From: a bacterium
GTDB taxonomy: Bacteria > UBP15 > UBA6099 > JAJRTR01
Assembly: GCA_024278215.1 (NCBI GenBank)
Contig: JAJRTR010000111.1
Location: 59,483-123,482 of the forward strand
Reading direction: 5' to 3'
DNA length: 64,000 nt
Positions 1 to 64,000 of the stretch are shown here, piece by piece. The translations under genes were made by a program, and so were the position numbers. Under the pieces are notes generated by a model. That model was given only the letters and a program-made list of their open reading frames with translations. It had not been told where the DNA came from and ran no database searches. Each line of letters begins with the position of its first letter. Within the stretch, counting starts at the first letter, position 1.

Positions 1-683
1 TGGATTACGTCGAGAGGTCGGACGACCCGACGGGGATTATCCACATCTTCCGGGACACGGCAGGCGCTAAGTTCCGTGTCGTGGCGCCCGGCGCGGGCCG
101 CAACATGTCGCGGAACCCCCTCATAAACGGCAAAGCCATGATTTCTTCATGCCAGCTGCTGGTTCTGCTGGCGGATGTGTCGGAAGACGTGTTTGGATTT
201 TCAATAGATATTGCCCACCATTTCGATGTGCCGGTACTCGCGATTCCCGCACCCGCGGACAGGGTGAGACCGAGCCTGCTTTCAAAAGCCGACATCGTTC
301 TTGCCGGCGTGTCCGAGTCCGAAGCCCTGACGAAATCGCGGCCCGAGACGCTTTCGACAGCGGAGGAGGCACTGAACATTTTTCTCAAGCTGGGGCCCGG
401 AGCGGCAATCATCTATCTTGGGCGTTTCGGCGCGGCCTGCTCGTCCAAACTCAACGAGTCGATGTTTTTCCCCGCGCCGCAAAGCAACTCGCCGATTGCG
501 CCCGAGGCAGAGGAGATTTTTACGGCGGCGCTGTCTTACTGCCTTTGTGCGGAATACCCTCTTGCCGAAGCCTGCACATTTGCCGTGTCGGCGGTAAACC
601 TTGTGAACAGCCGTGCCGCGGAGCCTTTCGCCTACCCGTCGCTCCAGCAGATATCCGCGTCGAACAACCTCCGTTTCTCATAA
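1..683 (+). CDS. PfkB/ribokinase-family protein, C-terminal part (5' end outside window)
   Basis: The reading frame is open from the left edge to the stop at 681-683, showing about 226 residues of a PfkB-type carbohydrate kinase. The opening residues (YVERSDDPTG...VVAPGAGRN) match the ribokinase segment that forms part of the sugar and lid region, and the last third follows the family's C-terminal helices. In active family members a GAGD motif carries the catalytic aspartate. Here the aligned stretch reads PEAEEIF, so the glycines and the aspartate are replaced and only a glutamate remains. The protein may therefore be a divergent or inactive kinase; its substrate cannot be inferred. The next gene, riboflavin synthase, begins 100 bp downstream. 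Family assignment is fairly safe; activity is doubtful. Confidence 0.75.
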   Translation, partial: DYVERSDDPTGIIHIFRDTAGAKFRVVAPGAGRNMSRNPLINGKAMISSCQLLVLLADVSEDVFGFSIDIAHHFDVPVLAIPAPADRVRPSLLSKADIVLAGVSESEALTKSRPETLSTAEEALNIFLKLGPGAAIIYLGRFGAACSSKLNESMFFPAPQSNSPIAPEAEEIFTAALSYCLCAEYPLAEACTFAVSAVNLVNSRAAEPFAYPSLQQISASNNLRFS

Positions 684-783
684 TATGTTTTTCCCACGCC
701 GATGTGACACAGGCAGGATTGCCGGATATACTTAATTGAATAGTTACATCACTTACAAAAACATAAACGGGAACAGTAGTAAA

Positions 784-1443
784 ATGTTTACAGGAATCAT
801 TACGGAAACAGGAAAACTTAAGGAGATCAGGCGCAAAGGGCAGTCGCTGGAATTGCGCATCGAAGGGCCTGAAACAGCGGCAGGCGCGGAGCCGGGAGAC
901 AGTGTCGCCGTCGACGGTGTGTGCCTCACGGTAACGTCCATTGAAGGCGCGTCGATGAAAATGGATGTGGGCGAGGAAACATTCCGGCTCACTACGCTGT
1001 CTAAAAGGAAAGTGTCGGACAGTGTAAACCTCGAGCCGTCCCTGCGTCTTGGTGGAAAGATGGGCGGTCATATCGTCACCGGCCACGTGGATGCGGTCGG
1101 GCGCATAGCGGCCATCGAGAAGAAAACGACTGAAGTAACTGTGGCAATAAGTTTCCCCCGCGAACTCGCCGTTTTCATCGCGGCGAAAGGCTCTGTCACA
1201 GTCGACGGGATCAGCCTCACAGTGGGGGAAGTCGAGAACGGTCGTTTCAAGCTCCACCTGATACCACACACGGTCGAGAACACGACACTGAGGAATCGCA
1301 GGGCCGGCGACGAAGTGAATATCGAGGTGGACGTGCTTGCGAGATACGTTCAAAACGCACTCGACAACGGCCACGCGAAAGCGGGCGGGCTGTTCGACAA
1401 ACTTCAGAAATTCGGATACACGAAAGCGGAGGGAAATGTTTAG
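784..1443 (+). CDS. ribE: Riboflavin synthase (alpha chain)
   Basis: This 219-residue protein matches riboflavin synthase, which dismutates two molecules of 6,7-dimethyl-8-ribityllumazine to riboflavin and the pyrimidine precursor in the cytoplasm. It starts with the family's hallmark MFTGIITETG and shows the expected two-barrel duplication: the first lumazine-binding domain covers about residues 1-97 and the second begins near MGGHIVTGHVDAVGRI. Length is typical. I chose the ATG at 784 because it produces the conserved N terminus; upstream in-frame codons have no family match. The ribosome site is weak (GGGAAC). The stop overlaps the rapZ start by 8 bp, so the two are translationally linked. 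No other rib gene and no recognisable FMN riboswitch is visible in the window. Confidence 0.95.
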   Translation: MFTGIITETGKLKEIRRKGQSLELRIEGPETAAGAEPGDSVAVDGVCLTVTSIEGASMKMDVGEETFRLTTLSKRKVSDSVNLEPSLRLGGKMGGHIVTGHVDAVGRIAAIEKKTTEVTVAISFPRELAVFIAAKGSVTVDGISLTVGEVENGRFKLHLIPHTVENTTLRNRRAGDEVNIEVDVLARYVQNALDNGHAKAGGLFDKLQKFGYTKAEGNV

Positions 1444-2302
1444 CATCAACATTATCACAGGCCTTTCCGGGGCGGGGAAAACATTCGCCAACAAGTGTAT
1501 GGAGGACATGGGTTTCTATTGTATGGACAATCTGCCGCCCGCACTGATTCCGCATTTCGCCGAGTTGTGCGCGAATTCGACGCGCAAGATCGACAAAGTA
1601 TCGCTCGTGATCGATATTCGCGGAGGCGAGTTTTTCGACGATCTTTTCAAGGCTCTCGACGCCCTCGACCAGGCCGACTACAAATACTCCATCATTTTCC
1701 TCGACACTTCGGACGAAGTCCTTATCCGCAGGTATAAAGAGTCCAGGCGGCAGCACCCACTCGCGGGCGAAGCGGGCAGCACCCTCGACGGCATCCGCTC
1801 CGAACGGAAGAGACTGAAAAAACTCAGAGACCGCGCCGACCTGTATATCGACACAACAAAAATGAATCTGTGGGCACTGAAAAAGAAACTGAACTCGATT
1901 ATTGCGGGCGGCGAAAACGAGGGAAACATCACTGTCGCAGTCGTCTCTTTCGGCTACAAACACGGCGTTCCCATGGACGTCGATTTCGTCTTTGACGTTC
2001 GTTTCCTGCCCAACCCGTATTACGAGGAAAAACTCAAGGGGCTGACCGGGGAAGACGACGAGGTGTCCACATTCGTCATGGCCAGTCCGACAGCGGTCGA
2101 GTTCCTCGACAAGGTTAAAGAGATGATGTTGTTTGTGCTCCCGCACACCATCGCGGAGGGCAAGAGCAACGTCGTGATCGCTATCGGCTGCACAGGCGGA
2201 CACCACAGGTCTGTCGTGCTTTCCATCGAACTCGCGAGGTTCCTGACACAGAACGGCTACAACGTACATGTCAGGCACAGGGATATCGCGACCGGCGACT
2301 GA
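1436..2302 (+). CDS. rapZ: RapZ/YvcJ-family nucleotide-binding protein
   Basis: A 288-residue protein of the RapZ (YvcJ) family. The N terminus carries a Walker A loop, GLSGAGKT, near residues 9-16, followed by the family signature MGFYCMDNLPPAL. The C-terminal half contains GCTGGHHRSV, the conserved motif of the RNA/metabolite-binding domain. In E. coli RapZ adapts RNase E to the small RNA GlmZ and controls glucosamine-6-phosphate synthesis; in Firmicutes the homologue YvcJ is encoded next to yvcK, as here. The gene overlaps ribE by 8 bp. A short palindromic element separates it from yvcK. The role in this organism is inferred only from family and context, most likely cell-envelope precursor homeostasis. 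Confidence 0.93.
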   Translation: MFSINIITGLSGAGKTFANKCMEDMGFYCMDNLPPALIPHFAELCANSTRKIDKVSLVIDIRGGEFFDDLFKALDALDQADYKYSIIFLDTSDEVLIRRYKESRRQHPLAGEAGSTLDGIRSERKRLKKLRDRADLYIDTTKMNLWALKKKLNSIIAGGENEGNITVAVVSFGYKHGVPMDVDFVFDVRFLPNPYYEEKLKGLTGEDDEVSTFVMASPTAVEFLDKVKEMMLFVLPHTIAEGKSNVVIAIGCTGGHHRSVVLSIELARFLTQNGYNVHVRHRDIATGD

Positions 2303-2309
2303 AATATTC

Positions 2310-2393
2310 GAGCCGCTTGCAAAAGAAACGAGACCGCGCAGTTCGGGGCAATTGCAGCCGGTCACAGTAGAATCAGACTTTCACAAGCGGCTC
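2310..2393 (+). repeat. Short palindromic element, copy D (84 bp)
   Basis: An 84-bp element between rapZ and yvcK. Its ends are inverted repeats: GAGCCGCTTG on the left and CAAGCGGCTC on the right. The right half (about 2348-2393, GCAATTGCAGCCGGTCACAG followed by AATCAGA) is homologous to the right end of the 178-bp elements at 6392 and 24641. The large internal part of the long elements is missing. Its terminal bases differ from the GAGCCAATTG type on both arms while pairing is kept. Confidence 0.75.
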
Positions 2394-2429
2394 ATAAGAG
2401 TATACAGTTCCAAAACGGGACGTGATTAT

Positions 2430-3761
2430 ATGAAACAGTGGAGATGGTTTCTACCCGGGCTGAACATAAAGCGCTGGGTAGCCATTATTATAGCTGGAGT
2501 GCTTATCTTCAGCCTCGGTATGGTTTTCGTCATCGGTAAAAACATCCCGCGCGGATTCTATTTTTTTATCACCTCTTATGTGCGCCAGGGTGTGTTCGGC
2601 ATCTCTCTGTCGATCATCGGTATAGCATTGTTCATATACGGTCTCCGGCGCCTCAACAAGAGAATACTCAAGCTGTTCATGCCGGGAGACGATTCATTGC
2701 TTATCGACATGCTGTACCGCGATATGATACTGGGAAAGGGACTGAAGATAGTGGTGATCGGCGGCGGCACGGGTCTTCACTCGCTGTTGCGCGGACTGAA
2801 AAAATATTCATCGAACATATCGGCCATCGTGACAGTCAGCGACGACGGCGGCAGTTCGGGGCGCCTGCGCGACGAACTCAACATCCTGCCGCCCGGCGAC
2901 GTGCGCCAGTGCATCGCGGCCCTTGCGGATTCGGAAACCGCGGTAGCCGAACTCTTTTCATGCAGGTTCGAGTCGACCGGCTCGCTCAAGGGGCACTCGG
3001 TAGGCAACCTGCTTCTGGCGGCTATGACGGAGCTCAAGGGCGGCGACTTCTACCAGGCGGTGAAGGAACTGAGCAAAGTTCTTGCCGTGCGCGGCAGGGT
3101 GCTTCCTTCCACGCTCGAGCGCGTGACGCTCTGCGCGGAGATGAAGGACGGTACGATAATACGGGGCGAATCGAGCATCACCAGCTCACCGGCGGCGGTC
3201 AGCAGGGTGTTCCTCTCTCCGGCCGACGGCCGGGCGCTCCCCGAGGCTGTCGAAGCGATTATGGATGCCGACCTTGTCGTCATCGGCCCGGGGTCGCTCT
3301 TCACCAGCATCATTCCCAACCTGCTTGTGAAAGATTTGCTCCAGCCCCTGAGGCGCACGCCCGCGCCAAAAGTATATGTATGCAATGTCATGAGCCAGCC
3401 GGGCGAGACCGACGGATATTCCGCTTCCGACCATGCGGCGCAGATCGTAAAACTGCTCGGCAAAAAATCCATAGACTACATCGTTCTCAATAATAAGTAT
3501 CCTTCGCGCCTGCTGGCAAAGTACAGGGCCGAAGGCGCGGAACCGGTCGAAGTGGACCGGGAAAACCTCGAGCGGCTGGGAATCAGCCGCCTCGTTATGG
3601 AAGACCTTATCAGCGAAGAGCAACTCGTAAGGCACGATCCCGACAAACTCGCCGCCTGCATCATGAAGATAGCGAGGGAAACGTCGCCGGATTCCGTGCA
3701 GAACATTCTGCTCTATGATGTGGAAAAATTTCGCGAAAGACTGATGCAGATAGGAATTTGA
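2430..3761 (+). CDS. yvcK: YvcK/GlmR family protein with N-terminal membrane segments
   Basis: A 443-residue member of the YvcK/CofD-like family (UPF0052, gluconeogenesis factor, GlmR). Core motifs are IGGGTGLHSLLRGLK, VTVSDDGGSSGRLR and LPPGDVRQC. In Bacillus, YvcK binds UDP-GlcNAc and is needed for growth on gluconeogenic carbon and for normal peptidoglycan synthesis. About the first 70 residues add two hydrophobic segments (near 13-35 and 44-66), so the protein should be tethered to the inner membrane; the Bacillus form lacks these. I chose ATG 2430, preceded by a GGGA ribosome site; upstream codons run through the palindromic element. It follows rapZ as in the Firmicute yvcJ-yvcK pair. 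The family call is firm and the topology is inferred. Confidence 0.9.
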   Translation: MKQWRWFLPGLNIKRWVAIIIAGVLIFSLGMVFVIGKNIPRGFYFFITSYVRQGVFGISLSIIGIALFIYGLRRLNKRILKLFMPGDDSLLIDMLYRDMILGKGLKIVVIGGGTGLHSLLRGLKKYSSNISAIVTVSDDGGSSGRLRDELNILPPGDVRQCIAALADSETAVAELFSCRFESTGSLKGHSVGNLLLAAMTELKGGDFYQAVKELSKVLAVRGRVLPSTLERVTLCAEMKDGTIIRGESSITSSPAAVSRVFLSPADGRALPEAVEAIMDADLVVIGPGSLFTSIIPNLLVKDLLQPLRRTPAPKVYVCNVMSQPGETDGYSASDHAAQIVKLLGKKSIDYIVLNNKYPSRLLAKYRAEGAEPVEVDRENLERLGISRLVMEDLISEEQLVRHDPDKLAACIMKIARETSPDSVQNILLYDVEKFRERLMQIGI

Positions 3762-3815
3762 TGTATTATATTAGTTCAGGGAAAATAACAGAATCCAGCA
3801 AACGGGAGGACAGAT

Positions 3816-4820
3816 ATGGCAGTTAAAGTAGGAATTAATGGATTTGGAAGAATCGGCCGCAACTTCACACGCTCGGCACTCGGAAACAGCGAAATAGACA
3901 TCGTTTCCATCAACGACCTGACAGACGCGGCGACACTCGCTCACCTGCTGAAATACGACTCGAACTACGGCATTCTCGACGCCGACGTAAGCGCGGGTGA
4001 CGGCGAACTGATCCTGAACGGAAAGAAAATAAAAGTTCACGCCGAGCGAAACCCGTCGGACCTGCCCTGGGGCGACGACGGTGTGGACATCGTCATCGAA
4101 TCCACAGGCCTGTTCCGGGAACGCGAAAAGGCGGCGCTCCACATCAAAGGCGGCGCGAAGAAAGTCATCATCTCGGCACCGGGCAAAGACCAGGACATCA
4201 TGATTGTCATGGGTGTCAACCAGGACAAGTACGACCCGGCGAACCACCACATCATCTCCAATGCGTCATGCACCACGAATTGCCTGTCTCCGATTGCAAA
4301 AGTCATCCTGGACAACTTCGGCATCGAAACCGGCCTCATGTGCACGATCCACTCGTACACAAACGGCCAGAAGATTCTCGACATGCAGTTCAAGGACCTG
4401 CGGCGCGCGCGCGCGGCCGCTCTCTCGATTATTCCGACGACGACCGGTGCCGCAAAGGCCGTCGGCGAAGTCATCCCCGAAGTCAAGGGGAAACTCACCG
4501 GCTATGCCATGCGCGTGCCGACACCGACGGTCTCAGTCGTCGACCTCGCCGTCGTTACGAGCAAAAAAGTTACAGTCGACGAGATGAACGCCGCCATGAA
4601 AGCAGCAGCCGACGGCCCGATGAAGGGCATTCTCAAATACGAGGAAGTTCCCCTGGTTTCTATGGATTTCAAGGGTTGCAAGTTCTCGTCGATCTTCGAC
4701 CCCGCGCTCACCCAGATGCTCGGCGACAACCATATCAAAGTCGTTTCGTGGTACGACAATGAAATGGGATACTCGACCAGGCTCGGCGACCTCGCGGTGT
4801 ATGTCGGCAAGTCGCTCTGA
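3816..4820 (+). CDS. gap: Glyceraldehyde-3-phosphate dehydrogenase, type I
   Basis: A 334-residue GAPDH that oxidises glyceraldehyde-3-phosphate to 1,3-bisphosphoglycerate with NAD(P). The N-terminal Rossmann motif [12 protein letters not shown], the catalytic cysteine motif [11 protein letters not shown], the [18 protein letters not shown] phosphate-binding region and the C-terminal WYDNEMGYS are all present. Length is standard. The start has a good ribosome site (GGGAGGA, 3804-3810). pgk follows after 156 bp that contain two hairpins, so the two consecutive glycolytic enzymes are probably coordinated but may be partly uncoupled at the RNA level. Confidence 0.97.
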
Positions 4821-4850
4821 CAGCGGATTGTGTAGTTGTGTAGAATCATC

Positions 4851-4881
4851 GAACAGGATCGGCCCATGCCTTATCCTGTTC
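4851..4881 (+). promoter_or_regulatory. 9-bp inverted repeat downstream of gap
   Basis: Perfect inverted repeat GAACAGGAT ... ATCCTGTTC with a 13-nt loop, 31 bp after the gap stop. No T tract follows, so it looks like an mRNA-stabilising or processing hairpin, or a protein-binding site, and not a terminator. Confidence 0.5.
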
Positions 4882-4930
4882 GGTATACTCCAGCGGTATC
4901 GCCTGCAATATGCGGGCAATGTGAATAATC

Positions 4931-4953
4931 GGGGAGCCCGGTCGCGGCTCCCC
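4931..4953 (+). terminator. GC-rich hairpin just upstream of pgk
   Basis: GGGGAGCC, a 7-nt loop, then GGCTCCCC followed by GTTTCTCCC, ending about 10 bp before the pgk ribosome site. It resembles an intrinsic terminator with a poor T tract, so it may attenuate gap read-through into pgk or mark an RNA processing site. Confidence 0.45.
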
Positions 4954-4976
4954 GTTTCTCCCAGGAGGGCATAATT

Positions 4977-6167
4977 ATGTTGAAAAAAATGACGATTGAA
5001 GACGTAGACTTCTCCGGCAGGCGCGTCATAGCGCGGGTGGACTTCAATGTGCCGCTCGACGACGACAGAAACATCACGGACGACCTGCGTGTGCGTGCCG
5101 CGCTGCCCACCATAAAATATATCCTCTCACACGGCGCGTCGCTCATACTCATGAGCCATCTCGGCAGACCAAAAGGTGAGCCCGCCCCGTCGTTAAGTCT
5201 AAAGCCGGTCGGCGAACACCTGGCAACATTGCTCGACACCGGCGTTTCTTTTGCTCCGGATTGCGTCGGCCCCGAAGTCGAAACATTGGCGGACAATCTC
5301 AAGCCGGGCGAAATACTTCTGCTCGAGAATCTCCGTTTTCACGCGGGCGAAAAAAAGAACGATCCCGGGTTCGCAAAGCAACTCGCGGCACTTGCTGAAA
5401 TATATGTAAACGACGCGTTCGGCACGGCCCACCGCGCACACGCGTCCACAGCGGGCATTACCGAATACCTCTCACCTGCCGTCGCCGGATACCTGCTGAA
5501 AAAAGAAATCGACTACCTTGAAAATACGCTCGAAAACCCGCGTCGGCCTTTTATAGCACTGATGGGCGGCGCGAAAGTTTCAGATAAAATAATGGTCATC
5601 GAGCGCCTGCTCGACGTCGTCGACGGGATCATCATCGGCGGCGGCATGGCATTCACATTCCTCAAATCGCAGGGTAAGGAAACAGGCAAGTCGATTGTCG
5701 AAGATGAAAAAGTCGACGCCGCGAAACGCCTGCTCGAACTCGCGAAAGAGAAGAATGTCGACCTCGTGCTTCCCGTTGATGTCGTAACGGCAAAAGAATT
5801 CCGGTTCGACTCCGAACATAAAGTCTGCACGGTCGACGACATACCGGAGGACTGGATGGGGCTTGATATCGGCCCGGAAACAGTGAAGCTGTTCGCAGAC
5901 AATATAGCAGGTTGCAAAACAATCGTATGGAACGGTCCGATGGGAGTGTTCGAGTTTGACGCCTTTGCGAGCGGCACACTCGAGTGCGCGAAAGTGATCG
6001 CGCAGACCGATTGCGTATCAATAGTCGGGGGCGGCGACTCGGCGGCAGCCATAAAGAAGATGGGGCTTTCGGAGCGGTTTACACACATTTCCACAGGCGG
6101 CGGCGCGTCTCTTGAGATGCTCGAAGGCAAAAAACTTCCCGGCGTCGAAGCTCTCGACGACAAGTAG
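4977..6167 (+). CDS. pgk: Phosphoglycerate kinase
   Basis: A 396-residue phosphoglycerate kinase, transferring the phosphate of 1,3-bisphosphoglycerate to ADP. Conserved blocks include RVDFNVPLD, SHLGRPKG, LLENLRFHAGE, NDAFGTAHRAHAST, the hinge/ATP region GGAKVSDKI, WNGPMGVFE, and the C-terminal GGGDSAAA and STGGGASLE. Length fits the family. The ATG at 4977 has a strong ribosome site (AGGAGGG). It lies downstream of gap. Its TAG stop overlaps the first bases of a small palindromic motif (6167-6191) that also occurs at 15490-15514. Confidence 0.97.
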   Translation: MLKKMTIEDVDFSGRRVIARVDFNVPLDDDRNITDDLRVRAALPTIKYILSHGASLILMSHLGRPKGEPAPSLSLKPVGEHLATLLDTGVSFAPDCVGPEVETLADNLKPGEILLLENLRFHAGEKKNDPGFAKQLAALAEIYVNDAFGTAHRAHASTAGITEYLSPAVAGYLLKKEIDYLENTLENPRRPFIALMGGAKVSDKIMVIERLLDVVDGIIIGGGMAFTFLKSQGKETGKSIVEDEKVDAAKRLLELAKEKNVDLVLPVDVVTAKEFRFDSEHKVCTVDDIPEDWMGLDIGPETVKLFADNIAGCKTIVWNGPMGVFEFDAFASGTLECAKVIAQTDCVSIVGGGDSAAAIKKMGLSERFTHISTGGGASLEMLEGKKLPGVEALDDK

Positions 6168-6191
6168 CCCGTATATTGCACCAATGCGGGC
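6167..6191 (+). repeat. 25-bp GCCCG...CGGGC palindromic motif, copy 1
   Basis: GCCCG, 15 bases, then CGGGC, beginning at the last base of the pgk stop codon. The same 25-bp layout with 22 of 25 identical bases occurs at 15490-15514. It could be the end of a degraded mobile element or a small extragenic palindrome. Confidence 0.55.
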
Positions 6192-6391
6192 CAAAAATAG
6201 GAAGAATGCCTGTAATACAAGGCGCGGCAAGTGAGTGGTGAGGGAGCAGCCGGTCTCTTGCGTAAAATGCTGGTATATGACCGATCCCGAAACGCCGTCG
6301 CAACGCAGTAGAACAGGCGTTATCGTGATTTTCCGGATTTCTTTGTGAGAAATCCGGGGTAAGCGCATCTACGTGTATTTTGATTCCGATA
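6192..6391. other. Intergenic segment without a gene
   Basis: Non-coding stretch between the small palindromic motif and element A. It holds a perfect 10-bp hairpin at 6333-6357 (CCGGATTTCT, loop TTGTG, AGAAATCCGG) without a T tract on either strand. I see no convincing reading frame here. Confidence 0.5.
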
Positions 6392-6569
6392 GAGCCAATT
6401 GCAAAATTATGTTCGTAGCGAAGTCGAGTGAAATTGTTCAGAGCAAGGCGGAGGGGTAGAATCCTCGCAGGCGTACTTGTAGAGTACGCCGAGGACGATT
6501 TTATGCCGACAACGCAGCTATGGACAATAGTAACCGACCGTAGCAGAATCAGAATTTTGCAATTGGCTC
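6392..6569 (+). repeat. Palindromic interspersed element, copy A (178 bp, full length)
   Basis: A non-coding element bounded by perfect 17-bp terminal inverted repeats: GAGCCAATTGCAAAATT at 6392-6408 and its reverse complement at 6553-6569. The centre contains a strong hairpin around GCGTACT...AGTACGC (near 6471-6489) extended by flanking ATCCTCG/GAGGACGAT pairing. It is homologous over its whole length to copy B (24641-24817). It ends 32 bp before folK. GATA occurs on both flanks, but copy B has the same bases, so I do not claim a target duplication. Confidence 0.85.
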
Positions 6570-6601
6570 GATATGATATTGTTATTTATTGAAGGAGAAA
6601 G

Positions 6602-7099
6602 ATGAAAACGGCAATACTTGCTTTCGGGTCGAATCTTGGGGAGCGCAGGGGCAATATCGAGTCTGCTGCTGCGGCGCTCGAGTGCGCGGGTGTCGAGATA
6701 GTGCGCCATTCGTCATACTACGCGACTTCGCCGGTGGGCGGGCCGCCACAGGGCGATTTCATAAATGCCGCGGCCCTCGTACAGACCGCTCTCGAACCTC
6801 ACGCACTGCTCCGCCTCGCGAAAAAGATCGAGCAGGACATGGGCCGCGACCTGCACGGCGTCCACTTCGGTCCGCGCCCTATAGATATTGACATATTACT
6901 TTACGGGCGGCTGACTCTCGACACACCCGACCTCGTCATCCCCCATCCACGGTTCGCCGAACGTCTTTTTGTCCTGGCGCCGCTCGTAGAAGTTGCGCCC
7001 GACTGGAAGTTGCCCGACGGCAAAACAATTTCCTCTCTCTTCAATGAATTGAAGACCGCCACGGATTTTTCTTTGCAAATTGTTGAAAAATTACCATAA
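6602..7099 (+). CDS. folK: 2-amino-4-hydroxy-6-hydroxymethyldihydropteridine pyrophosphokinase
   Basis: A 165-residue HPPK, which transfers pyrophosphate from ATP to 6-hydroxymethyl-7,8-dihydropterin in folate synthesis. The start LAFGSNLGER, the YYATSPVGGPPQGDFINAA segment, and the catalytic region with FGPRPIDIDILLYG and IPHPRFAERLFVLAPL are textbook. Length is normal. AAGGAGAAAG precedes the ATG. The ribosome site lies just beyond the right end of palindromic element A, so the element forms most of the 5' leader. No folP or folB is adjacent; the next gene is panB after a leader with a terminator. Confidence 0.96.
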   Translation: MKTAILAFGSNLGERRGNIESAAAALECAGVEIVRHSSYYATSPVGGPPQGDFINAAALVQTALEPHALLRLAKKIEQDMGRDLHGVHFGPRPIDIDILLYGRLTLDTPDLVIPHPRFAERLFVLAPLVEVAPDWKLPDGKTISSLFNELKTATDFSLQIVEKLP

Positions 7100-7200
7100 T
7101 ATGGTTAAGGTAATACTTGGTTTTTATTGAAAAGTACTGCTTGGAGCTTCTCGACGAGCCCGAGACAGGAAGACAATTTATAGCGAACCGAAAAACGCGT

Positions 7201-7233
7201 ATGCCTTCCTGTTATTGGAAGGCATATTTTTTT
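7201..7233 (+). terminator. Intrinsic terminator in the folK-panB gap, possible panB attenuator
   Basis: ATGCCTTCC, a 7-nt loop, GGAAGGCAT, then ATTTTTTT: a complete intrinsic terminator 102 bp after folK and 43 bp before the panB ATG. Upstream, CAGGAAGACA (7166-7175) can pair with TGCCTTCCTG (7202-7211) at 9 of 10 positions, which would open the terminator stem. A weak promoter-like pair (TTGCAA, 18 bp, TAATAT) lies at about 7073-7102. The arrangement could therefore be a regulated leader and not only the end of folK. Confidence 0.8.
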
Positions 7234-7275
7234 ATGGCCCGTCGCAGCGGCGTAAACCGGATCGGCGGGCTCGAT

Positions 7276-8130
7276 ATGAAGGTAACGATTTCAACACTGA
7301 ACGAGATGAAGGCCGGCGGCGAAAAGATCACGATGCTGACGGCCTACGACGCACCGACAGCTAAAATCGTCGACAGCTCCGGGGTCGACACCATTCTCGT
7401 GGGCGACTCGCTTGGCAACGTAATGCTCGGCTTCGACGACACACTTCCCGTAACGATGGAACACATGATTCACCACACAGCCGCTGTGATGCGCGGTGTC
7501 GAGCGTGCTTTCGTACTGTTCGACATGCCTTTTATGTCATACCAGGTGAGTGTCGAGGAAGCGGTGCGCAACGCGGGGCGCGCGGTGAAGGAAACCGGCT
7601 GCAACGGCGTGAAACTCGAGGGCGGCGGCGAAAATATATGCCGTGTCGTTCGTGCTGTCGTCGATTGCGGTATCCCCGTGTGCGGTCATCTCGGCCTGAC
7701 TCCCCAGTCGGTGAACGCGATGGGCGGCTACAAGGTGCAGGGCAAAGCGTTCGAGCAGGCGAAAAACATACTCGACGAATCGCTGGCACTCGAGGCGGCG
7801 GGCGCGGGCATGGTGGTGCTCGAATGCGTGCCGTGGAAGCTGGCGAAGGTGATTACCGAAAAGCTTCATATTCCGACTATCGGGATCGGCGCCGGCCCGC
7901 ACTGCGACGGACAGGTGCTCGTGTTCCACGACATGATGGGACTGCTCGACCGCAAACCGGCGAAGTTCGTCGAGGTTTTCGCACAGGCGGGCAAACTCAT
8001 GAGGCGCGGTGTGAAAAGTTACATCAAACAGGTGAAATCTGTCGATTATCCCGGCACTGAACACTCATTCGTTATCAGCGACAGTGTTATAAATAAACTC
8101 GAAGGCAACAAAAAGGGAAAGAAGAAATGA
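7276..8130 (+). CDS. panB: 3-methyl-2-oxobutanoate hydroxymethyltransferase
   Basis: A 284-residue ketopantoate hydroxymethyltransferase, adding a hydroxymethyl group from methylene-H4folate to alpha-ketoisovalerate, the first step to pantothenate. Motifs: MLTAYDAPTAKIVD, DTILVGDSLGNVMLG (metal site), DMPFMSYQ, VKLEGG, GHLGLTPQSVN, IGIGAGPHCDGQVLV. I place the start at ATG 7276 because it gives the family's normal N terminus; an in-frame ATG at 7234 lies on the T tract of the upstream terminator. The stop overlaps panC (ATGA). It heads a panB-panC-panD operon and depends on the folate pathway served by neighbouring folK. Confidence 0.96.
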   Translation: MKVTISTLNEMKAGGEKITMLTAYDAPTAKIVDSSGVDTILVGDSLGNVMLGFDDTLPVTMEHMIHHTAAVMRGVERAFVLFDMPFMSYQVSVEEAVRNAGRAVKETGCNGVKLEGGGENICRVVRAVVDCGIPVCGHLGLTPQSVNAMGGYKVQGKAFEQAKNILDESLALEAAGAGMVVLECVPWKLAKVITEKLHIPTIGIGAGPHCDGQVLVFHDMMGLLDRKPAKFVEVFAQAGKLMRRGVKSYIKQVKSVDYPGTEHSFVISDSVINKLEGNKKGKKK

Positions 8131-8969
8131 TCAGGACGATACCGGCGGTGGAAGAAATGCAAAAGACCGCCGCGACACTGAAACAGGATGGAAAAACCAT
8201 CGGGCTGGTGCCCACGATGGGCTACTTCCACGAAGGACACCTCTCGCTTATGCGGCGGAGCGTGGAAGACAACGATGTCACTATCGTCACCCTTTTCGTC
8301 AATCCAACACAGTTCGGACAGAATGAAGACCTCGACGCTTACCCGCGCGATTTCGAGCGTGATAAAAATATGGCGGAAGAAGCCGGAGTCGACTACATTT
8401 TCCGCCCCGCCAACGACGACATGTACCCCGGCGGATACAAAACTTATGTGAAAGTTGAAGACTGGTCGTCGCTGCTGTGCGGCGCGAGCAGGCCTGTGCA
8501 TTTCCGGGGCGTGACGACAATATGCTGCAAACTGTTCAATATATGCCGGCCCGACCGCGCGTATTTCGGACTCAAGGACGCGCAGCAGTATCTCGTGCTG
8601 CAAAAGATGGTCCGCGACTTGAACATGAACCTCGAACTTGTGCCTATGCCCATCGTGCGTGAGGGGGACGGCCTGGCGATGAGTTCGCGCAACGTGTACC
8701 TGACGCGCGCGGAGCGCGGCGCGGCGGTTCTGCTCAGCCGGTCGCTAGCGGAAGCGAAAGAAAAGATAAGCGGTGGAGAAACAGACGCCGAAAGTATCAA
8801 GCGGGGGATTCGCGACAGGCTGAACTCCTCGGAACACGTGAAGATAGATTACGTGGAAGCGGTGAGTACGGAAACACTCGATCCGGTTAGCGATGTGGCG
8901 GCGGGCACGCTGATAGCCGTCGCGGCTTACCTGGGCAAAGCGAGACTGATCGACAATATCATTATATAG
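8127..8969 (+). CDS. panC: Pantoate--beta-alanine ligase
   Basis: A 280-residue pantothenate synthetase that joins pantoate and beta-alanine via a pantoyl-adenylate. The nucleotidyltransferase HIGH-type motif appears in [16 protein letters not shown], followed by [22 protein letters not shown], the loop [13 protein letters not shown] and the KMSKS-like region AMSSRNVYL. Length is normal. It overlaps panB by 4 bp (ATGA), indicating translational coupling, and panD follows after 10 bp. Together panB, panC and panD supply everything from ketoisovalerate and aspartate to pantothenate. Confidence 0.97.
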
Positions 8970-8979
8970 GAGGCCACCG

Positions 8980-9390
8980 ATGTTCAGACATTTCTGCAAA
9001 TCGAAAATCCATCGCGCCACGGTGACCGGCGCCGATCTCAACTATGTGGGCAGCATCACGCTATGTACAAAGCTGATGGAGGAAGCGCATCTTCTGCCTT
9101 ATGAGAAGGTGCAGATCGTCAATATCAACAACGGTGCGCGCCTCGAAACCTACGTCATCGCATCGCCCGACGGCGAGTCCGGCGACGTGTGCCTCAACGG
9201 AGCGGCGGCAAGGCTCGTACAGAAGGGCGACAAGGTCATTATTATCGCATACTGCATGATAGATGAAAAAGAACTCGCAGACTTCAAACCACGTGTGTTG
9301 CTCGTCGACGACGACAACAGGATTACCAGCATCATCGACGAAGAACCCGGCTTCAAGTCACACCTCGAAATTATCTCCGGCACCGGATAA
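8980..9390 (+). CDS. panD: Aspartate 1-decarboxylase proenzyme
   Basis: A 136-residue pyruvoyl-dependent aspartate alpha-decarboxylase that makes beta-alanine for PanC. The self-cleavage site Gly24-Ser25 is exactly at the family position (NYVGSITL), so the chain should split into a short beta chain and an alpha chain with an N-terminal pyruvoyl group. Other conserved parts are [29 protein letters not shown] and the [11 protein letters not shown] strand. A strong ribosome site (AGGAGG) precedes the ATG. It closes the pan operon; a separate promoter-like sequence for nadA follows. Confidence 0.97.
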
Positions 9391-9405
9391 TTTTCAGCAT
9401 AACTA

Positions 9406-9433
9406 TTGAAACAAATGCGTTGGTACTTACAAT
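9406..9433 (+). promoter_or_regulatory. Predicted sigma-70-type promoter for the nad operon
   Basis: TTGAAA, a 16-bp spacer, TACAAT; each hexamer differs from consensus at one base. It lies in the panD-nadA gap, about 40 bp before the nadA GTG, and suits an independent transcript for nadA-nadX-nadC. Confidence 0.5.
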
Positions 9434-9479
9434 ACTGTGCGCGTGAAAAAACACATACTTTCGAGTAGGAGAATTTAAA

Positions 9480-10388
9480 GTGAAAGATCCTTTAGTAGAG
9501 AAAATCAACAAGTTGAAAGTCGAGCGCAGGGCGATAATCATGGCGCACAACTACCAGTTGCCCGACGTTCAGGATATTGCGGATTACCAGGGCGACAGCC
9601 TCGAACTCGCAAGAATCGCCACAAAAGCGGACTGCGAGGTTATAGTCTTCTGCGGCGTTCAGTTCATGGCCGAAACAGCGAAGATTCTCAACCCGGAGCG
9701 CACAGTGCTGATGCCCGACGCGAAGGCCGGCTGCCCGATGGCGGACATGGTGGATGTCGAAGAACTTCGGCGCATGAAAGCCGAAAACCCCGGCTCGAAG
9801 GTTGTCTGCTACGTCAACTCGCACGTCGAAGTCAAGGCCGAAAGCGATGTGTGCTGTACGTCGGCGAACTCCATCAAAATTGTAAAAAACCTCGACACCG
9901 ATAAGCCGATAATATTCGTGCCCGACAGGCATCTCGGCGAGTACACACAGCGTGTCACGGGCCGCGAACTCATACTCGCCGCGGGCTACTGCCCCACTCA
10001 CAGGCACATCATGCTCGAAGACATCGAGAAAATGAAGTCGAAGATGCCCGACGCCGAAGTCATCGTACACCCCGAATGTACAACGGAAATACTCGACATC
10101 GCCGACCATATTTGCAGCACGAGCCAGATGATAACCGCCGCCGGCGCGTCCGGCGCGAAACGCTTCATCATCGGCACCGAAGTCGGCATGCTGCACGTGT
10201 TGCGCAAAAGATACCCGGACAAGGAATTCTTCGTGCCCTCGTCGCGGTGCGTATGCCCGAACATGAAGAAGACGACACTCGAGAAGGTCTTGTGGTCGCT
10301 CGAGGAGATGAAAACAGAGGTCGAGGTCGATCCTGAAACAGGGAGCAAAGCAATAAAATCATTAGAACGGATGCTTGAATATGTCTGA
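9480..10388 (+). CDS. nadA: Quinolinate synthase A
   Basis: A 302-residue quinolinate synthase, a cytoplasmic 4Fe-4S enzyme that condenses iminoaspartate with dihydroxyacetone phosphate. The family signature IIMAHNYQLPDVQDIADYQGDSLEL opens the protein, and the repeated domains with HPECT, VPSSRCVCPNMKKTTLEKV and the cluster cysteines are present. The start is GTG at 9480 with AGGAGAATT upstream. The last codons overlap nadX by 8 bp. Because its product is fed by NadX (aspartate dehydrogenase) and not NadB in this cluster, the pathway does not need oxygen or fumarate as electron acceptor, fitting anaerobic life. Confidence 0.96.
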   Translation: MKDPLVEKINKLKVERRAIIMAHNYQLPDVQDIADYQGDSLELARIATKADCEVIVFCGVQFMAETAKILNPERTVLMPDAKAGCPMADMVDVEELRRMKAENPGSKVVCYVNSHVEVKAESDVCCTSANSIKIVKNLDTDKPIIFVPDRHLGEYTQRVTGRELILAAGYCPTHRHIMLEDIEKMKSKMPDAEVIVHPECTTEILDIADHICSTSQMITAAGASGAKRFIIGTEVGMLHVLRKRYPDKEFFVPSSRCVCPNMKKTTLEKVLWSLEEMKTEVEVDPETGSKAIKSLERMLEYV

Positions 10389-11190
10389 AGAAACAGAAGG
10401 AATCGGCCTCGTCGGCTGCGGCGCTATCGGCACGGAGATAGCGGGAGCGATAACACGCGGCGAAGTGGGGCCTGAACTCATTGGTATCTGGGACATCGAC
10501 AGCGCGGCCGCCGAAAAACTGGCTTCGTCGCTCACGCCGCGCCCCGGCGTCGTCTAACCGGTCGAGATGGCCGAAAACTGCGCCATGCTCGTCGAGTGCG
10601 CGTCGGTGGGCGCGGTCGCTCCGCTCGTCGATCTCTGCATCGAAAAAGGCCTGGACCTCATGACCATGAGCATCGGCGGCCTGACCGCCAACCACTTCGA
10701 GCGGTTCCGCAATTCGCATTCCAGACTCTATGTGCCCAGCGGTGCCGTGTGTGGTCTGGACGGGATACAGGCTTATGCCGACTACGGCATCGAATCGCTC
10801 ACGCTCACCACGCGAAAACCGCCCGCCGGCCTCCGCGGTGTGCCCTATCTCGAAGAGCGTGGCATAGATGTCGACAGCCTCACCGAACCGCTGGTCGTAT
10901 TCGAGGGTTCACCCGCTGAAGCGATAAAACATTTCCCGAAAAACGTCAATGTCTCGACAGCGCTCGGGCTCGCCTCGTCGCTCAACGGTTCTCTCAAAGT
11001 CAGGTTGCTGGCCGACCCCGGCGTCAACGTCAACATACACGAGATCGACATGGTAAGCAGCCTCGGCAGGATAACGATCAAGGTCGAAAACCACGCCTCG
11101 GCGTCGAATCCAAAAACAAGCGCGCTGGCATACCTTTCCGCTATCGCCACGCTGAAAAAAATATTCTCGAAGGTGAAAATCGGAACATGA
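10381..11190 (+). pseudogene. nadX: L-aspartate dehydrogenase interrupted by an in-frame stop
   Basis: Read through, the frame encodes about 269 residues of L-aspartate dehydrogenase, which oxidises aspartate to iminoaspartate for NadA. The Rossmann start (IGLVGCGAIGTEIAGAI), the central MTMSIGGLTANHF and LYVPSGAVCGLDGI, and the C-terminal FPKNVNVS and NPKTSALAYLSAIA are intact. A single TAA at 10555-10557, at about codon 59, interrupts it; no frameshift is present and the family match continues directly after it. A CAA to TAA change would explain it. The ATG at 10567 lacks a ribosome site and would omit the NAD-binding fold. It overlaps nadA by 8 bp and nadC by 4 bp. Options are recent mutation, sequencing or assembly error, or read-through. 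Confidence 0.85.
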
Positions 11191-12026
11191 ACCTGCCTTC
11201 GCGATCACAATACCTTGGCATAATCGACCGCGCCATCGAGGAAGATGTCGGGCACGGCGATGTCACTTCCGAATATCTCGGCGTCGCCGACCGGGAATGT
11301 GTCGCTGTGGCGACAAACAGGGAAGACGGCGTCATCGCGGGCCTGTTCATCATGAAAACGGTCTTCGAACGCATCGACCCGTCGATAGAATTCGAGGCGG
11401 GCGTCGAAGAAGGCGAACTCGTGAGGAAGGGCGCGACACTCGCGACGATAAAAGGCCGGGCCGGTTCGGTGCTGGCAGGCGAACGGGTGGCGCTCAACTT
11501 TCTTCAGCGCATGTCCGGCATAGCCACCTTCACCTATCAATTCGCGCGGGCCGTGCGCAACACAAAAGCGGTGGTCGTCGACACGCGCAAGACAACACCC
11601 GGCCTGCGCCTGCTCGATAAATACGCCGTTCGCGCGGGCGGCGGTCGCAACCACCGCTTCGGTCTCAGCGACGCCATACTCATAAAAGACAACCACATCG
11701 CCATGGTCGGCAGCGTGGCGAAAGCCGTCGAAAAAGCTAAAGAAAACAGGGGCCACACACTGACCATCGAAGTCGAAACATCCGACATAGACCAGGTGAG
11801 GGAAGCGCTGGACGCCGGCGCGGACATCATCATGCTCGACAATATGAAGCTGAAGGAAATAGAAGAAGCGGCAGCGCTGATCGACGGTCGCGCGATTGTC
11901 GAAGTGTCGGGAAATGTCGGCATGATAAACGTCACGCAGATCGCGATGTGCGGTGTCGACGTGATCTCTGTAGGCGCGCTCACACACTCGCCCGACGCCC
12001 TGGACATCGGACTGGACTTTGTCTGA
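11187..12026 (+). CDS. nadC: Nicotinate-nucleotide pyrophosphorylase (carboxylating)
   Basis: A 279-residue quinolinate phosphoribosyltransferase, converting quinolinate and PRPP to nicotinate mononucleotide. Signature motifs: EDVGHGDVTSE near the start, VALNFLQRMSGIAT, VVDTRKTTPGLRLLDKYAVRAGGGRNHRFGL split across PRPP and quinolinate sites, ILIKDNHI, EVETSD, and the C-terminal ADIIMLDNM and VEVSGNV. Length is normal. The ATG overlaps the nadX stop (ATGA), so a premature stop in nadX could reduce nadC translation by loss of coupling. coaX follows 61 bp downstream with its own ribosome site. Confidence 0.96.
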   Translation: MNLPSRSQYLGIIDRAIEEDVGHGDVTSEYLGVADRECVAVATNREDGVIAGLFIMKTVFERIDPSIEFEAGVEEGELVRKGATLATIKGRAGSVLAGERVALNFLQRMSGIATFTYQFARAVRNTKAVVVDTRKTTPGLRLLDKYAVRAGGGRNHRFGLSDAILIKDNHIAMVGSVAKAVEKAKENRGHTLTIEVETSDIDQVREALDAGADIIMLDNMKLKEIEEAAALIDGRAIVEVSGNVGMINVTQIAMCGVDVISVGALTHSPDALDIGLDFV

Positions 12027-12087
12027 AACAGAGGCGCCGCAGGTTCTTATCGGACAAATCGGACAAAGAGTTTTCAGGAGATGAAAC

Positions 12088-12852
12088 ATGCTGCTCGTAC
12101 TGGATGTAGGAAACACGAATATCGTTTTCGGTGTGTTCGACGCCGACAACCTTAAAACGCACTTCCGCATTTCCACCTCGCGCGCACGCACAAGCGACGA
12201 GTACGGCAACCTTGTGATCTCACTGCTCAAATATGCGAATATCAAGCAGGATGATATCACCAACGTTATCATTTCCACCGTCGTCCCGCCGCTCACAGAC
12301 AACCTTGCGCATATGGCATGGAAATATTTTAAATGCAAGGCCCTCTTCGTCGACCCCGGCGTAAAGACCGGGCTGAACATTAAGTATGAAAATCCCAAAG
12401 AAGTCGGCGCGGACCGGATAGTAAACGCGGTTGCCGGCTACTCGATATACGGCGGTCCGCTGATTATCGTCGATTTCGGCACGGCGACCACTTTCTGCGC
12501 CGTCACTGAAAAAGGCGAATATCTAGGCGGCGCCATCGCGCCCGGCATAAACATATCCGTGGAAGCGCTCTTCAGGATGGCGGCGAAACTTTCCCGCGTG
12601 CAATTGATAAAACCGGAGAAAGTTATCGGGCGCAACACCGTCGAAAGTATGCAATCCGGCATTTACTACGGATACGTGGGGCAGGTAGACGGCATAGTGC
12701 GGCGCATAAAAAAAGAAATGGGCGGCAACCCGAAAGTCATCGCCACCGGCGGTCTCGCGCAACTCATCGCCATCGAATCGGAAACAATCGAAGAACTAAC
12801 CCCTCTCCTGACCCTCGAAGGACTCAGGATTGTCTACAATAAAAACGTATAG
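12088..12852 (+). CDS. coaX: Type III pantothenate kinase
   Basis: A 254-residue ASKHA-fold kinase that phosphorylates pantothenate, the first committed step to CoA. It begins with the phosphate-1 motif [16 protein letters not shown] and has [12 protein letters not shown], the [14 protein letters not shown] phosphate-2 motif, GGAIAPGI and [10 protein letters not shown]. Unlike CoaA it is not strongly feedback-inhibited in characterised bacteria. AGGAG lies 8 bp before the ATG. It follows nadC and, with panBCD upstream, makes this block supply both NAD and CoA. Confidence 0.96.
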
Positions 12853-13078
12853 TTGCACACGGTAAACCCCCACCCATCAAAAAACAAAGGTTTAACAACA
12901 GCGTCATTTCAGCCGTTCAGGACAATCGTTACGAAGTTCCTGCTATGCTGATAGCATATAGCATTTATTATTTAAAATTGCATACGTATAGTTACGATTA
13001 TTACGTCGATACAAAGTTGACATGACATCATGTTGTTTCACGTTTCACATACGCAATTCCTATTGATAACCGCTATAA

Positions 13079-13360
13079 TCATGCCGCGTGTTTTCCGGGA
13101 ATCGGGCCTGCAGGCATGTGGCGTAGTATGTGTTCAAGCTCGCCCACTATTCCCCGGTTGTCGTTCAGGCCCGAATTGGACCACGCAGCTTCAGGAATCT
13201 TATATTCCAGAGCGTCATATTTGATGGTGATCATACTGTCCAGTTCGGTGAGGAGATCGTCAATTTTTTTCAGTTGTTTTTCGCAATTATCATAATCAAA
13301 AACTATTTTCGTATCCGGCGCATCGCTTCTGTCAAGTATGTGTTTTTTATTGTTTATCAT
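13079..13360 (-). CDS. Small hypothetical protein (93 aa)
   Basis: I do not recognise this protein. The ATG at 13360 has a strong purine-rich ribosome site (GAGAGGAGAG). The sequence is acidic and helical with a likely short coiled segment (CEKQLKKIDDLLTELDSM), no signal peptide and no membrane segment, ending with HILRHMPAGPIPGKHAA. It sits alone on the - strand between coaX and lpxC in an AT-richer region, flanked by about 220 and 520 bp of non-coding sequence. It could be a small regulator or a lineage-specific orphan; the ribosome site is the main support. Confidence 0.55.
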   Translation of the reverse strand: MINNKKHILDRSDAPDTKIVFDYDNCEKQLKKIDDLLTELDSMITIKYDALEYKIPEAAWSNSGLNDNRGIVGELEHILRHMPAGPIPGKHAA

Positions 13361-13886
13361 GGTTTCTCTCTCCTCTCGTTCCGTTGTACCCGGTATCAGC
13401 AAGATTTTCTTCTTTTCTTATATCAAATTCAGTGCCATGCCATATATATCAAATAAAAACGCAAATGCGGTATTTAATGAAACATGAAATGTAATGATGA
13501 AAAGACGTTGTTGATAAAGTCCGGTCTTATCAGATAATAACGTGTTTGTAACGGGTGAGAATGTCAGGAAACAGGATACGGTCAACAGCTTTGAATAGAG
13601 GGATTTTTTATGCCGATAAGTTTTTTAGCCAGGATCGCCTCAGTGTCTCGTTTATACACAAGTTGTCTCATTTTTGTACAAGTTGTCTCATTTCTGTGTC
13701 ATTGTTTACAGGAATATACAGTTTACGGCCACCGGTCGCTGGATTGAGAGAATATTGTTTCGCGACATTTTATGTATGAATCACTCGTGAGGCATCCATC
13801 AATGTCGATTTCGCTCGTTTGCATCGTTGCCATAGTTCGGTGTATATTATTTCAGGCCCGTTGTTTACCTTAAGGGAACCAAAGAC
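13361..13886. other. Intergenic region before lpxC
   Basis: About 525 bp with no convincing gene; the longest + strand frame (13555-13779) has no ribosome site and no protein-like composition. It contains a tandem 20-bp repeat at 13658-13697 (annotated separately). Composition is more AT-rich than the neighbouring genes. Confidence 0.5.
13658..13697 (+). repeat. Two tandem 20-bp repeats
   Basis: The unit ACAAGTTGTCTCATTTTTGT occurs twice in direct succession with one difference (T to C at position 17). Closely spaced short direct repeats of this kind are found at the ends of some transposons, for example IS21-type elements, but no transposase or matching second end is visible. Confidence 0.6.
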
Positions 13887-14735
13887 ATGGAAAATGAATA
13901 CCAGCGAACCATCGCCGGTCCGATCGAATGCGCGGGGGTCGGCCTCCACAAGGGCGGCGAATGCAGGCTCAGGATAGAACCCGCTCCGGCGGACACCGGT
14001 TTTGTGTTCCGCTATAAGAATAAAAAGATTCGAGCTGTGACCGCCAGTGTCAAAAGCACAACAAGAAACACCGAACTCGCTTCCGGCAAAGTCAGTATAT
14101 ACACAGTCGAGCACACACTCTCGGCCCTCTACGGCATGGGAATCGACAACGCGACCATCGTCATGGATTCGCAGGAACCGCCCTCGCTCGACGGAAGCGG
14201 CGCGCAGATCGCGCGCTCGGTGCTGGCTCTCGGACATGAAATACTGGACAAACCGCGCAGATTCATCGAGCCGACCTCGGAGATACTGGTGGGCATCAAC
14301 GGCGTATACGTAACGTGTCTCCCCGCCGACAGTTTTAAAGCGACGTATATCCTCGACTACGACCACCCGATGGTTGGCAGACAGATATTTCACTTCGACG
14401 GCACGCCTGAAGCGTACCTTTCGCAGGTTGCCCCCGCGCGCACATTCGGGTTTATAGAAGAAGTGGAAGCGCTCCGCAAGGCGGGCCTCGCGGCAGGTGG
14501 CAGCATCGAGAACGCGGTTGTCATATATGAGGATAAATTGTCGTCACAACTGCGTTTTCCCGACGAATTCGCGCGTCATAAGATGCTTGATCTGATCGGC
14601 GACATGAGTCTCATCGGCTGTGCCCGTATCAGGGGCCATATCGTCGCCGTCCGCAGCGGCCACAGTTTAAATGTCGAACTCGCCGGGAAAATCGCCGACG
14701 CCGCTGTCCGGGACAGTCGCGGTCGGACGCGGTAA
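13887..14735 (+). CDS. lpxC: UDP-3-O-acyl-N-acetylglucosamine deacetylase
   Basis: A 282-residue LpxC, the zinc deacetylase committing UDP-acyl-GlcNAc to lipid A synthesis, so the organism makes or made lipopolysaccharide. Visible motifs: GVGLHKGGECRLRIEPA, the zinc ligand region TVEHTLSALYGMGIDN (His76), PSLDGSGAQ, ARTFGFIEEVEALRKAGLAAGGS, and the C-terminal FARHKMLDLIGD carrying the second zinc ligands and catalytic His. Length is slightly shorter than the roughly 300 of E. coli but complete. No other lpx gene is near. The downstream nitroreductase is convergent, with no clear terminator between them. Confidence 0.95.
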   Translation: MENEYQRTIAGPIECAGVGLHKGGECRLRIEPAPADTGFVFRYKNKKIRAVTASVKSTTRNTELASGKVSIYTVEHTLSALYGMGIDNATIVMDSQEPPSLDGSGAQIARSVLALGHEILDKPRRFIEPTSEILVGINGVYVTCLPADSFKATYILDYDHPMVGRQIFHFDGTPEAYLSQVAPARTFGFIEEVEALRKAGLAAGGSIENAVVIYEDKLSSQLRFPDEFARHKMLDLIGDMSLIGCARIRGHIVAVRSGHSLNVELAGKIADAAVRDSRGRTR

Positions 14736-14775
14736 AATATAACTTCGCCCAAAACAGTGTTTCTTTAATAAAACT

Positions 14776-15360
14776 TCAGTTTATATATTTTTTCCTGTGA
14801 AGGATGTCGCCGAGTTTGCGTTTCGGGACATGCAGCAGACCGCGCTCGTCGCGCCAGTATTCCATCTTATGTTTTTTCGCCGGTTCGGTTACAGGCGATT
14901 CCGCGGGCACCCCCAGCGCTATCACGCTGTCCGGTTTGCAGTATTCCGGGATATTAAGTTTTTCTGAGAGTTTTGACGCATTAAACGATCTGACCCAGCA
15001 TGAGCCGATGCCGTCTTCGAGTGCGGCGAGAAGTATATTCTGCACGGCAGCGCCGACCTCGTGGCGTCCCCCCTTTGCAAGAAAGTTCCTGTTTATGACA
15101 ACCACGATATATGCTGCCGGTCGCTTATCTTCTTCGGGTGTGTCGCCGCCCTCTATAAGACGCGCCCACTTTAACAATGGAAATACCTCTGCGCAGGTTT
15201 TTTTATCATTTACAGCAATATATTCCAGCGGCTGTATATTAGACGCGGAGGGTGCCAGTCTTGCTGCATCTATCATTTTCACAAGCGACGAATCACTGAT
15301 TTTCTGTTGTTTAAAACGTCGAATCGAGCGCCGCCTCTGTATTGCGGAATATACGTTCAA
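14776..15360 (-). CDS. Nitroreductase family protein
   Basis: A 194-residue FMN-dependent nitroreductase-fold protein. The N terminus SAIQRRRSIRRFKQQKI is the classical FMN-phosphate-binding arginine motif, followed by DAARLAPSASNIQP and the later GAAVQNILLAALEDGIGSCWV segment. Such enzymes reduce nitro compounds, quinones or flavins with NAD(P)H; the substrate cannot be told. The start is a TTG at 15360 supported by a good ribosome site (GAGAGGAC); no ATG gives the conserved N terminus. It stands alone, convergent with lpxC. Confidence 0.88.
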   Translation of the reverse strand: MNVYSAIQRRRSIRRFKQQKISDSSLVKMIDAARLAPSASNIQPLEYIAVNDKKTCAEVFPLLKWARLIEGGDTPEEDKRPAAYIVVVINRNFLAKGGRHEVGAAVQNILLAALEDGIGSCWVRSFNASKLSEKLNIPEYCKPDSVIALGVPAESPVTEPAKKHKMEYWRDERGLLHVPKRKLGDILHRKKYIN

Positions 15361-15438
15361 TTTTCAGTCCTCTCTTCCGGGTTATTCAAAATCCGGTTAC
15401 CACTATGATATAATGGAACACCTTAATAATCAACAATG
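15361..15438. other. Start of the nitroreductase-thrC intergenic region
   Basis: Divergent intergenic region running to 15835 in total. It holds element E, the second copy of the GCCCG...CGGGC motif and a near-consensus promoter for thrC, each listed separately. The stretch 15515-15739 between them shows no gene and no strong structure. Confidence 0.5.
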
Positions 15439-15486
15439 GAGCCAATTGCAGAGAGCCGATTCGGTTGTGGTCGGCTGCAATTGTCC
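15439..15486 (-). repeat. Short palindromic element, copy E (48 bp)
   Basis: Starts with GAGCCAATTGCA and ends with TGCAATTGTCC; the inner part, GATTCGGTTGTGGTCGGCTG, matches the reverse complement of the right end of the long elements (copy B, 24770-24817). It therefore represents only one end of the family, folded back into a small hairpin. Confidence 0.7.
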
Positions 15487-15489
15487 ATA

Positions 15490-15514
15490 GCCCGCATATT
15501 TCACCAATCCGGGC
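15490..15514 (+). repeat. 25-bp GCCCG...CGGGC palindromic motif, copy 2
   Basis: Same layout as 6167-6191 with three base differences. It begins 4 bp after element E, so two unrelated small palindromes lie side by side. Confidence 0.55.
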
Positions 15515-15739
15515 TAAGGTAAAATGTATTGTTTCGCGCTTGTCGAAAACGAATTCCTAGTGCCGGATAAAACGGAAAAGCAGTGGTCGAGTAATAATAA
15601 TATTATCTACTTTCAGTAAATACCGGCTAAAATAATCGGAATCTTTGCGAATAATATATTACAACGAAAACGCCTGTTTACCGGTGCTTTTTTTCCGCAA
15701 TAATTATGAGTAATCTTCAGTATCCGTACGGCAGTTTCA

Positions 15740-15768
15740 TTGACAAGCGGCCTAATTCATTTTAAACT
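15740..15768 (+). promoter_or_regulatory. Predicted sigma-70-type promoter for thrC
   Basis: TTGACA, a 17-bp spacer, TAAACT: perfect -35 and a -10 with two differences, about 70 bp before the thrC ATG. Confidence 0.65.
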
Positions 15769-15835
15769 CATTCTGTTGAATCATTTTATTGAAAAGAAGT
15801 GAACAACCGGCGCGATGCCGGTCAGGTGGAGGTGT

Positions 15836-17104
15836 ATGTTGTCGAATGTAACAGGTTTGATATGCCGGGAATGCGGGAACACGGTTGATATGATCGCGCA
15901 GAATCAGTGTGATGTCTGTTTCGGCCCGATGGATGTAAATTATAATTATGCCAGGATAAAGAAACTTGTAACAAAAAAACGGATACGCAAGGGACCCGCG
16001 AATATCTGGCGCTATAAAGAGTTTCTGCCTGCGCAGACCGAGAAATACGTCGATCTTGCACCAGGTTTCACCCCGCTCCAGCGAGCCGAAAGACTCGGTG
16101 AAGAACTCGGCATAAAGAATCTGCTGATAAAAAATGATACTATAAACCCGACTTTTTCATGTAAGGACAGGATGGTCTGCGTGGCCATGACGTGCGCGAT
16201 CGAGCAGAATTTCGAAATTGTCGCGTGCGCCTCGACAGGCAACCTCGCGCAGTCGCTTGCTGCTTACGCGGCGAAATCCGGACTGAAAAGCTACATCTTC
16301 GTACCTGCCGGCTCAAATGAAATACGCCTCTCTTCGACCAATATTTACGACCCGATTCTGCTGGGCGTAAAAGGTGATCCGTCGCAGCTTAATAAGCTTT
16401 GCTCCGAGATCATGCTCAACTCGAACTGGGGTTTCATCAATGTCAACCTGAGGCCATATTATGCGGAGGGTGCCAAGACACTCGCTTATGAGGTTGCCGA
16501 GCAACTCGACTGGAAAACGCCCGATCACCTTGTGATCCCCATGGGGTCGGGAACTACCATGACAAAGATTCATAAAGGATTCCAGGAAATGGTGGATGCT
16601 GAACTGCTGCGTCACGCACGAGTCACTTTCAACGGCGTGCAGTCCACAGGCTGCTCCCCGATCGTGAAGGCTTTCAATGCGAAATCGGAACTCATCCAGC
16701 CCGAAGCGCCCAGTACAATAGCAAAATCTCTCGCTGTCGGCAACCCGGCGGACGGCTACTATGCGCTCAAGATTATTCGCGGCTCCGACGGGCTTGCTGT
16801 TTCGGTCACCGACAAAGACATACGCGCAGGGATAAAACTGCTGGCGCGGCTCGAGGGCATCTTCGCCGAACCGGCCGGCGGCGCTGTTGTCGCCGCGCTC
16901 GGGAAAATGGCGGCACTCAGGCATTTCAAAGCTACCGACACTGTCGTAGCCTACATAACAGGTGCAGGCCTCAAGACTCCGGACATCATCAAAGATATTG
17001 TGCCCAAACCCCGCATTATCGAACCGACAGTAGATTCACTGGACGCCGCCGTCGCCGCCATCAACAGGGCGAAACATGTGCCGGGCGCTCCGGATAAAGA
17101 GTAG
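15836..17104 (+). CDS. thrC: Threonine synthase (PLP-dependent)
   Basis: A 422-residue fold-type II PLP enzyme of the threonine synthase family, which converts O-phosphohomoserine to threonine. The N terminus carries a small zinc-ribbon-like pair (CRECG and CDVCFGP), common in this subfamily. The PLP lysine lies in FSCKDRMV, with ASTGNLAQSLAAYAAKSGL and MGSGTTM forming the phosphate-binding loops. The ATG at 15836 follows GGTGGAGG. It heads a likely operon with a ubiquitin-like sulfur carrier and a NIL-domain protein, both linked to sulfur amino-acid metabolism. Because related enzymes also use O-phospho-amino acids for sulfhydrylation or cysteate synthesis, an alternative role in homocysteine formation cannot be excluded. 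Confidence 0.88.
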   Translation: MLSNVTGLICRECGNTVDMIAQNQCDVCFGPMDVNYNYARIKKLVTKKRIRKGPANIWRYKEFLPAQTEKYVDLAPGFTPLQRAERLGEELGIKNLLIKNDTINPTFSCKDRMVCVAMTCAIEQNFEIVACASTGNLAQSLAAYAAKSGLKSYIFVPAGSNEIRLSSTNIYDPILLGVKGDPSQLNKLCSEIMLNSNWGFINVNLRPYYAEGAKTLAYEVAEQLDWKTPDHLVIPMGSGTTMTKIHKGFQEMVDAELLRHARVTFNGVQSTGCSPIVKAFNAKSELIQPEAPSTIAKSLAVGNPADGYYALKIIRGSDGLAVSVTDKDIRAGIKLLARLEGIFAEPAGGAVVAALGKMAALRHFKATDTVVAYITGAGLKTPDIIKDIVPKPRIIEPTVDSLDAAVAAINRAKHVPGAPDKE

Positions 17105-17156
17105 GCGAAAGTTCAATAGAAATCAGTCAGGCGACCCGGCGCGGGAGATTATTTGG

Positions 17157-17429
17157 ATGATAAAAGTTCAAATCCCCTTGATATTCAGGAGATTCGTCGG
17201 CGAACAATCCGAAATCGAGATGGACGCCGGCAGTGTGCGGGATGTCATGCTCGAACTCGAAGCCGCCGTACCTGCTTTCAAAAATAAACTGCTCGACGAA
17301 AATGGAGAAATACGACGGTTCCTTGCTGTTTTCGTGAACGGAGACAATATTATAAATAAACAGGGAGCCGAAACTAAACTGGAAGCAGGCTACGAGGTTG
17401 CGCTGGTGCCCGCCGCGGGAGGAGGGTGA
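17157..17429 (+). CDS. MoaD/ThiS/CysO-like ubiquitin-fold sulfur carrier
   Basis: A 90-residue beta-grasp protein: VQIPLIFRRFVGEQSEIEMDAGSVRDVMLELEAAVPAF is the typical MoaD/ThiS opening split over two strands and a helix, FVNGDNI is the conserved central strand, and the protein ends VALVPAAGGG. A C-terminal di-glycine is the site of adenylation and thiocarboxylation in this family. It sits between thrC and a NIL-domain gene, not beside moaE or thiG, so it is probably a CysO/HcyS-type carrier for cysteine or homocysteine synthesis. The three terminal glycines may need trimming or may be used directly. The ATG at 17157 has GGGAGA upstream. Confidence 0.85.
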   Translation: MIKVQIPLIFRRFVGEQSEIEMDAGSVRDVMLELEAAVPAFKNKLLDENGEIRRFLAVFVNGDNIINKQGAETKLEAGYEVALVPAAGGG

Positions 17430-17433
17430 GAAA

Positions 17434-17679
17434 ATGATAAAACGAAGAGTGATGATTTCAATGCTGGCCGATGTGATGAAAGAACCGATCCTGTACCGGC
17501 TAGTGCGTGATTTCGACATAGTTCCCAATGTGCGCAAGGCGGACGTCACGCTGAATGAAGCCTGGATGAAGATGGAACTCCAGGCGGGTTCCGAAGATCA
17601 GATAAATGAAGCTGTTGAATATCTCAAGTCTGTCGGCGCGACAGTGAAACCGCTGGGCGGTGATGTTGTAGAAGGCTGA
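17434..17679 (+). CDS. NIL-domain protein
   Basis: An 81-residue protein consisting of a single NIL domain, the small ferredoxin-like fold also found at the C terminus of the methionine transporter ATPase MetN and in archaeal homocysteine-synthesis proteins. Visible family features are KEPILYRLVRDFDIVPNVRKADV and the AVEYLKSVGATVKPL helix and strand. It starts 5 bp after the sulfur-carrier stop with ribosome site GGAGG. NIL domains bind methionine in MetN, and together with sulfur-carrier proteins are recurrent in gene clusters for sulfur assimilation; the exact job here is unknown. Confidence 0.82.
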   Translation: MIKRRVMISMLADVMKEPILYRLVRDFDIVPNVRKADVTLNEAWMKMELQAGSEDQINEAVEYLKSVGATVKPLGGDVVEG

Positions 17680-17692
17680 TTGCCCTTTTTTC
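17655..17692 (+). terminator. Weak intrinsic terminator overlapping the end of the NIL gene
   Basis: GGGCGGT pairs with ATTGCCC (two G-U pairs) across a 17-nt loop, followed by six T. The stem begins inside the last codons of the NIL gene. Confidence 0.4.
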
Positions 17693-18077
17693 GTAGGATT
17701 ACAGTAGTAAGATATTATATGGAAACGCGGGAGACTTGATTTTCACAACACGCCCCTGATGTCGTGTCAACAAAGAAAAGACGTAAGAAAGGTCATCGCA
17801 AAAACGATAAAAGTGCAGGGCAGGTGCACCGCAGCCCGCCTCAACTTGTGCATGTACAAACCGTTTTCGCGAGAAATAAGTGATTAGGCGTGGGACGGTG
17901 ACCGCGCCCCGCACATCTTGCGCATTTAAAGATGTGACACGTCCCCAAGTGACCGGGATTGATTTATCTGTGCCGTACAATAGCCTGATTTGTATTATGC
18001 TTGATAAGGCTTATGATTGATAACAGAAAAGTAAGATAGACCAACACTACTCTGGATACAGGGGTTAGGAGCCGGTT
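17693..18077. other. Intergenic region before the zinc dehydrogenase
   Basis: About 385 bp with no supported gene. It contains a 7-bp hairpin at 17913-17935 (ACATCTT...AAGATGT) and several GTGACC/GGTCAC half repeats around 17897 and 17950, which look like remnants of a decayed repeat. The - strand frame at 17699-17980 has no ribosome site or recognisable protein. Confidence 0.45.
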
Positions 18078-19103
18078 ATGAGCGAAACAATGAAAGCGGC
18101 GATTTTCGATGGCGAGGGCATACTTTCTGTTAAAGAAGTGCCGATGCCGAGAATGAAATTGTTCGAAGATGTCCTCATAAAAGTGGAAATGGCAAGTGTG
18201 TGCGGCACAGACTGTCACATACTTTCCGTGCCGCCGGGCCACCCTGCCACCGCTGGTGTCGTGCTGGGCCACGAGTATATGGGCGAAGTCGTGGAAACAG
18301 GCAAGTGGGTAAGCCATCTCAAGCCCGGCGATCGCGTGATAATCGATCCGAACATAACATGTGGGCTATGCCGTTACTGCCGCATGGGACTACCCAATAT
18401 GTGCGAAAATATGACCACGCTGGGCATCTTCATCGACGGTGGTTTTGCTCCCTACAATATCGCGCCCGCGAAGGCCTGCCATCCCATAAGTGAAGAATTG
18501 CCCGCCGAAAAAGCTATTTTTGCAGAACCCCTCTCCTGCGTTATCAACGGAACAAATAAGCTGGCGCTTCGACCCGGTGAGACAGTTGTTATTCTCGGCG
18601 CGGGCCCCATCGGTCTGCTCTATACAGCGATGATGAAACTCAGCGGCGCGGGCAGAATAATAGTCGCGGAAGTAAGCTCGTTCAGAGCTGAAAAAGCGCG
18701 GGAAATGGGCGCGGATATCGTGGTGAACCCGAAAGAACAGGACCTTGCCGAAGAAGTGCGCAAAGTCACCGGCATCGGCGCAGATGCTGTGGTCGACGCT
18801 GTCGGCTCACTCATAAAAGATGCTGTCGCCGTTTGCCGTCGCGGCGGCAGAGTACTTCTCTTCGGAATGAACAGCAACGCCCGCTGCGATTTTACACAGT
18901 TCGATATAACTCGTCACGAGATCAGCGTACTGGGCACTTACATCGCGAAGAACACTTTCCCGCCGACGATACAACTTATCGAAAATACCGACATTCCGCT
19001 GGAAAAACTCGTCACACATCGCATAACTCTCGACGAGCTGCCCCAGGGAATCGAGACAATGAGAAGCGGCGAAGCTATCGAGATGATAGTAATACCAAAG
19101 TGA
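18078..19103 (+). CDS. Zinc-dependent alcohol dehydrogenase (MDR family)
   Basis: A 341-residue medium-chain dehydrogenase/reductase. Catalytic zinc ligands are in SVCGTDCHIL and GHEYMGEVVETG; the structural zinc lobe is CGLCRYCRMGLPNMC; the NAD-binding motif is VVILGAGPIGLLYT. The family includes threonine 3-dehydrogenase, sorbitol and alcohol dehydrogenases; the substrate cannot be read from sequence, though proximity to thrC makes threonine metabolism one possibility. The start has a good ribosome site (AGGAG, 7 bp). It is a single-gene unit closed by a terminator at 19153. Confidence 0.9.
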   Translation: MSETMKAAIFDGEGILSVKEVPMPRMKLFEDVLIKVEMASVCGTDCHILSVPPGHPATAGVVLGHEYMGEVVETGKWVSHLKPGDRVIIDPNITCGLCRYCRMGLPNMCENMTTLGIFIDGGFAPYNIAPAKACHPISEELPAEKAIFAEPLSCVINGTNKLALRPGETVVILGAGPIGLLYTAMMKLSGAGRIIVAEVSSFRAEKAREMGADIVVNPKEQDLAEEVRKVTGIGADAVVDAVGSLIKDAVAVCRRGGRVLLFGMNSNARCDFTQFDITRHEISVLGTYIAKNTFPPTIQLIENTDIPLEKLVTHRITLDELPQGIETMRSGEAIEMIVIPK

Positions 19104-19152
19104 AAGTTTGTACAACTAAACACATATACAATTACACAATATTGCATACACG

Positions 19153-19189
19153 CTCCCGGCTGGACATGTTGGACAACCGGGAGTTTTTA
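19153..19189 (+). terminator. Intrinsic terminator after the zinc dehydrogenase
   Basis: CTCCCGG, 17-nt loop, CCGGGAG, then TTTTTA. It ends the single-gene unit at 18078. Confidence 0.8.
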
Positions 19190-19402
19190 CGTTGTTATGT
19201 ACAGAATTACCCAGTTAGAGAACTCTATCACATATTTTATTGTTCCTGTAATTGCCGCACATGGACATTTCCCCGGAGTTCCTCCACAATAACCTGCCCA
19301 CTGCCACAAAAATTGTTCATACGACGAAATCAGGGGAATCACGGTATCAGTATTAATTCATTGTGTAGTTTTTGCAATAAAAAAAGACAACAACGCAGCT
19401 TT
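19190..19402. other. AT-rich upstream region of the envelope cluster
   Basis: No gene seen. The region between the terminator and the Crp-like site is AT-rich with short A tracts, suitable for a regulatory upstream region. Confidence 0.4.
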
Positions 19403-19418
19403 TGTGATCAATGTCACA
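19403..19418 (+). promoter_or_regulatory. Perfect TGTGA-N6-TCACA site (Crp/Fnr-family operator)
   Basis: TGTGATCAATGTCACA matches the Crp core half-sites exactly. Its centre lies about 56 bp upstream of a TATAAT at 19467. A second copy of this pattern is at 55577-55592. Confidence 0.6.
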
Positions 19419-19451
19419 TCCCGAATAAATATACTTTAGAATGCTGAATTT

Positions 19452-19472
19452 TCACAAAAATTGTGATATAAT
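19452..19472 (+). promoter_or_regulatory. Palindrome abutting a TATAAT -10 box
   Basis: TCACAA, AAA, TTGTGA forms a 15-bp inverted repeat (19452-19466) directly followed by TATAAT (19467-19472). A protein bound here would cover the -35/-10 interval and could repress transcription. The leader down to the first envelope gene is about 250 nt and includes a small hairpin at 19500-19515 and a six-codon frame with a ribosome site at 19653-19673. Confidence 0.5.
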
Positions 19473-19739
19473 AAACGTAGAATATTTTGCGGAAATACCC
19501 CTTGTGGCAACAAGGAGATTTGCAGAATATCCCGAATAAAATACGTGATCCTGATTAGAGTATGCAACTTATTGTGCAAACCGAGAAGATTTTCAAGTAC
19601 ATTATCGCGGTCATGCATACAGGTTCCAGGTTCTCAAATTTCAGGAGTCGCGGATGAACATCGTTCTGCGATGATATAACTTCGCCATTATGATTATGAA
19701 CAGCATTATTTTATGATTGCTTTAATGAAAGAGAACTCA

Positions 19740-22553
19740 ATGAAGCTGTACCGTTTTTTTGTTGCATGTCTTACAGCACTCGCGATGGTGATGGTATCCG
19801 GTGTGGCGGCAACTGCTGTGGGAACAACAAGTGGAACCGTTATTTCAAGTTACGCGACGATCAGCGCGGACAATGCCGTAAGCAGCGTGGTCTCGAACAC
19901 GGTGGATGTCACAGTTGATCCGGTCTATGGCCTCGACACGAGCGCGTTCAGCGAACCCGACGATGTGAAGATACTGGTACAGGGCGATTATGTCGATTAC
20001 GAATTCGGGATAAGCAACAACGGGAACGCGACCGACGCGGTGAGGCTTGAGATCGGAGCGCAGAGTTTCGGGGGCGAAGGCGGAGCGGGCGCGGCGTGGA
20101 GCGTCGAGGTGCTGGACGCAGTGGGCGCCCCGCTGACATGGGAAAGCGGTGGGACGACTTCGGACCCGTCGGGAGACGCGGCAACGGCCACGGGCATCGC
20201 GCCCGGCGAAAACGCTACATTCACACTGCGCGTATACTGCGGCTCGGGCGCGGACGACGGCGCGACTATGACATTCAGCGTTAATCTGAAAACGCTCAAT
20301 ACACCAGTCGGCGAATACACCGGTTTCAACTCGAGCAGTTACGGCGGGGCGGCTGCTGTAGCGTCCGCCGCGAAAACGGCGCAGGTGCAGGACGAGAATC
20401 CGCCGGTGGTGACAATTACCGCTCCTATCGAAGGACAGGTACTGACTACAACTTCCGTCACGCTGACGGGAAGCACTTCGCCCGCGGCCGCATCCGGCAC
20501 CGTATCAATAGGCAGCTCGGCAAATGAACTTACGGTCGACGCGTCCGGTGATTTCGGGCAGACTGTGCTTTTTACCGAACAGGGCGACAACACGATATAT
20601 GTCACGGCATTCGACCAGGTGCATAATTACGGCACCGATTCTGTAACTGTTTACGTCGACTCACTTCCCCCCGAAACGTACATAACGTCACCGGCGGAAA
20701 ACGAGGAAGTAAACGGCACTGTGGTGGTAACAGGGACAGTGACAGACATAAATTTTTCGACATACCTGCTCGAATACGGGCCGGGCGACACGCCTGTCGC
20801 GTGGGGCACGATAGCATCCTCGACAGTAGCCGTATCGGGCGGTATGCTCGGTACATGGGACACCGGGGGGCTTTACGGCACATATACTATCAGGTTGACG
20901 GCAAGCGACATTTATGGCAATTCGCGCCAGGTATCCGAAACGGTGGACGTCGGCAACAGCGAGATTTTCGAGGGCACGCTAGCAAAAGGCGAGTGGCAGA
21001 TGATGTCCATACCGGGTATTCCCAAGGACGCCGATCCGAGATCTTTCCTTGGCAGCTCGAGGTATGAAGTGCAGCAATGGGACGAAGACCTCGAGTCCGA
21101 CGAATACATGAAGAAGTTCACAAGGAGCTTCGCTCTGAATTACGCGGGAGAAGGATTCTGGGTGAAACCATACGAGGGCGAAATCCAGTACGATGTCGAC
21201 GCGCGGGTCACCGATTCGACGACGGAATATGCGATGCCGCTCAAAGTCGGCTGGAACCAGGTAGGATTGCCGTATAACCGTGAATCCGGGATGCTGTGGG
21301 ACAATGTATATGTGAAAAACACCGGCACCGGCGAGGAACTGTCGATGCAGGAAGCGATAAGCGAAGGCTGGATCGACAGTACGTTCAACGAGTATTCCAA
21401 CGATGGATACGTAGGCCGCGGGCTGGGCGACACGCTGTACCCGTTCGAGGGATATTTCCTGAACGCCTATGTGGAATGCGAACTGATGTTCGATCCCGGC
21501 GAGGGGAGGCCGGCCGGAATAGCGAGGCAGGCAGGCGGTCGGGGCATGTCGAAGATAATCAGGCCCGAATACGAGTGGAGAATGCAGTTGTCGGCCCGGA
21601 CAGGCGAAGCACGCGACACGGACAATTTCGCTGCCGAACTCAGCGGCGCGGACAACGAGTTCGACGCGGAAGACGCCGGCGAACCGCCGACGGTCGACCC
21701 TTATGTATCGCTCTATTTCGAGAACGAAGACTGGCAGCGCAGGCCGGGCCGTTACGCCCGCGACAGCAGGACGCCTTCCTACGAGGTCAACGAAGAGAAA
21801 ACGTGGAACTTCGTAGTCGAAGTCAGCCGCCCCGGCGACAACGTGAAGGTCAGCGTCGCCAACGCCGACAAGCTGCCGGACAACTACCATTATGTGATCC
21901 TCGACAAAGAAACCGGCACGGAATTCGACCCGAAAGAAACACCCGAATACACATATACGGACAGCGGACAGGGCAGCCGGATGTTTTCACTTCGTGCCAT
22001 AAGGCTGGGCGGCGGCAAGGTGGTAATATACTCGAACCGTTTCCCGGCGGGGTGGTCGTTGTTCTCGGTGCCGCTGGACCCGCAACCGTCCGATGTGCGC
22101 ATCCAGCTTGCAGGACAGGTCGACGACTTGCAGGTCTTCCAGTATTTCGACAGGGAACTGTATAACCCCGACAGCCCCGAAAAGGTAGACATACAGGCCG
22201 GTATAGGATACTGGGTGTATCTGGACAAAGAAAAAGAAATCGAGTTTGAAGGCAGGGAGACTTCGGGGCAGCCGTCGATAGAGATACCGCTTGTGAAAGG
22301 CTGGAACCTGATAGGCAACCCGTACACGCACGAAATAGATACGGGAACACTGGTGAAGATAAAAAAAGGAGAAGAAACCCTTGGTCTGGCTGAAGCAGTT
22401 GAAGCAGGCTGGGTGGACAAAGAAATATATGCTTATGATGATAACACGGGAGGTTATGAACGCCTCGAAGAAGGCGCGGCCCTCATTCCATGGAAGGGTT
22501 ACGCCGTCAAGGCTCTGAGACCATGCAAAGCAGTTATTTTTGCAGAGCCCTGA
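19740..22553 (+). CDS. Large secreted modular surface protein
   Basis: About 937 residues with a Sec signal peptide (KLYRFF... followed by a hydrophobic stretch to about residue 27). Residues roughly 35-210 resemble the DUF11/CARDB-type beta-sandwich of surface proteins (VDVTVDPVYGL, FGISNNGNATDAV). Residues about 215-395 hold two Ig-like domains with PPVVTITAPIEGQ and PPETYITSPAENEE openings. The C-terminal half contains a duplicated module of about 180 residues: the first runs from GEWQMMSIPGIP to ELMFDP, the second from GWSLFSVPLDPQ to KAVIFAEP, each with a GW(N)xxGxPY core and a W-KGY motif. In-frame ATGs at 19713 and 19725 are alternatives; 19740 gives the best signal peptide. The final 31 bp overlap the next gene. 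Function unknown; likely adhesion or envelope scaffold. Confidence 0.8.
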   Translation: MKLYRFFVACLTALAMVMVSGVAATAVGTTSGTVISSYATISADNAVSSVVSNTVDVTVDPVYGLDTSAFSEPDDVKILVQGDYVDYEFGISNNGNATDAVRLEIGAQSFGGEGGAGAAWSVEVLDAVGAPLTWESGGTTSDPSGDAATATGIAPGENATFTLRVYCGSGADDGATMTFSVNLKTLNTPVGEYTGFNSSSYGGAAAVASAAKTAQVQDENPPVVTITAPIEGQVLTTTSVTLTGSTSPAAASGTVSIGSSANELTVDASGDFGQTVLFTEQGDNTIYVTAFDQVHNYGTDSVTVYVDSLPPETYITSPAENEEVNGTVVVTGTVTDINFSTYLLEYGPGDTPVAWGTIASSTVAVSGGMLGTWDTGGLYGTYTIRLTASDIYGNSRQVSETVDVGNSEIFEGTLAKGEWQMMSIPGIPKDADPRSFLGSSRYEVQQWDEDLESDEYMKKFTRSFALNYAGEGFWVKPYEGEIQYDVDARVTDSTTEYAMPLKVGWNQVGLPYNRESGMLWDNVYVKNTGTGEELSMQEAISEGWIDSTFNEYSNDGYVGRGLGDTLYPFEGYFLNAYVECELMFDPGEGRPAGIARQAGGRGMSKIIRPEYEWRMQLSARTGEARDTDNFAAELSGADNEFDAEDAGEPPTVDPYVSLYFENEDWQRRPGRYARDSRTPSYEVNEEKTWNFVVEVSRPGDNVKVSVANADKLPDNYHYVILDKETGTEFDPKETPEYTYTDSGQGSRMFSLRAIRLGGGKVVIYSNRFPAGWSLFSVPLDPQPSDVRIQLAGQVDDLQVFQYFDRELYNPDSPEKVDIQAGIGYWVYLDKEKEIEFEGRETSGQPSIEIPLVKGWNLIGNPYTHEIDTGTLVKIKKGEETLGLAEAVEAGWVDKEIYAYDDNTGGYERLEEGAALIPWKGYAVKALRPCKAVIFAEP

Positions 22554-24550
22554 GATCGAGTATCGAGTTGGTAAAGAGAAAGGTTTCCCTTAAAACAGGG
22601 GTGTGGACATTGACACTGGCGCTGATAATATCCCTTGCGGCCGCGGGGGTGAGGGCGCTGGAAGAATACAAAATAGAAGTCAATGGACTGGACCTGCCGG
22701 TGGAAGACAGGCTCGAATACCGGGACCTGACATTATTCATGCCGCTTGACGAATCTGTCAGGGACGCGCTCGACGCGACGATTTCAAGAGTGCCGTGTGA
22801 CGGCGATTGTTTCATCGTCACGGCTTACGGCGTACAGGTGCGTTTCATGACCGGCAGCGGGGAAATCGAGGCGGACGGTCGCTCATATAATGTGGGTGCG
22901 GCACCTTACAAAGTCGGAGAAACGTATTACGTGCCTGCTGAAGCTTTTTTTCAGGCCATCGACTTCGAGACCGAATGGAACCCTGAAGAAAACCTGCTGC
23001 GGGCAGGTATCACACTCGACATGCGGCCCGTGCAGGAAAGATTTTCCGGCATCGAGGGTATAGCGACTGTCGAAGAAGCGTTGGGCGGCGGCAGACGCGA
23101 AGATGTAACAAGCCAGATCGCCCCCCCGGCCATCGCGGGCGAACCGGGCTTCGAGATCGAGGAACCGTTCATTGCATACACTTTCGAGAACTCGGTGAAA
23201 ATGCTCTCGAAAAAAGTCAGTGGCGACAAAACCCTCAGCAGGGTCGAGGAAAAAGGAGACATTTACAACCAGCTGAACTTTCGGTTTGTCGGCCTGATGA
23301 GCAACGGTTACGACTTTACAGGCATTCTTCGTACCAATCAGACGACCGACACGGGCACGAACAGGGGCGAGGTGAAAAAACTATCGCTGAGCTGGAAGAA
23401 AAACGACATTATGCTCAAAGCTTATGATGTGCAGCCGAAGTTCTCGCAATATATGCTCAGGAACTATCCCGTGCAGGGTCTGCATTACCAGCGGACAAAT
23501 AATATGTTCAAATGGGATGCTGTATTCGGGAAAACACCGAAAAGGATAAGGGATTCGAAATACGCGAGATATGTCGGCGGGCTTCGAATCGAAAAGAACG
23601 TAAGTAAAAGAAAAAACGCTTTTATCGGTGGAACTTTCACAAGTGTGCGTGATACGGGCAATTACATGGGAAGTGCGAAACAGAAAAATCTGGTAGCCGG
23701 TGCCGACGGTACAATACAACTGAGCGACATGGCGAGATTCAGAGGAGAAGTCGCGAACAGTTACAACGAATTCACGGGCCTGGGCAGTGTGCGGGGCACG
23801 GCTGCAAAGTATGAACTGAACTACAAGAGCAGGTCCGCAACGAGCAAAACGACCTATGAACGCACGAGCTCGAATTTTTATTCGGAAACGGCCTACTACA
23901 CAAAAGGCCGGACAGAGATCGCGACACTCTACAACAGGAAATTGAGCCCGAAAACAATGTTCGGGCTGGGAGCGAAACGCAAAAAAATAAAGGACCGCGT
24001 AAGCAAAATATACCCGATGTCGCTGGACATCAGCCCGTGGGGGACCAGGGATTATTTCCGGATGACACTCCAGCGCAATTATGAAAAGGACAGCGGTAGC
24101 CGAAACAGGATATTGGACACGAGGGAGTTGAGAGTACGCGACAGGATGGGCGGGAGCAGGGTAGACATGAAAGTGGGCAGGCAGAAGAACAAAGTGCCCG
24201 GCTCGCAACTGGCCTACAAGGACTCGAGGAGCATCAGTGTGAAATCGCTGCTCACGGACAAAGTCGGCGCGAAGTTCAATATGAAAAGTGAAAGATGGAA
24301 AAAAGACAGGGTTTCGGTAACGAGGCGGGTCGGGCTTACGCTGGATTACGAACCGGCACCGTGGACGGAAATGACGCTGGGCTTCGGTCGCTACTACAAC
24401 AACCCGCGAAGCGCCAGGACACATGTGAGATTCACTTATCACAAACTGGACATCTATAACGACAGCGAATGGAAAGCGGAATACATGTTCGAGAATTACA
24501 GAGACTACAATATAAATACGGTTAATGTAAGCTACAGTTTTTTCAAATAA
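22523..24550 (+). CDS. Outer-membrane beta-barrel protein with copper-amine-oxidase-N-like domain
   Basis: About 675 residues. A hydrophobic signal segment (VWTLTLALIISLAAAGVRA) lies after an unusually long basic N-region. Residues about 50-175 match the copper amine oxidase N-domain-like fold often found in envelope proteins (IEVNGLDLPVEDR, FMPLDE, YYVPAEAFFQAI). The rest is rich in alternating hydrophobic/polar strands with many Tyr, Arg and Ser, typical of a transmembrane beta barrel, and ends NVNVSYSFFK, close to the aromatic C-terminal signature of outer-membrane proteins. The start is uncertain: ATG 22523 overlaps the upstream gene by 31 bp, ATG 22490 by 64 bp, and a TTG at about 22568 would shorten the N-region. 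The tight overlap suggests partnership with the preceding surface protein. Confidence 0.75.
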   Translation: MQSSYFCRALRSSIELVKRKVSLKTGVWTLTLALIISLAAAGVRALEEYKIEVNGLDLPVEDRLEYRDLTLFMPLDESVRDALDATISRVPCDGDCFIVTAYGVQVRFMTGSGEIEADGRSYNVGAAPYKVGETYYVPAEAFFQAIDFETEWNPEENLLRAGITLDMRPVQERFSGIEGIATVEEALGGGRREDVTSQIAPPAIAGEPGFEIEEPFIAYTFENSVKMLSKKVSGDKTLSRVEEKGDIYNQLNFRFVGLMSNGYDFTGILRTNQTTDTGTNRGEVKKLSLSWKKNDIMLKAYDVQPKFSQYMLRNYPVQGLHYQRTNNMFKWDAVFGKTPKRIRDSKYARYVGGLRIEKNVSKRKNAFIGGTFTSVRDTGNYMGSAKQKNLVAGADGTIQLSDMARFRGEVANSYNEFTGLGSVRGTAAKYELNYKSRSATSKTTYERTSSNFYSETAYYTKGRTEIATLYNRKLSPKTMFGLGAKRKKIKDRVSKIYPMSLDISPWGTRDYFRMTLQRNYEKDSGSRNRILDTRELRVRDRMGGSRVDMKVGRQKNKVPGSQLAYKDSRSISVKSLLTDKVGAKFNMKSERWKKDRVSVTRRVGLTLDYEPAPWTEMTLGFGRYYNNPRSARTHVRFTYHKLDIYNDSEWKAEYMFENYRDYNINTVNVSYSFFK

Positions 24551-24640
24551 TGAGGAAGGAAAGGGAACACGGTATTTCACACAGTTATAAGCCGGATTCG
24601 GCATCATGCGGTGCCGGGTTCGTTTAAAAAGGTATAGATA

Positions 24641-24817
24641 GAGCCAATTGCAAATTATGTTCGAAGCGAGATCAAGCGAAATTGTTCAGAAGCAAGGCGG
24701 AGGTACAAAATCACCGCAAGCGTACTTGTGAGTACGTTGAGGATGATTTTGTGCCGACAACGCAGCTGTTGGCAATTGCAGCCGATCGCAGCCGAATCAG
24801 AATTTTACAATTGGCTC
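24641..24817 (+). repeat. Palindromic interspersed element, copy B (177 bp, full length)
   Basis: Full-length relative of copy A. Left end GAGCCAATTGCAAATT, right end AATTTTACAATTGGCTC (one mismatch and one indel between arms). The centre again forms a hairpin around GCGTACTTGTGAGTACG. It lies in the 301-bp gap between the outer-membrane protein and the first fecR-like gene and ends 35 bp before that start codon, as copy A does before folK. Confidence 0.85.
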
Positions 24818-24851
24818 GATATAGAAAGAAAAAAAAGAAGGAGGTAATTGT

Positions 24852-25781
24852 ATGAAAGCAAAGGCGATAGTGGCAGTAATGGTGATGATGGTACTGGGCA
24901 TCGGGCTGACGCTTGTGTACAACATCACGGACGCAGGGGCGAAAAGAATGGCGACCCTGACGCATATCAAGGGAACAGTCAAGGTGAAAGCGCCCGACTC
25001 GGCCGAGTGGGCGGCAGCTACCGACAGGATGGTTGTAAACGAAGGCGACGAAATAAAAACGTCTGCCGGATCATCCGCCATCATAAAGATGGACGACGGC
25101 TCGATGGTCAAGATCGGTCCCCTGGCGAAGATGAAAATAGAAGCCCTCGGCAAATCCGGAAGGAACAACAAAACCGACATCGGAGTTTCCATCGGCAAAA
25201 GCTGGCAGAGGGTCAACAAACTTTCCTCAGACTCCTCTTTCAATGTGAAGACACCGACGGCAGTCGCCGGTGTGCGCGGCACATTCTTCTCGTCGGAAGT
25301 CGAACAGTCGTCGGATTCCACCTTTGACTGCTTCGACGGCGCGGTCGATGTGGGAAGCATCAACGATCCTAGTAATACTGTGCCCCTGACAGCCGGATAC
25401 AGGACGCAGGTAGCACCGGGCAGCAACCCCAGCCAGCCTTCGGCCATCCCGCAGGATGAATTGCAAAATGGGCAGGAGGGCTTCAGCAACAGCGAAGCCG
25501 CCATGGCGACTTATGATCTCCAGATCAGCGTCTCTCCTCAGGTCGTCAAACCCGGCGAAAACGCAACGGTCTCTCTCCAAGTGTTCAAAGACGGGCAGCC
25601 CATGCGCCAGGAAGTAGCTGTGAAACTAACTCTCTCGGGCGGTGCGACTTTTACCGACACCGGTGAGAACACAAAAGAAGTCAATACCGACGACCAGGGT
25701 GCCGCAACTCTCGAAGTTACATCCTCGAGCAATGAGACTGTTACAGTCAGTGCGGAACTCAGAATAAAGGTACAGCAGTAA
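24852..25781 (+). CDS. FecR-domain protein with C-terminal Ig-like domain
   Basis: A 309-residue exported protein. A signal peptide or anchor (IVAVMVMMVLGIGLTLVYNI) precedes a FecR domain at about residues 35-165: IKGTVKVKAPDSAEWAAA, VNEGDEIKTSAGSSAIIKMDDGS, VKTPTAVAGVRGTFF. Residues about 215-305 form a Big_1-like bacterial Ig domain (VSLQVFKDGQPM, DDQGAATLEVTSS). It lacks the cytoplasmic anti-sigma segment of classical FecR and no sigma factor is adjacent, so a structural or sensory envelope role is more likely. The ATG has a strong ribosome site (AAGGAGG). A GC-rich hairpin at 25811-25841 follows. Confidence 0.85.
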   Translation: MKAKAIVAVMVMMVLGIGLTLVYNITDAGAKRMATLTHIKGTVKVKAPDSAEWAAATDRMVVNEGDEIKTSAGSSAIIKMDDGSMVKIGPLAKMKIEALGKSGRNNKTDIGVSIGKSWQRVNKLSSDSSFNVKTPTAVAGVRGTFFSSEVEQSSDSTFDCFDGAVDVGSINDPSNTVPLTAGYRTQVAPGSNPSQPSAIPQDELQNGQEGFSNSEAAMATYDLQISVSPQVVKPGENATVSLQVFKDGQPMRQEVAVKLTLSGGATFTDTGENTKEVNTDDQGAATLEVTSSSNETVTVSAELRIKVQQ

Positions 25782-25810
25782 AACGAATTCGCCTGCTTTG
25801 AGATAAATCC

Positions 25811-25841
25811 GCCGCCGCGCCCGATACACAGGCGCGGCGGC
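25811..25841 (+). terminator. GC-rich hairpin between the two FecR genes
   Basis: GCCGCCGCGCC, loop, GGCGCGGCGGC: an 11-bp perfect stem. Only a weak T-containing stretch follows (TGTACCATATCTTT), so it may be an inefficient terminator or an mRNA-stabilising structure. Confidence 0.45.
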
Positions 25842-26008
25842 TGTACCATATCTTTATCCAGGGCGATTGTTCCCCGGCGTCCCTCCGGGATGCGCGGGAT
25901 TTTACCCATGCCGACTTAGATTTCGTATACAACAAAGGCCGTATGATGACACCAGATAAACACCACAGCAGTTTGAAATACCTGAAAACTAATAACAACG
26001 GAAATTAT

Positions 26009-29000
26009 ATGTTTCAATGTCGCCGCGTTGCTGTCGCGCTACTTGTGTTGCTCTCAATCGTCGCGGCGACACTTGCGCAGGCCGGCGACAGTACGCCTGT
26101 CGGCGAACTCGACAGCGTGCGCGGTCGTGTGATGGTGAGCCGCGCCGGGAGCGTACTGTGGGAAGACGCCGGCAACGGCGCGCTACTTTATAAGGGCGAT
26201 GTTGTGAAAACCCACTCGAGGTCGTCGGCAATGATAAGATTTGTCGACGGCAGTTTCCTCAAGCTTATGCCTGCAGGTAAAATCGTACTCGATCAGGTGA
26301 TTGAAACGACAGGTGTGTCGAGCAATGTCGTAAGCCTGAAGTCCGGCAAAATATGGGTGCAGGCAGGCAGCGACAACGATGTGAACAGGCTGCTTGTCGA
26401 GGCGGCCGGCTCGGTGATGGACACCACGGAAGGCGCGCTCTTTCTCGAGATCGAGCCCGGTCGCAGAAGGGCTTGCCTCGATGTGTTTTCCGGGAATGCT
26501 TCCCTGAGGTCGCTGGATAACCCCGAAGAAACAAGCACCCTCACAAAAAATCAGAGAACCATGCTCGAGGCGGACAACACCGGGTTCAACATCACCGATT
26601 TCGATAATGCTTTCAATACAGACAATGAGCAGTATTCATGTATCACCCCCTTGAAAAAGAAAGAGCCGGTTGTCGAAAAGAAGATTGAAGAGCAGCCCGG
26701 CAACGAACCCGAAGAACAAACAGAAGTAACGCTCCTGATCACGGGCAGAGCCGTAATTGAATTCGCCGGTGAAAAAGACAATCAGAATATTAGCGTTGTT
26801 GCCTTTAGTGAAGAAGGCGAAGAGTACATTTTAATCACGGGGCAGGCGACAATCACCTTCGAAGGCGAAGAAGCGCCGGCATCGGAAATGATGCAGGTTG
26901 TTGATTTTACAGAAACCGGATACGGCCCCGAAGAGGTGATAATCCAGGTTACCCGCCAGGCGACATTAACTTTCAGCGAAGGTGAAGAAGAAGAGGAAAC
27001 AGTAGTCACGGATAACGAAGGCACTGTGGTCTTCACGCCGGAATCATGCACGGCAAACGGGTACGAATGCGCAAGTGAACTTGACTGCTGTTCCGGGATA
27101 TGCTCCGGTAGTGTTTGCGCCGCGTCGGAAAGGTCTGTCCAGTATACGACAATTGTAGTTTCCTCACAGAGCAGTCTTTCGTTCAAATGCCAGGACGCGC
27201 CGACGATATCGGGCGTAAAAGTGGGCGGCGCATCGGCGGCCCGGGGAGATACCGTCGAGATAGAGGGCGGCGAATGCGAGACGGAAAAAAGCGTGAGCGC
27301 CGATTGGAGCGTGGCAAGCTGCGGCACGCTTAAAACCGAATTCAAAGCTTATGACTCGACCGGCGCGGTGCAGCAGACAGAATCCGGCAGCACATTCAAG
27401 ATTACTGCCGAAGCGTCGAAAGTCGAGATCAAGGCGACAGACGACGGCGGCGAATCAACATATAGTTTCAATGTCAAACTGAAAGAACATGAAAGCGTTT
27501 CGACACCGCCGGAAATAACCTCGTTGACTTATGCGGGCGAAACCATCGCCAACGGCGATTCCATCGACGTTACAATAGATTCCTGTGAAGAAGGCTCTTT
27601 CACAATGACAGGCACGGCGAAGTCGCGGTGCTGGGATATTTCATCCGTCAGCGTGACGCAGGACGGCGAAGCGCTGAGCGCGAGCGGTTTCACAGAATGG
27701 ACGGCCACAACGAAAGTCGCCGCGCAGGAAAAACAATCGGTTTTCATTGCAACCGTCACAGACTCGCGCGGAATTCCAAGCAGCGCATACAATTTAACCA
27801 TCAATTTCACCGTCGCTCCCGAGCTGCTCGAACCGCCGAAGATCGAGCAGGTCACTTATAACGAAACATCCGTATCACAGGGAGACACAGTCAGTGTTTC
27901 CTTCGACTCGTGCCAGGCGAAACAGGTGACACTCTCCGGCCAGGCATCCACGGCGTGTGGAACAATAAAGGAAATAAAGGCCACCAAAGACGGCGACAAC
28001 CTCTATACCAGCGGTGAGAGCGAATGGACAGCGGTGGACTCCATCTCGCCGACTGATGAAACCAAAGAGATAACGATCACTGCCGAAAACTCCAGCGGAC
28101 AAACCAGCGACGCCTTCATTTTTTCTGTCGAACCCGCAATAAATGTTTCACCGCCGGTCGCTGCTCTCGAAACGGTCAACAACACAACTATCGAGGATTT
28201 TTACTCGACGTTCAATGTCAACAAAAGCGATCTGGACAGCGGCAAGATGATAATCAAAGGAACCTCCGAAGCCGACACGTGCGAGATTCAGAAAGTCGAA
28301 ATATCACTCGATGACGCCGGCACATGGGAAGCAGTCGAGGGTACATATTCATGGACCTACGAGTTCACACCAAGCGAAGGTTCGTATAATGTCACCGCAC
28401 GCGCGGTCGACATCTTAGGCAACACCTCCGACGACTCGCAAACACTCGAACTCGTATACTCGCCCCTTAGCGACGAGGATATCGTTTTCAATGCCTTCGA
28501 AAAACTCATACAGGCATATCTCGACGAAGACAGCGCCGCTTTTATCGACCTGACTTCGCCGGATTATACCACCAACTACGACAGCGTCGAGGATGTGAAC
28601 CAGCTCGAGACTTCGCTGGACAACAAGTTCCAGGCAAACGAATATATATATCTCAGGTACGACATCGACTCGACAACCGTCACCGGCGACACCGCGAGAG
28701 TAGCTTTCCGCTGGGACAGCGACGTCTCTTCTTCCGGCTATTCACAGTACGGCGTATTCCAGTTTGCTAAAGAAGAAAACAGCTGGATGTTCTACACCGT
28801 CGAGGACGAAAATACTTTTTTGCGGTATACAAGCATTGTCGCGACGATCGATCTTACCTCCGGCGATACGGACCTTGTAGCAGACGAAGAAGACAGCACG
28901 GAAATAACAGCCGAGGTGCGCGACAGCGCGAAAAACTTTATCCGCGACGGCTCGATCGTTTATTTCCAGGTCAGCCCGTCGAACCTCGGTACCATAACAG

Positions 29001-29173
29001 CCTCGGCGGAAACTCTTAACGGCATAGCAAAGGCGACATTCACCGCGGGTAACGAATCGGGCTTTGCGGACATTACAGCCACTTCGGGCGATGTTACTTC
29101 GAGTAAAGTCGAGATCGAACTTCACTACGAACACGCGCCCTGTCCGCCGGATGATGTCGACTGCACACAATGA
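26009..29173 (+). CDS. Giant FecR-domain, multi-repeat exported protein with knottin-like motif
   Basis: About 1054 residues from ATG 26009, which directly begins a signal peptide (RVAVALLVLLSIVAATLAQA); an in-frame ATG at 25943 would add 22 residues. Order of parts: FecR domain (about 30-165); four short beta repeats with the core ITGQATITFEGEE (about 235-395); within them a cysteine motif C-x6-C-x5-CC-x3-C-x4-C (residues 347-370) with inhibitor-cystine-knot spacing; three tandem Ig-like domains of about 100 residues, each with a paired cysteine; a further Ig-like domain; an NTF2-like segment (about 830-935); and a C-terminal Big_1-like domain. Acidic linkers separate the parts. It overlaps the following lipoprotein gene by 4 bp. 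Extracellular or periplasmic; function unknown. Confidence 0.78.
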   Translation: MFQCRRVAVALLVLLSIVAATLAQAGDSTPVGELDSVRGRVMVSRAGSVLWEDAGNGALLYKGDVVKTHSRSSAMIRFVDGSFLKLMPAGKIVLDQVIETTGVSSNVVSLKSGKIWVQAGSDNDVNRLLVEAAGSVMDTTEGALFLEIEPGRRRACLDVFSGNASLRSLDNPEETSTLTKNQRTMLEADNTGFNITDFDNAFNTDNEQYSCITPLKKKEPVVEKKIEEQPGNEPEEQTEVTLLITGRAVIEFAGEKDNQNISVVAFSEEGEEYILITGQATITFEGEEAPASEMMQVVDFTETGYGPEEVIIQVTRQATLTFSEGEEEEETVVTDNEGTVVFTPESCTANGYECASELDCCSGICSGSVCAASERSVQYTTIVVSSQSSLSFKCQDAPTISGVKVGGASAARGDTVEIEGGECETEKSVSADWSVASCGTLKTEFKAYDSTGAVQQTESGSTFKITAEASKVEIKATDDGGESTYSFNVKLKEHESVSTPPEITSLTYAGETIANGDSIDVTIDSCEEGSFTMTGTAKSRCWDISSVSVTQDGEALSASGFTEWTATTKVAAQEKQSVFIATVTDSRGIPSSAYNLTINFTVAPELLEPPKIEQVTYNETSVSQGDTVSVSFDSCQAKQVTLSGQASTACGTIKEIKATKDGDNLYTSGESEWTAVDSISPTDETKEITITAENSSGQTSDAFIFSVEPAINVSPPVAALETVNNTTIEDFYSTFNVNKSDLDSGKMIIKGTSEADTCEIQKVEISLDDAGTWEAVEGTYSWTYEFTPSEGSYNVTARAVDILGNTSDDSQTLELVYSPLSDEDIVFNAFEKLIQAYLDEDSAAFIDLTSPDYTTNYDSVEDVNQLETSLDNKFQANEYIYLRYDIDSTTVTGDTARVAFRWDSDVSSSGYSQYGVFQFAKEENSWMFYTVEDENTFLRYTSIVATIDLTSGDTDLVADEEDSTEITAEVRDSAKNFIRDGSIVYFQVSPSNLGTITASAETLNGIAKATFTAGNESGFADITATSGDVTSSKVEIELHYEHAPCPPDDVDCTQ

Positions 29174-30855
29174 ATTCCTCAGGATTTCCATATAAGCCGT
29201 TTTTCAGGGTGATCGCCCTTGCTGTTCTTGTCGTCTTGTTTTCAGGATGCGGCGGAGGCGGCGGGGGCGGGACTGCCGTTGCTCCCACACCGCCTGCCAC
29301 CGGCGACCCGCCCGTTCAATCCAACTGGTCGCCCGCGAAAAACGCTTACGTCAATACCTCATCTTTTACTCTCACTTTTAATACGGACGAACCGGCAGTC
29401 TGCCGCTGGGCATCTGTCGATGTCGATTTCAGTGCCATGGCTTCGGCCTGCACGACGAGTTATACGCAAAGCCATAGCTGCGCGATCACAGGTCTGAGCG
29501 AGGGCGCCGCATACGTGTATGTCTCGTGCGCCGACAGCGAGGGCGACAGCGACACGAGCGCGACCAATGAGAATATTTCATATTCGGTCGACATGTCCGC
29601 ACCCTCGGTTGCAATCATACTGCCCGAAGCGGACAGCATAATCGATCTTTATGCACGCTCGTCGGACCTGCCCGTTGTCTCAGCCTCCTACAGCGACGAC
29701 AGGTCGGGTATTGACGTTACGTCGCTGAATGTCACCTTTACTGCCATGAACCGAACTATGTCCATAACCAACCTTTTCGGCAAAGACCCCTCGGCCAACA
29801 AGAGCGATTCGCGTACAGACGAATCCGTAAGCGACCCGCTCGCCAGAACATCCGTATCCGGCTTCGCCGCGGGCTCATTCACATCGCCTGCCGCCACATG
29901 GACTGTATCCCACACGGGAAACGGCAACACCCTAAACATACTGGAGGCCGGAAGCGACAGGATTGTCGTGTGGGACACGGCGGGAGCCGGCCTGTGGATA
30001 ATAAACGTTTCCGGCGGCGCGACCACCGAAGTCGTCCTCGGCGCATCGCCATCGTCGGTGGCCGTCTCGGCAGACTCCGGCAGACTCTACGCTGTGTTTC
30101 CCGGCGACACCCGCCTGCACGAATACAAGCTGTCCGATGGAAGCGCCGCAGGCACTTATGATCTGCCCGGCCAACCGGCATTGCTCGCACATAATGCGCT
30201 ACTTGACCGGCTATACATATCCTACGAATCGCGGCTCGAAATCGGCATATACGACTGCGCCGCCGCCTCTTTGTCCGCTGCTGTCACGGTCGCGGCGATT
30301 CCCGAAATACTGGCGGCATGGCCGGGCGGCGACGGTAACATATTGACAATCGCGGATTCGGGCGGCGACTACAAACTCTTTGAAATATCCGACGCCGGCA
30401 CAATCCTGCAATCCGTGTCCGTTACCCTCCAGATTCCAAAAGGCGTTATGGTGGATTCGGACAGCGGATATATCCTGGTTTCCGATTTTTCGTGGGAAAG
30501 AGTTGTTGCAGTTAATATGAGCACCGGCGCGACGACACAGATCACAGTCGGCAATGAACCGCGCAGAATATTCAAAGGCAGCGGCGGTACAGCCTATGTT
30601 GTGAATTCGGGAGACAGGACGATTACGCCGATAGACATGAACACGCTTACAACAGGTGGAGACATCGCCCCGGCCGCGCCCCCCGTTGACGGTGTTTGCT
30701 TAAGCGCAACAGGAGAATGCTATCTCGTCGAAGATGTCTGGGACATTTCGACACAGGTTTCCGTCACAATTACCGCATCTGTGGATGACGCCGCGGGAAA
30801 TACCGGAGACGGCTCCGTCAAAATATACGTGAATCCGCCTGTGCCGGGAGAATGA
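29170..30855 (+). CDS. Lipoprotein with beta-propeller-like repeats
   Basis: A 561-residue lipoprotein. The signal ends in a lipobox VLFSGC followed by a run of glycines, a common flexible linker after the lipidated cysteine. Residues about 45-150 are an Ig-like domain with cysteines; about 255-510 contain YncE/NHL-type beta-propeller repeats (ASPSSVAVSADSGRLYAVF, IPKGVMVDSDSGYILVSDF, GNEPRRIFKGSGGTAYVVNS). The C terminus returns to an Ig-like ending. The ATG overlaps the preceding FecR gene by 4 bp (ATGA), so both are translated together. The acceptor membrane is not certain, but outer-membrane attachment is plausible. Confidence 0.78.
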   Translation: MNSSGFPYKPFFRVIALAVLVVLFSGCGGGGGGGTAVAPTPPATGDPPVQSNWSPAKNAYVNTSSFTLTFNTDEPAVCRWASVDVDFSAMASACTTSYTQSHSCAITGLSEGAAYVYVSCADSEGDSDTSATNENISYSVDMSAPSVAIILPEADSIIDLYARSSDLPVVSASYSDDRSGIDVTSLNVTFTAMNRTMSITNLFGKDPSANKSDSRTDESVSDPLARTSVSGFAAGSFTSPAATWTVSHTGNGNTLNILEAGSDRIVVWDTAGAGLWIINVSGGATTEVVLGASPSSVAVSADSGRLYAVFPGDTRLHEYKLSDGSAAGTYDLPGQPALLAHNALLDRLYISYESRLEIGIYDCAAASLSAAVTVAAIPEILAAWPGGDGNILTIADSGGDYKLFEISDAGTILQSVSVTLQIPKGVMVDSDSGYILVSDFSWERVVAVNMSTGATTQITVGNEPRRIFKGSGGTAYVVNSGDRTITPIDMNTLTTGGDIAPAAPPVDGVCLSATGECYLVEDVWDISTQVSVTITASVDDAAGNTGDGSVKIYVNPPVPGE

Positions 30856-30957
30856 GTGTCCGGCGTTTTTCAAGGCGGCGGACGCGGATGCGCCACAGGG
30901 TATTGACCGGGCACAAAGCTGCGGCTTGCCTGTAATCCGGTATCAAACAGTATTCCT

Positions 30958-32115
30958 TCAGGTCAGTGGTCCTGACCATGTGAAATTCCTGTCGCTGATC
31001 TTCCCGAATAGCCTCGCTGCCGCGAGGCCATAGTACGCTTTTTCGCACAATTCGAACCAGCGGCTGCACCGTTTATCGTGCGGACGAACGCACGTCTGAA
31101 TATAGCCGCCGGAGTACACGTCATAAATGTTGTAGCCACCCGGATAGTCCATGGTGGCGGCTGTCTCGACAAAAGGAACGGTTTTTCCGCCGCCCCGCCT
31201 CAGTATCCGTTTATTTGCGTGAGTGTGTGCATAAAAAACACCGGCGACTGTCGGGTGCGCGTCTATGATCCCGAGGAACCTGCCGACACGGTTCACGAAT
31301 GAGCGTTCGATGCTCCGCAGCGGTGGATTGTGCAGGTAAACAAAGACCGGCATGTGTGCCATACGCTTCATTTCTTTCTCGAACCATTCGAGCTCGGCCA
31401 CCGGAAAAGTTGTGTATCCTGATTTCGGATGGATGCAATCGAGCAACAGGAATCCGCAGCCTTTGTGCTCGAACGACTGCCAACCATCGCGCACGCCGAA
31501 AGTGTTTCTGAAATAATCTTCGCGCATCCCGCCCGCCCGGTCGTGATTGCCCCTGATGATGTAATACGGATGTTCGAGCGAGTCCATAATTTCTTTCGAG
31601 CGGCGGATATTCCGCTCGGTATGATCGGTCACGAGGTCGCCCTTGACGATGATGAAATCCAGCTCGAGTTCATTCAATTCCCTGACGACAGCTTCATTTG
31701 TGTATTGCCAGAAGGGAACACCGTCTATGTCGAGCTTGAGGCCCGGCGTGAGCGGCAGCCACTTGAGGCCGGGAAGTATGATCAGCCCGTATATTTCTTC
31801 GCCGACATGAATATCGTTTATTGTCGCAAACCGGAACCTGAACCGGCCACCCGGTTTTTTCAGAGTATCGAACGCGCCCTTATAAACTGTGCCGCCGCCT
31901 GCGCTGATCTGAAATTTATAAGCCGCGCCGGCAACAAGTCCGTCGAACGCGGCAAGGTAGTGCCTGCCGTTCACAACTTCCACGCGTGCGCTGAGTTTCT
32001 TATTGTCAACAGGGGATGAACACGACGCAACGAAATCGGCGGGCCTGTCCGCGCGCCAGTTTACGCGCGCACCGCGCTCGGACACCGTGACGATCTCGAC
32101 ATTGCTGATTTTCAT
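30958..32115 (-). CDS. Calcineurin-like metallophosphoesterase with N-terminal fibronectin-like domain
   Basis: A 385-residue protein. Residues about 1-85 resemble the fibronectin-III-like domain of purple acid phosphatases (VTVSERGARVNWRADRPADF, LVAGAAYKFQI). The catalytic domain shows the dimetal motifs in order: NDIHVG, VKGDLV, IRGNHDRAGG, YLHNPP and AHTHANKR. It should hydrolyse phosphate esters, but the substrate is unknown. No signal peptide is visible, so it is probably cytoplasmic. The gene is convergent with the lipoprotein gene, ending about 100 bp from it. There is no clear ribosome site before the ATG. Confidence 0.87.
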   Translation of the reverse strand: MKISNVEIVTVSERGARVNWRADRPADFVASCSSPVDNKKLSARVEVVNGRHYLAAFDGLVAGAAYKFQISAGGGTVYKGAFDTLKKPGGRFRFRFATINDIHVGEEIYGLIILPGLKWLPLTPGLKLDIDGVPFWQYTNEAVVRELNELELDFIIVKGDLVTDHTERNIRRSKEIMDSLEHPYYIIRGNHDRAGGMREDYFRNTFGVRDGWQSFEHKGCGFLLLDCIHPKSGYTTFPVAELEWFEKEMKRMAHMPVFVYLHNPPLRSIERSFVNRVGRFLGIIDAHPTVAGVFYAHTHANKRILRRGGGKTVPFVETAATMDYPGGYNIYDVYSGGYIQTCVRPHDKRCSRWFELCEKAYYGLAAARLFGKISDRNFTWSGPLT

Positions 32116-32175
32116 AATATTTGTAACCGGGCACGAATGAAATCACTGGTAAAAAGTATGAATTATTTGTAAATG

Positions 32176-33978
32176 CTACTTGAGAACCTCTTTGATGTCC
32201 TTGAACACTGTAGTGTTTTCAGATAATGAATTTCTGCCCGTTGAAACCTTATCGCTGAGATAAATCTTCAGGCCGTCCCTTTCGGGTTCGGAAGCAACAT
32301 AGTCGATCCATTGTGTCATGGCTGGGAAGTCGGGCCGGGCGGATAAGTTCTCCATCAATTTAACATTTGCCGATTCGTGATCGCCCGGAAAGACCACGAG
32401 TTTGTCGATTCTTTTGTCGTATACCGAGGCAATGTATGCAAGCGACGGACTCATCAGCCCTTTTGCGGCCACGATGATCTCGAACGAAGCGTTGCCTTCG
32501 CCTTGTTTCCCGGCTGCTACCGGTGATAGCACCTGCTCGGTGAAGTCTATCGCGCGGCGGATGTCAAAGGTCGTCTGGAGCATAGCGTCCGCGGTAGTAA
32601 CGGCATATTTTGAAATGAACGATCTGCCGTCCACCGCCCTGCCGCCATGATATTCGAGATCGAAAGCGACAAACATATACCCGGCGTCCGTTGCGGCTTT
32701 CATCATTTCTTCCGCTTCGTTTTTGTCGCCGTTCACTTCATGCACATAGATCACCGCTCCCTTTAAAGCAGACGTGCGGTCGCCGATCACAGCATGGCCG
32801 GTCACCTTTTTATCGTGCGTGCTGAGGAACACAAAGTCTGTTGCACCGTCGATAAAAGCTGTCGTTGACGCACCGTCCGGTACCAGCGGCAGAAACGATT
32901 CATAGGCGAAAAGATCATAAAGCGGAATAGCTGTCCGGGGCGGGGGTAGCGGCTTCTTGCGTTTCATATTGAAAGGTTTGGTATTGTTCCCGAGCACCTG
33001 CGCGCCGATCTTGGCCGGGTCTTTGTCGCCGATAAGATAATCGTTGAAAAACTTGTCGATATACGGGTAAGCATTATCGAACCCCAGGTCGTGGTCTTCG
33101 TTGAACCAGACAATTATCTTTGGTTCCTTCAGGCGATTATAAAGGAGTTTGTTCGAGCCGGGATTAACGAGTATGTCGTGCTTCGCATTCAACATGAGCA
33201 CGGGCCGTGGAGAAATCAACTGCGCCAGATTTATCGGGTCCGCAGGTGCGACAACACGCCTGAACAACTTTATATCAAGCGGATGCGCACCCTTTCTTAA
33301 TCCAAGCGCCTCCGCCACGACGCTGTGTTTAAGAAGGTATCCCCAGTCCGCGCCGCCGACCGCCAGTGCTACGGCCCTGAGTCGCGGCTCCTCCGCCGCC
33401 AGCGCGGCACCGATTATTCCACCCATAGAACCGCCGATGTAGCCCACCCTGTGGATGTTTATATCGTCCCGCTGTCCCATGAAATCTATTCCGCGCTTGT
33501 AATCTATCACTGTCTGGATCATTGCGTCGCGCGACGAATACGGCAACTTCGAGTACATATCTTTGCCCGGCACTTTCCTGTCGCCGTGGTATTCGGGATC
33601 GAGCGCCATAGCGGCGCAGCCCTTCGCGCTGAGCTGCTCGACCGCCTGGAACAGCATGTTCTTGCTACCGCCGTATCCCGACATGAGAACAACCAGCGGA
33701 TACGGTTTATCGCCCTTCGCGGGCAATGAATAATAACCGGGAACCCGCTTGTCGTGCCTGCTGTCGATCTCGAAGTAGTAGACAGTATACGCATCAGTTT
33801 TTTTGTGAACCTTCTGCGTCGCGTTCAGCGGAAGGTCGGTGTCGTAGGCATAGAACTGATCGATAGGCCACGTATTCCGACTGTTGCTGTTTGCAAGCAA
33901 CGGCCCACATGCGAACAGGTTAGTGAGAAACAGTGTGCTTATCAGCAAAAAGACTTTAGTAAAATATTTACGGTTCAT
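32176..33978 (-). CDS. Exported tandem alpha/beta hydrolase, second copy degenerate
   Basis: About 600 residues. A signal segment ends in LFAC, a possible but non-ideal lipobox. The first alpha/beta hydrolase domain (about 60-330) has the nucleophile elbow GGSMGG (Ser184), oxyanion strand VLMSGYGG and the late EDHDLGF histidine. A second, shorter domain (about 355-590) repeats the same landmarks, EYHGGRAVDGRSF and DAMLQTTFDIRRAIDF beside EYHGDRKVPGKDM and DAMIQTVIDYKRGIDF, but has AAKGLMSPS where the nucleophile should be. The ATG at 33978 has a GGAG ribosome site; a TTG at 34005 is less likely. Substrate unknown; an esterase or peptidase-like acyl hydrolase is plausible. Confidence 0.82.
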   Translation of the reverse strand: MNRKYFTKVFLLISTLFLTNLFACGPLLANSNSRNTWPIDQFYAYDTDLPLNATQKVHKKTDAYTVYYFEIDSRHDKRVPGYYSLPAKGDKPYPLVVLMSGYGGSKNMLFQAVEQLSAKGCAAMALDPEYHGDRKVPGKDMYSKLPYSSRDAMIQTVIDYKRGIDFMGQRDDINIHRVGYIGGSMGGIIGAALAAEEPRLRAVALAVGGADWGYLLKHSVVAEALGLRKGAHPLDIKLFRRVVAPADPINLAQLISPRPVLMLNAKHDILVNPGSNKLLYNRLKEPKIIVWFNEDHDLGFDNAYPYIDKFFNDYLIGDKDPAKIGAQVLGNNTKPFNMKRKKPLPPPRTAIPLYDLFAYESFLPLVPDGASTTAFIDGATDFVFLSTHDKKVTGHAVIGDRTSALKGAVIYVHEVNGDKNEAEEMMKAATDAGYMFVAFDLEYHGGRAVDGRSFISKYAVTTADAMLQTTFDIRRAIDFTEQVLSPVAAGKQGEGNASFEIIVAAKGLMSPSLAYIASVYDKRIDKLVVFPGDHESANVKLMENLSARPDFPAMTQWIDYVASEPERDGLKIYLSDKVSTGRNSLSENTTVFKDIKEVLK

Positions 33979-34048
33979 TTTTCTCCATTCGTTTATAAGG
34001 CTCAAGGGATATTATACATTTTCAGGTGAAGTTATTTCCACAGGCACT

Positions 34049-34074
34049 AACCCGGCTATGACGGGTTTTTTTTT
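34049..34074 (+). terminator. Intrinsic terminator facing the + strand between two - strand genes
   Basis: AACCCG, 7-nt loop, CGGGTT followed by eight further T. It terminates + strand transcription, yet both flanking genes (hydrolase and hemW) are on the - strand. It may stop antisense transcripts or be a leftover of a lost gene. Confidence 0.6.
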
Positions 34075-34086
34075 GCTGTCGAAAAA

Positions 34087-35247
34087 TCAGCAGACTATCA
34101 AACTGAAAATCGAATTGCTGATGAATGTGTGTTCGGGCGCGAGGCGGTACGAATTCCTGCCTGTAGCAATCACAAGGCCCTGCCGTTCCAACCCGGCGAG
34201 GTCTGTGCCGAGTTCGCTGATCTCGCGATGGGAGAAGGCGTCCGTGAAACGGTCGAGCTCGACGCCGGCTGTTGTGCGCAGCGCCATGACGGCGAGTTCG
34301 CGGAGCGCGCGGCGCGCGGCGAGCCTCTCGCCGCCCTCGCGCGGCAGCCGGCCGGCCCTGATCCTGCCGACATAAGTTTTCATGTCGGACACGTTTTTAT
34401 ATCTCGAGCCGTCGACGTACGATGAAGCGGCGAGTCCCGCGCCGATGTATTCCACGGCGGTCCAGTAGGTGAGGTTGTGGCGGCACTCGCGGCCCGGCGC
34501 TGCAAAGTTTGAAATTTCATACCTTTTATAGCCGGCGTTTTCGAGCTTTTCAAGCGCCGCATAGTACATGTCGGCCTGTAACTCGGTATCGGGCTCCGGG
34601 AATTCACCGGATTGAATCGACTGCCGTAAAGGTGTTCCAGGCGGTATTTCGAGGCAGTAGATTGAGATGTGATCGGCGGAAAGAGTTATTGCGCGGTCGA
34701 GTGTTATAAGCCAGTGAGACGCAGTCTGTCCGGGCAGTCCGTAGATCAGGTCGAGAGCGACCGCGCCGAACCCGGCGGCGGTCGCCGCGTGCACGAAACG
34801 CTCAGCATCCGCTGAAGTGTGCAGCCTTCCAAGCAGCGCGAGTTCTCTGTCGTCGAGAGATTGAACACCGATTGATAACCTGTTGATCCCGGCGGCGTGA
34901 ATCTGCGAAAACCATTCGGCGGGTTTTGTGACGGAACCGGGATTCGCTTCGATGGAAACTTCCGCGCCGTCTTCTATGCCGAACAGGTCTTTGACACAAT
35001 CTATTATGGTTTTTATTTCCCTGTTGCGCATAAGCGAAGGGGTGCCGCCGCCGAAAAAGATTGTACTGAAACTTCGGCCTCTGAATTCATGCGAAAAGGA
35101 AAGCAGTCGAAGTTCATGTGAGAGCGCGTTGATGTATGCGGTTATTTCCTTACGGGACGCCGCGGGTGAAGAAACGAAATCGCAGTATGCGCATTTCCTT
35201 ATGCAGAAAGGGAAGTGGATGTAAAGAGATAATGGCGGCGTGTTCAT
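34087..35247 (-). CDS. hemW: HemW-family radical SAM protein (coproporphyrinogen oxidase-like, heme chaperone)
   Basis: A 386-residue radical SAM protein. The cluster motif CIRKCAYCDF (C-x3-C-x2-C) follows SLYIHFPF, and IFFGGGTPSLM, SIEANPGSV, RLSIGVQSLDD, LDLIYGLPGQT and the C-terminal HNLTYW are diagnostic of HemN/HemW. The HNxxYW motif together with the HemW-type cysteine spacing favours the heme chaperone HemW over true HemN. It lies just downstream of lepA in transcription order (44 bp gap), an arrangement also found in Bacillus where lepA precedes hemW. Confidence 0.92.
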   Translation of the reverse strand: MNTPPLSLYIHFPFCIRKCAYCDFVSSPAASRKEITAYINALSHELRLLSFSHEFRGRSFSTIFFGGGTPSLMRNREIKTIIDCVKDLFGIEDGAEVSIEANPGSVTKPAEWFSQIHAAGINRLSIGVQSLDDRELALLGRLHTSADAERFVHAATAAGFGAVALDLIYGLPGQTASHWLITLDRAITLSADHISIYCLEIPPGTPLRQSIQSGEFPEPDTELQADMYYAALEKLENAGYKRYEISNFAAPGRECRHNLTYWTAVEYIGAGLAASSYVDGSRYKNVSDMKTYVGRIRAGRLPREGGERLAARRALRELAVMALRTTAGVELDRFTDAFSHREISELGTDLAGLERQGLVIATGRNSYRLAPEHTFISNSIFSLIVC

Positions 35248-35291
35248 ATCGTAATAATTACTGAACTACTGTGTTTGTTAAATGTATTGTG

Positions 35292-37106
35292 TTATTTTTT
35301 TTCAACTTCGAGAATTGAAAGGAATGCTTCCTGCGGGATATCGACATTGCCGACGCTTTTCATGCGTTTTTTACCTTCCTTCTGCTTCTCGAGCAGTTTG
35401 CGTTTACGGGTGATGTCGCCGCCGTAGCATTTGGCGGTAACATTTTTGCGGATGGCCGGAATAGTCTCGCGCGAGATAATCCTGCTGCCGACAGCCGCCT
35501 GGAGTGGCACCTGGAACATGTGGCGGGGGATCAGCTTGCGGAGCTTCTCGACGATGCGGCGGCCCTTGTGATAGGCGGATTCGCTGTGGACTATCATGCT
35601 GAGCGAATCGACTTTCTTTTCACCCACGAGTATATCCAGCTTGCAGAGTTTCGAGGGCCGGTACGAGTCGTATTGATAGTCCAGAGATGCGAAACCTCGC
35701 GAGCACGACTTGAGCTTGTCGAAGAAATCGAATATCACTTCGCTCAGCGGGATGAGATAAACGATCTTGACGCGCATCTCGGATATGTAATCCATCGAAA
35801 CGAATTCACCCCGCTTGTCTTTTGCCAGTTCCATCACCGGGCCGATGTATTCCTCGGGCGTGAGAATCTGCGCGCGGACAAACGGCTCCTCGATCTTATC
35901 GATTTTTACATTTTCCGGGTACTCGCTCGGGTTCTTGATTTCGATGGGTTCCTCGCCGTAGACAGTCACCCTGTACATGACGGTGGGAGCGGTGGCGACG
36001 AGGCTGATGTCGTACTCGCGTTCGAGCCGCTCCTGGATGATGTCCATGTGGAAGAGTCCGAGGAAGCCGCAGCGGAACCCGAATCCGAGAACCGCGGACG
36101 ATTCCGGTTCGTAGACGAGTGCGGAGTCGTTGAGCGCGAGTTTTTCGAGCGCGTCGCGCAGGTCTTCATATTTGTCGCTGTCTGTTGAGAAGTAGCCGCA
36201 GTATACCATCGGCTGAATGCCGCGGTAACCCGGCAGAGGTTCCAGTGCCGGGTTCGCCGCGTCGGTCACAGTGTCGCCGACTTTGAGTTCTTTTATATTT
36301 TTCACGCCCGCGATCACGTAGCCGACATCACCCGACTCGAGCTTTTCGCAGGGTGTCATGTCCGGCGCGAAAACGCCTACTTCGTTTACTTCGCAGTCCC
36401 GCCCGGCCGCCATGAAGTTTATAGTCGAGCCGGCCCGGATGACACCTGTGAACATGCGCACATAGGCGATGGCGCCGCGATATTTATCATAATGCGAATC
36501 GAATATGAGACCCCGCGCGAGCCCCTTTTCGATCTTCGGCGGCGGCACATATTTCACAATCGCCTCCATGAGCTCACTGATGCCGATACCCTCTTTTGCG
36601 CTTACGAGCACCGCATTGTCGCTGTCTATGCCGAGAACCAGTTCGAGTTCGTCCTTCACGCGCTGCGGGTCGGCGGTGGGGAGGTCGATTTTGTTTATCA
36701 CCGGAACGATCACAAGGTCGTTTTCCTGAGCGAGGTGGAAGTTGGCCACAGTCTGCGCTTCGACGCCCTGGGCGGCGTCCACGACGAGCAACACACCTTC
36801 GCAGGCAGCCAGGCTGCGCGACACTTCGTAGGAGAAGTCGACGTGCCCCGGCGTGTCGATGAGATTAAGACGATAACAGTTACCGTCGTCGGCTTTGTAA
36901 TCTATGCGGACCGCCTGGAGTTTCACAGTTACACCGCGCTCGCGCTCGACCTCGAGCCGGTCGAGATACTGAGGCCGGAACGCGCGCGAATCCACCGAAT
37001 TCGTCATCTGAAGGATACGGTCAGCCAGCGTTGATTTGCCGTGGTCGACATGCGCTATTATCGAAAAATTTCTTATATTATCTCTGCTTACATTGTTTGA
37101 CAGCAT
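35292..37106 (-). CDS. lepA: Elongation factor 4
   Basis: A 604-residue ribosome-binding GTPase. G1 motif AHVDHGKS, effector region RERGVTVK, G3 DTPGH, G4 NKID and G5 SAKEG are in place, followed by domains II-III and the LepA-specific C-terminal domain ([44 protein letters not shown]). EF4 acts on stalled or mistranslocated ribosomes. I chose ATG 37106 ([19 protein letters not shown]) with GGCGGAG upstream; 10 more codons are open before it. The gene leads a lepA-hemW unit. Confidence 0.96.
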
Positions 37107-37215
37107 TATGTTCTCCGCCCCGCGCGGGGCTATCACCCGAATTGTTTAAAAATGCGGACGATATATTCCAACGATGGATTATGGGCGTTTGGAGGTCGGT
37201 TTTCAAGTAATATGG

Positions 37216-38880
37216 TTAGTCGGAAGGTTTATCTGACGGCGTTTTTCTGCCGAATCGGGTTTTGACCATGTCGACGACTTCGTCGATTTCTTTGATCCTG
37301 AAGATTTTGCCCGCGCCGAGATAAACCACTGCTCCCGTGCTGCCGCCTGCGAGCAGCCTGACGATGGGATCGAAACCGACGAGCGCATGGTCGACAAACC
37401 AGCAGGCCGCCGCCATGGGAACCGCCGCCGCGCTGACACGTGCAAGCGACATCACTATGGGCGCCAGACTCAGACCGGGCACGCGCCGCCTCAGCAGCGC
37501 CGTCAGAGTGACGAAATTGAATAGCGTACCTATCGACACCGACAGCGCCACGCCGCCGTACGACAGTCCTTTCAGGGCGACGCCGAGATAGAAAAACGGC
37601 GATATTCTGCAAACCAGCAGTAGCGGTTTCAGTACAATGAGCGTCTCCGCCGCCATTCTGCTTTCGACTATCCCCATGCTGAAGGGGACCGAGATGAAAA
37701 GAACGCTGAAGACGCCGACCAGGAACGGTGTGCGCGTGTCCTGCATCGAGTAGAAACCCCGGCTGACGATAGTAAGTGCAGTGTGGCCGGGCAGCCCGAC
37801 GGCGTAGAAGGCGAGAGCGAATGCCGTCGCGCGGCAGTCTGCGACAGTGAATTCGCCGCCGCCGAACAATACCCTCGTTATCGGCTCGCCGAGCACGAGG
37901 AACGCGACCATCGAGGGCAGCGCGAAAGCGAATGTGGTGTTCACGCCGCGCGTGAGAGTCGACCTGAATTCCGCCATCTTTCCGCCGCCCGCCTGCCGCG
38001 ACAACGTCGGGAATATCGCCATCGATATGGCGTTTCCGAATATCCCCAGGGGCAGCAGCAGAAGCCGTACACCGCCCGAAAGTGCGCTCACCGCCCCTTC
38101 GCCCATCAGCGAACCGAATGTGTTTGGAAGTATCAGCAGATTCACCTGTGAAACGGATAGCCCGAGCATGGCGGGCAGGAACAGCTTCAGCATTTTTTTC
38201 ACAGCCGGGTTGCCCGCGCCTATCGTGGGGATGTATCGCACACCCTTCGCGTATATCACCGGCGCCTGCACGAGAAGCATCGAGAACGCACCCGCCAGCA
38301 CACCGTAGGCGAGGCTGCGGATCCCGTATATCTCGTGAAAAAGCACCGCCGCGGTAATTATGCCGATGTTGTGCATGCACCATGCGATGGCCGGGGCGGC
38401 GAAGTGGTCGTGCGCGTTCAATATGCCGTTGAATAATGCCGACAGCGACGTCAGCACAACCATCGGAAATATTATCCTGATGATGGTGACGCACAACTCG
38501 AAGGTCTTCGGGTCGTCTTTGAATCCGGGCACGAGCACCGACGCGAGCTGCGGCGCGAAAATCATGCCCAGCATGACACAGACACCTACGAAAAGTACTG
38601 TGATGGTCGCGATGGCCGAGGCCAGCGAGTGCGCGTCTTTTTCTTTGCCCTTCTGCAGGAGTTCCGAGTAGACGGGGATGAAAGCGACGGTCATCGCGCC
38701 GCCGGAAGCGAGAATATAGAGCAGGTCGGAAACAGCGAACGCGCCGAAAAAGGCGTCCGTCTCGTAGCCGCGACCAAAGTAGTAGAATATGGTTTTATAG
38801 CGGATATACCCTAACAGGCGGCTGACGATCATGCCGCCCATTACGATGGCTGCCGCTTTTTTTACGCTTCCGGTTGTCAA
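37216..38880 (-). CDS. murJ: Lipid II flippase MurJ
   Basis: A 554-residue integral inner-membrane protein of the MurJ/MviN family (MOP superfamily), translocating lipid II for peptidoglycan synthesis. About 14 hydrophobic segments are visible; family motifs include SRLLGYIRYKTIFYYFG near the N terminus, AFIPVYSE, NGILNAHDHFAAPA, and the central RLLLLPLGIFGNAISMAIFPTLSRQA. The start appears to be TTG at 38880, preceded by GAGG; no upstream ATG exists in frame, and the first internal ATGs would cut into the first membrane helix. It is followed by lepA 110 bp downstream. Confidence 0.93.
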   Translation of the reverse strand: MTTGSVKKAAAIVMGGMIVSRLLGYIRYKTIFYYFGRGYETDAFFGAFAVSDLLYILASGGAMTVAFIPVYSELLQKGKEKDAHSLASAIATITVLFVGVCVMLGMIFAPQLASVLVPGFKDDPKTFELCVTIIRIIFPMVVLTSLSALFNGILNAHDHFAAPAIAWCMHNIGIITAAVLFHEIYGIRSLAYGVLAGAFSMLLVQAPVIYAKGVRYIPTIGAGNPAVKKMLKLFLPAMLGLSVSQVNLLILPNTFGSLMGEGAVSALSGGVRLLLLPLGIFGNAISMAIFPTLSRQAGGGKMAEFRSTLTRGVNTTFAFALPSMVAFLVLGEPITRVLFGGGEFTVADCRATAFALAFYAVGLPGHTALTIVSRGFYSMQDTRTPFLVGVFSVLFISVPFSMGIVESRMAAETLIVLKPLLLVCRISPFFYLGVALKGLSYGGVALSVSIGTLFNFVTLTALLRRRVPGLSLAPIVMSLARVSAAAVPMAAACWFVDHALVGFDPIVRLLAGGSTGAVVYLGAGKIFRIKEIDEVVDMVKTRFGRKTPSDKPSD

Positions 38881-38926
38881 ATATCTGTTTGCCTCGTTTG
38901 ACTTCGATAGCTGCTACCTGTCATGT

Positions 38927-38972
38927 AGCCAATCGCAAAATACGATTCGGCCGTGGTCGGCTGCAATTGGCT
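38927..38972 (-). repeat. Short palindromic element, copy F (46 bp)
   Basis: AGCCAATCGCA at the left and TGCAATTGGCT at the right, with GATTCGGCCGTGGTCGGC between them. It matches copy E and the reverse complement of the right end of copies A and B. It lies in the 244-bp gap between murJ and the M28 peptidase gene. Confidence 0.7.
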
Positions 38973-39124
38973 CAATGACGATGGCTTTGCCGAAAAGTTT
39001 TCATTGCTTACTGCCATACGTACGAAAACACCTGTCGCTATTGTAATAATCTCCATTTTCGCAACAAGTTAATTGTCAGGAATCATGATTGCGGCTGCGG
39101 AGTTGGCGCGTCGCAGGGACCGGG

Positions 39125-40327
39125 TCAGGCGTCGTTGTCTATGCGCCGAAGCATGTCGATGGCCATCTGGAGAGAAACGGCGAGTGATTCGGGCCTGATG
39201 TGCTCGATTGTGTCGTAGCGCGTGTGGTAGTTGGGCACGAGCTTACTGGTGTCCTGGCACAATAAGGTAGTGCAGCTTATGCCCCTGCGTGAAAATTCCG
39301 TGCCGTCGGACGCGCCGAGTGGGATGTTTGTAGTGATGAGCGGCCACTTGTGATCCCGCGCTATATCCTGTGCCATCTTTATAAGATACGGGTCGTGCTT
39401 CGCGCCCGTGCAGATTTCGCGGGTAATGACCGATAGGAACTTTTCGTCGTAGATGCCGTCGAATATCACGGCGTGTGTTTTCACGGCTTTTAGTTCTTCG
39501 AGGTGTTTTTTTACATAGGCGCGCGCGCCGCGCAGTCCGCCTTCTTCACATGAAGCGCCGTAGAGAACGACTTCCGTGTTCTCGGGGAAGAATTCACCGT
39601 TCGACTTCGCGTCGGCCAGATACCTGCCCAGCCCGGCGGCGATACTCACGCCCGCCATGTCGTCCATAGCGCCCGGCACAGGCACATAAGTGTGGAAGAA
39701 GAGAAACAGAGCGGCGACGGGATAGAAACCCATGCAGACAAAGCCGAGTACGGTATAGACATGCGCGTCCGCGCCGCCCGTGAAGTACGCTATCGTCTTC
39801 GCCGTGCAGACGCCCGCCGTGAATAAAATTCCGAGCACTCCCACGATCATGACCGGTATCGCCGCGTTCTTTAGAAACAGCCAGAGATTGAATTCATAAG
39901 CCGAGTCGATGTGGCCGCACACTATCAGACGCTTTCGGACCTCTCCGCGCGGCTTGATCGTCCCCAGTACATTTTCCCCTTCCCGCTCGGGAAAGAGGAA
40001 ATCGAGATATTCTTTATACCTGACGAATTCGAATATGAAAATGCTTGTCGCGAAGAGAGCGAACACTGCCGCCGCGGGCGGGAAAAACCAGTAGAACACT
40101 AACGCCAGAAGGAACGAGCCTACAAGCATGGGGAAAAAACCAAGGAACGCCGTCGGGTGGCAGGTGTATTTTTCGAGATCGACGCGGTCGCATACCGGCT
40201 TCCATTCGTCGGCCATGAAATGTGCCAGTTTTCGCTCCGCGTCGCTGCACGACTCGCGCGGCCCGATGTCTCGAATCACTCTGTCGATGAGTTTGTACAT
40301 GTAGTCCTTATATTTGTCTGCGATCAT
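39125..40327 (-). CDS. M28-family zinc peptidase with membrane segments
   Basis: A 400-residue protein whose peptidase motifs match family M28 (aminopeptidase Y-like, co-catalytic zinc): CGHIDSAYE (His139), PGAMDDMAGVS (Asp222), SCEEGGLRGARAY, and a late FDGIYD and YHTRYDTIEH. Two hydrophobic helices lie before the first zinc ligand (about 61-82, 84-102) and two more between the first and second ligands (about 155-175, 190-212). The zinc ligands are thus split by a membrane hairpin, unusual for this family. Start at ATG 40327 with AGGAA upstream. Substrate unknown; a membrane-proximal aminopeptidase is likely. It stands alone between element F and the direct repeats flanking hicBA. Confidence 0.85.
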   Translation of the reverse strand: MIADKYKDYMYKLIDRVIRDIGPRESCSDAERKLAHFMADEWKPVCDRVDLEKYTCHPTAFLGFFPMLVGSFLLALVFYWFFPPAAAVFALFATSIFIFEFVRYKEYLDFLFPEREGENVLGTIKPRGEVRKRLIVCGHIDSAYEFNLWLFLKNAAIPVMIVGVLGILFTAGVCTAKTIAYFTGGADAHVYTVLGFVCMGFYPVAALFLFFHTYVPVPGAMDDMAGVSIAAGLGRYLADAKSNGEFFPENTEVVLYGASCEEGGLRGARAYVKKHLEELKAVKTHAVIFDGIYDEKFLSVITREICTGAKHDPYLIKMAQDIARDHKWPLITTNIPLGASDGTEFSRRGISCTTLLCQDTSKLVPNYHTRYDTIEHIRPESLAVSLQMAIDMLRRIDNDA

Positions 40328-40412
40328 AAAAGGTTCCTCGAATGAATTCCGCCGCAGGAGTTCACAAGGTGCAGCGGGCCACGTAAATTAATAGTATGCA
40401 GACTGTATAAAG

Positions 40413-40435
40413 GCAAGTTGCGGCGATTTCAACAT
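40413..40435 (+). repeat. 23-bp direct repeat, left copy flanking hicBA
   Basis: Begins GCAAGTTGCGGCGATTTC and ends ACAT. The other copy is at 41032-41054 with one mismatch. The pair brackets the HicB-HicA module and about 90 bp of sequence on its right. Confidence 0.8.
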
Positions 40436-40478
40436 GAGATATGCCGCCTGCACCTCCATAGATGCACATACGCAGCTA

Positions 40479-40525
40479 TTGCCATAATCCGGTCGCATAC
40501 GTATACTGGAAATGAGATCATCTCA
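40479..40525 (+). promoter_or_regulatory. Predicted hicBA promoter and operator
   Basis: TTGCCA (40479-40484), 17-bp spacer, TATACT (40502-40507), then an inverted repeat TGAGAT-C-ATCTCA at 40513-40525, just before the ribosome site. Antitoxins of this family usually repress their own promoter, so the palindrome is a good operator candidate. Confidence 0.55.
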
Positions 40526-40538
40526 GCAGGAGGACCGG

Positions 40539-40742
40539 ATGAAAATAAAAGTAGTTGTGCATGAAGCTGAAGAAGGCGGCTACTGGGCCGAAGTTCCGGC
40601 AATCCCCGGTTGCGCCACTCAGGGTGATACTTTTGAGGAACTCCTCCAGAACCTGTATGAAGCAATCGAGGGCTGCCTGTCTATTGATATTGACTTGCCT
40701 GAGAATGTGGACAGGAGTCGAATATTCGAGATTGCTGTATGA
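40539..40742 (+). CDS. hicB: HicB-family antitoxin
   Basis: A 67-residue HicB-like protein with the partial RNase H-type fold: MKIKVVVHEAEEGGYWAEVPAIPGCATQGDTFEE matches the family opening across strand 1 to helix 1, and NLYEAIEGCL is the usual helix. It lacks a separate C-terminal DNA-binding domain, so DNA binding may depend on the complex. A strong ribosome site (AGGAGG) precedes ATG 40539. Its stop overlaps the hicA start by 4 bp (ATGA), as expected for a tightly coupled toxin-antitoxin pair. Antitoxin-first order is the reverse of the E. coli hicA-hicB order but common elsewhere. Confidence 0.88.
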   Translation: MKIKVVVHEAEEGGYWAEVPAIPGCATQGDTFEELLQNLYEAIEGCLSIDIDLPENVDRSRIFEIAV

Positions 40743-40945
40743 AGGCTGTAACAGGAAAAGATTTTGCCGGAGCGCTGGAGCGTAATGGCTGGGAATTATT
40801 GAGGGTGAAAGGTAGTCATCATATTTATGGAAAGAAAGATAATAACGTACGAATATCGGTTCCGATACATGGTAACAAATCTTTGAAAAAGGGCCTTATA
40901 AATCATTTTCTTAAAATGGCGGGGTTGGAAGAAAAAGACATCTGA
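40739..40945 (+). CDS. hicA: HicA-family mRNA interferase toxin
   Basis: A 68-residue protein with the HicA double-stranded-RNA-binding-like fold. It has GKDFAGALERNGWELLRVKGSHHIYG, in which the histidine of GSHHIY is the catalytic residue of characterised HicA toxins, and the closing VPIHGNKSLKKGLINHFLKMAGL. It should cleave mRNA and arrest growth when HicB is lost. Translation is coupled to hicB. All family landmarks are intact, so an active module is expected. Confidence 0.9.
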   Translation: MKAVTGKDFAGALERNGWELLRVKGSHHIYGKKDNNVRISVPIHGNKSLKKGLINHFLKMAGLEEKDI

Positions 40946-41031
40946 AAACAAATCCACTGATTTTTAATCTCATTATTAGCATTTCTTAACCACCACTGCG
41001 CAGGATTTCAGTCGCAATATATTAAATCGTT

Positions 41032-41054
41032 GCAAGTTGCGGCGATTTCGACAT
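41032..41054 (+). repeat. 23-bp direct repeat, right copy flanking hicBA
   Basis: Second copy of the repeat at 40413-40435 (22 of 23 bases identical). The spacing between copies is 619 bp. Confidence 0.8.
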
Positions 41055-41152
41055 TTAAAACAGTGAACGGTTTATTTGAAAAATAATGTTTGTATTCTCT
41101 GCGCTTCATTAAAATATAAAGTATCTGTACTTTGTAAATATGGAGATGCGTC

Positions 41153-43219
41153 ATGACGAAGAAAAAAAACAAGATAAACAAAAACATCAAACTGCCTGAA
41201 CTGCATTTCGGCAGCGAAATATGCAGCGACCCGGCCCGTGCCTGCGAACTCGAATGGCTCGAGACCAACGGAATCGGCGGTTTCGCCGCTTCGAGCATAC
41301 TCGGGATGAATACACGCAGGTATCACGGCCTGCTCGTGGCGGCGCTCGACCCGCCTTCGGGCCGCATGGTCGTCCTGTCGAAAATAGATGAGACGGTGCG
41401 GGCAGGCGACGACACGCTTGAACTGGCCACCAACCGGTATCCCGGCACTCTCGCGCCGCATGGATACGAACATATCGACTCCTTCAATCTCGATCCGTTC
41501 CCCCGATGGGTCTTTCGCGTGAAAGACTACCTGCTCGAAAAAACCGTTCTGTTGCTCAGGGGCTGCAATGCCGTCGCCGTAAGGTATCGCTGGCTGGACG
41601 CCGCGCGCAGGCCGCTATCGTTGCGCCCCGAAGGTTTTGAAATCTCGATGAGGCCGTTCGTCGCGTTCAGGGACTACCACCAGCTTATGCGCCGTAACCC
41701 GTATCACGAACCGGTGTTGTCAGGCGACGACGCCGGCGGCAGGGTTACGATGTCGCCGCGCTTCGAGGTTCCGGGTCTCTCGGCAATAATGCAGGGGCTC
41801 GAATACAGCGACAACCCCGTGTGGTACTACAACTTCGAATACGAGGTCGAGCGGAGGCGCGGACTCGACTACCAGGAGGACCTCGTGTCGCCGATAGTGT
41901 TGTCGGCAATCGGCGATTCCGCCGCGCATGTGCTGCTCTTCGCGATGGGAAACGAAACGCAACATTTGCTCGAAAGCAACACCGGCCAATCGCTGTCGGA
42001 GTTCTTTGACAGGCGCGCACGGGCTGAAAAGGAATATCGCGCGGGTCTTATCAGGGTATTCGACAAGCCGAAGGGAGCGACGAAAAGGATGTTGATCTCG
42101 GCGGACGCTTTCATTGTCGATCGCAAAGGCGGCGGCAAGTCCATACTGGCGGGCTATCCCTGGTTCACCGACTGGGGCCGCGACGCGATGATCGCTCTGC
42201 CGGGACTCACGCTCGCCACGGGCCGCTACGGTATCGCCCGCGACGTGCTGGCCACTTTCGCGTCGCACATCCACGACGGGCTCGTCCCTAACAGGTTCCC
42301 CGACAGCGGCGGCGCACCGGCCTACAACACGGTGGACGCATCTCTGTGGTATGTGATGGCGGTCGACTCGTATACACGCGCAACAAAGGATTTTCAATTC
42401 ATAAAGGATTCGCTCTGGGACGCGCTCGAAAACATATTACGTTGCTACAGAGAAGGTACTCATAACAATATCCACATGTCGGACGACGGCCTGATATGGG
42501 CGGGCGACCCGACAACGCAACTTACGTGGATGGACGCCAAGGTCGGCGACTGGGTATGCACACCGCGCCACGGCAAGGCGGTCGAGATCAACGCCCTGTG
42601 GTACAATGCGCTTCGTGTTATGGAGCGGCTTGCGGGCCGGGTCGGCGCGGACGGAGCACCTTACAGGAAACTGGCGAGGAAGGTCGGTCGTGAATTCTCG
42701 AAACAGTTCTGGAACCGCGAGGCAGGCTGTCTTTTCGACGTGATAAACGAAAACGGGCCTGACGACGCGGTGCGCCCGAACCAGATATTCGCGCTGTCGC
42801 TGCCGCGCGCGATGCTGCCGGCGGGCAAGCGCGCTAGTGTGCTCGATGTCGTCGAGAAACGGCTGCTCACACCGCGTGGACTGCGCAGTCTCGCGCCCGA
42901 ACATTCACTATATCGCGGCACATACGACGGCGATGTGACGGCGCGCGACGGCGCGTATCATAACGGCACGGTATGGGCCTGGCTGATGGGGCCTTATATC
43001 TCCGCGCTGCTGAATGTCAGGGGGAAAAACCCGGCGACGCTGAAAAAGGCAAAAACGCTGATCGCTGGAATGGAAAAACATATCGTCGAGGAAGCGGGGC
43101 TCAATCACGTGTCCGAGATATTCGACGGCGACGTCCCGCACACGCCGCGCGGCTGCTTCGCGCAGGCATGGAGCGTCGCGGAACTTCTGAGAGTGAAAAA
43201 GGAATTACACATAATTTGA
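41153..43219 (+). CDS. Glycogen debranching enzyme (GDE family)
   Basis: A 688-residue protein with the bacterial GDE_N domain (ELEWLETNGIGGFAASSILGMNTRRYHGLLVAAL) and the GDE_C (alpha/alpha)6-barrel domain, including GYPWFTDWGRDAMIALPGL, VPNRFPDSGGAPAYNTVDASLWY, LTWMDAKVGDWVCTPRHGKAVEINALWYNAL and the C-terminal YHNGTVWAWLMGPY. Such enzymes act on alpha-1,6 branches of glycogen and related glucans in the cytoplasm. Length is normal. GGAG precedes the ATG. The gene stands alone; no glg genes are adjacent in this window. Confidence 0.92.
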   Translation: MTKKKNKINKNIKLPELHFGSEICSDPARACELEWLETNGIGGFAASSILGMNTRRYHGLLVAALDPPSGRMVVLSKIDETVRAGDDTLELATNRYPGTLAPHGYEHIDSFNLDPFPRWVFRVKDYLLEKTVLLLRGCNAVAVRYRWLDAARRPLSLRPEGFEISMRPFVAFRDYHQLMRRNPYHEPVLSGDDAGGRVTMSPRFEVPGLSAIMQGLEYSDNPVWYYNFEYEVERRRGLDYQEDLVSPIVLSAIGDSAAHVLLFAMGNETQHLLESNTGQSLSEFFDRRARAEKEYRAGLIRVFDKPKGATKRMLISADAFIVDRKGGGKSILAGYPWFTDWGRDAMIALPGLTLATGRYGIARDVLATFASHIHDGLVPNRFPDSGGAPAYNTVDASLWYVMAVDSYTRATKDFQFIKDSLWDALENILRCYREGTHNNIHMSDDGLIWAGDPTTQLTWMDAKVGDWVCTPRHGKAVEINALWYNALRVMERLAGRVGADGAPYRKLARKVGREFSKQFWNREAGCLFDVINENGPDDAVRPNQIFALSLPRAMLPAGKRASVLDVVEKRLLTPRGLRSLAPEHSLYRGTYDGDVTARDGAYHNGTVWAWLMGPYISALLNVRGKNPATLKKAKTLIAGMEKHIVEEAGLNHVSEIFDGDVPHTPRGCFAQAWSVAELLRVKKELHII

Positions 43220-43381
43220 TTCATGTGCAATAAACCGCGATTGACATTCGGCGACATATAATAAGCAGCGGCGGCGGCGGACTCATGCAGGGCGTTATTG
43301 TGCATTTCCGCCGACTTTCGCGACAATGGCCGGGCTGGGAAGCAGTATTGCACACGAATCATGATTTGAGGAGCAAATGTT

Positions 43382-44233
43382 ATGTTTCTGACAATAGGTG
43401 AACGACTCAACGCAACCCGCAAGGGTGTCGCAACCGCAATCAAAGAAAAAAATGTGGACTTCATTATAGAAGAGATAAATAAACAGCTCGACGGCGGCGC
43501 GGCGATGATAGACGTGAATGCGGGAATAAACCCGAAGCTCGAAAAAGAGAGTATGCGCTGGCTGGCGAAAGTCGTCGCGGGCGCGTGCGACACACCGCTG
43601 TGTCTGGATTCGCCCAACCCGGAAGTGATCAAAACCGCGGTCGAGGCTGTGCTCGAAACGCGCGGCGCGGAAGTGCCGGGCGGCTTTGAGATCGAAGTGA
43701 ATCTGCCTTGGCTGATGATCAATTCCGTCACGCTCGAAGATAAATCTTACGATGGGATCGTGCCGCTTCTTAAGGAATACAATTGTGCTGTGGTCGCGCT
43801 CTGTATGAAGTCGGGCGACGCGCCGGGTGGCACTGACGCGAGAATCAGTATCGGACGCGACCTCGTCGACAAACTTACAGCAGACGGCGTTCAGCCTGAG
43901 AAAATATACGTCGACCCACTCGTACTGCCCGTAGGCGTCGACACGACAAACGGTATGGCTGCAACGGAGATTATCCACAGTTTAAAATCGGAATTTGCGG
44001 GTTTGCGTTCGTGTTGCGGGCTCAGCAACATATCGTTCGGACTGCCGGTGCGCGCCGTCCTGAACAGGGTTTTCCTCACACTTATGATTTCTGCCGGGCT
44101 CGACTCCGCCATTCTTGATACCAGCGACAGAAAACTCATGTCAGCCGCCAGGGCCTCGCTGACAATGTGCGGAAAAGATGCCTTCTGCGCCGACTACATA
44201 TCCGCTTTCCGTTCCCAGCAACTCGAGGCGTAA
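43382..44233 (+). CDS. Methyltetrahydrofolate methyltransferase-like protein (pterin-binding TIM barrel)
   Basis: A 283-residue TIM-barrel protein of the pterin-binding family to which AcsE/CFeSP methyltransferases and the MetH folate domain belong. Landmarks: IGERLNATRKGV, GGAAMIDVNAGI, PLCLDSPNPEVIKTAVE, VALCMKSGDAPG, IYVDPLVLPVG and CGLSNISFGLP. Such proteins pass a methyl group between methyl-H4folate and a corrinoid protein. No corrinoid protein or CO dehydrogenase/acetyl-CoA synthase gene lies nearby, so its partner must be elsewhere. Convergent with the mscS pair; only 11 bp separate the ends. Confidence 0.88.
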   Translation: MFLTIGERLNATRKGVATAIKEKNVDFIIEEINKQLDGGAAMIDVNAGINPKLEKESMRWLAKVVAGACDTPLCLDSPNPEVIKTAVEAVLETRGAEVPGGFEIEVNLPWLMINSVTLEDKSYDGIVPLLKEYNCAVVALCMKSGDAPGGTDARISIGRDLVDKLTADGVQPEKIYVDPLVLPVGVDTTNGMAATEIIHSLKSEFAGLRSCCGLSNISFGLPVRAVLNRVFLTLMISAGLDSAILDTSDRKLMSAARASLTMCGKDAFCADYISAFRSQQLEA

Positions 44234-44244
44234 ACAGGATATAT

Positions 44245-45357
44245 TCAACTTGCCGGGTTGTCGCCGTCGTCTTTTTCGCCGGGCATCGAGGCTATGTGCA
44301 GTGTCTGTGTCGGGAACGCGAACTCGACGCCGAGCCTCTCGAATTCCTTCATAACTTTCAACATGAAATTCTGTTTGGCCTGTAGAAAATCCGCCCATAC
44401 CGTTGTTGCTGTAAAGCAATATACGAATATATTCAGGCTGCTGGGGCCGAACTCGTTGAACGTAACGAGGAAGAAGTCATTCCGGATATTATCGTCTTCC
44501 CTGATAATGGTTCTGACAGCTTCGACGGCTTTTTCCACTTTGTCTGCCGGTGTGTCGTAGGTGATGCCGATTGTCATCTTTATCCGGCGCTTTCTCATGC
44601 GCGACCAGTTATTGATGGCGGTGGTGGTGAAAGTCGCATTCGGCACGGTTATCAGGCTGTTGGCGAAAGTGCGGATTCGAGTCACGCGCATATTCACTTC
44701 CTCGACAGTACCTTCGACGCCGCCCATCTCGATCCAGTCGCCGACGTGGAACGGCTTGTCCACGAAGATTACGATGGACCCGAACAGGTTTGCGATAACA
44801 TCTTTCGAGGCAAGCGCGACGGCCATGCCGCCGAGACCGAGGCCGGCCAGCAGGCTCGAAACGGAGTAGCCCATGTTCTGGAGGAACAGCAGCGCGCCGA
44901 TGATTATAAGGAATGTTTTCGTGCTGCCGCGCACTATCGGGATAAGCTGATCGTCAAGGCGAGTCTCTGTCTCCGCAGCCTTCTTCGCCCATTCCGCCAT
45001 CAGGTCGTCGACGAGCAGTACCAGGAACCAGATTGTCAGCGCTATGGATGCACTTTTCAGTAACGCATTTATGAACTTGCGGACATCCAACGGTTCTACG
45101 GGCACCGGCAGAAAAGATATCGCGAGATAGATGCCGCCCAGCACACATGCCCAGCCGATGGGCTTTGCCAGCGACAGAAGCACTATGTCGTCTAGGCCGG
45201 TTTTCGTCTTTTTCGCGGCGACCTGCAATTTTGCAATCGCGACTCCCGCAAACCATTTGAGCAGAAAACCGCCCAGTATGCACAGGAAAGAATAAAGGAG
45301 CGCATCAAGGCTGATGTTAAATATTTCGTAATCGAATATGCTTTTTATATCACCCAT
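44245..45357 (-). CDS. MscS-family mechanosensitive channel (first of a tandem pair)
   Basis: A 370-residue inner-membrane channel. Several N-terminal membrane helices precede the conserved pore-lining helix SSLLAGLGLGGMAVALASKDVIANLFGS split over two alanine/glycine-rich turns, then the beta domain with FHVGDWIEMGGVEGTVEEVNMRVTRIRTFANSLITVPNA and a C-terminal alpha/beta domain. It should act as a pressure-relief channel in hypo-osmotic shock. It lies 5 bp downstream of a second MscS gene, in the same direction. Confidence 0.9.
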   Translation of the reverse strand: MGDIKSIFDYEIFNISLDALLYSFLCILGGFLLKWFAGVAIAKLQVAAKKTKTGLDDIVLLSLAKPIGWACVLGGIYLAISFLPVPVEPLDVRKFINALLKSASIALTIWFLVLLVDDLMAEWAKKAAETETRLDDQLIPIVRGSTKTFLIIIGALLFLQNMGYSVSSLLAGLGLGGMAVALASKDVIANLFGSIVIFVDKPFHVGDWIEMGGVEGTVEEVNMRVTRIRTFANSLITVPNATFTTTAINNWSRMRKRRIKMTIGITYDTPADKVEKAVEAVRTIIREDDNIRNDFFLVTFNEFGPSSLNIFVYCFTATTVWADFLQAKQNFMLKVMKEFERLGVEFAFPTQTLHIASMPGEKDDGDNPAS

Positions 45358-45362
45358 AATCT

Positions 45363-46484
45363 TCAGCCCGTTTCGTCCGCGGAAGTATTTTCACCATCTC
45401 TGCCGGGGAGTCTGCTCAATATTTTCCCAAGCATTTCTTTTTCGTCGGGCGCGAGGTGCATAGTACGCTGCGGGAACGGAATTGTTATCCCTTCCTTTTT
45501 ATAGCGGGCGTGGAGTCTCTTCATGAACTCGTGCAGAGTGCCGCGCCGCGTGTCGTAGCCCTTCACGCGGAAATTGACATAAAAAGAGATGCCGCTCTCT
45601 CCGAAAGTATGGTATCTCATGTATGGTTTATAGCCGCTGATCGCGCCTTTCCAGTTGTTCTGTATCTCTTCGGCAACTTCCAGCGTCACCCGCTCGACGT
45701 GCTCCAGGTCGTTGTCATAACCCACACTCACCTGTATTCTGTGAGAGAACTCGGGGTCGGGCTGGCTGTAGTTCTTGATGACGCTGTTGACGATCCTGTC
45801 GTTGGGGATGACGATAGTTTCGTCGCGGCGCGACCTGATGCGTGTGGACCTGAGGCCGATGTCTTCGATGTAGCCGCGCTCGCCGCTTTCGAGCCTTATG
45901 TATTGTCCCACACTGACAGGTTTGTCGAACACCATGAATATGCCGGCGAACAGATTGGCGAGTGTATCTTTGAGCGCAAGAGCCACTGCAAGCGAGCCAA
46001 CCCCGAGCGAGGCGATCAGAGGTGTGATCGACACGCCGAGCGCCTCCAGTATTATCAGGCCGCCGATTACGATTATGAAAACTCTTAATATACCGCGGAT
46101 GATTCCTTCCGTCGCCTGCGCGTCTTCGGATGTCTTTCCGCGCAGTATGAGCAGTCCCCTCAGCGACCTGTCGAGGAAAAATATTCCGGCGAGAATCAGC
46201 ACGACTTTCATCGTGTTGGTCACATAGATGTCCATCGCCCTGTCCAGTGGCATGATCCTGCTCATCAGCAGAAGCCCGGTGAAAATCATCATCAGATTGA
46301 GCGGAAAGTTGAGCGCGTCGAGCAGTAGGTCGTCGAACTCGTTTTCTGTTTTTTCCGCCAGCAGCATGATCCTTCCGTATACATACTTTTTCACGATGGT
46401 GAACAGGATCAACCACGCCGCCAGCGCTATCGGCCCCAGCAGCCACCTGCTGCTCAGAATTTCGATGATTTCTTTCTCAGTCAT
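45363..46484 (-). CDS. MscS-family mechanosensitive channel (second of a tandem pair)
   Basis: A 373-residue paralogue of the next gene. It shows the pore helix region ITPLIASLGVGSLAVALALKDTLANLFAG, the beta-domain motif VSVGQYIRLESGERGYIEDIGLRSTRIRSRRDETIVIPND, and four predicted N-terminal helices. The sequence differs enough from its neighbour to be an old duplication or independent acquisition. The close spacing suggests co-expression; the two could form homo- or hetero-heptamers with different gating. Confidence 0.9.
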   Translation of the reverse strand: MTEKEIIEILSSRWLLGPIALAAWLILFTIVKKYVYGRIMLLAEKTENEFDDLLLDALNFPLNLMMIFTGLLLMSRIMPLDRAMDIYVTNTMKVVLILAGIFFLDRSLRGLLILRGKTSEDAQATEGIIRGILRVFIIVIGGLIILEALGVSITPLIASLGVGSLAVALALKDTLANLFAGIFMVFDKPVSVGQYIRLESGERGYIEDIGLRSTRIRSRRDETIVIPNDRIVNSVIKNYSQPDPEFSHRIQVSVGYDNDLEHVERVTLEVAEEIQNNWKGAISGYKPYMRYHTFGESGISFYVNFRVKGYDTRRGTLHEFMKRLHARYKKEGITIPFPQRTMHLAPDEKEMLGKILSRLPGRDGENTSADETG

Positions 46485-46606
46485 CCGCCTGCTTCTTCGC
46501 CGTTCCGGAATGTGCGATTATTCATTTGAATGATTATATCAAAAACATGCCGCCGATTTCTACCTATTTATAATTGTCTCCGCAAATTTTACGGATGCGC
46601 CTGAAA

Positions 46607-46636
46607 TTGACGCCGCGGTGCGCCGGGTGGTAGAAT
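46607..46636 (+). promoter_or_regulatory. Predicted promoter for eno
   Basis: TTGACG, 18-bp spacer, TAGAAT; each hexamer differs from consensus at one base. It lies 44 bp before the eno ATG. Confidence 0.6.
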
Positions 46637-46668
46637 AATCGGGTGTTCCGTTTCCAAAAACTTAATAG

Positions 46669-47973
<1,305 letters not shown>

Positions 47974-48006
47974 GCCGGCAGAATATTGCTTGAATCGGAA
48001 AACCTC

Positions 48007-48041
48007 AGCCGGGCGTCTTTGCAAAGGTCGTCCGGCTTTTT
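48007..48041 (+). terminator. Intrinsic terminator after eno
   Basis: AGCCGGGCG, 13-nt loop, CGTCCGGCT followed by TTTTATTTTAT. Closes the eno transcript. Confidence 0.85.
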
Positions 48042-48162
48042 ATTTTATTCGAGCCGAATGCACCGGCATCAAATGATCTGCTAAGCGGGTTGAAAAGACA
48101 ACTGCGAACACTATTTGGGGAAATGCCGTAAAAAAACGATTTGTGAAATTTGGCGCAATCTG

Positions 48163-48192
48163 TTGACCTATATTTACCGTACTCTTTATAAT
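48163..48192 (+). promoter_or_regulatory. Predicted promoter for the nuo operon
   Basis: TTGACC, 18-bp spacer, TATAAT; a perfect -10 and a -35 with one mismatch. It lies about 123 bp before the nuoBCD ATG, leaving a leader of some 115 nt. Confidence 0.6.
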
Positions 48193-48315
48193 ATACCAGT
48201 TTGAAGTTCAGTAGTCCCGGTCGCTGCGAGGGTATTGTGGCGTGTGCTGCGGCATATCCACCATATTACCGCCCTCGAACTTGTCGCCGGGGCACATAAT
48301 AAAAGGAAAAGCGCT

Positions 48316-50604
48316 ATGTCGGAACAAGAACTGCTCGAAAAAAGTGTATTGACTACAAAACTGGAAGAAGTGATCGGACTGTGCCGGAAATTTTCGCTGT
48401 GGCCGATGCCCTTCGGTACCGCGTGTTGCGCTATCGAATTCATGGGTGTTGTCGATGCGCATTACGACATCGCCCGGTTCGGCGCCGAAGCCGTCAGGTT
48501 CTCGCCGCGCCAGGCCGACCTTATGATCGTTGCCGGTACTATCGTCGACAAGATGGGGCCGATCCTGAAGAGAATCTACGACCAGATGGCCGAACCGAAA
48601 TGGGTCATCTCGATGGGAGTATGCGCCTGTTCGGGTGGATTCTACCGCGCGTATCACGTCATGCAGGGCATCGACGAGGTTATCCCGGTCGATGTCTACG
48701 TGCCGGGCTGCCCGCCCACGCCGGACGGACTGCTCTACGCGCTTACGATGGTCCAGGAAATGGCTCACCATAACATTCCGCGCAAGTCGCGGATCGTTCC
48801 TTTCGGCGAAAAACAGAAAAAGCCTGAATATACTCACAAACCGCTGAGCCGGTGGCCGGCGGAGATGATCGAGCCGGTGGCCGACGCTGCGCCGAAGTCT
48901 TTTGTGGCGCAACAACTCAAACAGCAATTCCCGGACGAGATCATAAGTATAAAGGAAGACAACCCGGACGGCATCCCGGCTGTGATGCTGAAAAAGGACA
49001 GAATCGTCGATGTCTGCCGGTTCCTCGCAAAGAGCTCGAACCTGAACTTCAACCAGCCTACCGATGTCTGCGGCGTCGATTATCTCGGTCGCACTCCGCG
49101 CTTCGAGGTCGTTTACCATCTCTACTCGATCAACCATAACCACAGGGTGCGCCTCCGCGTGCCGCTCGATGAGGACGCGCCGGAGATAGATTCCGTCACT
49201 TCCGTCTGGAAGGGTGTCGACTGGTTCGAGCGCGAGGTGTTCGACCTCTACGGCATAAACTTCAGAGGCCACCCGAATATGCAGCGCATACTCTGCCATC
49301 CGCAGTTCGAGGGACATGCACTGCGCAAGGACTTCGATCCCGGGCAACGCTTCGAATGCACTCAGTCCAAATTGGACCTTTTCACAACAGATTATGATAA
49401 AGAAAATCCGCCGATGCTCGAGGACCCGGACGACCCGCTAAATGACAGGACAGTCGTCAATATCGGCCCCTCCCACCCCATCACACACGGTACGCTCAGG
49501 CTGCAATGCGAGATCGAGGGCGAAACGATCAAGCGGTGCAGGACCGAAATCGGATACCTTCACAGGTGCTTCGAGAAGATGTCGGAAACGCACACCTATC
49601 ACCAGGTGATCCCATACACGGACCGCCTGAACTACTGCTCCGCTTTCATGAACAATGCCGGATACGCGCACGCTGTGGAAACTTTCCTCGGCGTAAAAGT
49701 GCCGAAAAGGGCGCAGGCTATCAGGGTCATCCTCTCGGAGCTCAGCCGCATAATCGACCATCAGGTGTGCATCGCGGCGAACCTGGTCGACGTCGGCGCG
49801 CTCACAAACTACTGGTACCTGTTCCGTGTGCGCGAGGAAGTGTACGAACTGCTGGAGGCGTGTTGCGGTGGCCGGATGACAGTCAGTTATGCCCGCATCG
49901 GCGGTTTTGCAAAGGATGTGCCGCACGACTTCGAGGAGCGCGTCCGCCACCTGCTGAAGATACTGCCAAAATTCATGGGCGACGTGAATAAACTGATAAC
50001 GACCAACCCGATATTCATCGGTCGCACGCGCGACATCGGGACCGTCACAGCAGCGCAGGCCGTCGAGTACGGCTTTACCGGCCCGTGCCTCCGCGCGAGC
50101 GGCGTCGAGTACGATGTCCGCAAAGCCGCGCCCTACTGGGGCTATGACCACTACGAATTCGAGATTCCCGTAAGCGACGACGGCGACACATACGCCCGCT
50201 ACATGGTGCGCATGGAAGAGATCCGACAGAGCGCGCGAATCATACAGCAGGCCATCGGCACACTGCCCGGCGGTCCCGTGATGACCAGCGACAAACGCGT
50301 CGCGCAACCACCCAAGAAAGATGTGTACAGCAACATAGAGGGCCTCATAAATCATTTCAAACTGATTATGCACGGCATCAAACCGCCCAAGGGCGAGATA
50401 TATTCGTTCACGGAAGGTGCCAACGGCGAACTCGGGTTCTATATTGTCAGCGACGGCACAAAGAATCCCTACAGAATAAAGGTGAGACCGCCGTGCTTCG
50501 CCATCTTCCAGGCAAACGACGAAATTGCTGAAGGACACATGGTCGCCGACATGGCCGCGATACTCGGAAGCTGGAACATAATCGCCGGAGAACTCGACCG
50601 CTGA
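48316..50604 (+). CDS. nuoBCD: Fused NADH-quinone oxidoreductase subunits B, C and D
   Basis: A single 762-residue polypeptide carrying three peripheral-arm subunits of complex I. NuoB-like region about 1-165: cluster N2 cysteines in GTACCAIEF (Cys37/38), VCACSGGFY and VPGCPPTPDGL. NuoC-like region about 190-345: VDYLGRTPRFEVVYHLYS, VDWFEREVFDLYGINFRGHPNMQRIL. NuoD-like region about 375-762: IGPSHPITHGTLRL, EIGYLHRCFEKMSE, YTDRLNYCSAFMNN and the C-terminal APSF-like GELGFYIVSDG...DMAAILGS. The frame is uninterrupted, with no internal stop or ribosome site. NuoCD fusion is well known; adding NuoB in the same chain is rarer. ATG 48316 has AAGGA 8 bp upstream. nuoG follows after 48 bp. Confidence 0.93.
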   Translation: MSEQELLEKSVLTTKLEEVIGLCRKFSLWPMPFGTACCAIEFMGVVDAHYDIARFGAEAVRFSPRQADLMIVAGTIVDKMGPILKRIYDQMAEPKWVISMGVCACSGGFYRAYHVMQGIDEVIPVDVYVPGCPPTPDGLLYALTMVQEMAHHNIPRKSRIVPFGEKQKKPEYTHKPLSRWPAEMIEPVADAAPKSFVAQQLKQQFPDEIISIKEDNPDGIPAVMLKKDRIVDVCRFLAKSSNLNFNQPTDVCGVDYLGRTPRFEVVYHLYSINHNHRVRLRVPLDEDAPEIDSVTSVWKGVDWFEREVFDLYGINFRGHPNMQRILCHPQFEGHALRKDFDPGQRFECTQSKLDLFTTDYDKENPPMLEDPDDPLNDRTVVNIGPSHPITHGTLRLQCEIEGETIKRCRTEIGYLHRCFEKMSETHTYHQVIPYTDRLNYCSAFMNNAGYAHAVETFLGVKVPKRAQAIRVILSELSRIIDHQVCIAANLVDVGALTNYWYLFRVREEVYELLEACCGGRMTVSYARIGGFAKDVPHDFEERVRHLLKILPKFMGDVNKLITTNPIFIGRTRDIGTVTAAQAVEYGFTGPCLRASGVEYDVRKAAPYWGYDHYEFEIPVSDDGDTYARYMVRMEEIRQSARIIQQAIGTLPGGPVMTSDKRVAQPPKKDVYSNIEGLINHFKLIMHGIKPPKGEIYSFTEGANGELGFYIVSDGTKNPYRIKVRPPCFAIFQANDEIAEGHMVADMAAILGSWNIIAGELDR

Positions 50605-50652
50605 CACGCGGCCCGCACAATTTTACTTAAGCGCGGGAAGGAGATTTTTTGT

Positions 50653-52458
50653 ATGAGTGAAGACCTTGTAAAAATAACAATCGACGGGATCGAACTCGAA
50701 GCGCCCAAAGGCACATCCGTGCTGGAAGCCGCCCGCACCATAGGCATCGAGATACCACACTTCTGCTACCACCAGGACCTGAGCTGGAGCGGCACGTGCC
50801 GCATGTGTTTTGTCGAGGTCGAGAAGATGCCCAAGCTGGCAACCGCCTGCTGCACCACCGTCATGCCCGACATGATTGTACACACAAAGACACCCAAGGT
50901 GATCGAGGCGCGCCGCGCGGTGCTCGAATTCCTGCTGCTCGATCACCCCATCGACTGCCCCGTATGCGACCAGGCCGGCGAATGCAAACTCCAGGATTAT
51001 TTCATGGAGTACGGCCTCTACGACAGCAACATGCAGCTCGACGCGAAAATACATCGCGGCAAAGTCATAAGACTTGGCGAACATGTTGTGATGGACCGCG
51101 AAAGATGTATCCTCTGCAAACGTTGTGTACGGTTCTGCGAAGAAGTCAGCGGCACACACGCCCTCAAGGTCGAGTACCGCGGCAACCACAGCCAGATCAC
51201 TACTCACGACAATAAACCTATCGAAGACGATTACTCGGGCAACCTGCCCGACGTATGCCCCGTCGGGGCGCTCACCAGCGCGAAATTCCGCTTCAAATGC
51301 CGTTCGTGGCTCATGGACTCGACAGATTCGATATGCGCCGGCTGCTCGACGGGGTGCAATATAAGAATCGACGCCTATAAGAATGAAATACAGCGCTATG
51401 TTGGCCGCCGCAACCCGGATGTTAATAAAAGCTGGCTCTGCAACGAAGGCCGCATGAGCTGGGCCGAACTCCAGAACGTGAACCGGCTCGACCAGCCTGT
51501 GATCCTCGACGGTGGCGCGCAGATTCCCATCTCCTGGAACGATGCGATGGAACTGATGCTGAAAAAAATCCGCAAGGCCGGCGCAGCCATCGCCGGATTC
51601 GCTTCGGCGAAAATGTCGAATGAAGAACTTTTCCTTTTCAGAACTCTCATACAGAACCACTGCGGCAGCGGCAACCTCGAGTTCCGCGCCGACGACGAAT
51701 ACGAACTTGTCGAAGAAAAAGAAGACGAAGTGCTCCGCCGCAAAGACAAGAACCCGAACACGCGCGGCGCGCTCGATCTCGACATGGGTGTGGCCGGTCG
51801 CGACGCGATTCTCAAGTCGGCGCAGGCGGGCGAGATACCGCTCCTGCTGATCTTCAACCAGGACCTGCTCGAGAAGATGCCTGACGCTCAGGCGATTTTC
51901 GACAACACTTTCACAATTGTCTTCTCGCCCCGCAGAACCAAAACCGCGAAGGCAGCCGACCTCGCGCTGCCCATCGCCGAGTACTTCGAGACTTCCGGCA
52001 CATTCACAAACTTCGCCGGCATCAAGCAGCGATTCGATAAAGCCGTCAACGGCCCGGGCGAAACCCGCGAAGGCTGGCAGGTTCTCAAAGATGTCATGAT
52101 GGAACTCGAAGAGAATATAACATTCGGTTCCACCGTGTCCGTGACGGGCGCGCTGGACGAAGTCCTTGCCGCCAAAGCCGACAGTATCGCAAAAGAAGAA
52201 GCCGCGAAACAGGCTCTCGCCGACGCCGAGGCCGCCGCTAAACAGAAGATCGAAGAAGCACAGAAGCAGGCTGAGGCCGCGAAACAACAGGCGATACAGC
52301 AGGCGGTGCAGAACGCCAAGATGGAAGCCGAGATGGAAAAGGAAGAAGCTGTCGAGGCGGCTGTCGAAGAAGCGGAAGAAGAGTTTGAAGCCGAAAAACA
52401 AAAGGCTATCGAAGAGGCAGTCAAAAAAGCGCTCGAAGAACAGGGCAAGAGCGAATAA
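50653..52458 (+). CDS. nuoG: NADH-quinone oxidoreductase subunit G with coiled-coil tail
   Basis: A 601-residue Fe-S subunit. In order: a 2Fe-2S ferredoxin domain (HFCYHQDLSWSGTCRMC...ACC), the His-ligated cluster motif DHPIDCPVCDQAGEC, two further clusters (CILCKRCVRFC, DVCPVGAL), then a molybdopterin-type domain with CAGCSTGC...WLCNEGR. That domain is shortened: it is followed by a catalytically poor segment ending near residue 500. The final 100 residues (about 502-601) are almost pure Ala, Glu, Lys and Gln, predicting a long coiled coil, not part of ordinary NuoG. Strong ribosome site (GGAAGGAG). It lies between nuoBCD and nuoI; no nuoE, nuoF or nuoH is present. Confidence 0.92.
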   Translation: MSEDLVKITIDGIELEAPKGTSVLEAARTIGIEIPHFCYHQDLSWSGTCRMCFVEVEKMPKLATACCTTVMPDMIVHTKTPKVIEARRAVLEFLLLDHPIDCPVCDQAGECKLQDYFMEYGLYDSNMQLDAKIHRGKVIRLGEHVVMDRERCILCKRCVRFCEEVSGTHALKVEYRGNHSQITTHDNKPIEDDYSGNLPDVCPVGALTSAKFRFKCRSWLMDSTDSICAGCSTGCNIRIDAYKNEIQRYVGRRNPDVNKSWLCNEGRMSWAELQNVNRLDQPVILDGGAQIPISWNDAMELMLKKIRKAGAAIAGFASAKMSNEELFLFRTLIQNHCGSGNLEFRADDEYELVEEKEDEVLRRKDKNPNTRGALDLDMGVAGRDAILKSAQAGEIPLLLIFNQDLLEKMPDAQAIFDNTFTIVFSPRRTKTAKAADLALPIAEYFETSGTFTNFAGIKQRFDKAVNGPGETREGWQVLKDVMMELEENITFGSTVSVTGALDEVLAAKADSIAKEEAAKQALADAEAAAKQKIEEAQKQAEAAKQQAIQQAVQNAKMEAEMEKEEAVEAAVEEAEEEFEAEKQKAIEEAVKKALEEQGKSE

Positions 52459-52467
52459 CGAAAATGA

Positions 52468-52495
52468 GGCGCACACAAACCCGTTTGCGTGCGCC
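52468..52495 (+). other. Hairpin in the nuoG-nuoI gap
   Basis: GGCGCAC...GTGCGCC with additional inner CAAAC/GTTTG pairing, immediately after nuoG. Only GGTTTG follows, so it is probably an mRNA-stabilising or processing structure and not a full terminator. Confidence 0.45.
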
Positions 52496-52574
52496 GGTTT
52501 GAAGATGAAAAATGTGCGGAGCGTGGTTGAGTCACTGTTCCGCACCTCAATAGCCGTAAAAGGATGGCAGGCAG

Positions 52575-53180
52575 ATGAAGAAAATCGTTAATCCGAAATC
52601 AAAAGGATACCTGATCGAAATACTTAACGGGCTGTCGGTAACGCTCAAGCACTTGCTCAGGCGCGATATCGCCACGATCCAGTACCCCGAGCAGCGCCGC
52701 GAATACTCGGACCGTTTCCGAGGGATACACATACTCACACGCCGGGAAAACGGTGACCCCAAATGTGTCGCCTGTTACATGTGCCAGACCGTGTGCCCGG
52801 CGGACTGCATTACCATAGTCGCCGAAGAGCACGAAGACCCGATGATCGAAAAACGCCCCAAAAGCTTCGAGATCGACCTCATGCGCTGCATCATGTGCGG
52901 ATTCTGTGTCGAGGCCTGCCCGAAGGAAGCGCTTATAATGAGCAACGACTTCGAGATGGCAACCTGGACACGCGACGAAGCCGTCTATAACCTCAACAAA
53001 CTCATGGGCCGCAGCAAGCTGGCCGTCTCAGGGCTCGGCTTCAGGCCCTACTATGATGAAGACCAGAGCAGCGGCAAACCCACAATGGTCGGCCCCGGCC
53101 CGAAAGACAGTTTCAGGCCCGTCTACCGCGACATGCTCGGCCGGGTCGATGCCGGTAAACTCGAAGCCGGCACGGAATGA
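52575..53180 (+). CDS. nuoI: NADH-quinone oxidoreductase subunit I
   Basis: A 201-residue ferredoxin-type subunit with two 4Fe-4S motifs, CVACYMCQTVCPADC and CIMCGFCVEACPKEA, preceded by the membrane-contact helix region (ILNGLSVTLKHLLRRDIATIQYP) and RFRGIHILTR. It passes electrons to the N2 cluster in NuoB. Length is typical with a short C-terminal tail. It is the last gene of the nuoBCD-nuoG-nuoI unit and is closed by an intrinsic terminator. The membrane subunits (H, A, J-N) and the NADH-oxidising subunits (E, F) must be encoded elsewhere or be absent. Confidence 0.94.
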   Translation: MKKIVNPKSKGYLIEILNGLSVTLKHLLRRDIATIQYPEQRREYSDRFRGIHILTRRENGDPKCVACYMCQTVCPADCITIVAEEHEDPMIEKRPKSFEIDLMRCIMCGFCVEACPKEALIMSNDFEMATWTRDEAVYNLNKLMGRSKLAVSGLGFRPYYDEDQSSGKPTMVGPGPKDSFRPVYRDMLGRVDAGKLEAGTE

Positions 53181-53213
53181 TTTTGCATCGCGCAAATTAT
53201 AGAAACGCCCCGG

Positions 53214-53243
53214 AACGCTCCCGTACAACCGGGAGCGTTTTAA
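53214..53243 (+). terminator. Intrinsic terminator after nuoI
   Basis: AACGCTCCCG, 6-nt loop, CGGGAGCGTT followed by TTAAG. It directly precedes the tRNA promoter. Confidence 0.8.
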
Positions 53244-53244
53244 G

Positions 53245-53273
53245 TTGACATGTTGCGACAGTGTAGCTATAAT
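53245..53273 (+). promoter_or_regulatory. Consensus sigma-70 promoter for the tRNA pair
   Basis: TTGACA, exactly 17 bp, TATAAT: both hexamers perfect. It starts 2 bp after the nuoI terminator and lies 66 bp before the first tRNA, as expected for a strong stable-RNA promoter. Confidence 0.85.
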
Positions 53274-53338
53274 AATTTCCCGTACAAAAGGCCTTCTGGT
53301 ATTGTTTGTGAATGAGACAATCCGGAAAGCGCGTGGAA

Positions 53339-53411
53339 TGCGGCGTAGCCAAATTGGTAAGGCGCCTGACTCTGGATCAGGAGACTAGAGGTTCGAGTCC
53401 TCTCGCCGCAG
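53339..53411 (+). tRNA. tRNA-Gln (anticodon CTG)
   Basis: Cloverleaf by eye: acceptor TGCGGCG/CGCCGCA, D stem GCC/GGC, anticodon stem CCTGA/TCAGG with loop CTCTGGA giving anticodon CTG, T arm AGAGG-TTCGAGT-CCTCT, discriminator G as in tRNA-Gln. CCA is not encoded. It reads CAG codons. Confidence 0.92.
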
Positions 53412-53418
53412 TATATGA

Positions 53419-53491
53419 GGCCCCTTCGTCTAGTGGCCCAGGACAACGGATTCTCAGTCCGTAAACAGGGGTTCGATTCCCCTAGGGGCTA
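53419..53491 (+). tRNA. tRNA-Glu (anticodon CTC)
   Basis: Acceptor GGCCCCT/AGGGGCT (first pair G-U), D loop TCTAGTGGCCCAGGA as in bacterial tRNA-Glu, anticodon stem ACGGA/TCCGT with loop TTCTCAG giving CTC, T arm CAGGGGTTCGATTCCCCT. CCA not encoded. It lies 7 bp after tRNA-Gln and shares its promoter; it reads GAG codons. Confidence 0.93.
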
Positions 53492-53496
53492 TCAAA

Positions 53497-53531
53497 AAAC
53501 AAACCGCCTTCACGGGCGGTTTGTTTATTTT
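53497..53531 (+). terminator. Intrinsic terminator after the tRNA pair
   Basis: AAACAAACCGCC, 6-nt loop, GGCGGTTTGTTT then ATTTTG: a perfect 12-bp stem. Confidence 0.85.
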
Positions 53532-53592
53532 GCCCGCATTTCGGGGTATAGTATTTAATGGTAGCGTTGAAGAAGCATAAAAGGGAATTCAG

Positions 53593-55305
53593 ATGTTTGA
53601 AAACGACATGGATGAAAGATTCGAGAAGAATATCGCTGTTGTCGGAATGGGCTACTGGGGTAAAAACCTGGTCAGGAATTTCAGTGAACTGAGCGTCCTG
53701 CTGTGCGTATGCGACAAGGACACCGCCCGGCAGGCTGTGTTGAAGGAGAAATATCCCGAGTCTGATTTCGTAAGCGACTATGGCGATGTGCTGAACGACG
53801 ATCGTGTGAAAGCTGTTGTGATCGCGACGCCGGCGGCGACTCACTTCCGCATGGCGAAAGCCGCGATGGAGGCGGGCAAAGACGTATATGTCGAAAAACC
53901 ACTCGCGCTCAGTGTCGCGGAAGGTGAAAAACTTGTCGGCTTCGCCGCGCGCTACAGGCGTATCCTCATGGTTGGCCATATCCTGAGATACCATCCGGCC
54001 ATCATCAAGCTCGATGAGATTATCCGCAACGGCGAGCTCGGCAAACTCCGCTATATCTACTCAAACAGGCTAAGCATGGGCAAGATTCGTACTGAGGAGA
54101 ATATCCTCTGGAGTTTCGCGCCACACGACATCTCCGTCATCCTCGCGCTCCTGGGCGAAGAGCCCTGCGCCGTCTCGTGCGAGGGCGGCAGCTACCTGAG
54201 CGAAAATATTCCCGATGTCACCATGAGCCAGTTCGTGTTCCCCAGCGGGGTGCGTGCCCATATACATGTGAGCTGGCTGCACCCGTTCAAGGAGCAGCGT
54301 CTCGTTGTCATCGGCTCGGAGAAAATGGCTGTTTTCGACGACACCATTCAGGAAAAACTCGTCCTGTATCCTCATCGCATCGAATGGAAAAACCACATAC
54401 CCACCGCGGTAAAAGCTGAAGCGGAAGTAGTGCCGCTCGAACTGCGCGAACCTCTCAAGCAGGAGTGCGCTCACTTCCTGAAGTGCATCGCCACGCGCTC
54501 GACACCCCGGACAAACGGCGACGAGGGACTTCGCGTGCTGAAAATTCTGAATGAATGCCAGAACAAACTGGATTTCGAGCGGTTAAGCTGCAAAACCGGC
54601 ATATCGAAAACGGCTTCCGGCATTACGGACAATAAAACATCCGACGATTACTTCGCCCATGAGACAGCGGTCGTCGACGCCGGCTGCGAAATAGGCGCGG
54701 GAACGAAAGTGTGGCATTTCTCACATATCATGAAGGCCGCGAAAATCGGCGAAAATTGCGTATTCGGACAGAACTGCAATGTCGGCGGCGGAGTCGTCGT
54801 CGGCAACAACGTGAAAGTGCAGAATAACGTTTCCATATACACCGGCACGGTTATAGAAGACGACGTATTCCTGGGTCCGTCCTGTGTGTTGACGAATGTC
54901 ACCAACCCGAGATCGCAGATAAAAAGACACAGCCTGTTCGAAAAAACCGTCATCCGGCGCGGCGCGACAATCGGCGCGAACTCGACAATTGTATGCGGGG
55001 TGGAGATCGGCCGTTACGCATTTGTCGCCGCGGGCGCTGTCGTCACTTCGGATGTTCCCGATTACGCGCTTGTCATGGGCAACCCGGCCGCCCAGGACGG
55101 GTGGATGAGCAGGCATGGCCACAGGTTGATAAACTCCGATGATTCGTCTATTATGATATGCCCTGAAAGCGGCTTCCGCTACGAAGAGACCAGACCGGGC
55201 GTTCTCAGATGCCTGGACTTGAGTGAAGACGAACCACTTCCGGAGGACATGTCGGTCGGCGAAAAATCGTATGGCGATTTCAAAAGACTACCGGCTGATT
55301 CGTAG
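53593..55305 (+). CDS. Fused Gfo/Idh/MocA dehydrogenase and hexapeptide acetyltransferase (WlbA-WlbB type)
   Basis: A 570-residue two-domain enzyme. Residues about 10-340 are a Gfo/Idh/MocA oxidoreductase: Rossmann motif VVGMGYWGKNLVRNF, EKPLALSVAEGEKLV and the catalytic region FAPHDISVIL. Residues about 350-520 are a left-handed beta-helix acetyltransferase with repeated hexapeptides (IGAGTKVWHFSHI, NVGGGVVVGNNVKVQNNVSIY, ATIGANSTIVCGVEIG) and the GNPAAQ ending. In the WlbA/WlbB (WbpB/WbpD) pathway these separate enzymes oxidise UDP-GlcNAcA at C3 and later N-acetylate the 3-amino sugar. Here they are one chain; the intermediate aminotransferase is not in the window. A ribosome site (AAGGGAA) precedes the ATG. 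It opens the surface-polysaccharide cluster. Confidence 0.9.
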   Translation: MFENDMDERFEKNIAVVGMGYWGKNLVRNFSELSVLLCVCDKDTARQAVLKEKYPESDFVSDYGDVLNDDRVKAVVIATPAATHFRMAKAAMEAGKDVYVEKPLALSVAEGEKLVGFAARYRRILMVGHILRYHPAIIKLDEIIRNGELGKLRYIYSNRLSMGKIRTEENILWSFAPHDISVILALLGEEPCAVSCEGGSYLSENIPDVTMSQFVFPSGVRAHIHVSWLHPFKEQRLVVIGSEKMAVFDDTIQEKLVLYPHRIEWKNHIPTAVKAEAEVVPLELREPLKQECAHFLKCIATRSTPRTNGDEGLRVLKILNECQNKLDFERLSCKTGISKTASGITDNKTSDDYFAHETAVVDAGCEIGAGTKVWHFSHIMKAAKIGENCVFGQNCNVGGGVVVGNNVKVQNNVSIYTGTVIEDDVFLGPSCVLTNVTNPRSQIKRHSLFEKTVIRRGATIGANSTIVCGVEIGRYAFVAAGAVVTSDVPDYALVMGNPAAQDGWMSRHGHRLINSDDSSIMICPESGFRYEETRPGVLRCLDLSEDEPLPEDMSVGEKSYGDFKRLPADS

Positions 55306-55576
55306 TATTTGTAGCTTTTTATCAACTGAATAATCATAATATATCACACCTGTTTATTCGTAATTGTTAATTATAATATATCAATTAACATGCTAATGAA
55401 AAAACGCATTATACAGAATCGTTCAGCTCTGGATAATGAAGTGCTATACTGTCCTCAATGCCTGTAAATAAAGCAGGCAACCACTATATCTCTATAAGTC
55501 CGAAATCGTAAATGATGAAGGAAAACTATTAAATTAATAATAATGGAACAAAAAATAATAAATAATTGTTAAGCTT
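55306..55576. other. AT-rich upstream region of the flippase gene
   Basis: No gene seen. Markedly AT-rich, with an inverted repeat GTTAATT...AATTAAC near 55367-55390 and repeated ATAATATATCA words. Probably a regulatory or intrinsically bent upstream region. Confidence 0.45.
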
Positions 55577-55619
55577 TGTGACTGGTGTCACAGACAGGTG
55601 AAAACTAATAATGTAGAAT
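55577..55619 (+). promoter_or_regulatory. Crp-type site with class-II spacing to a -10 box
   Basis: TGTGACTGGTGTCACA (55577-55592) has perfect TGTGA-N6-TCACA half-sites. A TAGAAT at 55614-55619 would give a start near 55626, placing the site centre at about -41.5, the classical class-II activator position. No good -35 hexamer exists, consistent with activator dependence. Confidence 0.6.
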
Positions 55620-55742
55620 TTACCCGCAATTTATTGTGACCACGGAGTTCGGGACAGGAGATGTCCCGCCGGATGACGAAGAAGGACACAGCCTGAAGCG
55701 CCGGGCAGCTATAGCAACAGAACAACTGGAAATTACTTAATA

Positions 55743-57302
55743 GTGAACCAACCGGGTAATACATCCTCGAACAGCGGCTGCGCGGGCGCGTCACCGCAGA
55801 ATAAACATATCGCTCTAAAAGTGCGTAAATCGCCGGCAAGCTTCGCTAAAAGCGTGATGGCCCTTGGCGGCGCGGCGATAATATCGCAGGGGCTCGGCAT
55901 TGTTTCGATACCGATTATTTCCAGACTGTATCTTCCGGAAGCGGCGGGCTATGCGGCGCTTTTCGCCTCGATCATAGCGCCGATACAACTGCTCGCCACG
56001 CTCAGATATGAGGCTACAATCGTGCTTCCCAACGAAGATGAAGATGCGGCGAATATTTTTGTTTTGTGCATCTTCAATGTCTTGCTGGTAACGGCAATCA
56101 GCGCACTTGCGACCCTGATAGGCGGCGACTATATCCTGTCGCGATTCAGAGACGGCGAGTATCTTATCAGATTCAAATGGTTGTTTCCGGCGGCGATATT
56201 TCTCGCCGGTATCCTGCAACCGCTCAGGTACTGGAACACACGCAAGAATACATTCTCGAGGCTAGGCGCGATGAGGGTCGTCACATCGGTAGTAAAAGCT
56301 GGAAGCCTGATCGGAGGCGGCGCGGTGGGCTATACGTCCGGCGGCGCGATGATCATTTTCAAGCTCACGAGCACTCTGGCTTCTCCAGCCCTTTTGTTCG
56401 CCGGTTTGTGCCGCAGAGACCTGGGATTCATTATCAGGAATTACCACCCGAAAAAAGTGTGGTTCTGGGCAAGGAGATATAAAAGATTTCCTCTCATAGA
56501 TACATGGACTACGCTTCTAAATTCGACTTCCCTGCAAATAGGAGTACTTTTTCTCGCCTACTTTTACGGAGCGCATGAAACGGGCTTGTATTCATTCTGC
56601 CTGGGTGTGTTGCAACTACCGGCCAACCTTGTGGGCGCCGCCGTGTCGCAGGTGGTTTTCCGGAAACTCGCCGCCACTCATGCCGCAGGTGAAGACATCG
56701 CGCCGCTGCTCGAAAAAATATTCAAACTCCTGTCTACAATCGGTCTTCTGCCCTTCTGCATGATCGTACTCATCGGCCCTTCACTCTTCGCCGTGGCACT
56801 CGGTCCCGAATGGGTCGAGTCCGGCATCTACGCGAGAATGCTTGCGCCATGGTTGCTCATCAACTTCATCTATGTGCCTCTTGCAAATATCTTTTATGTC
56901 CTGGAAAAACAGGTGGAAGACCTGGTATTCAGTGTTATACTGCTGAGTGTCAGGGCCGGAGTGCTCTATTACGGGGTAACTCACTTCAGTGACGCTAAAT
57001 TGACGATTATGGGTTTCGGTATCGCCAATCTATCAGTTTACATGGGCGTCACCTTTTACCTTTTACGCATAACCGGCGTGTCGATCTCCAGAATAATCAT
57101 TCATAGTTTAAAAGACCTGATGCTTGTGATCCCGATACTCGCCGCGACTGCTCTTTGCAAATATATATTCAATCTTTCGGGCTACACTCTGTTCACTGTC
57201 GCTGCCATACTGTCGCTTCCCTATGTTTATGTTGCAGTGAAGAACACCGGCGCCCTGCGCAGATTGAAGATAAATGGGAATAACGGTATAAATGGGAAGT
57301 GA
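55743..57302 (+). CDS. Polysaccharide flippase (Wzx/MATE-like, oligosaccharide transporter)
   Basis: A 519-residue membrane protein with about 12-14 hydrophobic segments after a polar 35-residue N terminus. The opening SFAKSVMALGGAAIISQGLGIVSIPIISRLYLPEAAGYAAL and the FKWLFPAAIFLAGILQPLRYWNTRK loop are typical of O-antigen/teichoic lipid-linked sugar flippases of the MOP superfamily. It should move undecaprenyl-linked repeat units across the inner membrane. The start is GTG 55743; an internal ATG at the MALGG position would shorten the N terminus. The unusual length of its leader (over 100 nt from the Crp-type promoter) is noted. Confidence 0.87.
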   Translation: MNQPGNTSSNSGCAGASPQNKHIALKVRKSPASFAKSVMALGGAAIISQGLGIVSIPIISRLYLPEAAGYAALFASIIAPIQLLATLRYEATIVLPNEDEDAANIFVLCIFNVLLVTAISALATLIGGDYILSRFRDGEYLIRFKWLFPAAIFLAGILQPLRYWNTRKNTFSRLGAMRVVTSVVKAGSLIGGGAVGYTSGGAMIIFKLTSTLASPALLFAGLCRRDLGFIIRNYHPKKVWFWARRYKRFPLIDTWTTLLNSTSLQIGVLFLAYFYGAHETGLYSFCLGVLQLPANLVGAAVSQVVFRKLAATHAAGEDIAPLLEKIFKLLSTIGLLPFCMIVLIGPSLFAVALGPEWVESGIYARMLAPWLLINFIYVPLANIFYVLEKQVEDLVFSVILLSVRAGVLYYGVTHFSDAKLTIMGFGIANLSVYMGVTFYLLRITGVSISRIIIHSLKDLMLVIPILAATALCKYIFNLSGYTLFTVAAILSLPYVYVAVKNTGALRRLKINGNNGINGK

Positions 57303-57368
57303 AGACACATCCGACGCGTATCATCGTTCCCGGTGTCTGCTCCGGGTCCGCAGGAGAGTTGAAATACT

Positions 57369-57986
57369 ATGATAGCAGTTATTGATTACGGCATGTGCAA
57401 CACAGGCTCGATCCTGAACATGCTCAAAAAAGTGGGTGCCGGGGCGGTCGCGACCTCACAGGTATCGGATATTGAGAAAGCAGACAAGCTGATACTTCCG
57501 GGAGTGGGCGCTTTCGACAAGGCGATGAAATCGCTCGACAGGGCGGGCATTATCCCGGCCATGGAAAAAAGAGTGATCGAAGACAGAATTCCTTTGCTCG
57601 GGATATGTCTCGGGATGCAGATTCTCGCCAGAGGCAGCGAAGAAGGTACACGCGCGGGACTCGGCTGGCTCGAGGCCGATGTGAGGAAATTCAACTTTCC
57701 TCACAACGACAATCGACTGAAGATTCCTCACATGGGCTGGAACCGCATCGAGATAAAAAAAGAAAGCAACCTTCTCGAAGGCATCGACGATAACCCAAGG
57801 TTCTATTTCGTACATTCTTATCACATTGTCTGCGACGAACCGCGCGACATTCTCGCCGAAACGCACCACGGCTACTACTTCACTTCCGCCGTACAGCACG
57901 AGAACATCATGGGCACTCAGTTCCATCCGGAAAAGAGCCACCGTTTCGGACTTTCCGTTTTCAAAAACTTCTTGGAGCGATTCTGA
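57369..57986 (+). CDS. hisH: HisH-like glutamine amidotransferase of a polysaccharide cluster
   Basis: A 205-residue class-I glutaminase: VIDYGMCNTGSILNML, ILPGVGAFDKAM, the nucleophile elbow GICLGMQIL, HMGWN and the C-terminal catalytic His-Glu in GTQFHPEKS. It closely resembles histidine-pathway HisH, which feeds ammonia to HisF. Here the partner hisF and an N-acetyl-sugar amidotransferase follow in a polysaccharide cluster with no other his gene, so it most likely supplies ammonia for converting a sugar N-acetyl group to an acetamidino group, as in the WbpG-HisH-HisF system of Pseudomonas O-antigens. Confidence 0.88.
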   Translation: MIAVIDYGMCNTGSILNMLKKVGAGAVATSQVSDIEKADKLILPGVGAFDKAMKSLDRAGIIPAMEKRVIEDRIPLLGICLGMQILARGSEEGTRAGLGWLEADVRKFNFPHNDNRLKIPHMGWNRIEIKKESNLLEGIDDNPRFYFVHSYHIVCDEPRDILAETHHGYYFTSAVQHENIMGTQFHPEKSHRFGLSVFKNFLERF

Positions 57987-57989
57987 AAT

Positions 57990-58751
57990 ATGCTCAGATC
58001 AAGAGTCATCCCCTGCCTGCTCCTCAAGAACCGGGGGCTGGTGAAGACAATTAAATTCAAGAACCCGACTTATGTTGGCGATCCGATAAACGCGATCAGG
58101 GTTTTCAATGAAAAAGAAGTGGACGAACTCATCTTCCTGGACATCGAAGCGTCTGCGCGGAACAAAAAACCCGGACTCGACCTGATAGACGACATCGCAA
58201 GCGAATGTTTCATGCCGTTCTGCTACGGCGGCGGTATCGACTCGATAGTGGACATAAGAAAGATATTCGGGCTCGGCGCGGAAAAAGTTTCTATAAACAC
58301 AACTGCGATAAATGAACCTTCTTTTGTGAGAGAGGCGGCAGACGAATTCGGTTCACAGAGCATCGTGGTGGCGATGGACGTAAAGGAGACTTTCCTGAAA
58401 AAACGCAAAGTCTATGTCCACGCAACCCGGAAAGCCATCCCGAAGGACCCGGTGGAATACGCGGTCGAGATGCAGAAGATGGGCGCGGGCGAACTGCTGG
58501 TGAATTCCGTCGACAGAGACGGAACGATGCGGGGATACGACATCGAGTTGCTGAAGAGAATCACAAGCGCGGTCGACATCCCCGTGATCGCCTGCGGCGG
58601 TGCGGGAACGATCGAACATCTTGTAGTGGCGATCAGGGAGGGCGGCGCTTCGGCGGTGGCGGCGGGCAGCATGTTTGTTTTCTACGGAAAGCACCGGGCG
58701 GTTCTGATAAATTATCCGCCTTATGAAAAACTGATCGGGGCGGGTTTGTGA
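57990..58751 (+). CDS. hisF: HisF-like ammonia-channelling synthase subunit of a polysaccharide cluster
   Basis: A 253-residue (beta-alpha)8 barrel related to HisF. RVIPCLLLKNRGLVKTIKFKNPTYVGDPINAIRVFNEKEVDEL is the characteristic opening of the LPS-associated HisF subgroup. It retains FLDIEAS, FCYGGGI and the second-half phosphate site CGGAGT. It begins 3 bp after hisH, indicating a tight pair that forms a glutaminase-channel complex. In this setting the barrel is thought to deliver ammonia to the downstream amidotransferase and not to make imidazole glycerol phosphate. Confidence 0.88.
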   Translation: MLRSRVIPCLLLKNRGLVKTIKFKNPTYVGDPINAIRVFNEKEVDELIFLDIEASARNKKPGLDLIDDIASECFMPFCYGGGIDSIVDIRKIFGLGAEKVSINTTAINEPSFVREAADEFGSQSIVVAMDVKETFLKKRKVYVHATRKAIPKDPVEYAVEMQKMGAGELLVNSVDRDGTMRGYDIELLKRITSAVDIPVIACGGAGTIEHLVVAIREGGASAVAAGSMFVFYGKHRAVLINYPPYEKLIGAGL

Positions 58752-58876
58752 TTTTTACCGCCGCAAGTGATTTTGGGTTAAATACCGCTTATAATATCTG
58801 CTGGTATATTACGCGGGCGGACACGGGCGGTTCGAGACGGATGCAGCCCGCAAACAAGTAGACGAAAGGCCGGAAG

Positions 58877-60028
58877 ATGCTGGACGTACAAGCTCTCAGG
58901 CAGGCCCGGGAACAGGAAAAGTCGTATCGGATATGCACAAGGTGCATAATGGACACGACCGCGCGCGACATCACATTCGACGAAGACGGGGTATGCAACT
59001 ACTGCAAGTATTACGAATTTCTGGCCGACAATTTTCTTTTCACGGGCGAAGACGGCGAAAGGCGTATCCGGGGAATTGCCGCGCGGATAAAGGAAGACGG
59101 CAGGAACAGGGAATACGACTGTGTGATGGGACTCAGCGGCGGGGTGGACAGCACATTCGCCGCATGGCACACTGCCCGGCTTGGCCTGCGGCCTATCATT
59201 ATTCACCTCGACAACGGCTGGAATACTCAGATTTCCATCAACAACATCGAGAACATCGCCAGAAACCTCGGCCTCCAGCTTTTTACCTATGTCATCGACT
59301 GGGAGGAGTTCAAGGAACTACAGGTGTCGTTCCTGAAAGCATCGGTTGTAGACATCGAGATGCTGACGGACCATGCGATAATCGCAGTCCTCTACCGCAC
59401 TGCCATCAGGAACAAAGTCAACTACATCATCTCCGGCAGCAACATCGTCACGGAAGGCATTATGGCCAACGGCTGGGTGCACAGCAAGAGCGACCTGGTC
59501 AATATAAAGGACATCCAGAAAAAGTACGGTTCGAAAAAAATAAGAAGTTTCCCCACGCTCGGCCTGTACCATAAGCTTTACTATCAACACGTGAAAAAGA
59601 TACAGACGGTGAAACCGCTCAACCATGTTCCCTATGTCAAAAGCGAGGCGAAAGAAACGATAATGAAAGAACTCGGCTGGCAGGATTACGGCGGGAAACA
59701 TTTCGAGTCGATCTTCACACGTTTCTACCAGGCCTACATCCTGCCGGTGAAGTTCAATGTCGACAAACGCAAAGCGCATCTGTCGTCGTTGATAATGTCC
59801 GGCCAGATCGACCGCGAAGCTGCTTTGAAAGAAATGGAAAAACCGATCTACGAGTCCAGGGAAGCGCTCGAGAGCGACATCGAGTATGTGCTGAAAAAGC
59901 TCGGGCTGTCGCGCCTCGAGTTCGAGGATATTATGAAAGAGAAGCCCCGCAGCCATTACGATTTCCGCACGGACAAGACAACTATCGACAAGATAAAACA
60001 AGTTTACAGGATTATCCGGCGAAAATGA
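58877..60028 (+). CDS. N-acetyl sugar amidotransferase (WbpG/PseA family)
   Basis: A 383-residue PP-loop ATPase. It starts with the family's CTRCIMDTTARDITFDEDGVCNYC zinc/cysteine segment, has the pyrophosphate loop MGLSGGVDSTFAA, and IISGSNIVTEGIM. Known members, with HisH and HisF, turn a sugar N-acetyl group into an acetamidino group using ammonia and ATP. This matches the gene pair directly upstream and the fused WlbA-WlbB enzyme earlier in the cluster, together pointing to a 2,3-diamino-2,3-dideoxy uronic acid with an amidine. A 125-bp gap with a TATAAT-like sequence separates it from hisF. Confidence 0.9.
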   Translation: MLDVQALRQAREQEKSYRICTRCIMDTTARDITFDEDGVCNYCKYYEFLADNFLFTGEDGERRIRGIAARIKEDGRNREYDCVMGLSGGVDSTFAAWHTARLGLRPIIIHLDNGWNTQISINNIENIARNLGLQLFTYVIDWEEFKELQVSFLKASVVDIEMLTDHAIIAVLYRTAIRNKVNYIISGSNIVTEGIMANGWVHSKSDLVNIKDIQKKYGSKKIRSFPTLGLYHKLYYQHVKKIQTVKPLNHVPYVKSEAKETIMKELGWQDYGGKHFESIFTRFYQAYILPVKFNVDKRKAHLSSLIMSGQIDREAALKEMEKPIYESREALESDIEYVLKKLGLSRLEFEDIMKEKPRSHYDFRTDKTTIDKIKQVYRIIRRK

Positions 60029-60151
60029 CAACCCCATGCAGGTGCGAAGCGATGAATCTGATCGTTTCGTTCCGGGGTTCCGACCCGCAACACACGGACT
60101 GAATGTTCTGCGTTCACCATAAAACGACTCGAGTGTTTTTTATTGAAACCA

Positions 60152-61411
60152 ATGGCGGATTCCATCTACAACAACTCGAAAAAGAATGTGCTGATGATAA
60201 CATCGGGATACCCGCCGCTGGCGGCGCCTGCGAGCAAGCGCACGGCCTGCCTAGCGAAGTTCCTTCCCGAGTTCGGGTGGTGCCCCATCGTTGTGCACCA
60301 GGATAGGGGCGTCGAGGAAAAATGCTACGGCATCGACCCGGACTTCGTCGAGAATATTCCCGCCGAAGTGCTTTCTTTACCCGTGCGGACAGCCACGCAC
60401 CGCCGCTGGTCCGCGCCTTTTATGTACGACATCTTCCTGCGTTATTTCCGACCGCACGCAGGCCCGGTTTCATTTATGAAAAATGGGCGCGCGACGCTCG
60501 ATCATGTGTTCGCCGAACACAGAATTGATGTGATCTGGGCGACATTTCCGCTCTCCTTCACGCATGGACTCGCCTCGTGGGCGGCGCGCAGGTGGCGGCT
60601 GCCCTGGGTCGCGGACTGCCGCGACATCATCGGCCAGAGGCCCTCGACCCGCTTTGTCGACAATGCCGTGATACCTCTGCATATCAAATATGAAGACGCT
60701 CTCCTTCGCGACGCGGACGCCGTCGTCACTGTCTCTGAAGAACTGGGTGGCATCCTGAAAAAGAGACACGGCGTCGACGCGCATATCATTCCGAACGGTT
60801 TTGATCCCGACGATCTCGCCGGAGAAGAACCGCCGCCGCTAGATCGTTTCAGGATTGTCTACACGGGCCATGTCGCGCCCGGCCACACGGGCTTCAACCC
60901 GCTGCTGGATGCTGTCGGCGAACTCGACCGCGAAGGCGTCATTAACCCCGGAGACATCGCGATTGATTTTTTTGGCCGCGGAAACGAGTCTCGCCTGAAA
61001 GAGATGTTCGCCGGGCATCAATACGAGCGTCTCGTGCGGATTCACGATGCTGTGCCGTGGAGAGAATGCCGCGCCGCCCAGAGACATGCCGCCGTGCTGC
61101 TGCAAGCCGCTTATGCCGGTCGAACCGGAATCATCACGAGCAAGATATTTGAATACTTCGCCGCCCGAAGACCGATACTGGCAGTGCCGCGCGACGGCGA
61201 TTGTGTCGACCGTATGCTCGAGCAAACCGGCGCGGGCTTCAGTTGCTCGACACCCGCCGAGATCGCACCCCTGCTGCGCGGGTGGTATAATGAATGGAAA
61301 GAGACCGGCACTGTGAGATGTCCTGGAAACAGGGAGGCCATCCTGAAATTCTCCCGCAGGCGGCAGGCGAAGGACCTTGCCCGGATTATGGACAGGCTGC
61401 TCGATGACTGA
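60152..61411 (+). CDS. Glycosyltransferase, group 1/4-like
   Basis: A 419-residue GT-B fold protein. The N-terminal domain has VLMITSGYPPLAAPASKRTACLAKFLPEFGW, the interdomain region PWVADCRDIIGQRP, and the C-terminal donor-binding domain has RIVYTGHVAPG, TSKIFEYFAARRPILAVP with the conserved E-x7-type glutamate. Acceptor and donor sugars are unknown. The ATG at 60152 is preferred over TTG 60143; neither has a good ribosome site. Its stop overlaps the next gene by 8 bp. Confidence 0.85.
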   Translation: MADSIYNNSKKNVLMITSGYPPLAAPASKRTACLAKFLPEFGWCPIVVHQDRGVEEKCYGIDPDFVENIPAEVLSLPVRTATHRRWSAPFMYDIFLRYFRPHAGPVSFMKNGRATLDHVFAEHRIDVIWATFPLSFTHGLASWAARRWRLPWVADCRDIIGQRPSTRFVDNAVIPLHIKYEDALLRDADAVVTVSEELGGILKKRHGVDAHIIPNGFDPDDLAGEEPPPLDRFRIVYTGHVAPGHTGFNPLLDAVGELDREGVINPGDIAIDFFGRGNESRLKEMFAGHQYERLVRIHDAVPWRECRAAQRHAAVLLQAAYAGRTGIITSKIFEYFAARRPILAVPRDGDCVDRMLEQTGAGFSCSTPAEIAPLLRGWYNEWKETGTVRCPGNREAILKFSRRRQAKDLARIMDRLLDD

Positions 61412-62810
61412 ACAACAGGCAAACAATAATAATTACAATCCGTTTGTTACGATCACCATCGTGATTATGAGTCTGGTTATGGCACTTAATCTTCTGCCGA
61501 ATTTAGTGGCCGCACTTGTGACTTTTATCGGCTTGGGGCTTCTGCTCGCGACGAAACAAATCAATCCGCCGTCGGCAATTGCCGCCCTGGTACTTTTCGG
61601 CGAACCCTTCTTCCATCTTTTCAAAGGTGCGCTCGGGCTTCGCATCGCTTTCATTTTTATCCTGCTCACAATTGTAATTATTTTCGTAATATTGAGATAT
61701 AAAAGGAATCCGGAATCATACTTTAATCAACCTGCCGTTCCGATATTTCTTGCCGGCATGGCATTCCTCTATGTTCTGATTATTCACGGCCCGCTGCTTG
61801 GCAAGATGACAGACAGGAACATTTTCTTTATGCAATTGTTTGTTATCTATTGTACATATTACACAGCGGCCGGGATAATGGTATCGAGAAGCAGGGTCGA
61901 ACTCAAAGACCTGCTCATTCCCGCCCTACTTCTGTACTGTTGTGTTTTTCCGCTGATCAATGTTCCGATTTACCAGATCGCACATTCGTCGGGTAACGAA
62001 CGCTTCGGTTTGAGATCGGTTGAAACATTCGGAACAATCGGCAACGCGAGACAGTCGGGACTTCTGCTCGTGCTTATTTTTTACGTTTTCATGACAACCG
62101 ATAATAAATGGCGTATCTTTTTACCGACACTGTTTGCAGCGGGCCTTGCCGCTCCCGTGCTGTGGTTCTCTTTTACCAGGCAGGCGATGATAACGGTGTT
62201 CATTCTCGTCTTGCTGACAGGCATTATGACAGTGTTCAGGAAAGATATCGCCAGGGGATTTATGAAAAAATCTTTTGCGGTAATCGTCACGGTTGTGGTG
62301 CTGGGGTCGGCGATCGGCTGGGTGGCATGGTCCACAAAGAATGAGAAGCAGGCGCGTGTGTCGGCGAAAAACATACTCGGCGGCGAAAATATGGCGGGCA
62401 GACCCGAGGTCTGGGAGAGGTCCTGGCACTACATCCAGCGGCGCCCCATATCGGGCTACGGGCTCGGCGGCTACTTCGAGCTCGGACTCGGCGAATGGCC
62501 CCACAACTGGTTTCTCGAAGTATGGCTGGAACACGGCATCATCGGGCTGTCCCTTTTTATTCTCGGCACATTTCTGCTCCTGCGTCCTTTTTTCATAAAA
62601 TCCAATCCCTGGCTCATTAGCTGGTCATTGCTTGGCCTGTACTGGCTCATCGTCATCCAGTTCAGTTCCAACATTCCGCAGAATTCACTCATTTTCTTTT
62701 TTATTACCACTGCAACCGTAACAAGCGCGTCTTATCTGACCGTAAGCGATAGAAAAGAAATACGTCGCCGCAGATTGCAGAAGATGAAGGCCGAAAAGCA
62801 ACCGGCATGA
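61404..62810 (+). CDS. O-antigen polymerase/ligase-family membrane protein
   Basis: A 468-residue integral membrane protein with about 11-12 hydrophobic segments and a large loop near residues 315-370 holding the Wzy_C-type signature (AGRPEVWERSWHYIQRRPISGYGLGGYFE followed by PHNWFLEVWLEHGIIGL). Proteins of this superfamily polymerise O-units or attach them to lipid A-core; sequence alone does not separate Wzy from WaaL. Its ATG lies within the end of the preceding glycosyltransferase gene, indicating coupled translation. A second glycosyltransferase follows 13 bp downstream. Confidence 0.88.
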   Translation: MTEQQANNNNYNPFVTITIVIMSLVMALNLLPNLVAALVTFIGLGLLLATKQINPPSAIAALVLFGEPFFHLFKGALGLRIAFIFILLTIVIIFVILRYKRNPESYFNQPAVPIFLAGMAFLYVLIIHGPLLGKMTDRNIFFMQLFVIYCTYYTAAGIMVSRSRVELKDLLIPALLLYCCVFPLINVPIYQIAHSSGNERFGLRSVETFGTIGNARQSGLLLVLIFYVFMTTDNKWRIFLPTLFAAGLAAPVLWFSFTRQAMITVFILVLLTGIMTVFRKDIARGFMKKSFAVIVTVVVLGSAIGWVAWSTKNEKQARVSAKNILGGENMAGRPEVWERSWHYIQRRPISGYGLGGYFELGLGEWPHNWFLEVWLEHGIIGLSLFILGTFLLLRPFFIKSNPWLISWSLLGLYWLIVIQFSSNIPQNSLIFFFITTATVTSASYLTVSDRKEIRRRRLQKMKAEKQPA

Positions 62811-62823
62811 CGACTGGACAACT

Positions 62824-63924
62824 ATGAAAGTATTACTCTGGACAACGATTCCTTCACGCTATATGCGCCACTTCGTCGGTGCGGTTCGTAAAACGGGTGT
62901 CGATATTCTTGTGTGCTACTATGAGAAAATGGGAGAAGAGCGAAAAGCCCTGGGCTGGGATGACATACGGGAGTTGCCGGACGGCGAACAGTTTGTCGAT
63001 AAGCAACTCGCCGCGGCTCTCGGCGCTGTGCCCGACTGGAGGGAGCGAGTGCACATTGTTCCCGGTTGCGGCGACCGTTTCCTGCGGCGGCTGGCTGTGA
63101 AACTTTCGCTGAACAGCGTGCCATGGGTACACTGGTCCGAACCGTCGCATCCGGGGCTGCGCTGGTGGCTGTCACTGCCTCGAAAGAGATGGTACGGCGG
63201 TCTGATAAACCGCTATGCGCTCGGCGCGCTCGGTATCGGCACAAAGGCGCTCGATGATTTCCGGCGCTGGGGAGTGAAGCCACAACGCATGGCTTTCCTG
63301 CCATACTCCTGCAACGGCGGCAACAGGCGCGTCGAACCCGACGAGCAGTGCAGCGATTTCGCAGGAAAAGGGCGCGCCTTTATCTTCATAGGGAAACTTT
63401 GCCGACGAAAAGCCGTCGATATGCTTCTGTACGCTTTCGCCGCTGCCGCAAAGAACGCGAAGGAATGGAAACTTTTGCTTGTCGGCAACGACGATTCGAA
63501 CGGAGCATACAGCGCGCTCGCGCGGCGGCTTGGCGTCGATGACCGTGTTCTTTTCAGGGGGCCTGTGCCCGCCGAAGATATTTTCTACGCAATAAACGCC
63601 GCCGATGTTCTCGTGCTCCCAAGCAGGTTCGACGGCTGGGGGGTCGTCGTTAACGAGTGCGTTTCGATGGGGCTCGGCGTTATCGCTTCCGACTCGGTCG
63701 GCGCTTCCCATCACCTTGTCGACCACTGCGTGAACGGTTTCCGGTTCGCAGCGGGCAACCCCGGCGCTCTGACCCGTGCGATGTCAGCATATTGCGCCGC
63801 GCCCGAACTCGCCGACCTGCACGGTATGAATTCGATCCGTATATTCGAAAGCTTTACACCGGAAATTACGGCACGCCGCTTTGTCGAGATCATACGGTCC
63901 TGGGAGTCGATGCCCACCGACTGA
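62824..63924 (+). CDS. Glycosyltransferase family 4-like protein
   Basis: A 366-residue GT-B glycosyltransferase. The C-terminal domain is clear: FIFIGKLCRRKAVDMLLYAFA, LLVGNDDSNGAYSALARRLGVDDRVLFRGPVPAEDIFYAINAADVLVLPSRFDGWGVVVNECVSMGLGVIASDSVG, with the E-x7-E-type donor site. The N-terminal acceptor domain is shorter than usual. It probably adds one sugar of the repeat unit at the cytoplasmic face. It is the last complete gene of the window; a truncated palindromic element follows within 3 bp of its stop. Confidence 0.87.
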   Translation: MKVLLWTTIPSRYMRHFVGAVRKTGVDILVCYYEKMGEERKALGWDDIRELPDGEQFVDKQLAAALGAVPDWRERVHIVPGCGDRFLRRLAVKLSLNSVPWVHWSEPSHPGLRWWLSLPRKRWYGGLINRYALGALGIGTKALDDFRRWGVKPQRMAFLPYSCNGGNRRVEPDEQCSDFAGKGRAFIFIGKLCRRKAVDMLLYAFAAAAKNAKEWKLLLVGNDDSNGAYSALARRLGVDDRVLFRGPVPAEDIFYAINAADVLVLPSRFDGWGVVVNECVSMGLGVIASDSVGASHHLVDHCVNGFRFAAGNPGALTRAMSAYCAAPELADLHGMNSIRIFESFTPEITARRFVEIIRSWESMPTD

Positions 63925-63926
63925 TT

Positions 63927-64000
63927 TTGTGAGCCGGCCAGGTCCGTTTTCGCGCCGACAACGCAGCTATGGACAATAGCAACCGACCACAGCAGAATCA
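63927..64000 (+). repeat. Palindromic interspersed element, copy C (partial, runs off the window)
   Basis: From TTTGTGAG through GCCGACAACGCAGCTATGG to the last base, it aligns without gaps to the right half of copies A and B; the second half is most like copy A. The left terminal repeat and the first 100 bp are absent, replaced by the end of the glycosyltransferase gene. The right end lies outside the window. Confidence 0.75.

Follow-up and report, generated by a model that had tools for sequence, protein, structure and literature searches.

A high-copy-number family of gene-less palindromic repeats with a hairpin core that recurs across bacterial phyla

The window analyzed here, a 64-kb stretch of DNA, corresponds to positions 59483-123482 of contig C84 in a draft genome of 4.55 Mb (207 contigs). 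Between its genes for phosphoglycerate kinase and FolK (HPPK domain) lies a palindromic element, copy A, and a second full-length element, copy B, precedes a FecR-domain gene. Downstream of the latter (window 25943-30852), two further products are encoded, one of 1076 aa with Big/invasin-like domains and one of 561 aa that matched no Pfam family. A profile built on 28 full copies and run against a search space of 447 kb, with E-values of the matches ranging from 5e-62 to 1e-4, recovered exactly six family sites in the window, at the same places where the original prediction, made from the sequence of the window, had seen a single family (Table 1). The 17-bp terminal inverted repeats (TIRs) ascribed to the two full copies, together with a central hairpin, were found as well; they are perfect over 17 bp in copy A and carry two and one mismatches in copy B. 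With up to three mismatches, the 17-bp end GAGCCAATTGCAAAATT occurs five times in the window, compared with 0.22 expected occurrences. The start codons, placed 32 to 35 bp beyond the full copies, were measured at 32 nt (folK, copy A) and 34 nt (FecR-domain gene, copy B). For the other sites the initial description had to be amended. The copy at 63930 is indeed truncated on its right, but contig C84 stops at 123482 and the contig end, in addition to the window edge, cuts the copy; its left side is degenerate. Among the three short versions thought to retain one end each, the one at 2332-2393 has only the right end, whereas the one at 38927 has both; the site at 15439 is a partial copy with a right end that is additionally joined to the hairpin of a different repeat family.

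Table 1. Repeat features of the 64-kb window (positions count from the first base of the window)
Feature	Position	Strand	Remark
Copy A, full-length element, 178 bp	6392..6569	+	intervenes between phosphoglycerate kinase and folK
Copy A, left TIR, GAGCCAATTGCAAAATT	6392..6408	+	17-bp end search
Copy A, right TIR, exact complement of the left one	6553..6569	-	
Copy A, target-site duplications GATA	6388..6391 (left), 6570..6573 (right)	.	
Copy A, conserved hairpin core, cross-phylum: CTGCGTT...CCTCGGCGTAC...GTACGCCTGCG...CCGCCTTG	6436..6522	-	coordinates via alignment
Copy B, full-length element, 177 bp	24641..24817	+	precedes FecR-domain gene
Copy B, GATA duplications	24637-24640 and 24818-24821		
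Copy B, conserved hairpin core	24685..24770 (C84:84167-84252)	-	covariance-model match
Partial copy, degenerate on the left and cut on the right by the contig end	63930..64000	+	
Partial copy keeping right end only	2332..2393	+	profile search
Partial copy, right end from GCTATGG on, joined to second-family hairpin 15488-15517	15439..15491	-	
Internal-deletion derivative of ~46 bp with both ends	38926..38972 (profile match 38927-38971)	-	
Copy of second interspersed palindromic family	6165..6362	+	starts on TAG stop codon of phosphoglycerate kinase gene

The second interspersed family is ~200 bp long, has the ends TTARCCCGCATATTTCACC...CCGGATTTCTTTGTGAGAAATCCGGGTTA, and also occurs in single-hairpin forms of 30-34 bp (e.g., 15488-15517); 447 kb contained 12 long copies and about 20 short ones. 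On its minus strand, CTGCGTT opposite GCCTTG resembles the outer loop of the core described below, and the tip is different. Truncated elements of the first family joined to a second-family hairpin were seen in the window (15439-15517) and at C160:32974, C160:78739, C84:33252, and C109:7264. The junction always falls between GCTA and TGG of the truncated element, which would fit repeated recombination or insertion at this point.

Many further copies of the first family, alignable at full length, exist outside the window, as the original prediction had anticipated. Their counts rest on 1.357 Mb sampled from the same genome, in which 150 sites were found, 86 of them full length, and the extrapolated totals are ~288 full copies and ~503 copies overall, or 1.48% of the DNA. 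The 17-bp end with up to two mismatches occurs 662 times in the genome (332 + 330), compared with 0 times for the reversed control. Divergence from the consensus, which folds as a full-length imperfect hairpin (-65 kcal/mol), averages 5% (range, 0.6-25%), and internal-deletion forms of 46-107 bp are present, some of them flanked by target duplications. Because many contigs end inside a copy, the assembly probably contains too few of the youngest, identical copies. The proposed colonization of intergenic space by an element without a gene was corroborated, with only 1 of 74 classified full copies lying within a large ORF. The accompanying idea that the copies supply leaders or processing sites is not supported, because they show no strand bias towards neighboring genes (23 sense versus 19 antisense copies between co-directional genes); furthermore, their spacing to start codons is not fixed.

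Evidence for mobility comes from the flanks. An exact 4-bp target duplication was present at 53 of 85 full copies (shuffled expectation, 2.15; maximum, 7), and among the tested duplication lengths of 2-10 bp a comparable excess was seen at 4 bp alone. The flanks contain 68% A+T, compared with 49% in the genome, and the duplicated target sites lean to the symmetric form C|NATW|G. Two copies interrupt a third interspersed family (TGTCAACAAAGAAAAGACGTAAGATGGG...; C199:5016-5377, C130:~600-900, and about 45 further matches); elsewhere in the genome, paralogous versions of this joined site contain TTAT or TTAC only once. These unoccupied paralogous sites are direct evidence for insertion with a 4-bp duplication, and duplications and empty sites together therefore point to a MITE moved by a putative DDE-type transposase. 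The original prediction of a non-autonomous MITE is thus borne out by the high copy number and intergenic location of the element, its 17-bp TIRs and 4-bp duplications, and the unoccupied paralogous sites. Empty sites, which it had proposed to look for among orthologous positions, were recognized at paralogous ones; a transposase with matching ends, likewise proposed as a search target, was not found in 1.36 Mb.

The search for an autonomous IS with matching ends was negative throughout the 1.36 Mb examined, and no such ends lie near any of the three PF01609 genes that this genome contains. Pairs of terminal repeats spaced 1.2-3.5 kb apart in the 1.36-Mb sample were considered as a parent IS and rejected, the enclosed genes being ordinary. 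A 1.8-kb segment of this genome (C175:1696-3518) that is bounded on each side by the terminal repeats of the window family and flanked by identical TTAT sequences encloses a 501-codon gene, FapA/DUF342-like by eye; it is possibly a transposable unit with cargo, or a chance arrangement. Ends of the IS5 superfamily start with GAG and are accompanied by short duplications. The window family is alike in both respects, but it duplicates 4 bp and lacks a detected transposase with matching ends. Copy A gave no match in plasmids, and one Nitrospirota element gave none in plasmids or phages; with only one or two query sequences, these are weak negatives. Viral contigs contained one match.

The surprise of this family is its middle, i.e., a deeply conserved hairpin that many phyla carry in repeats whose ends are not related to one another. 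This core comprises the central ~87 nt of the element. Copy A, used as a query against 97 mostly unrelated genomes, gave one weak match, to a locus with the same internal layout and other ends. The covariance model envisaged in the original prediction was then built (87 nt; 15 copies of the window family plus one sequence from the copy A match) and matched 24 of 386 genomes at E <= 0.001; a second model based on 48 diverse members recovered the core in 45 of the 386 diverse bacterial genomes at E <= 1e-4, including 22 that were new in comparison with the first model. An exact pattern of ~28 fixed bases, for which the chance expectation is well below one according to our own estimate, was found in at least 116 stretches of named genomes. 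They represent at least seven named phyla, i.e., Nitrospirota, Rokubacteria, Planctomycetota, Desulfobacterota, Bacillota, Aegiribacteria, and Acidobacteria. The core-bearing repeats are palindromic, ~105-190 bp long, and their ends are mutually unrelated.

Pairing holds for 89% of the cells in the diverse alignment. Covariation reaches a score of 0.555, compared with 0.142 after shuffling and no more than 0.096 after sliding, and 294 double changes compare with 90 shuffled ones; this alignment was fitted to the model and favors its structure, and arm-to-arm template switching in palindromic DNA also yields covariation, against which only the near-invariant unpaired loops speak. Hardly any variation is seen in the loop bases CTGCGTT / GCCTTG and CCTCRA / CCTSCGG, which are mostly unpaired, and the window family conforms to the loop definition of the superfamily (CTGCGTT/GCCTTG + CCTCRACGTA/TACGCCTSCGG). 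A description of the core was not found in the openly accessible literature searched by motif and by topic; an earlier description under another name is possible. At G049, L062:2137-2223, a second palindromic repeat with the ends GGGAACCTCTGAAAAAGG is present at the same locus and its core layout is identical.

The relatives of the window family differ in how they sit in the genome. In one relative of the same order, the ends have changed (GAGCCAATTGCAAAATT versus AGAGRCTCTAACAAAATG), and two copies have 3-bp TNA-like flanks (TAA and TTA, by eye), a further resemblance to IS5-superfamily elements. The Nitrospirota repeats of ~125 bp have no target duplication, and a co-oriented stop codon ends exactly 2 nt before their GGATG in 33 of 88 cases. 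Because target duplications are absent from these members, the superfamily as a whole is not accounted for by one mode of mobility. At the Nitrospirota loci L091-L205, the outer stem bases differ between copies and remain complementary. Two copies per locus were observed at L201 and L206 (Clostridia / Bacillota), with different outermost stems that are each complementary, unlike fixed transposon ends.

The variation among the 86 copies of this genome was used to examine selection. Private substitutions did not differ between phylum-conserved core sites (0.83 per site), terminal repeats (0.76), and the rest of the element (0.64). Shared variants amounted to 2.31 per site in the phylum-conserved core and 2.68 in the terminal repeats versus 6.42 at the remaining sites (site permutation, P = 0.0009 and 0.0019, respectively), a statistic that counts inherited events and in which few founder lineages could exaggerate the depletion. 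The combination of evenly distributed private and depleted shared variants therefore indicates that copies decay freely after insertion and that multiplying lineages keep their ends and core loops. It argues that the core contributes to propagation and speaks against a host function at each locus; accordingly, loop positions and terminal repeats seem to be selected for propagation, not for the host.

Taken together, we consider it probable that the window repeats are a DDE-mobilized MITE family whose core is a working part in propagation or lowers the cost of the element. The 178-bp gene-less element with its 17-bp TIRs inserts into AT-rich intergenic DNA, where it duplicates 4 bp of the target, and it has reached ~290 full-length copies in addition to derivatives that are truncated or have lost internal parts. 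In the proposed mechanism, a DDE transposase with its gene at another place, perhaps lost or missing from the draft assembly, would recognize the TIRs and act by cut-and-paste with a 4-bp stagger. The core, presumably joined to DDE-type ends in the lineage of the window, could be one of the functional parts on which propagation depends, or else a hairpin of RNA or single-stranded DNA that lowers the cost in spreading lineages; it would not be a host regulatory site at each locus.

An ordinary IS-derived MITE is a possible but doubtful alternative. Its interior would be a remnant of one parent IS family, passed on together with the ends, and the core would owe its conservation to subterminal sites bound by a single transposase family, with ends that diverged faster. 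The DDE hallmarks (4-bp duplications) agree with this explanation, and so do the arms that are still alignable in the same-order relative despite its different ends. However, the ends are unrelated and the target-site behavior is variable across phyla, PF01609 transposase loci in 14 other core-bearing genomes lack the element ends, and the conserved bases are located in internal loops of the hairpin and not in duplex binding sites. A broader reading, which we regard as tentative and rather less likely to be right than wrong, is that of bacteria-wide selfish hairpins. Their lasting unit would be the ~87-nt core, which might persist across phyla and take on different ends and insertion modes because its conserved loops interact with a universal host component, the modes being DDE-type with a 4-bp duplication in the window and post-stop-codon without duplication in Nitrospirota.

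It is unlikely that the core is a structured RNA with a host function, e.g., a 3'-end, antitermination, or processing hairpin, that has spread as repeats. In favor of this reading, the stem covaries around near-invariant loops, and G-T pairs outnumber A-C pairs on one strand (59 versus 18, mostly in a single column). In Nitrospirota, 68 of 98 cores lie at most 90 nt after the end of a sense gene, most often at 24-26 nt, compared with 33 that have the end of an antisense gene on their opposite side. This position may alternatively result from a target preference, which could explain part of the stop-codon placement, because the 5' flank is rich in TAR trinucleotides (50 of 88 versus 4% background). 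Moreover, the genome of the window shows no orientation bias, private mutations are equally frequent at conserved core sites, and Rfam contains no family for the window or for eight core loci up to an E-value of 0.5, beyond tRNAs and a chance microRNA match.

The original prediction had also considered a REP-like family with a REP-associated tyrosine transposase. REP/BIME-type palindromes moved by such an enzyme (HUH, Y1) are a very improbable explanation, and for the window family this reading is largely refuted. GTAG- and CGTC-tagged REPs are 20-40 bp long and carry a tetranucleotide tag; shared traits are the palindromic structure, interspersed occurrence in several phyla, and unpaired stem residues (PMC3733652). 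The element of the window is likewise intergenic and of high copy number, Y1 transposase genes are present in 9 of 12 core-bearing genomes, and the Nitrospirota members lack target duplications. By contrast, the window family has 178-bp elements, TIRs, 4-bp target duplications, and no GTAG-type tag. An element is located near only 2 of 30 Y1 loci, both in the genome of the window and at background density, and Nitrospira moscoviensis has the repeats and no Y1 match. Convergence of GC-rich palindromes without homology is equally improbable, since the palindromic nature of every member alone creates pairing covariation but does not account for 29 of 87 core positions that agree with the superfamily consensus at ~90% or more, including unpaired ones at fixed spacing, or for the exact matches to the 28-base pattern.

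The window repeats are a new MITE family of known type, with terminal inverted repeats, a duplication of fixed length, small size, no gene, and high copy number; a demonstrated parent is the one exception, and the hallmarks of REP/RAYT systems are absent. Prokaryotic MITEs are shorter than 500 bp, mostly intergenic, and gene-less, with TIRs, target duplications, and truncated derivatives (PMC10969869). The window family shares all these traits, but its core recurs elsewhere with unrelated ends, and its parent IS was not found. The Chunjie MITE of Geobacter uraniireducens, as cited in the same review, is 178-235 bp long and alike in size, terminal and direct repeats, and intergenic copies, with one copy in an operon (PMC10969869); it may be a member of the core superfamily. 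In Cardinium, an IS982-derived MITE spread in one bacterial lineage in the presence of an intact parent IS (PMC9769881). Compared by description, both families spread in one lineage, but the parent was not found here.

The usual view of MITEs is that they are what remains of a single parent insertion sequence after decay, and that their middles are dispensable. In the present family the middle is the deeply conserved part, and its looped hairpin is present in about one in nine sampled diverse genomes. What keeps small bacterial repeats spreading thereby becomes a directly testable question, and the core provides a search model for the annotation of intergenic repeats in many phyla.
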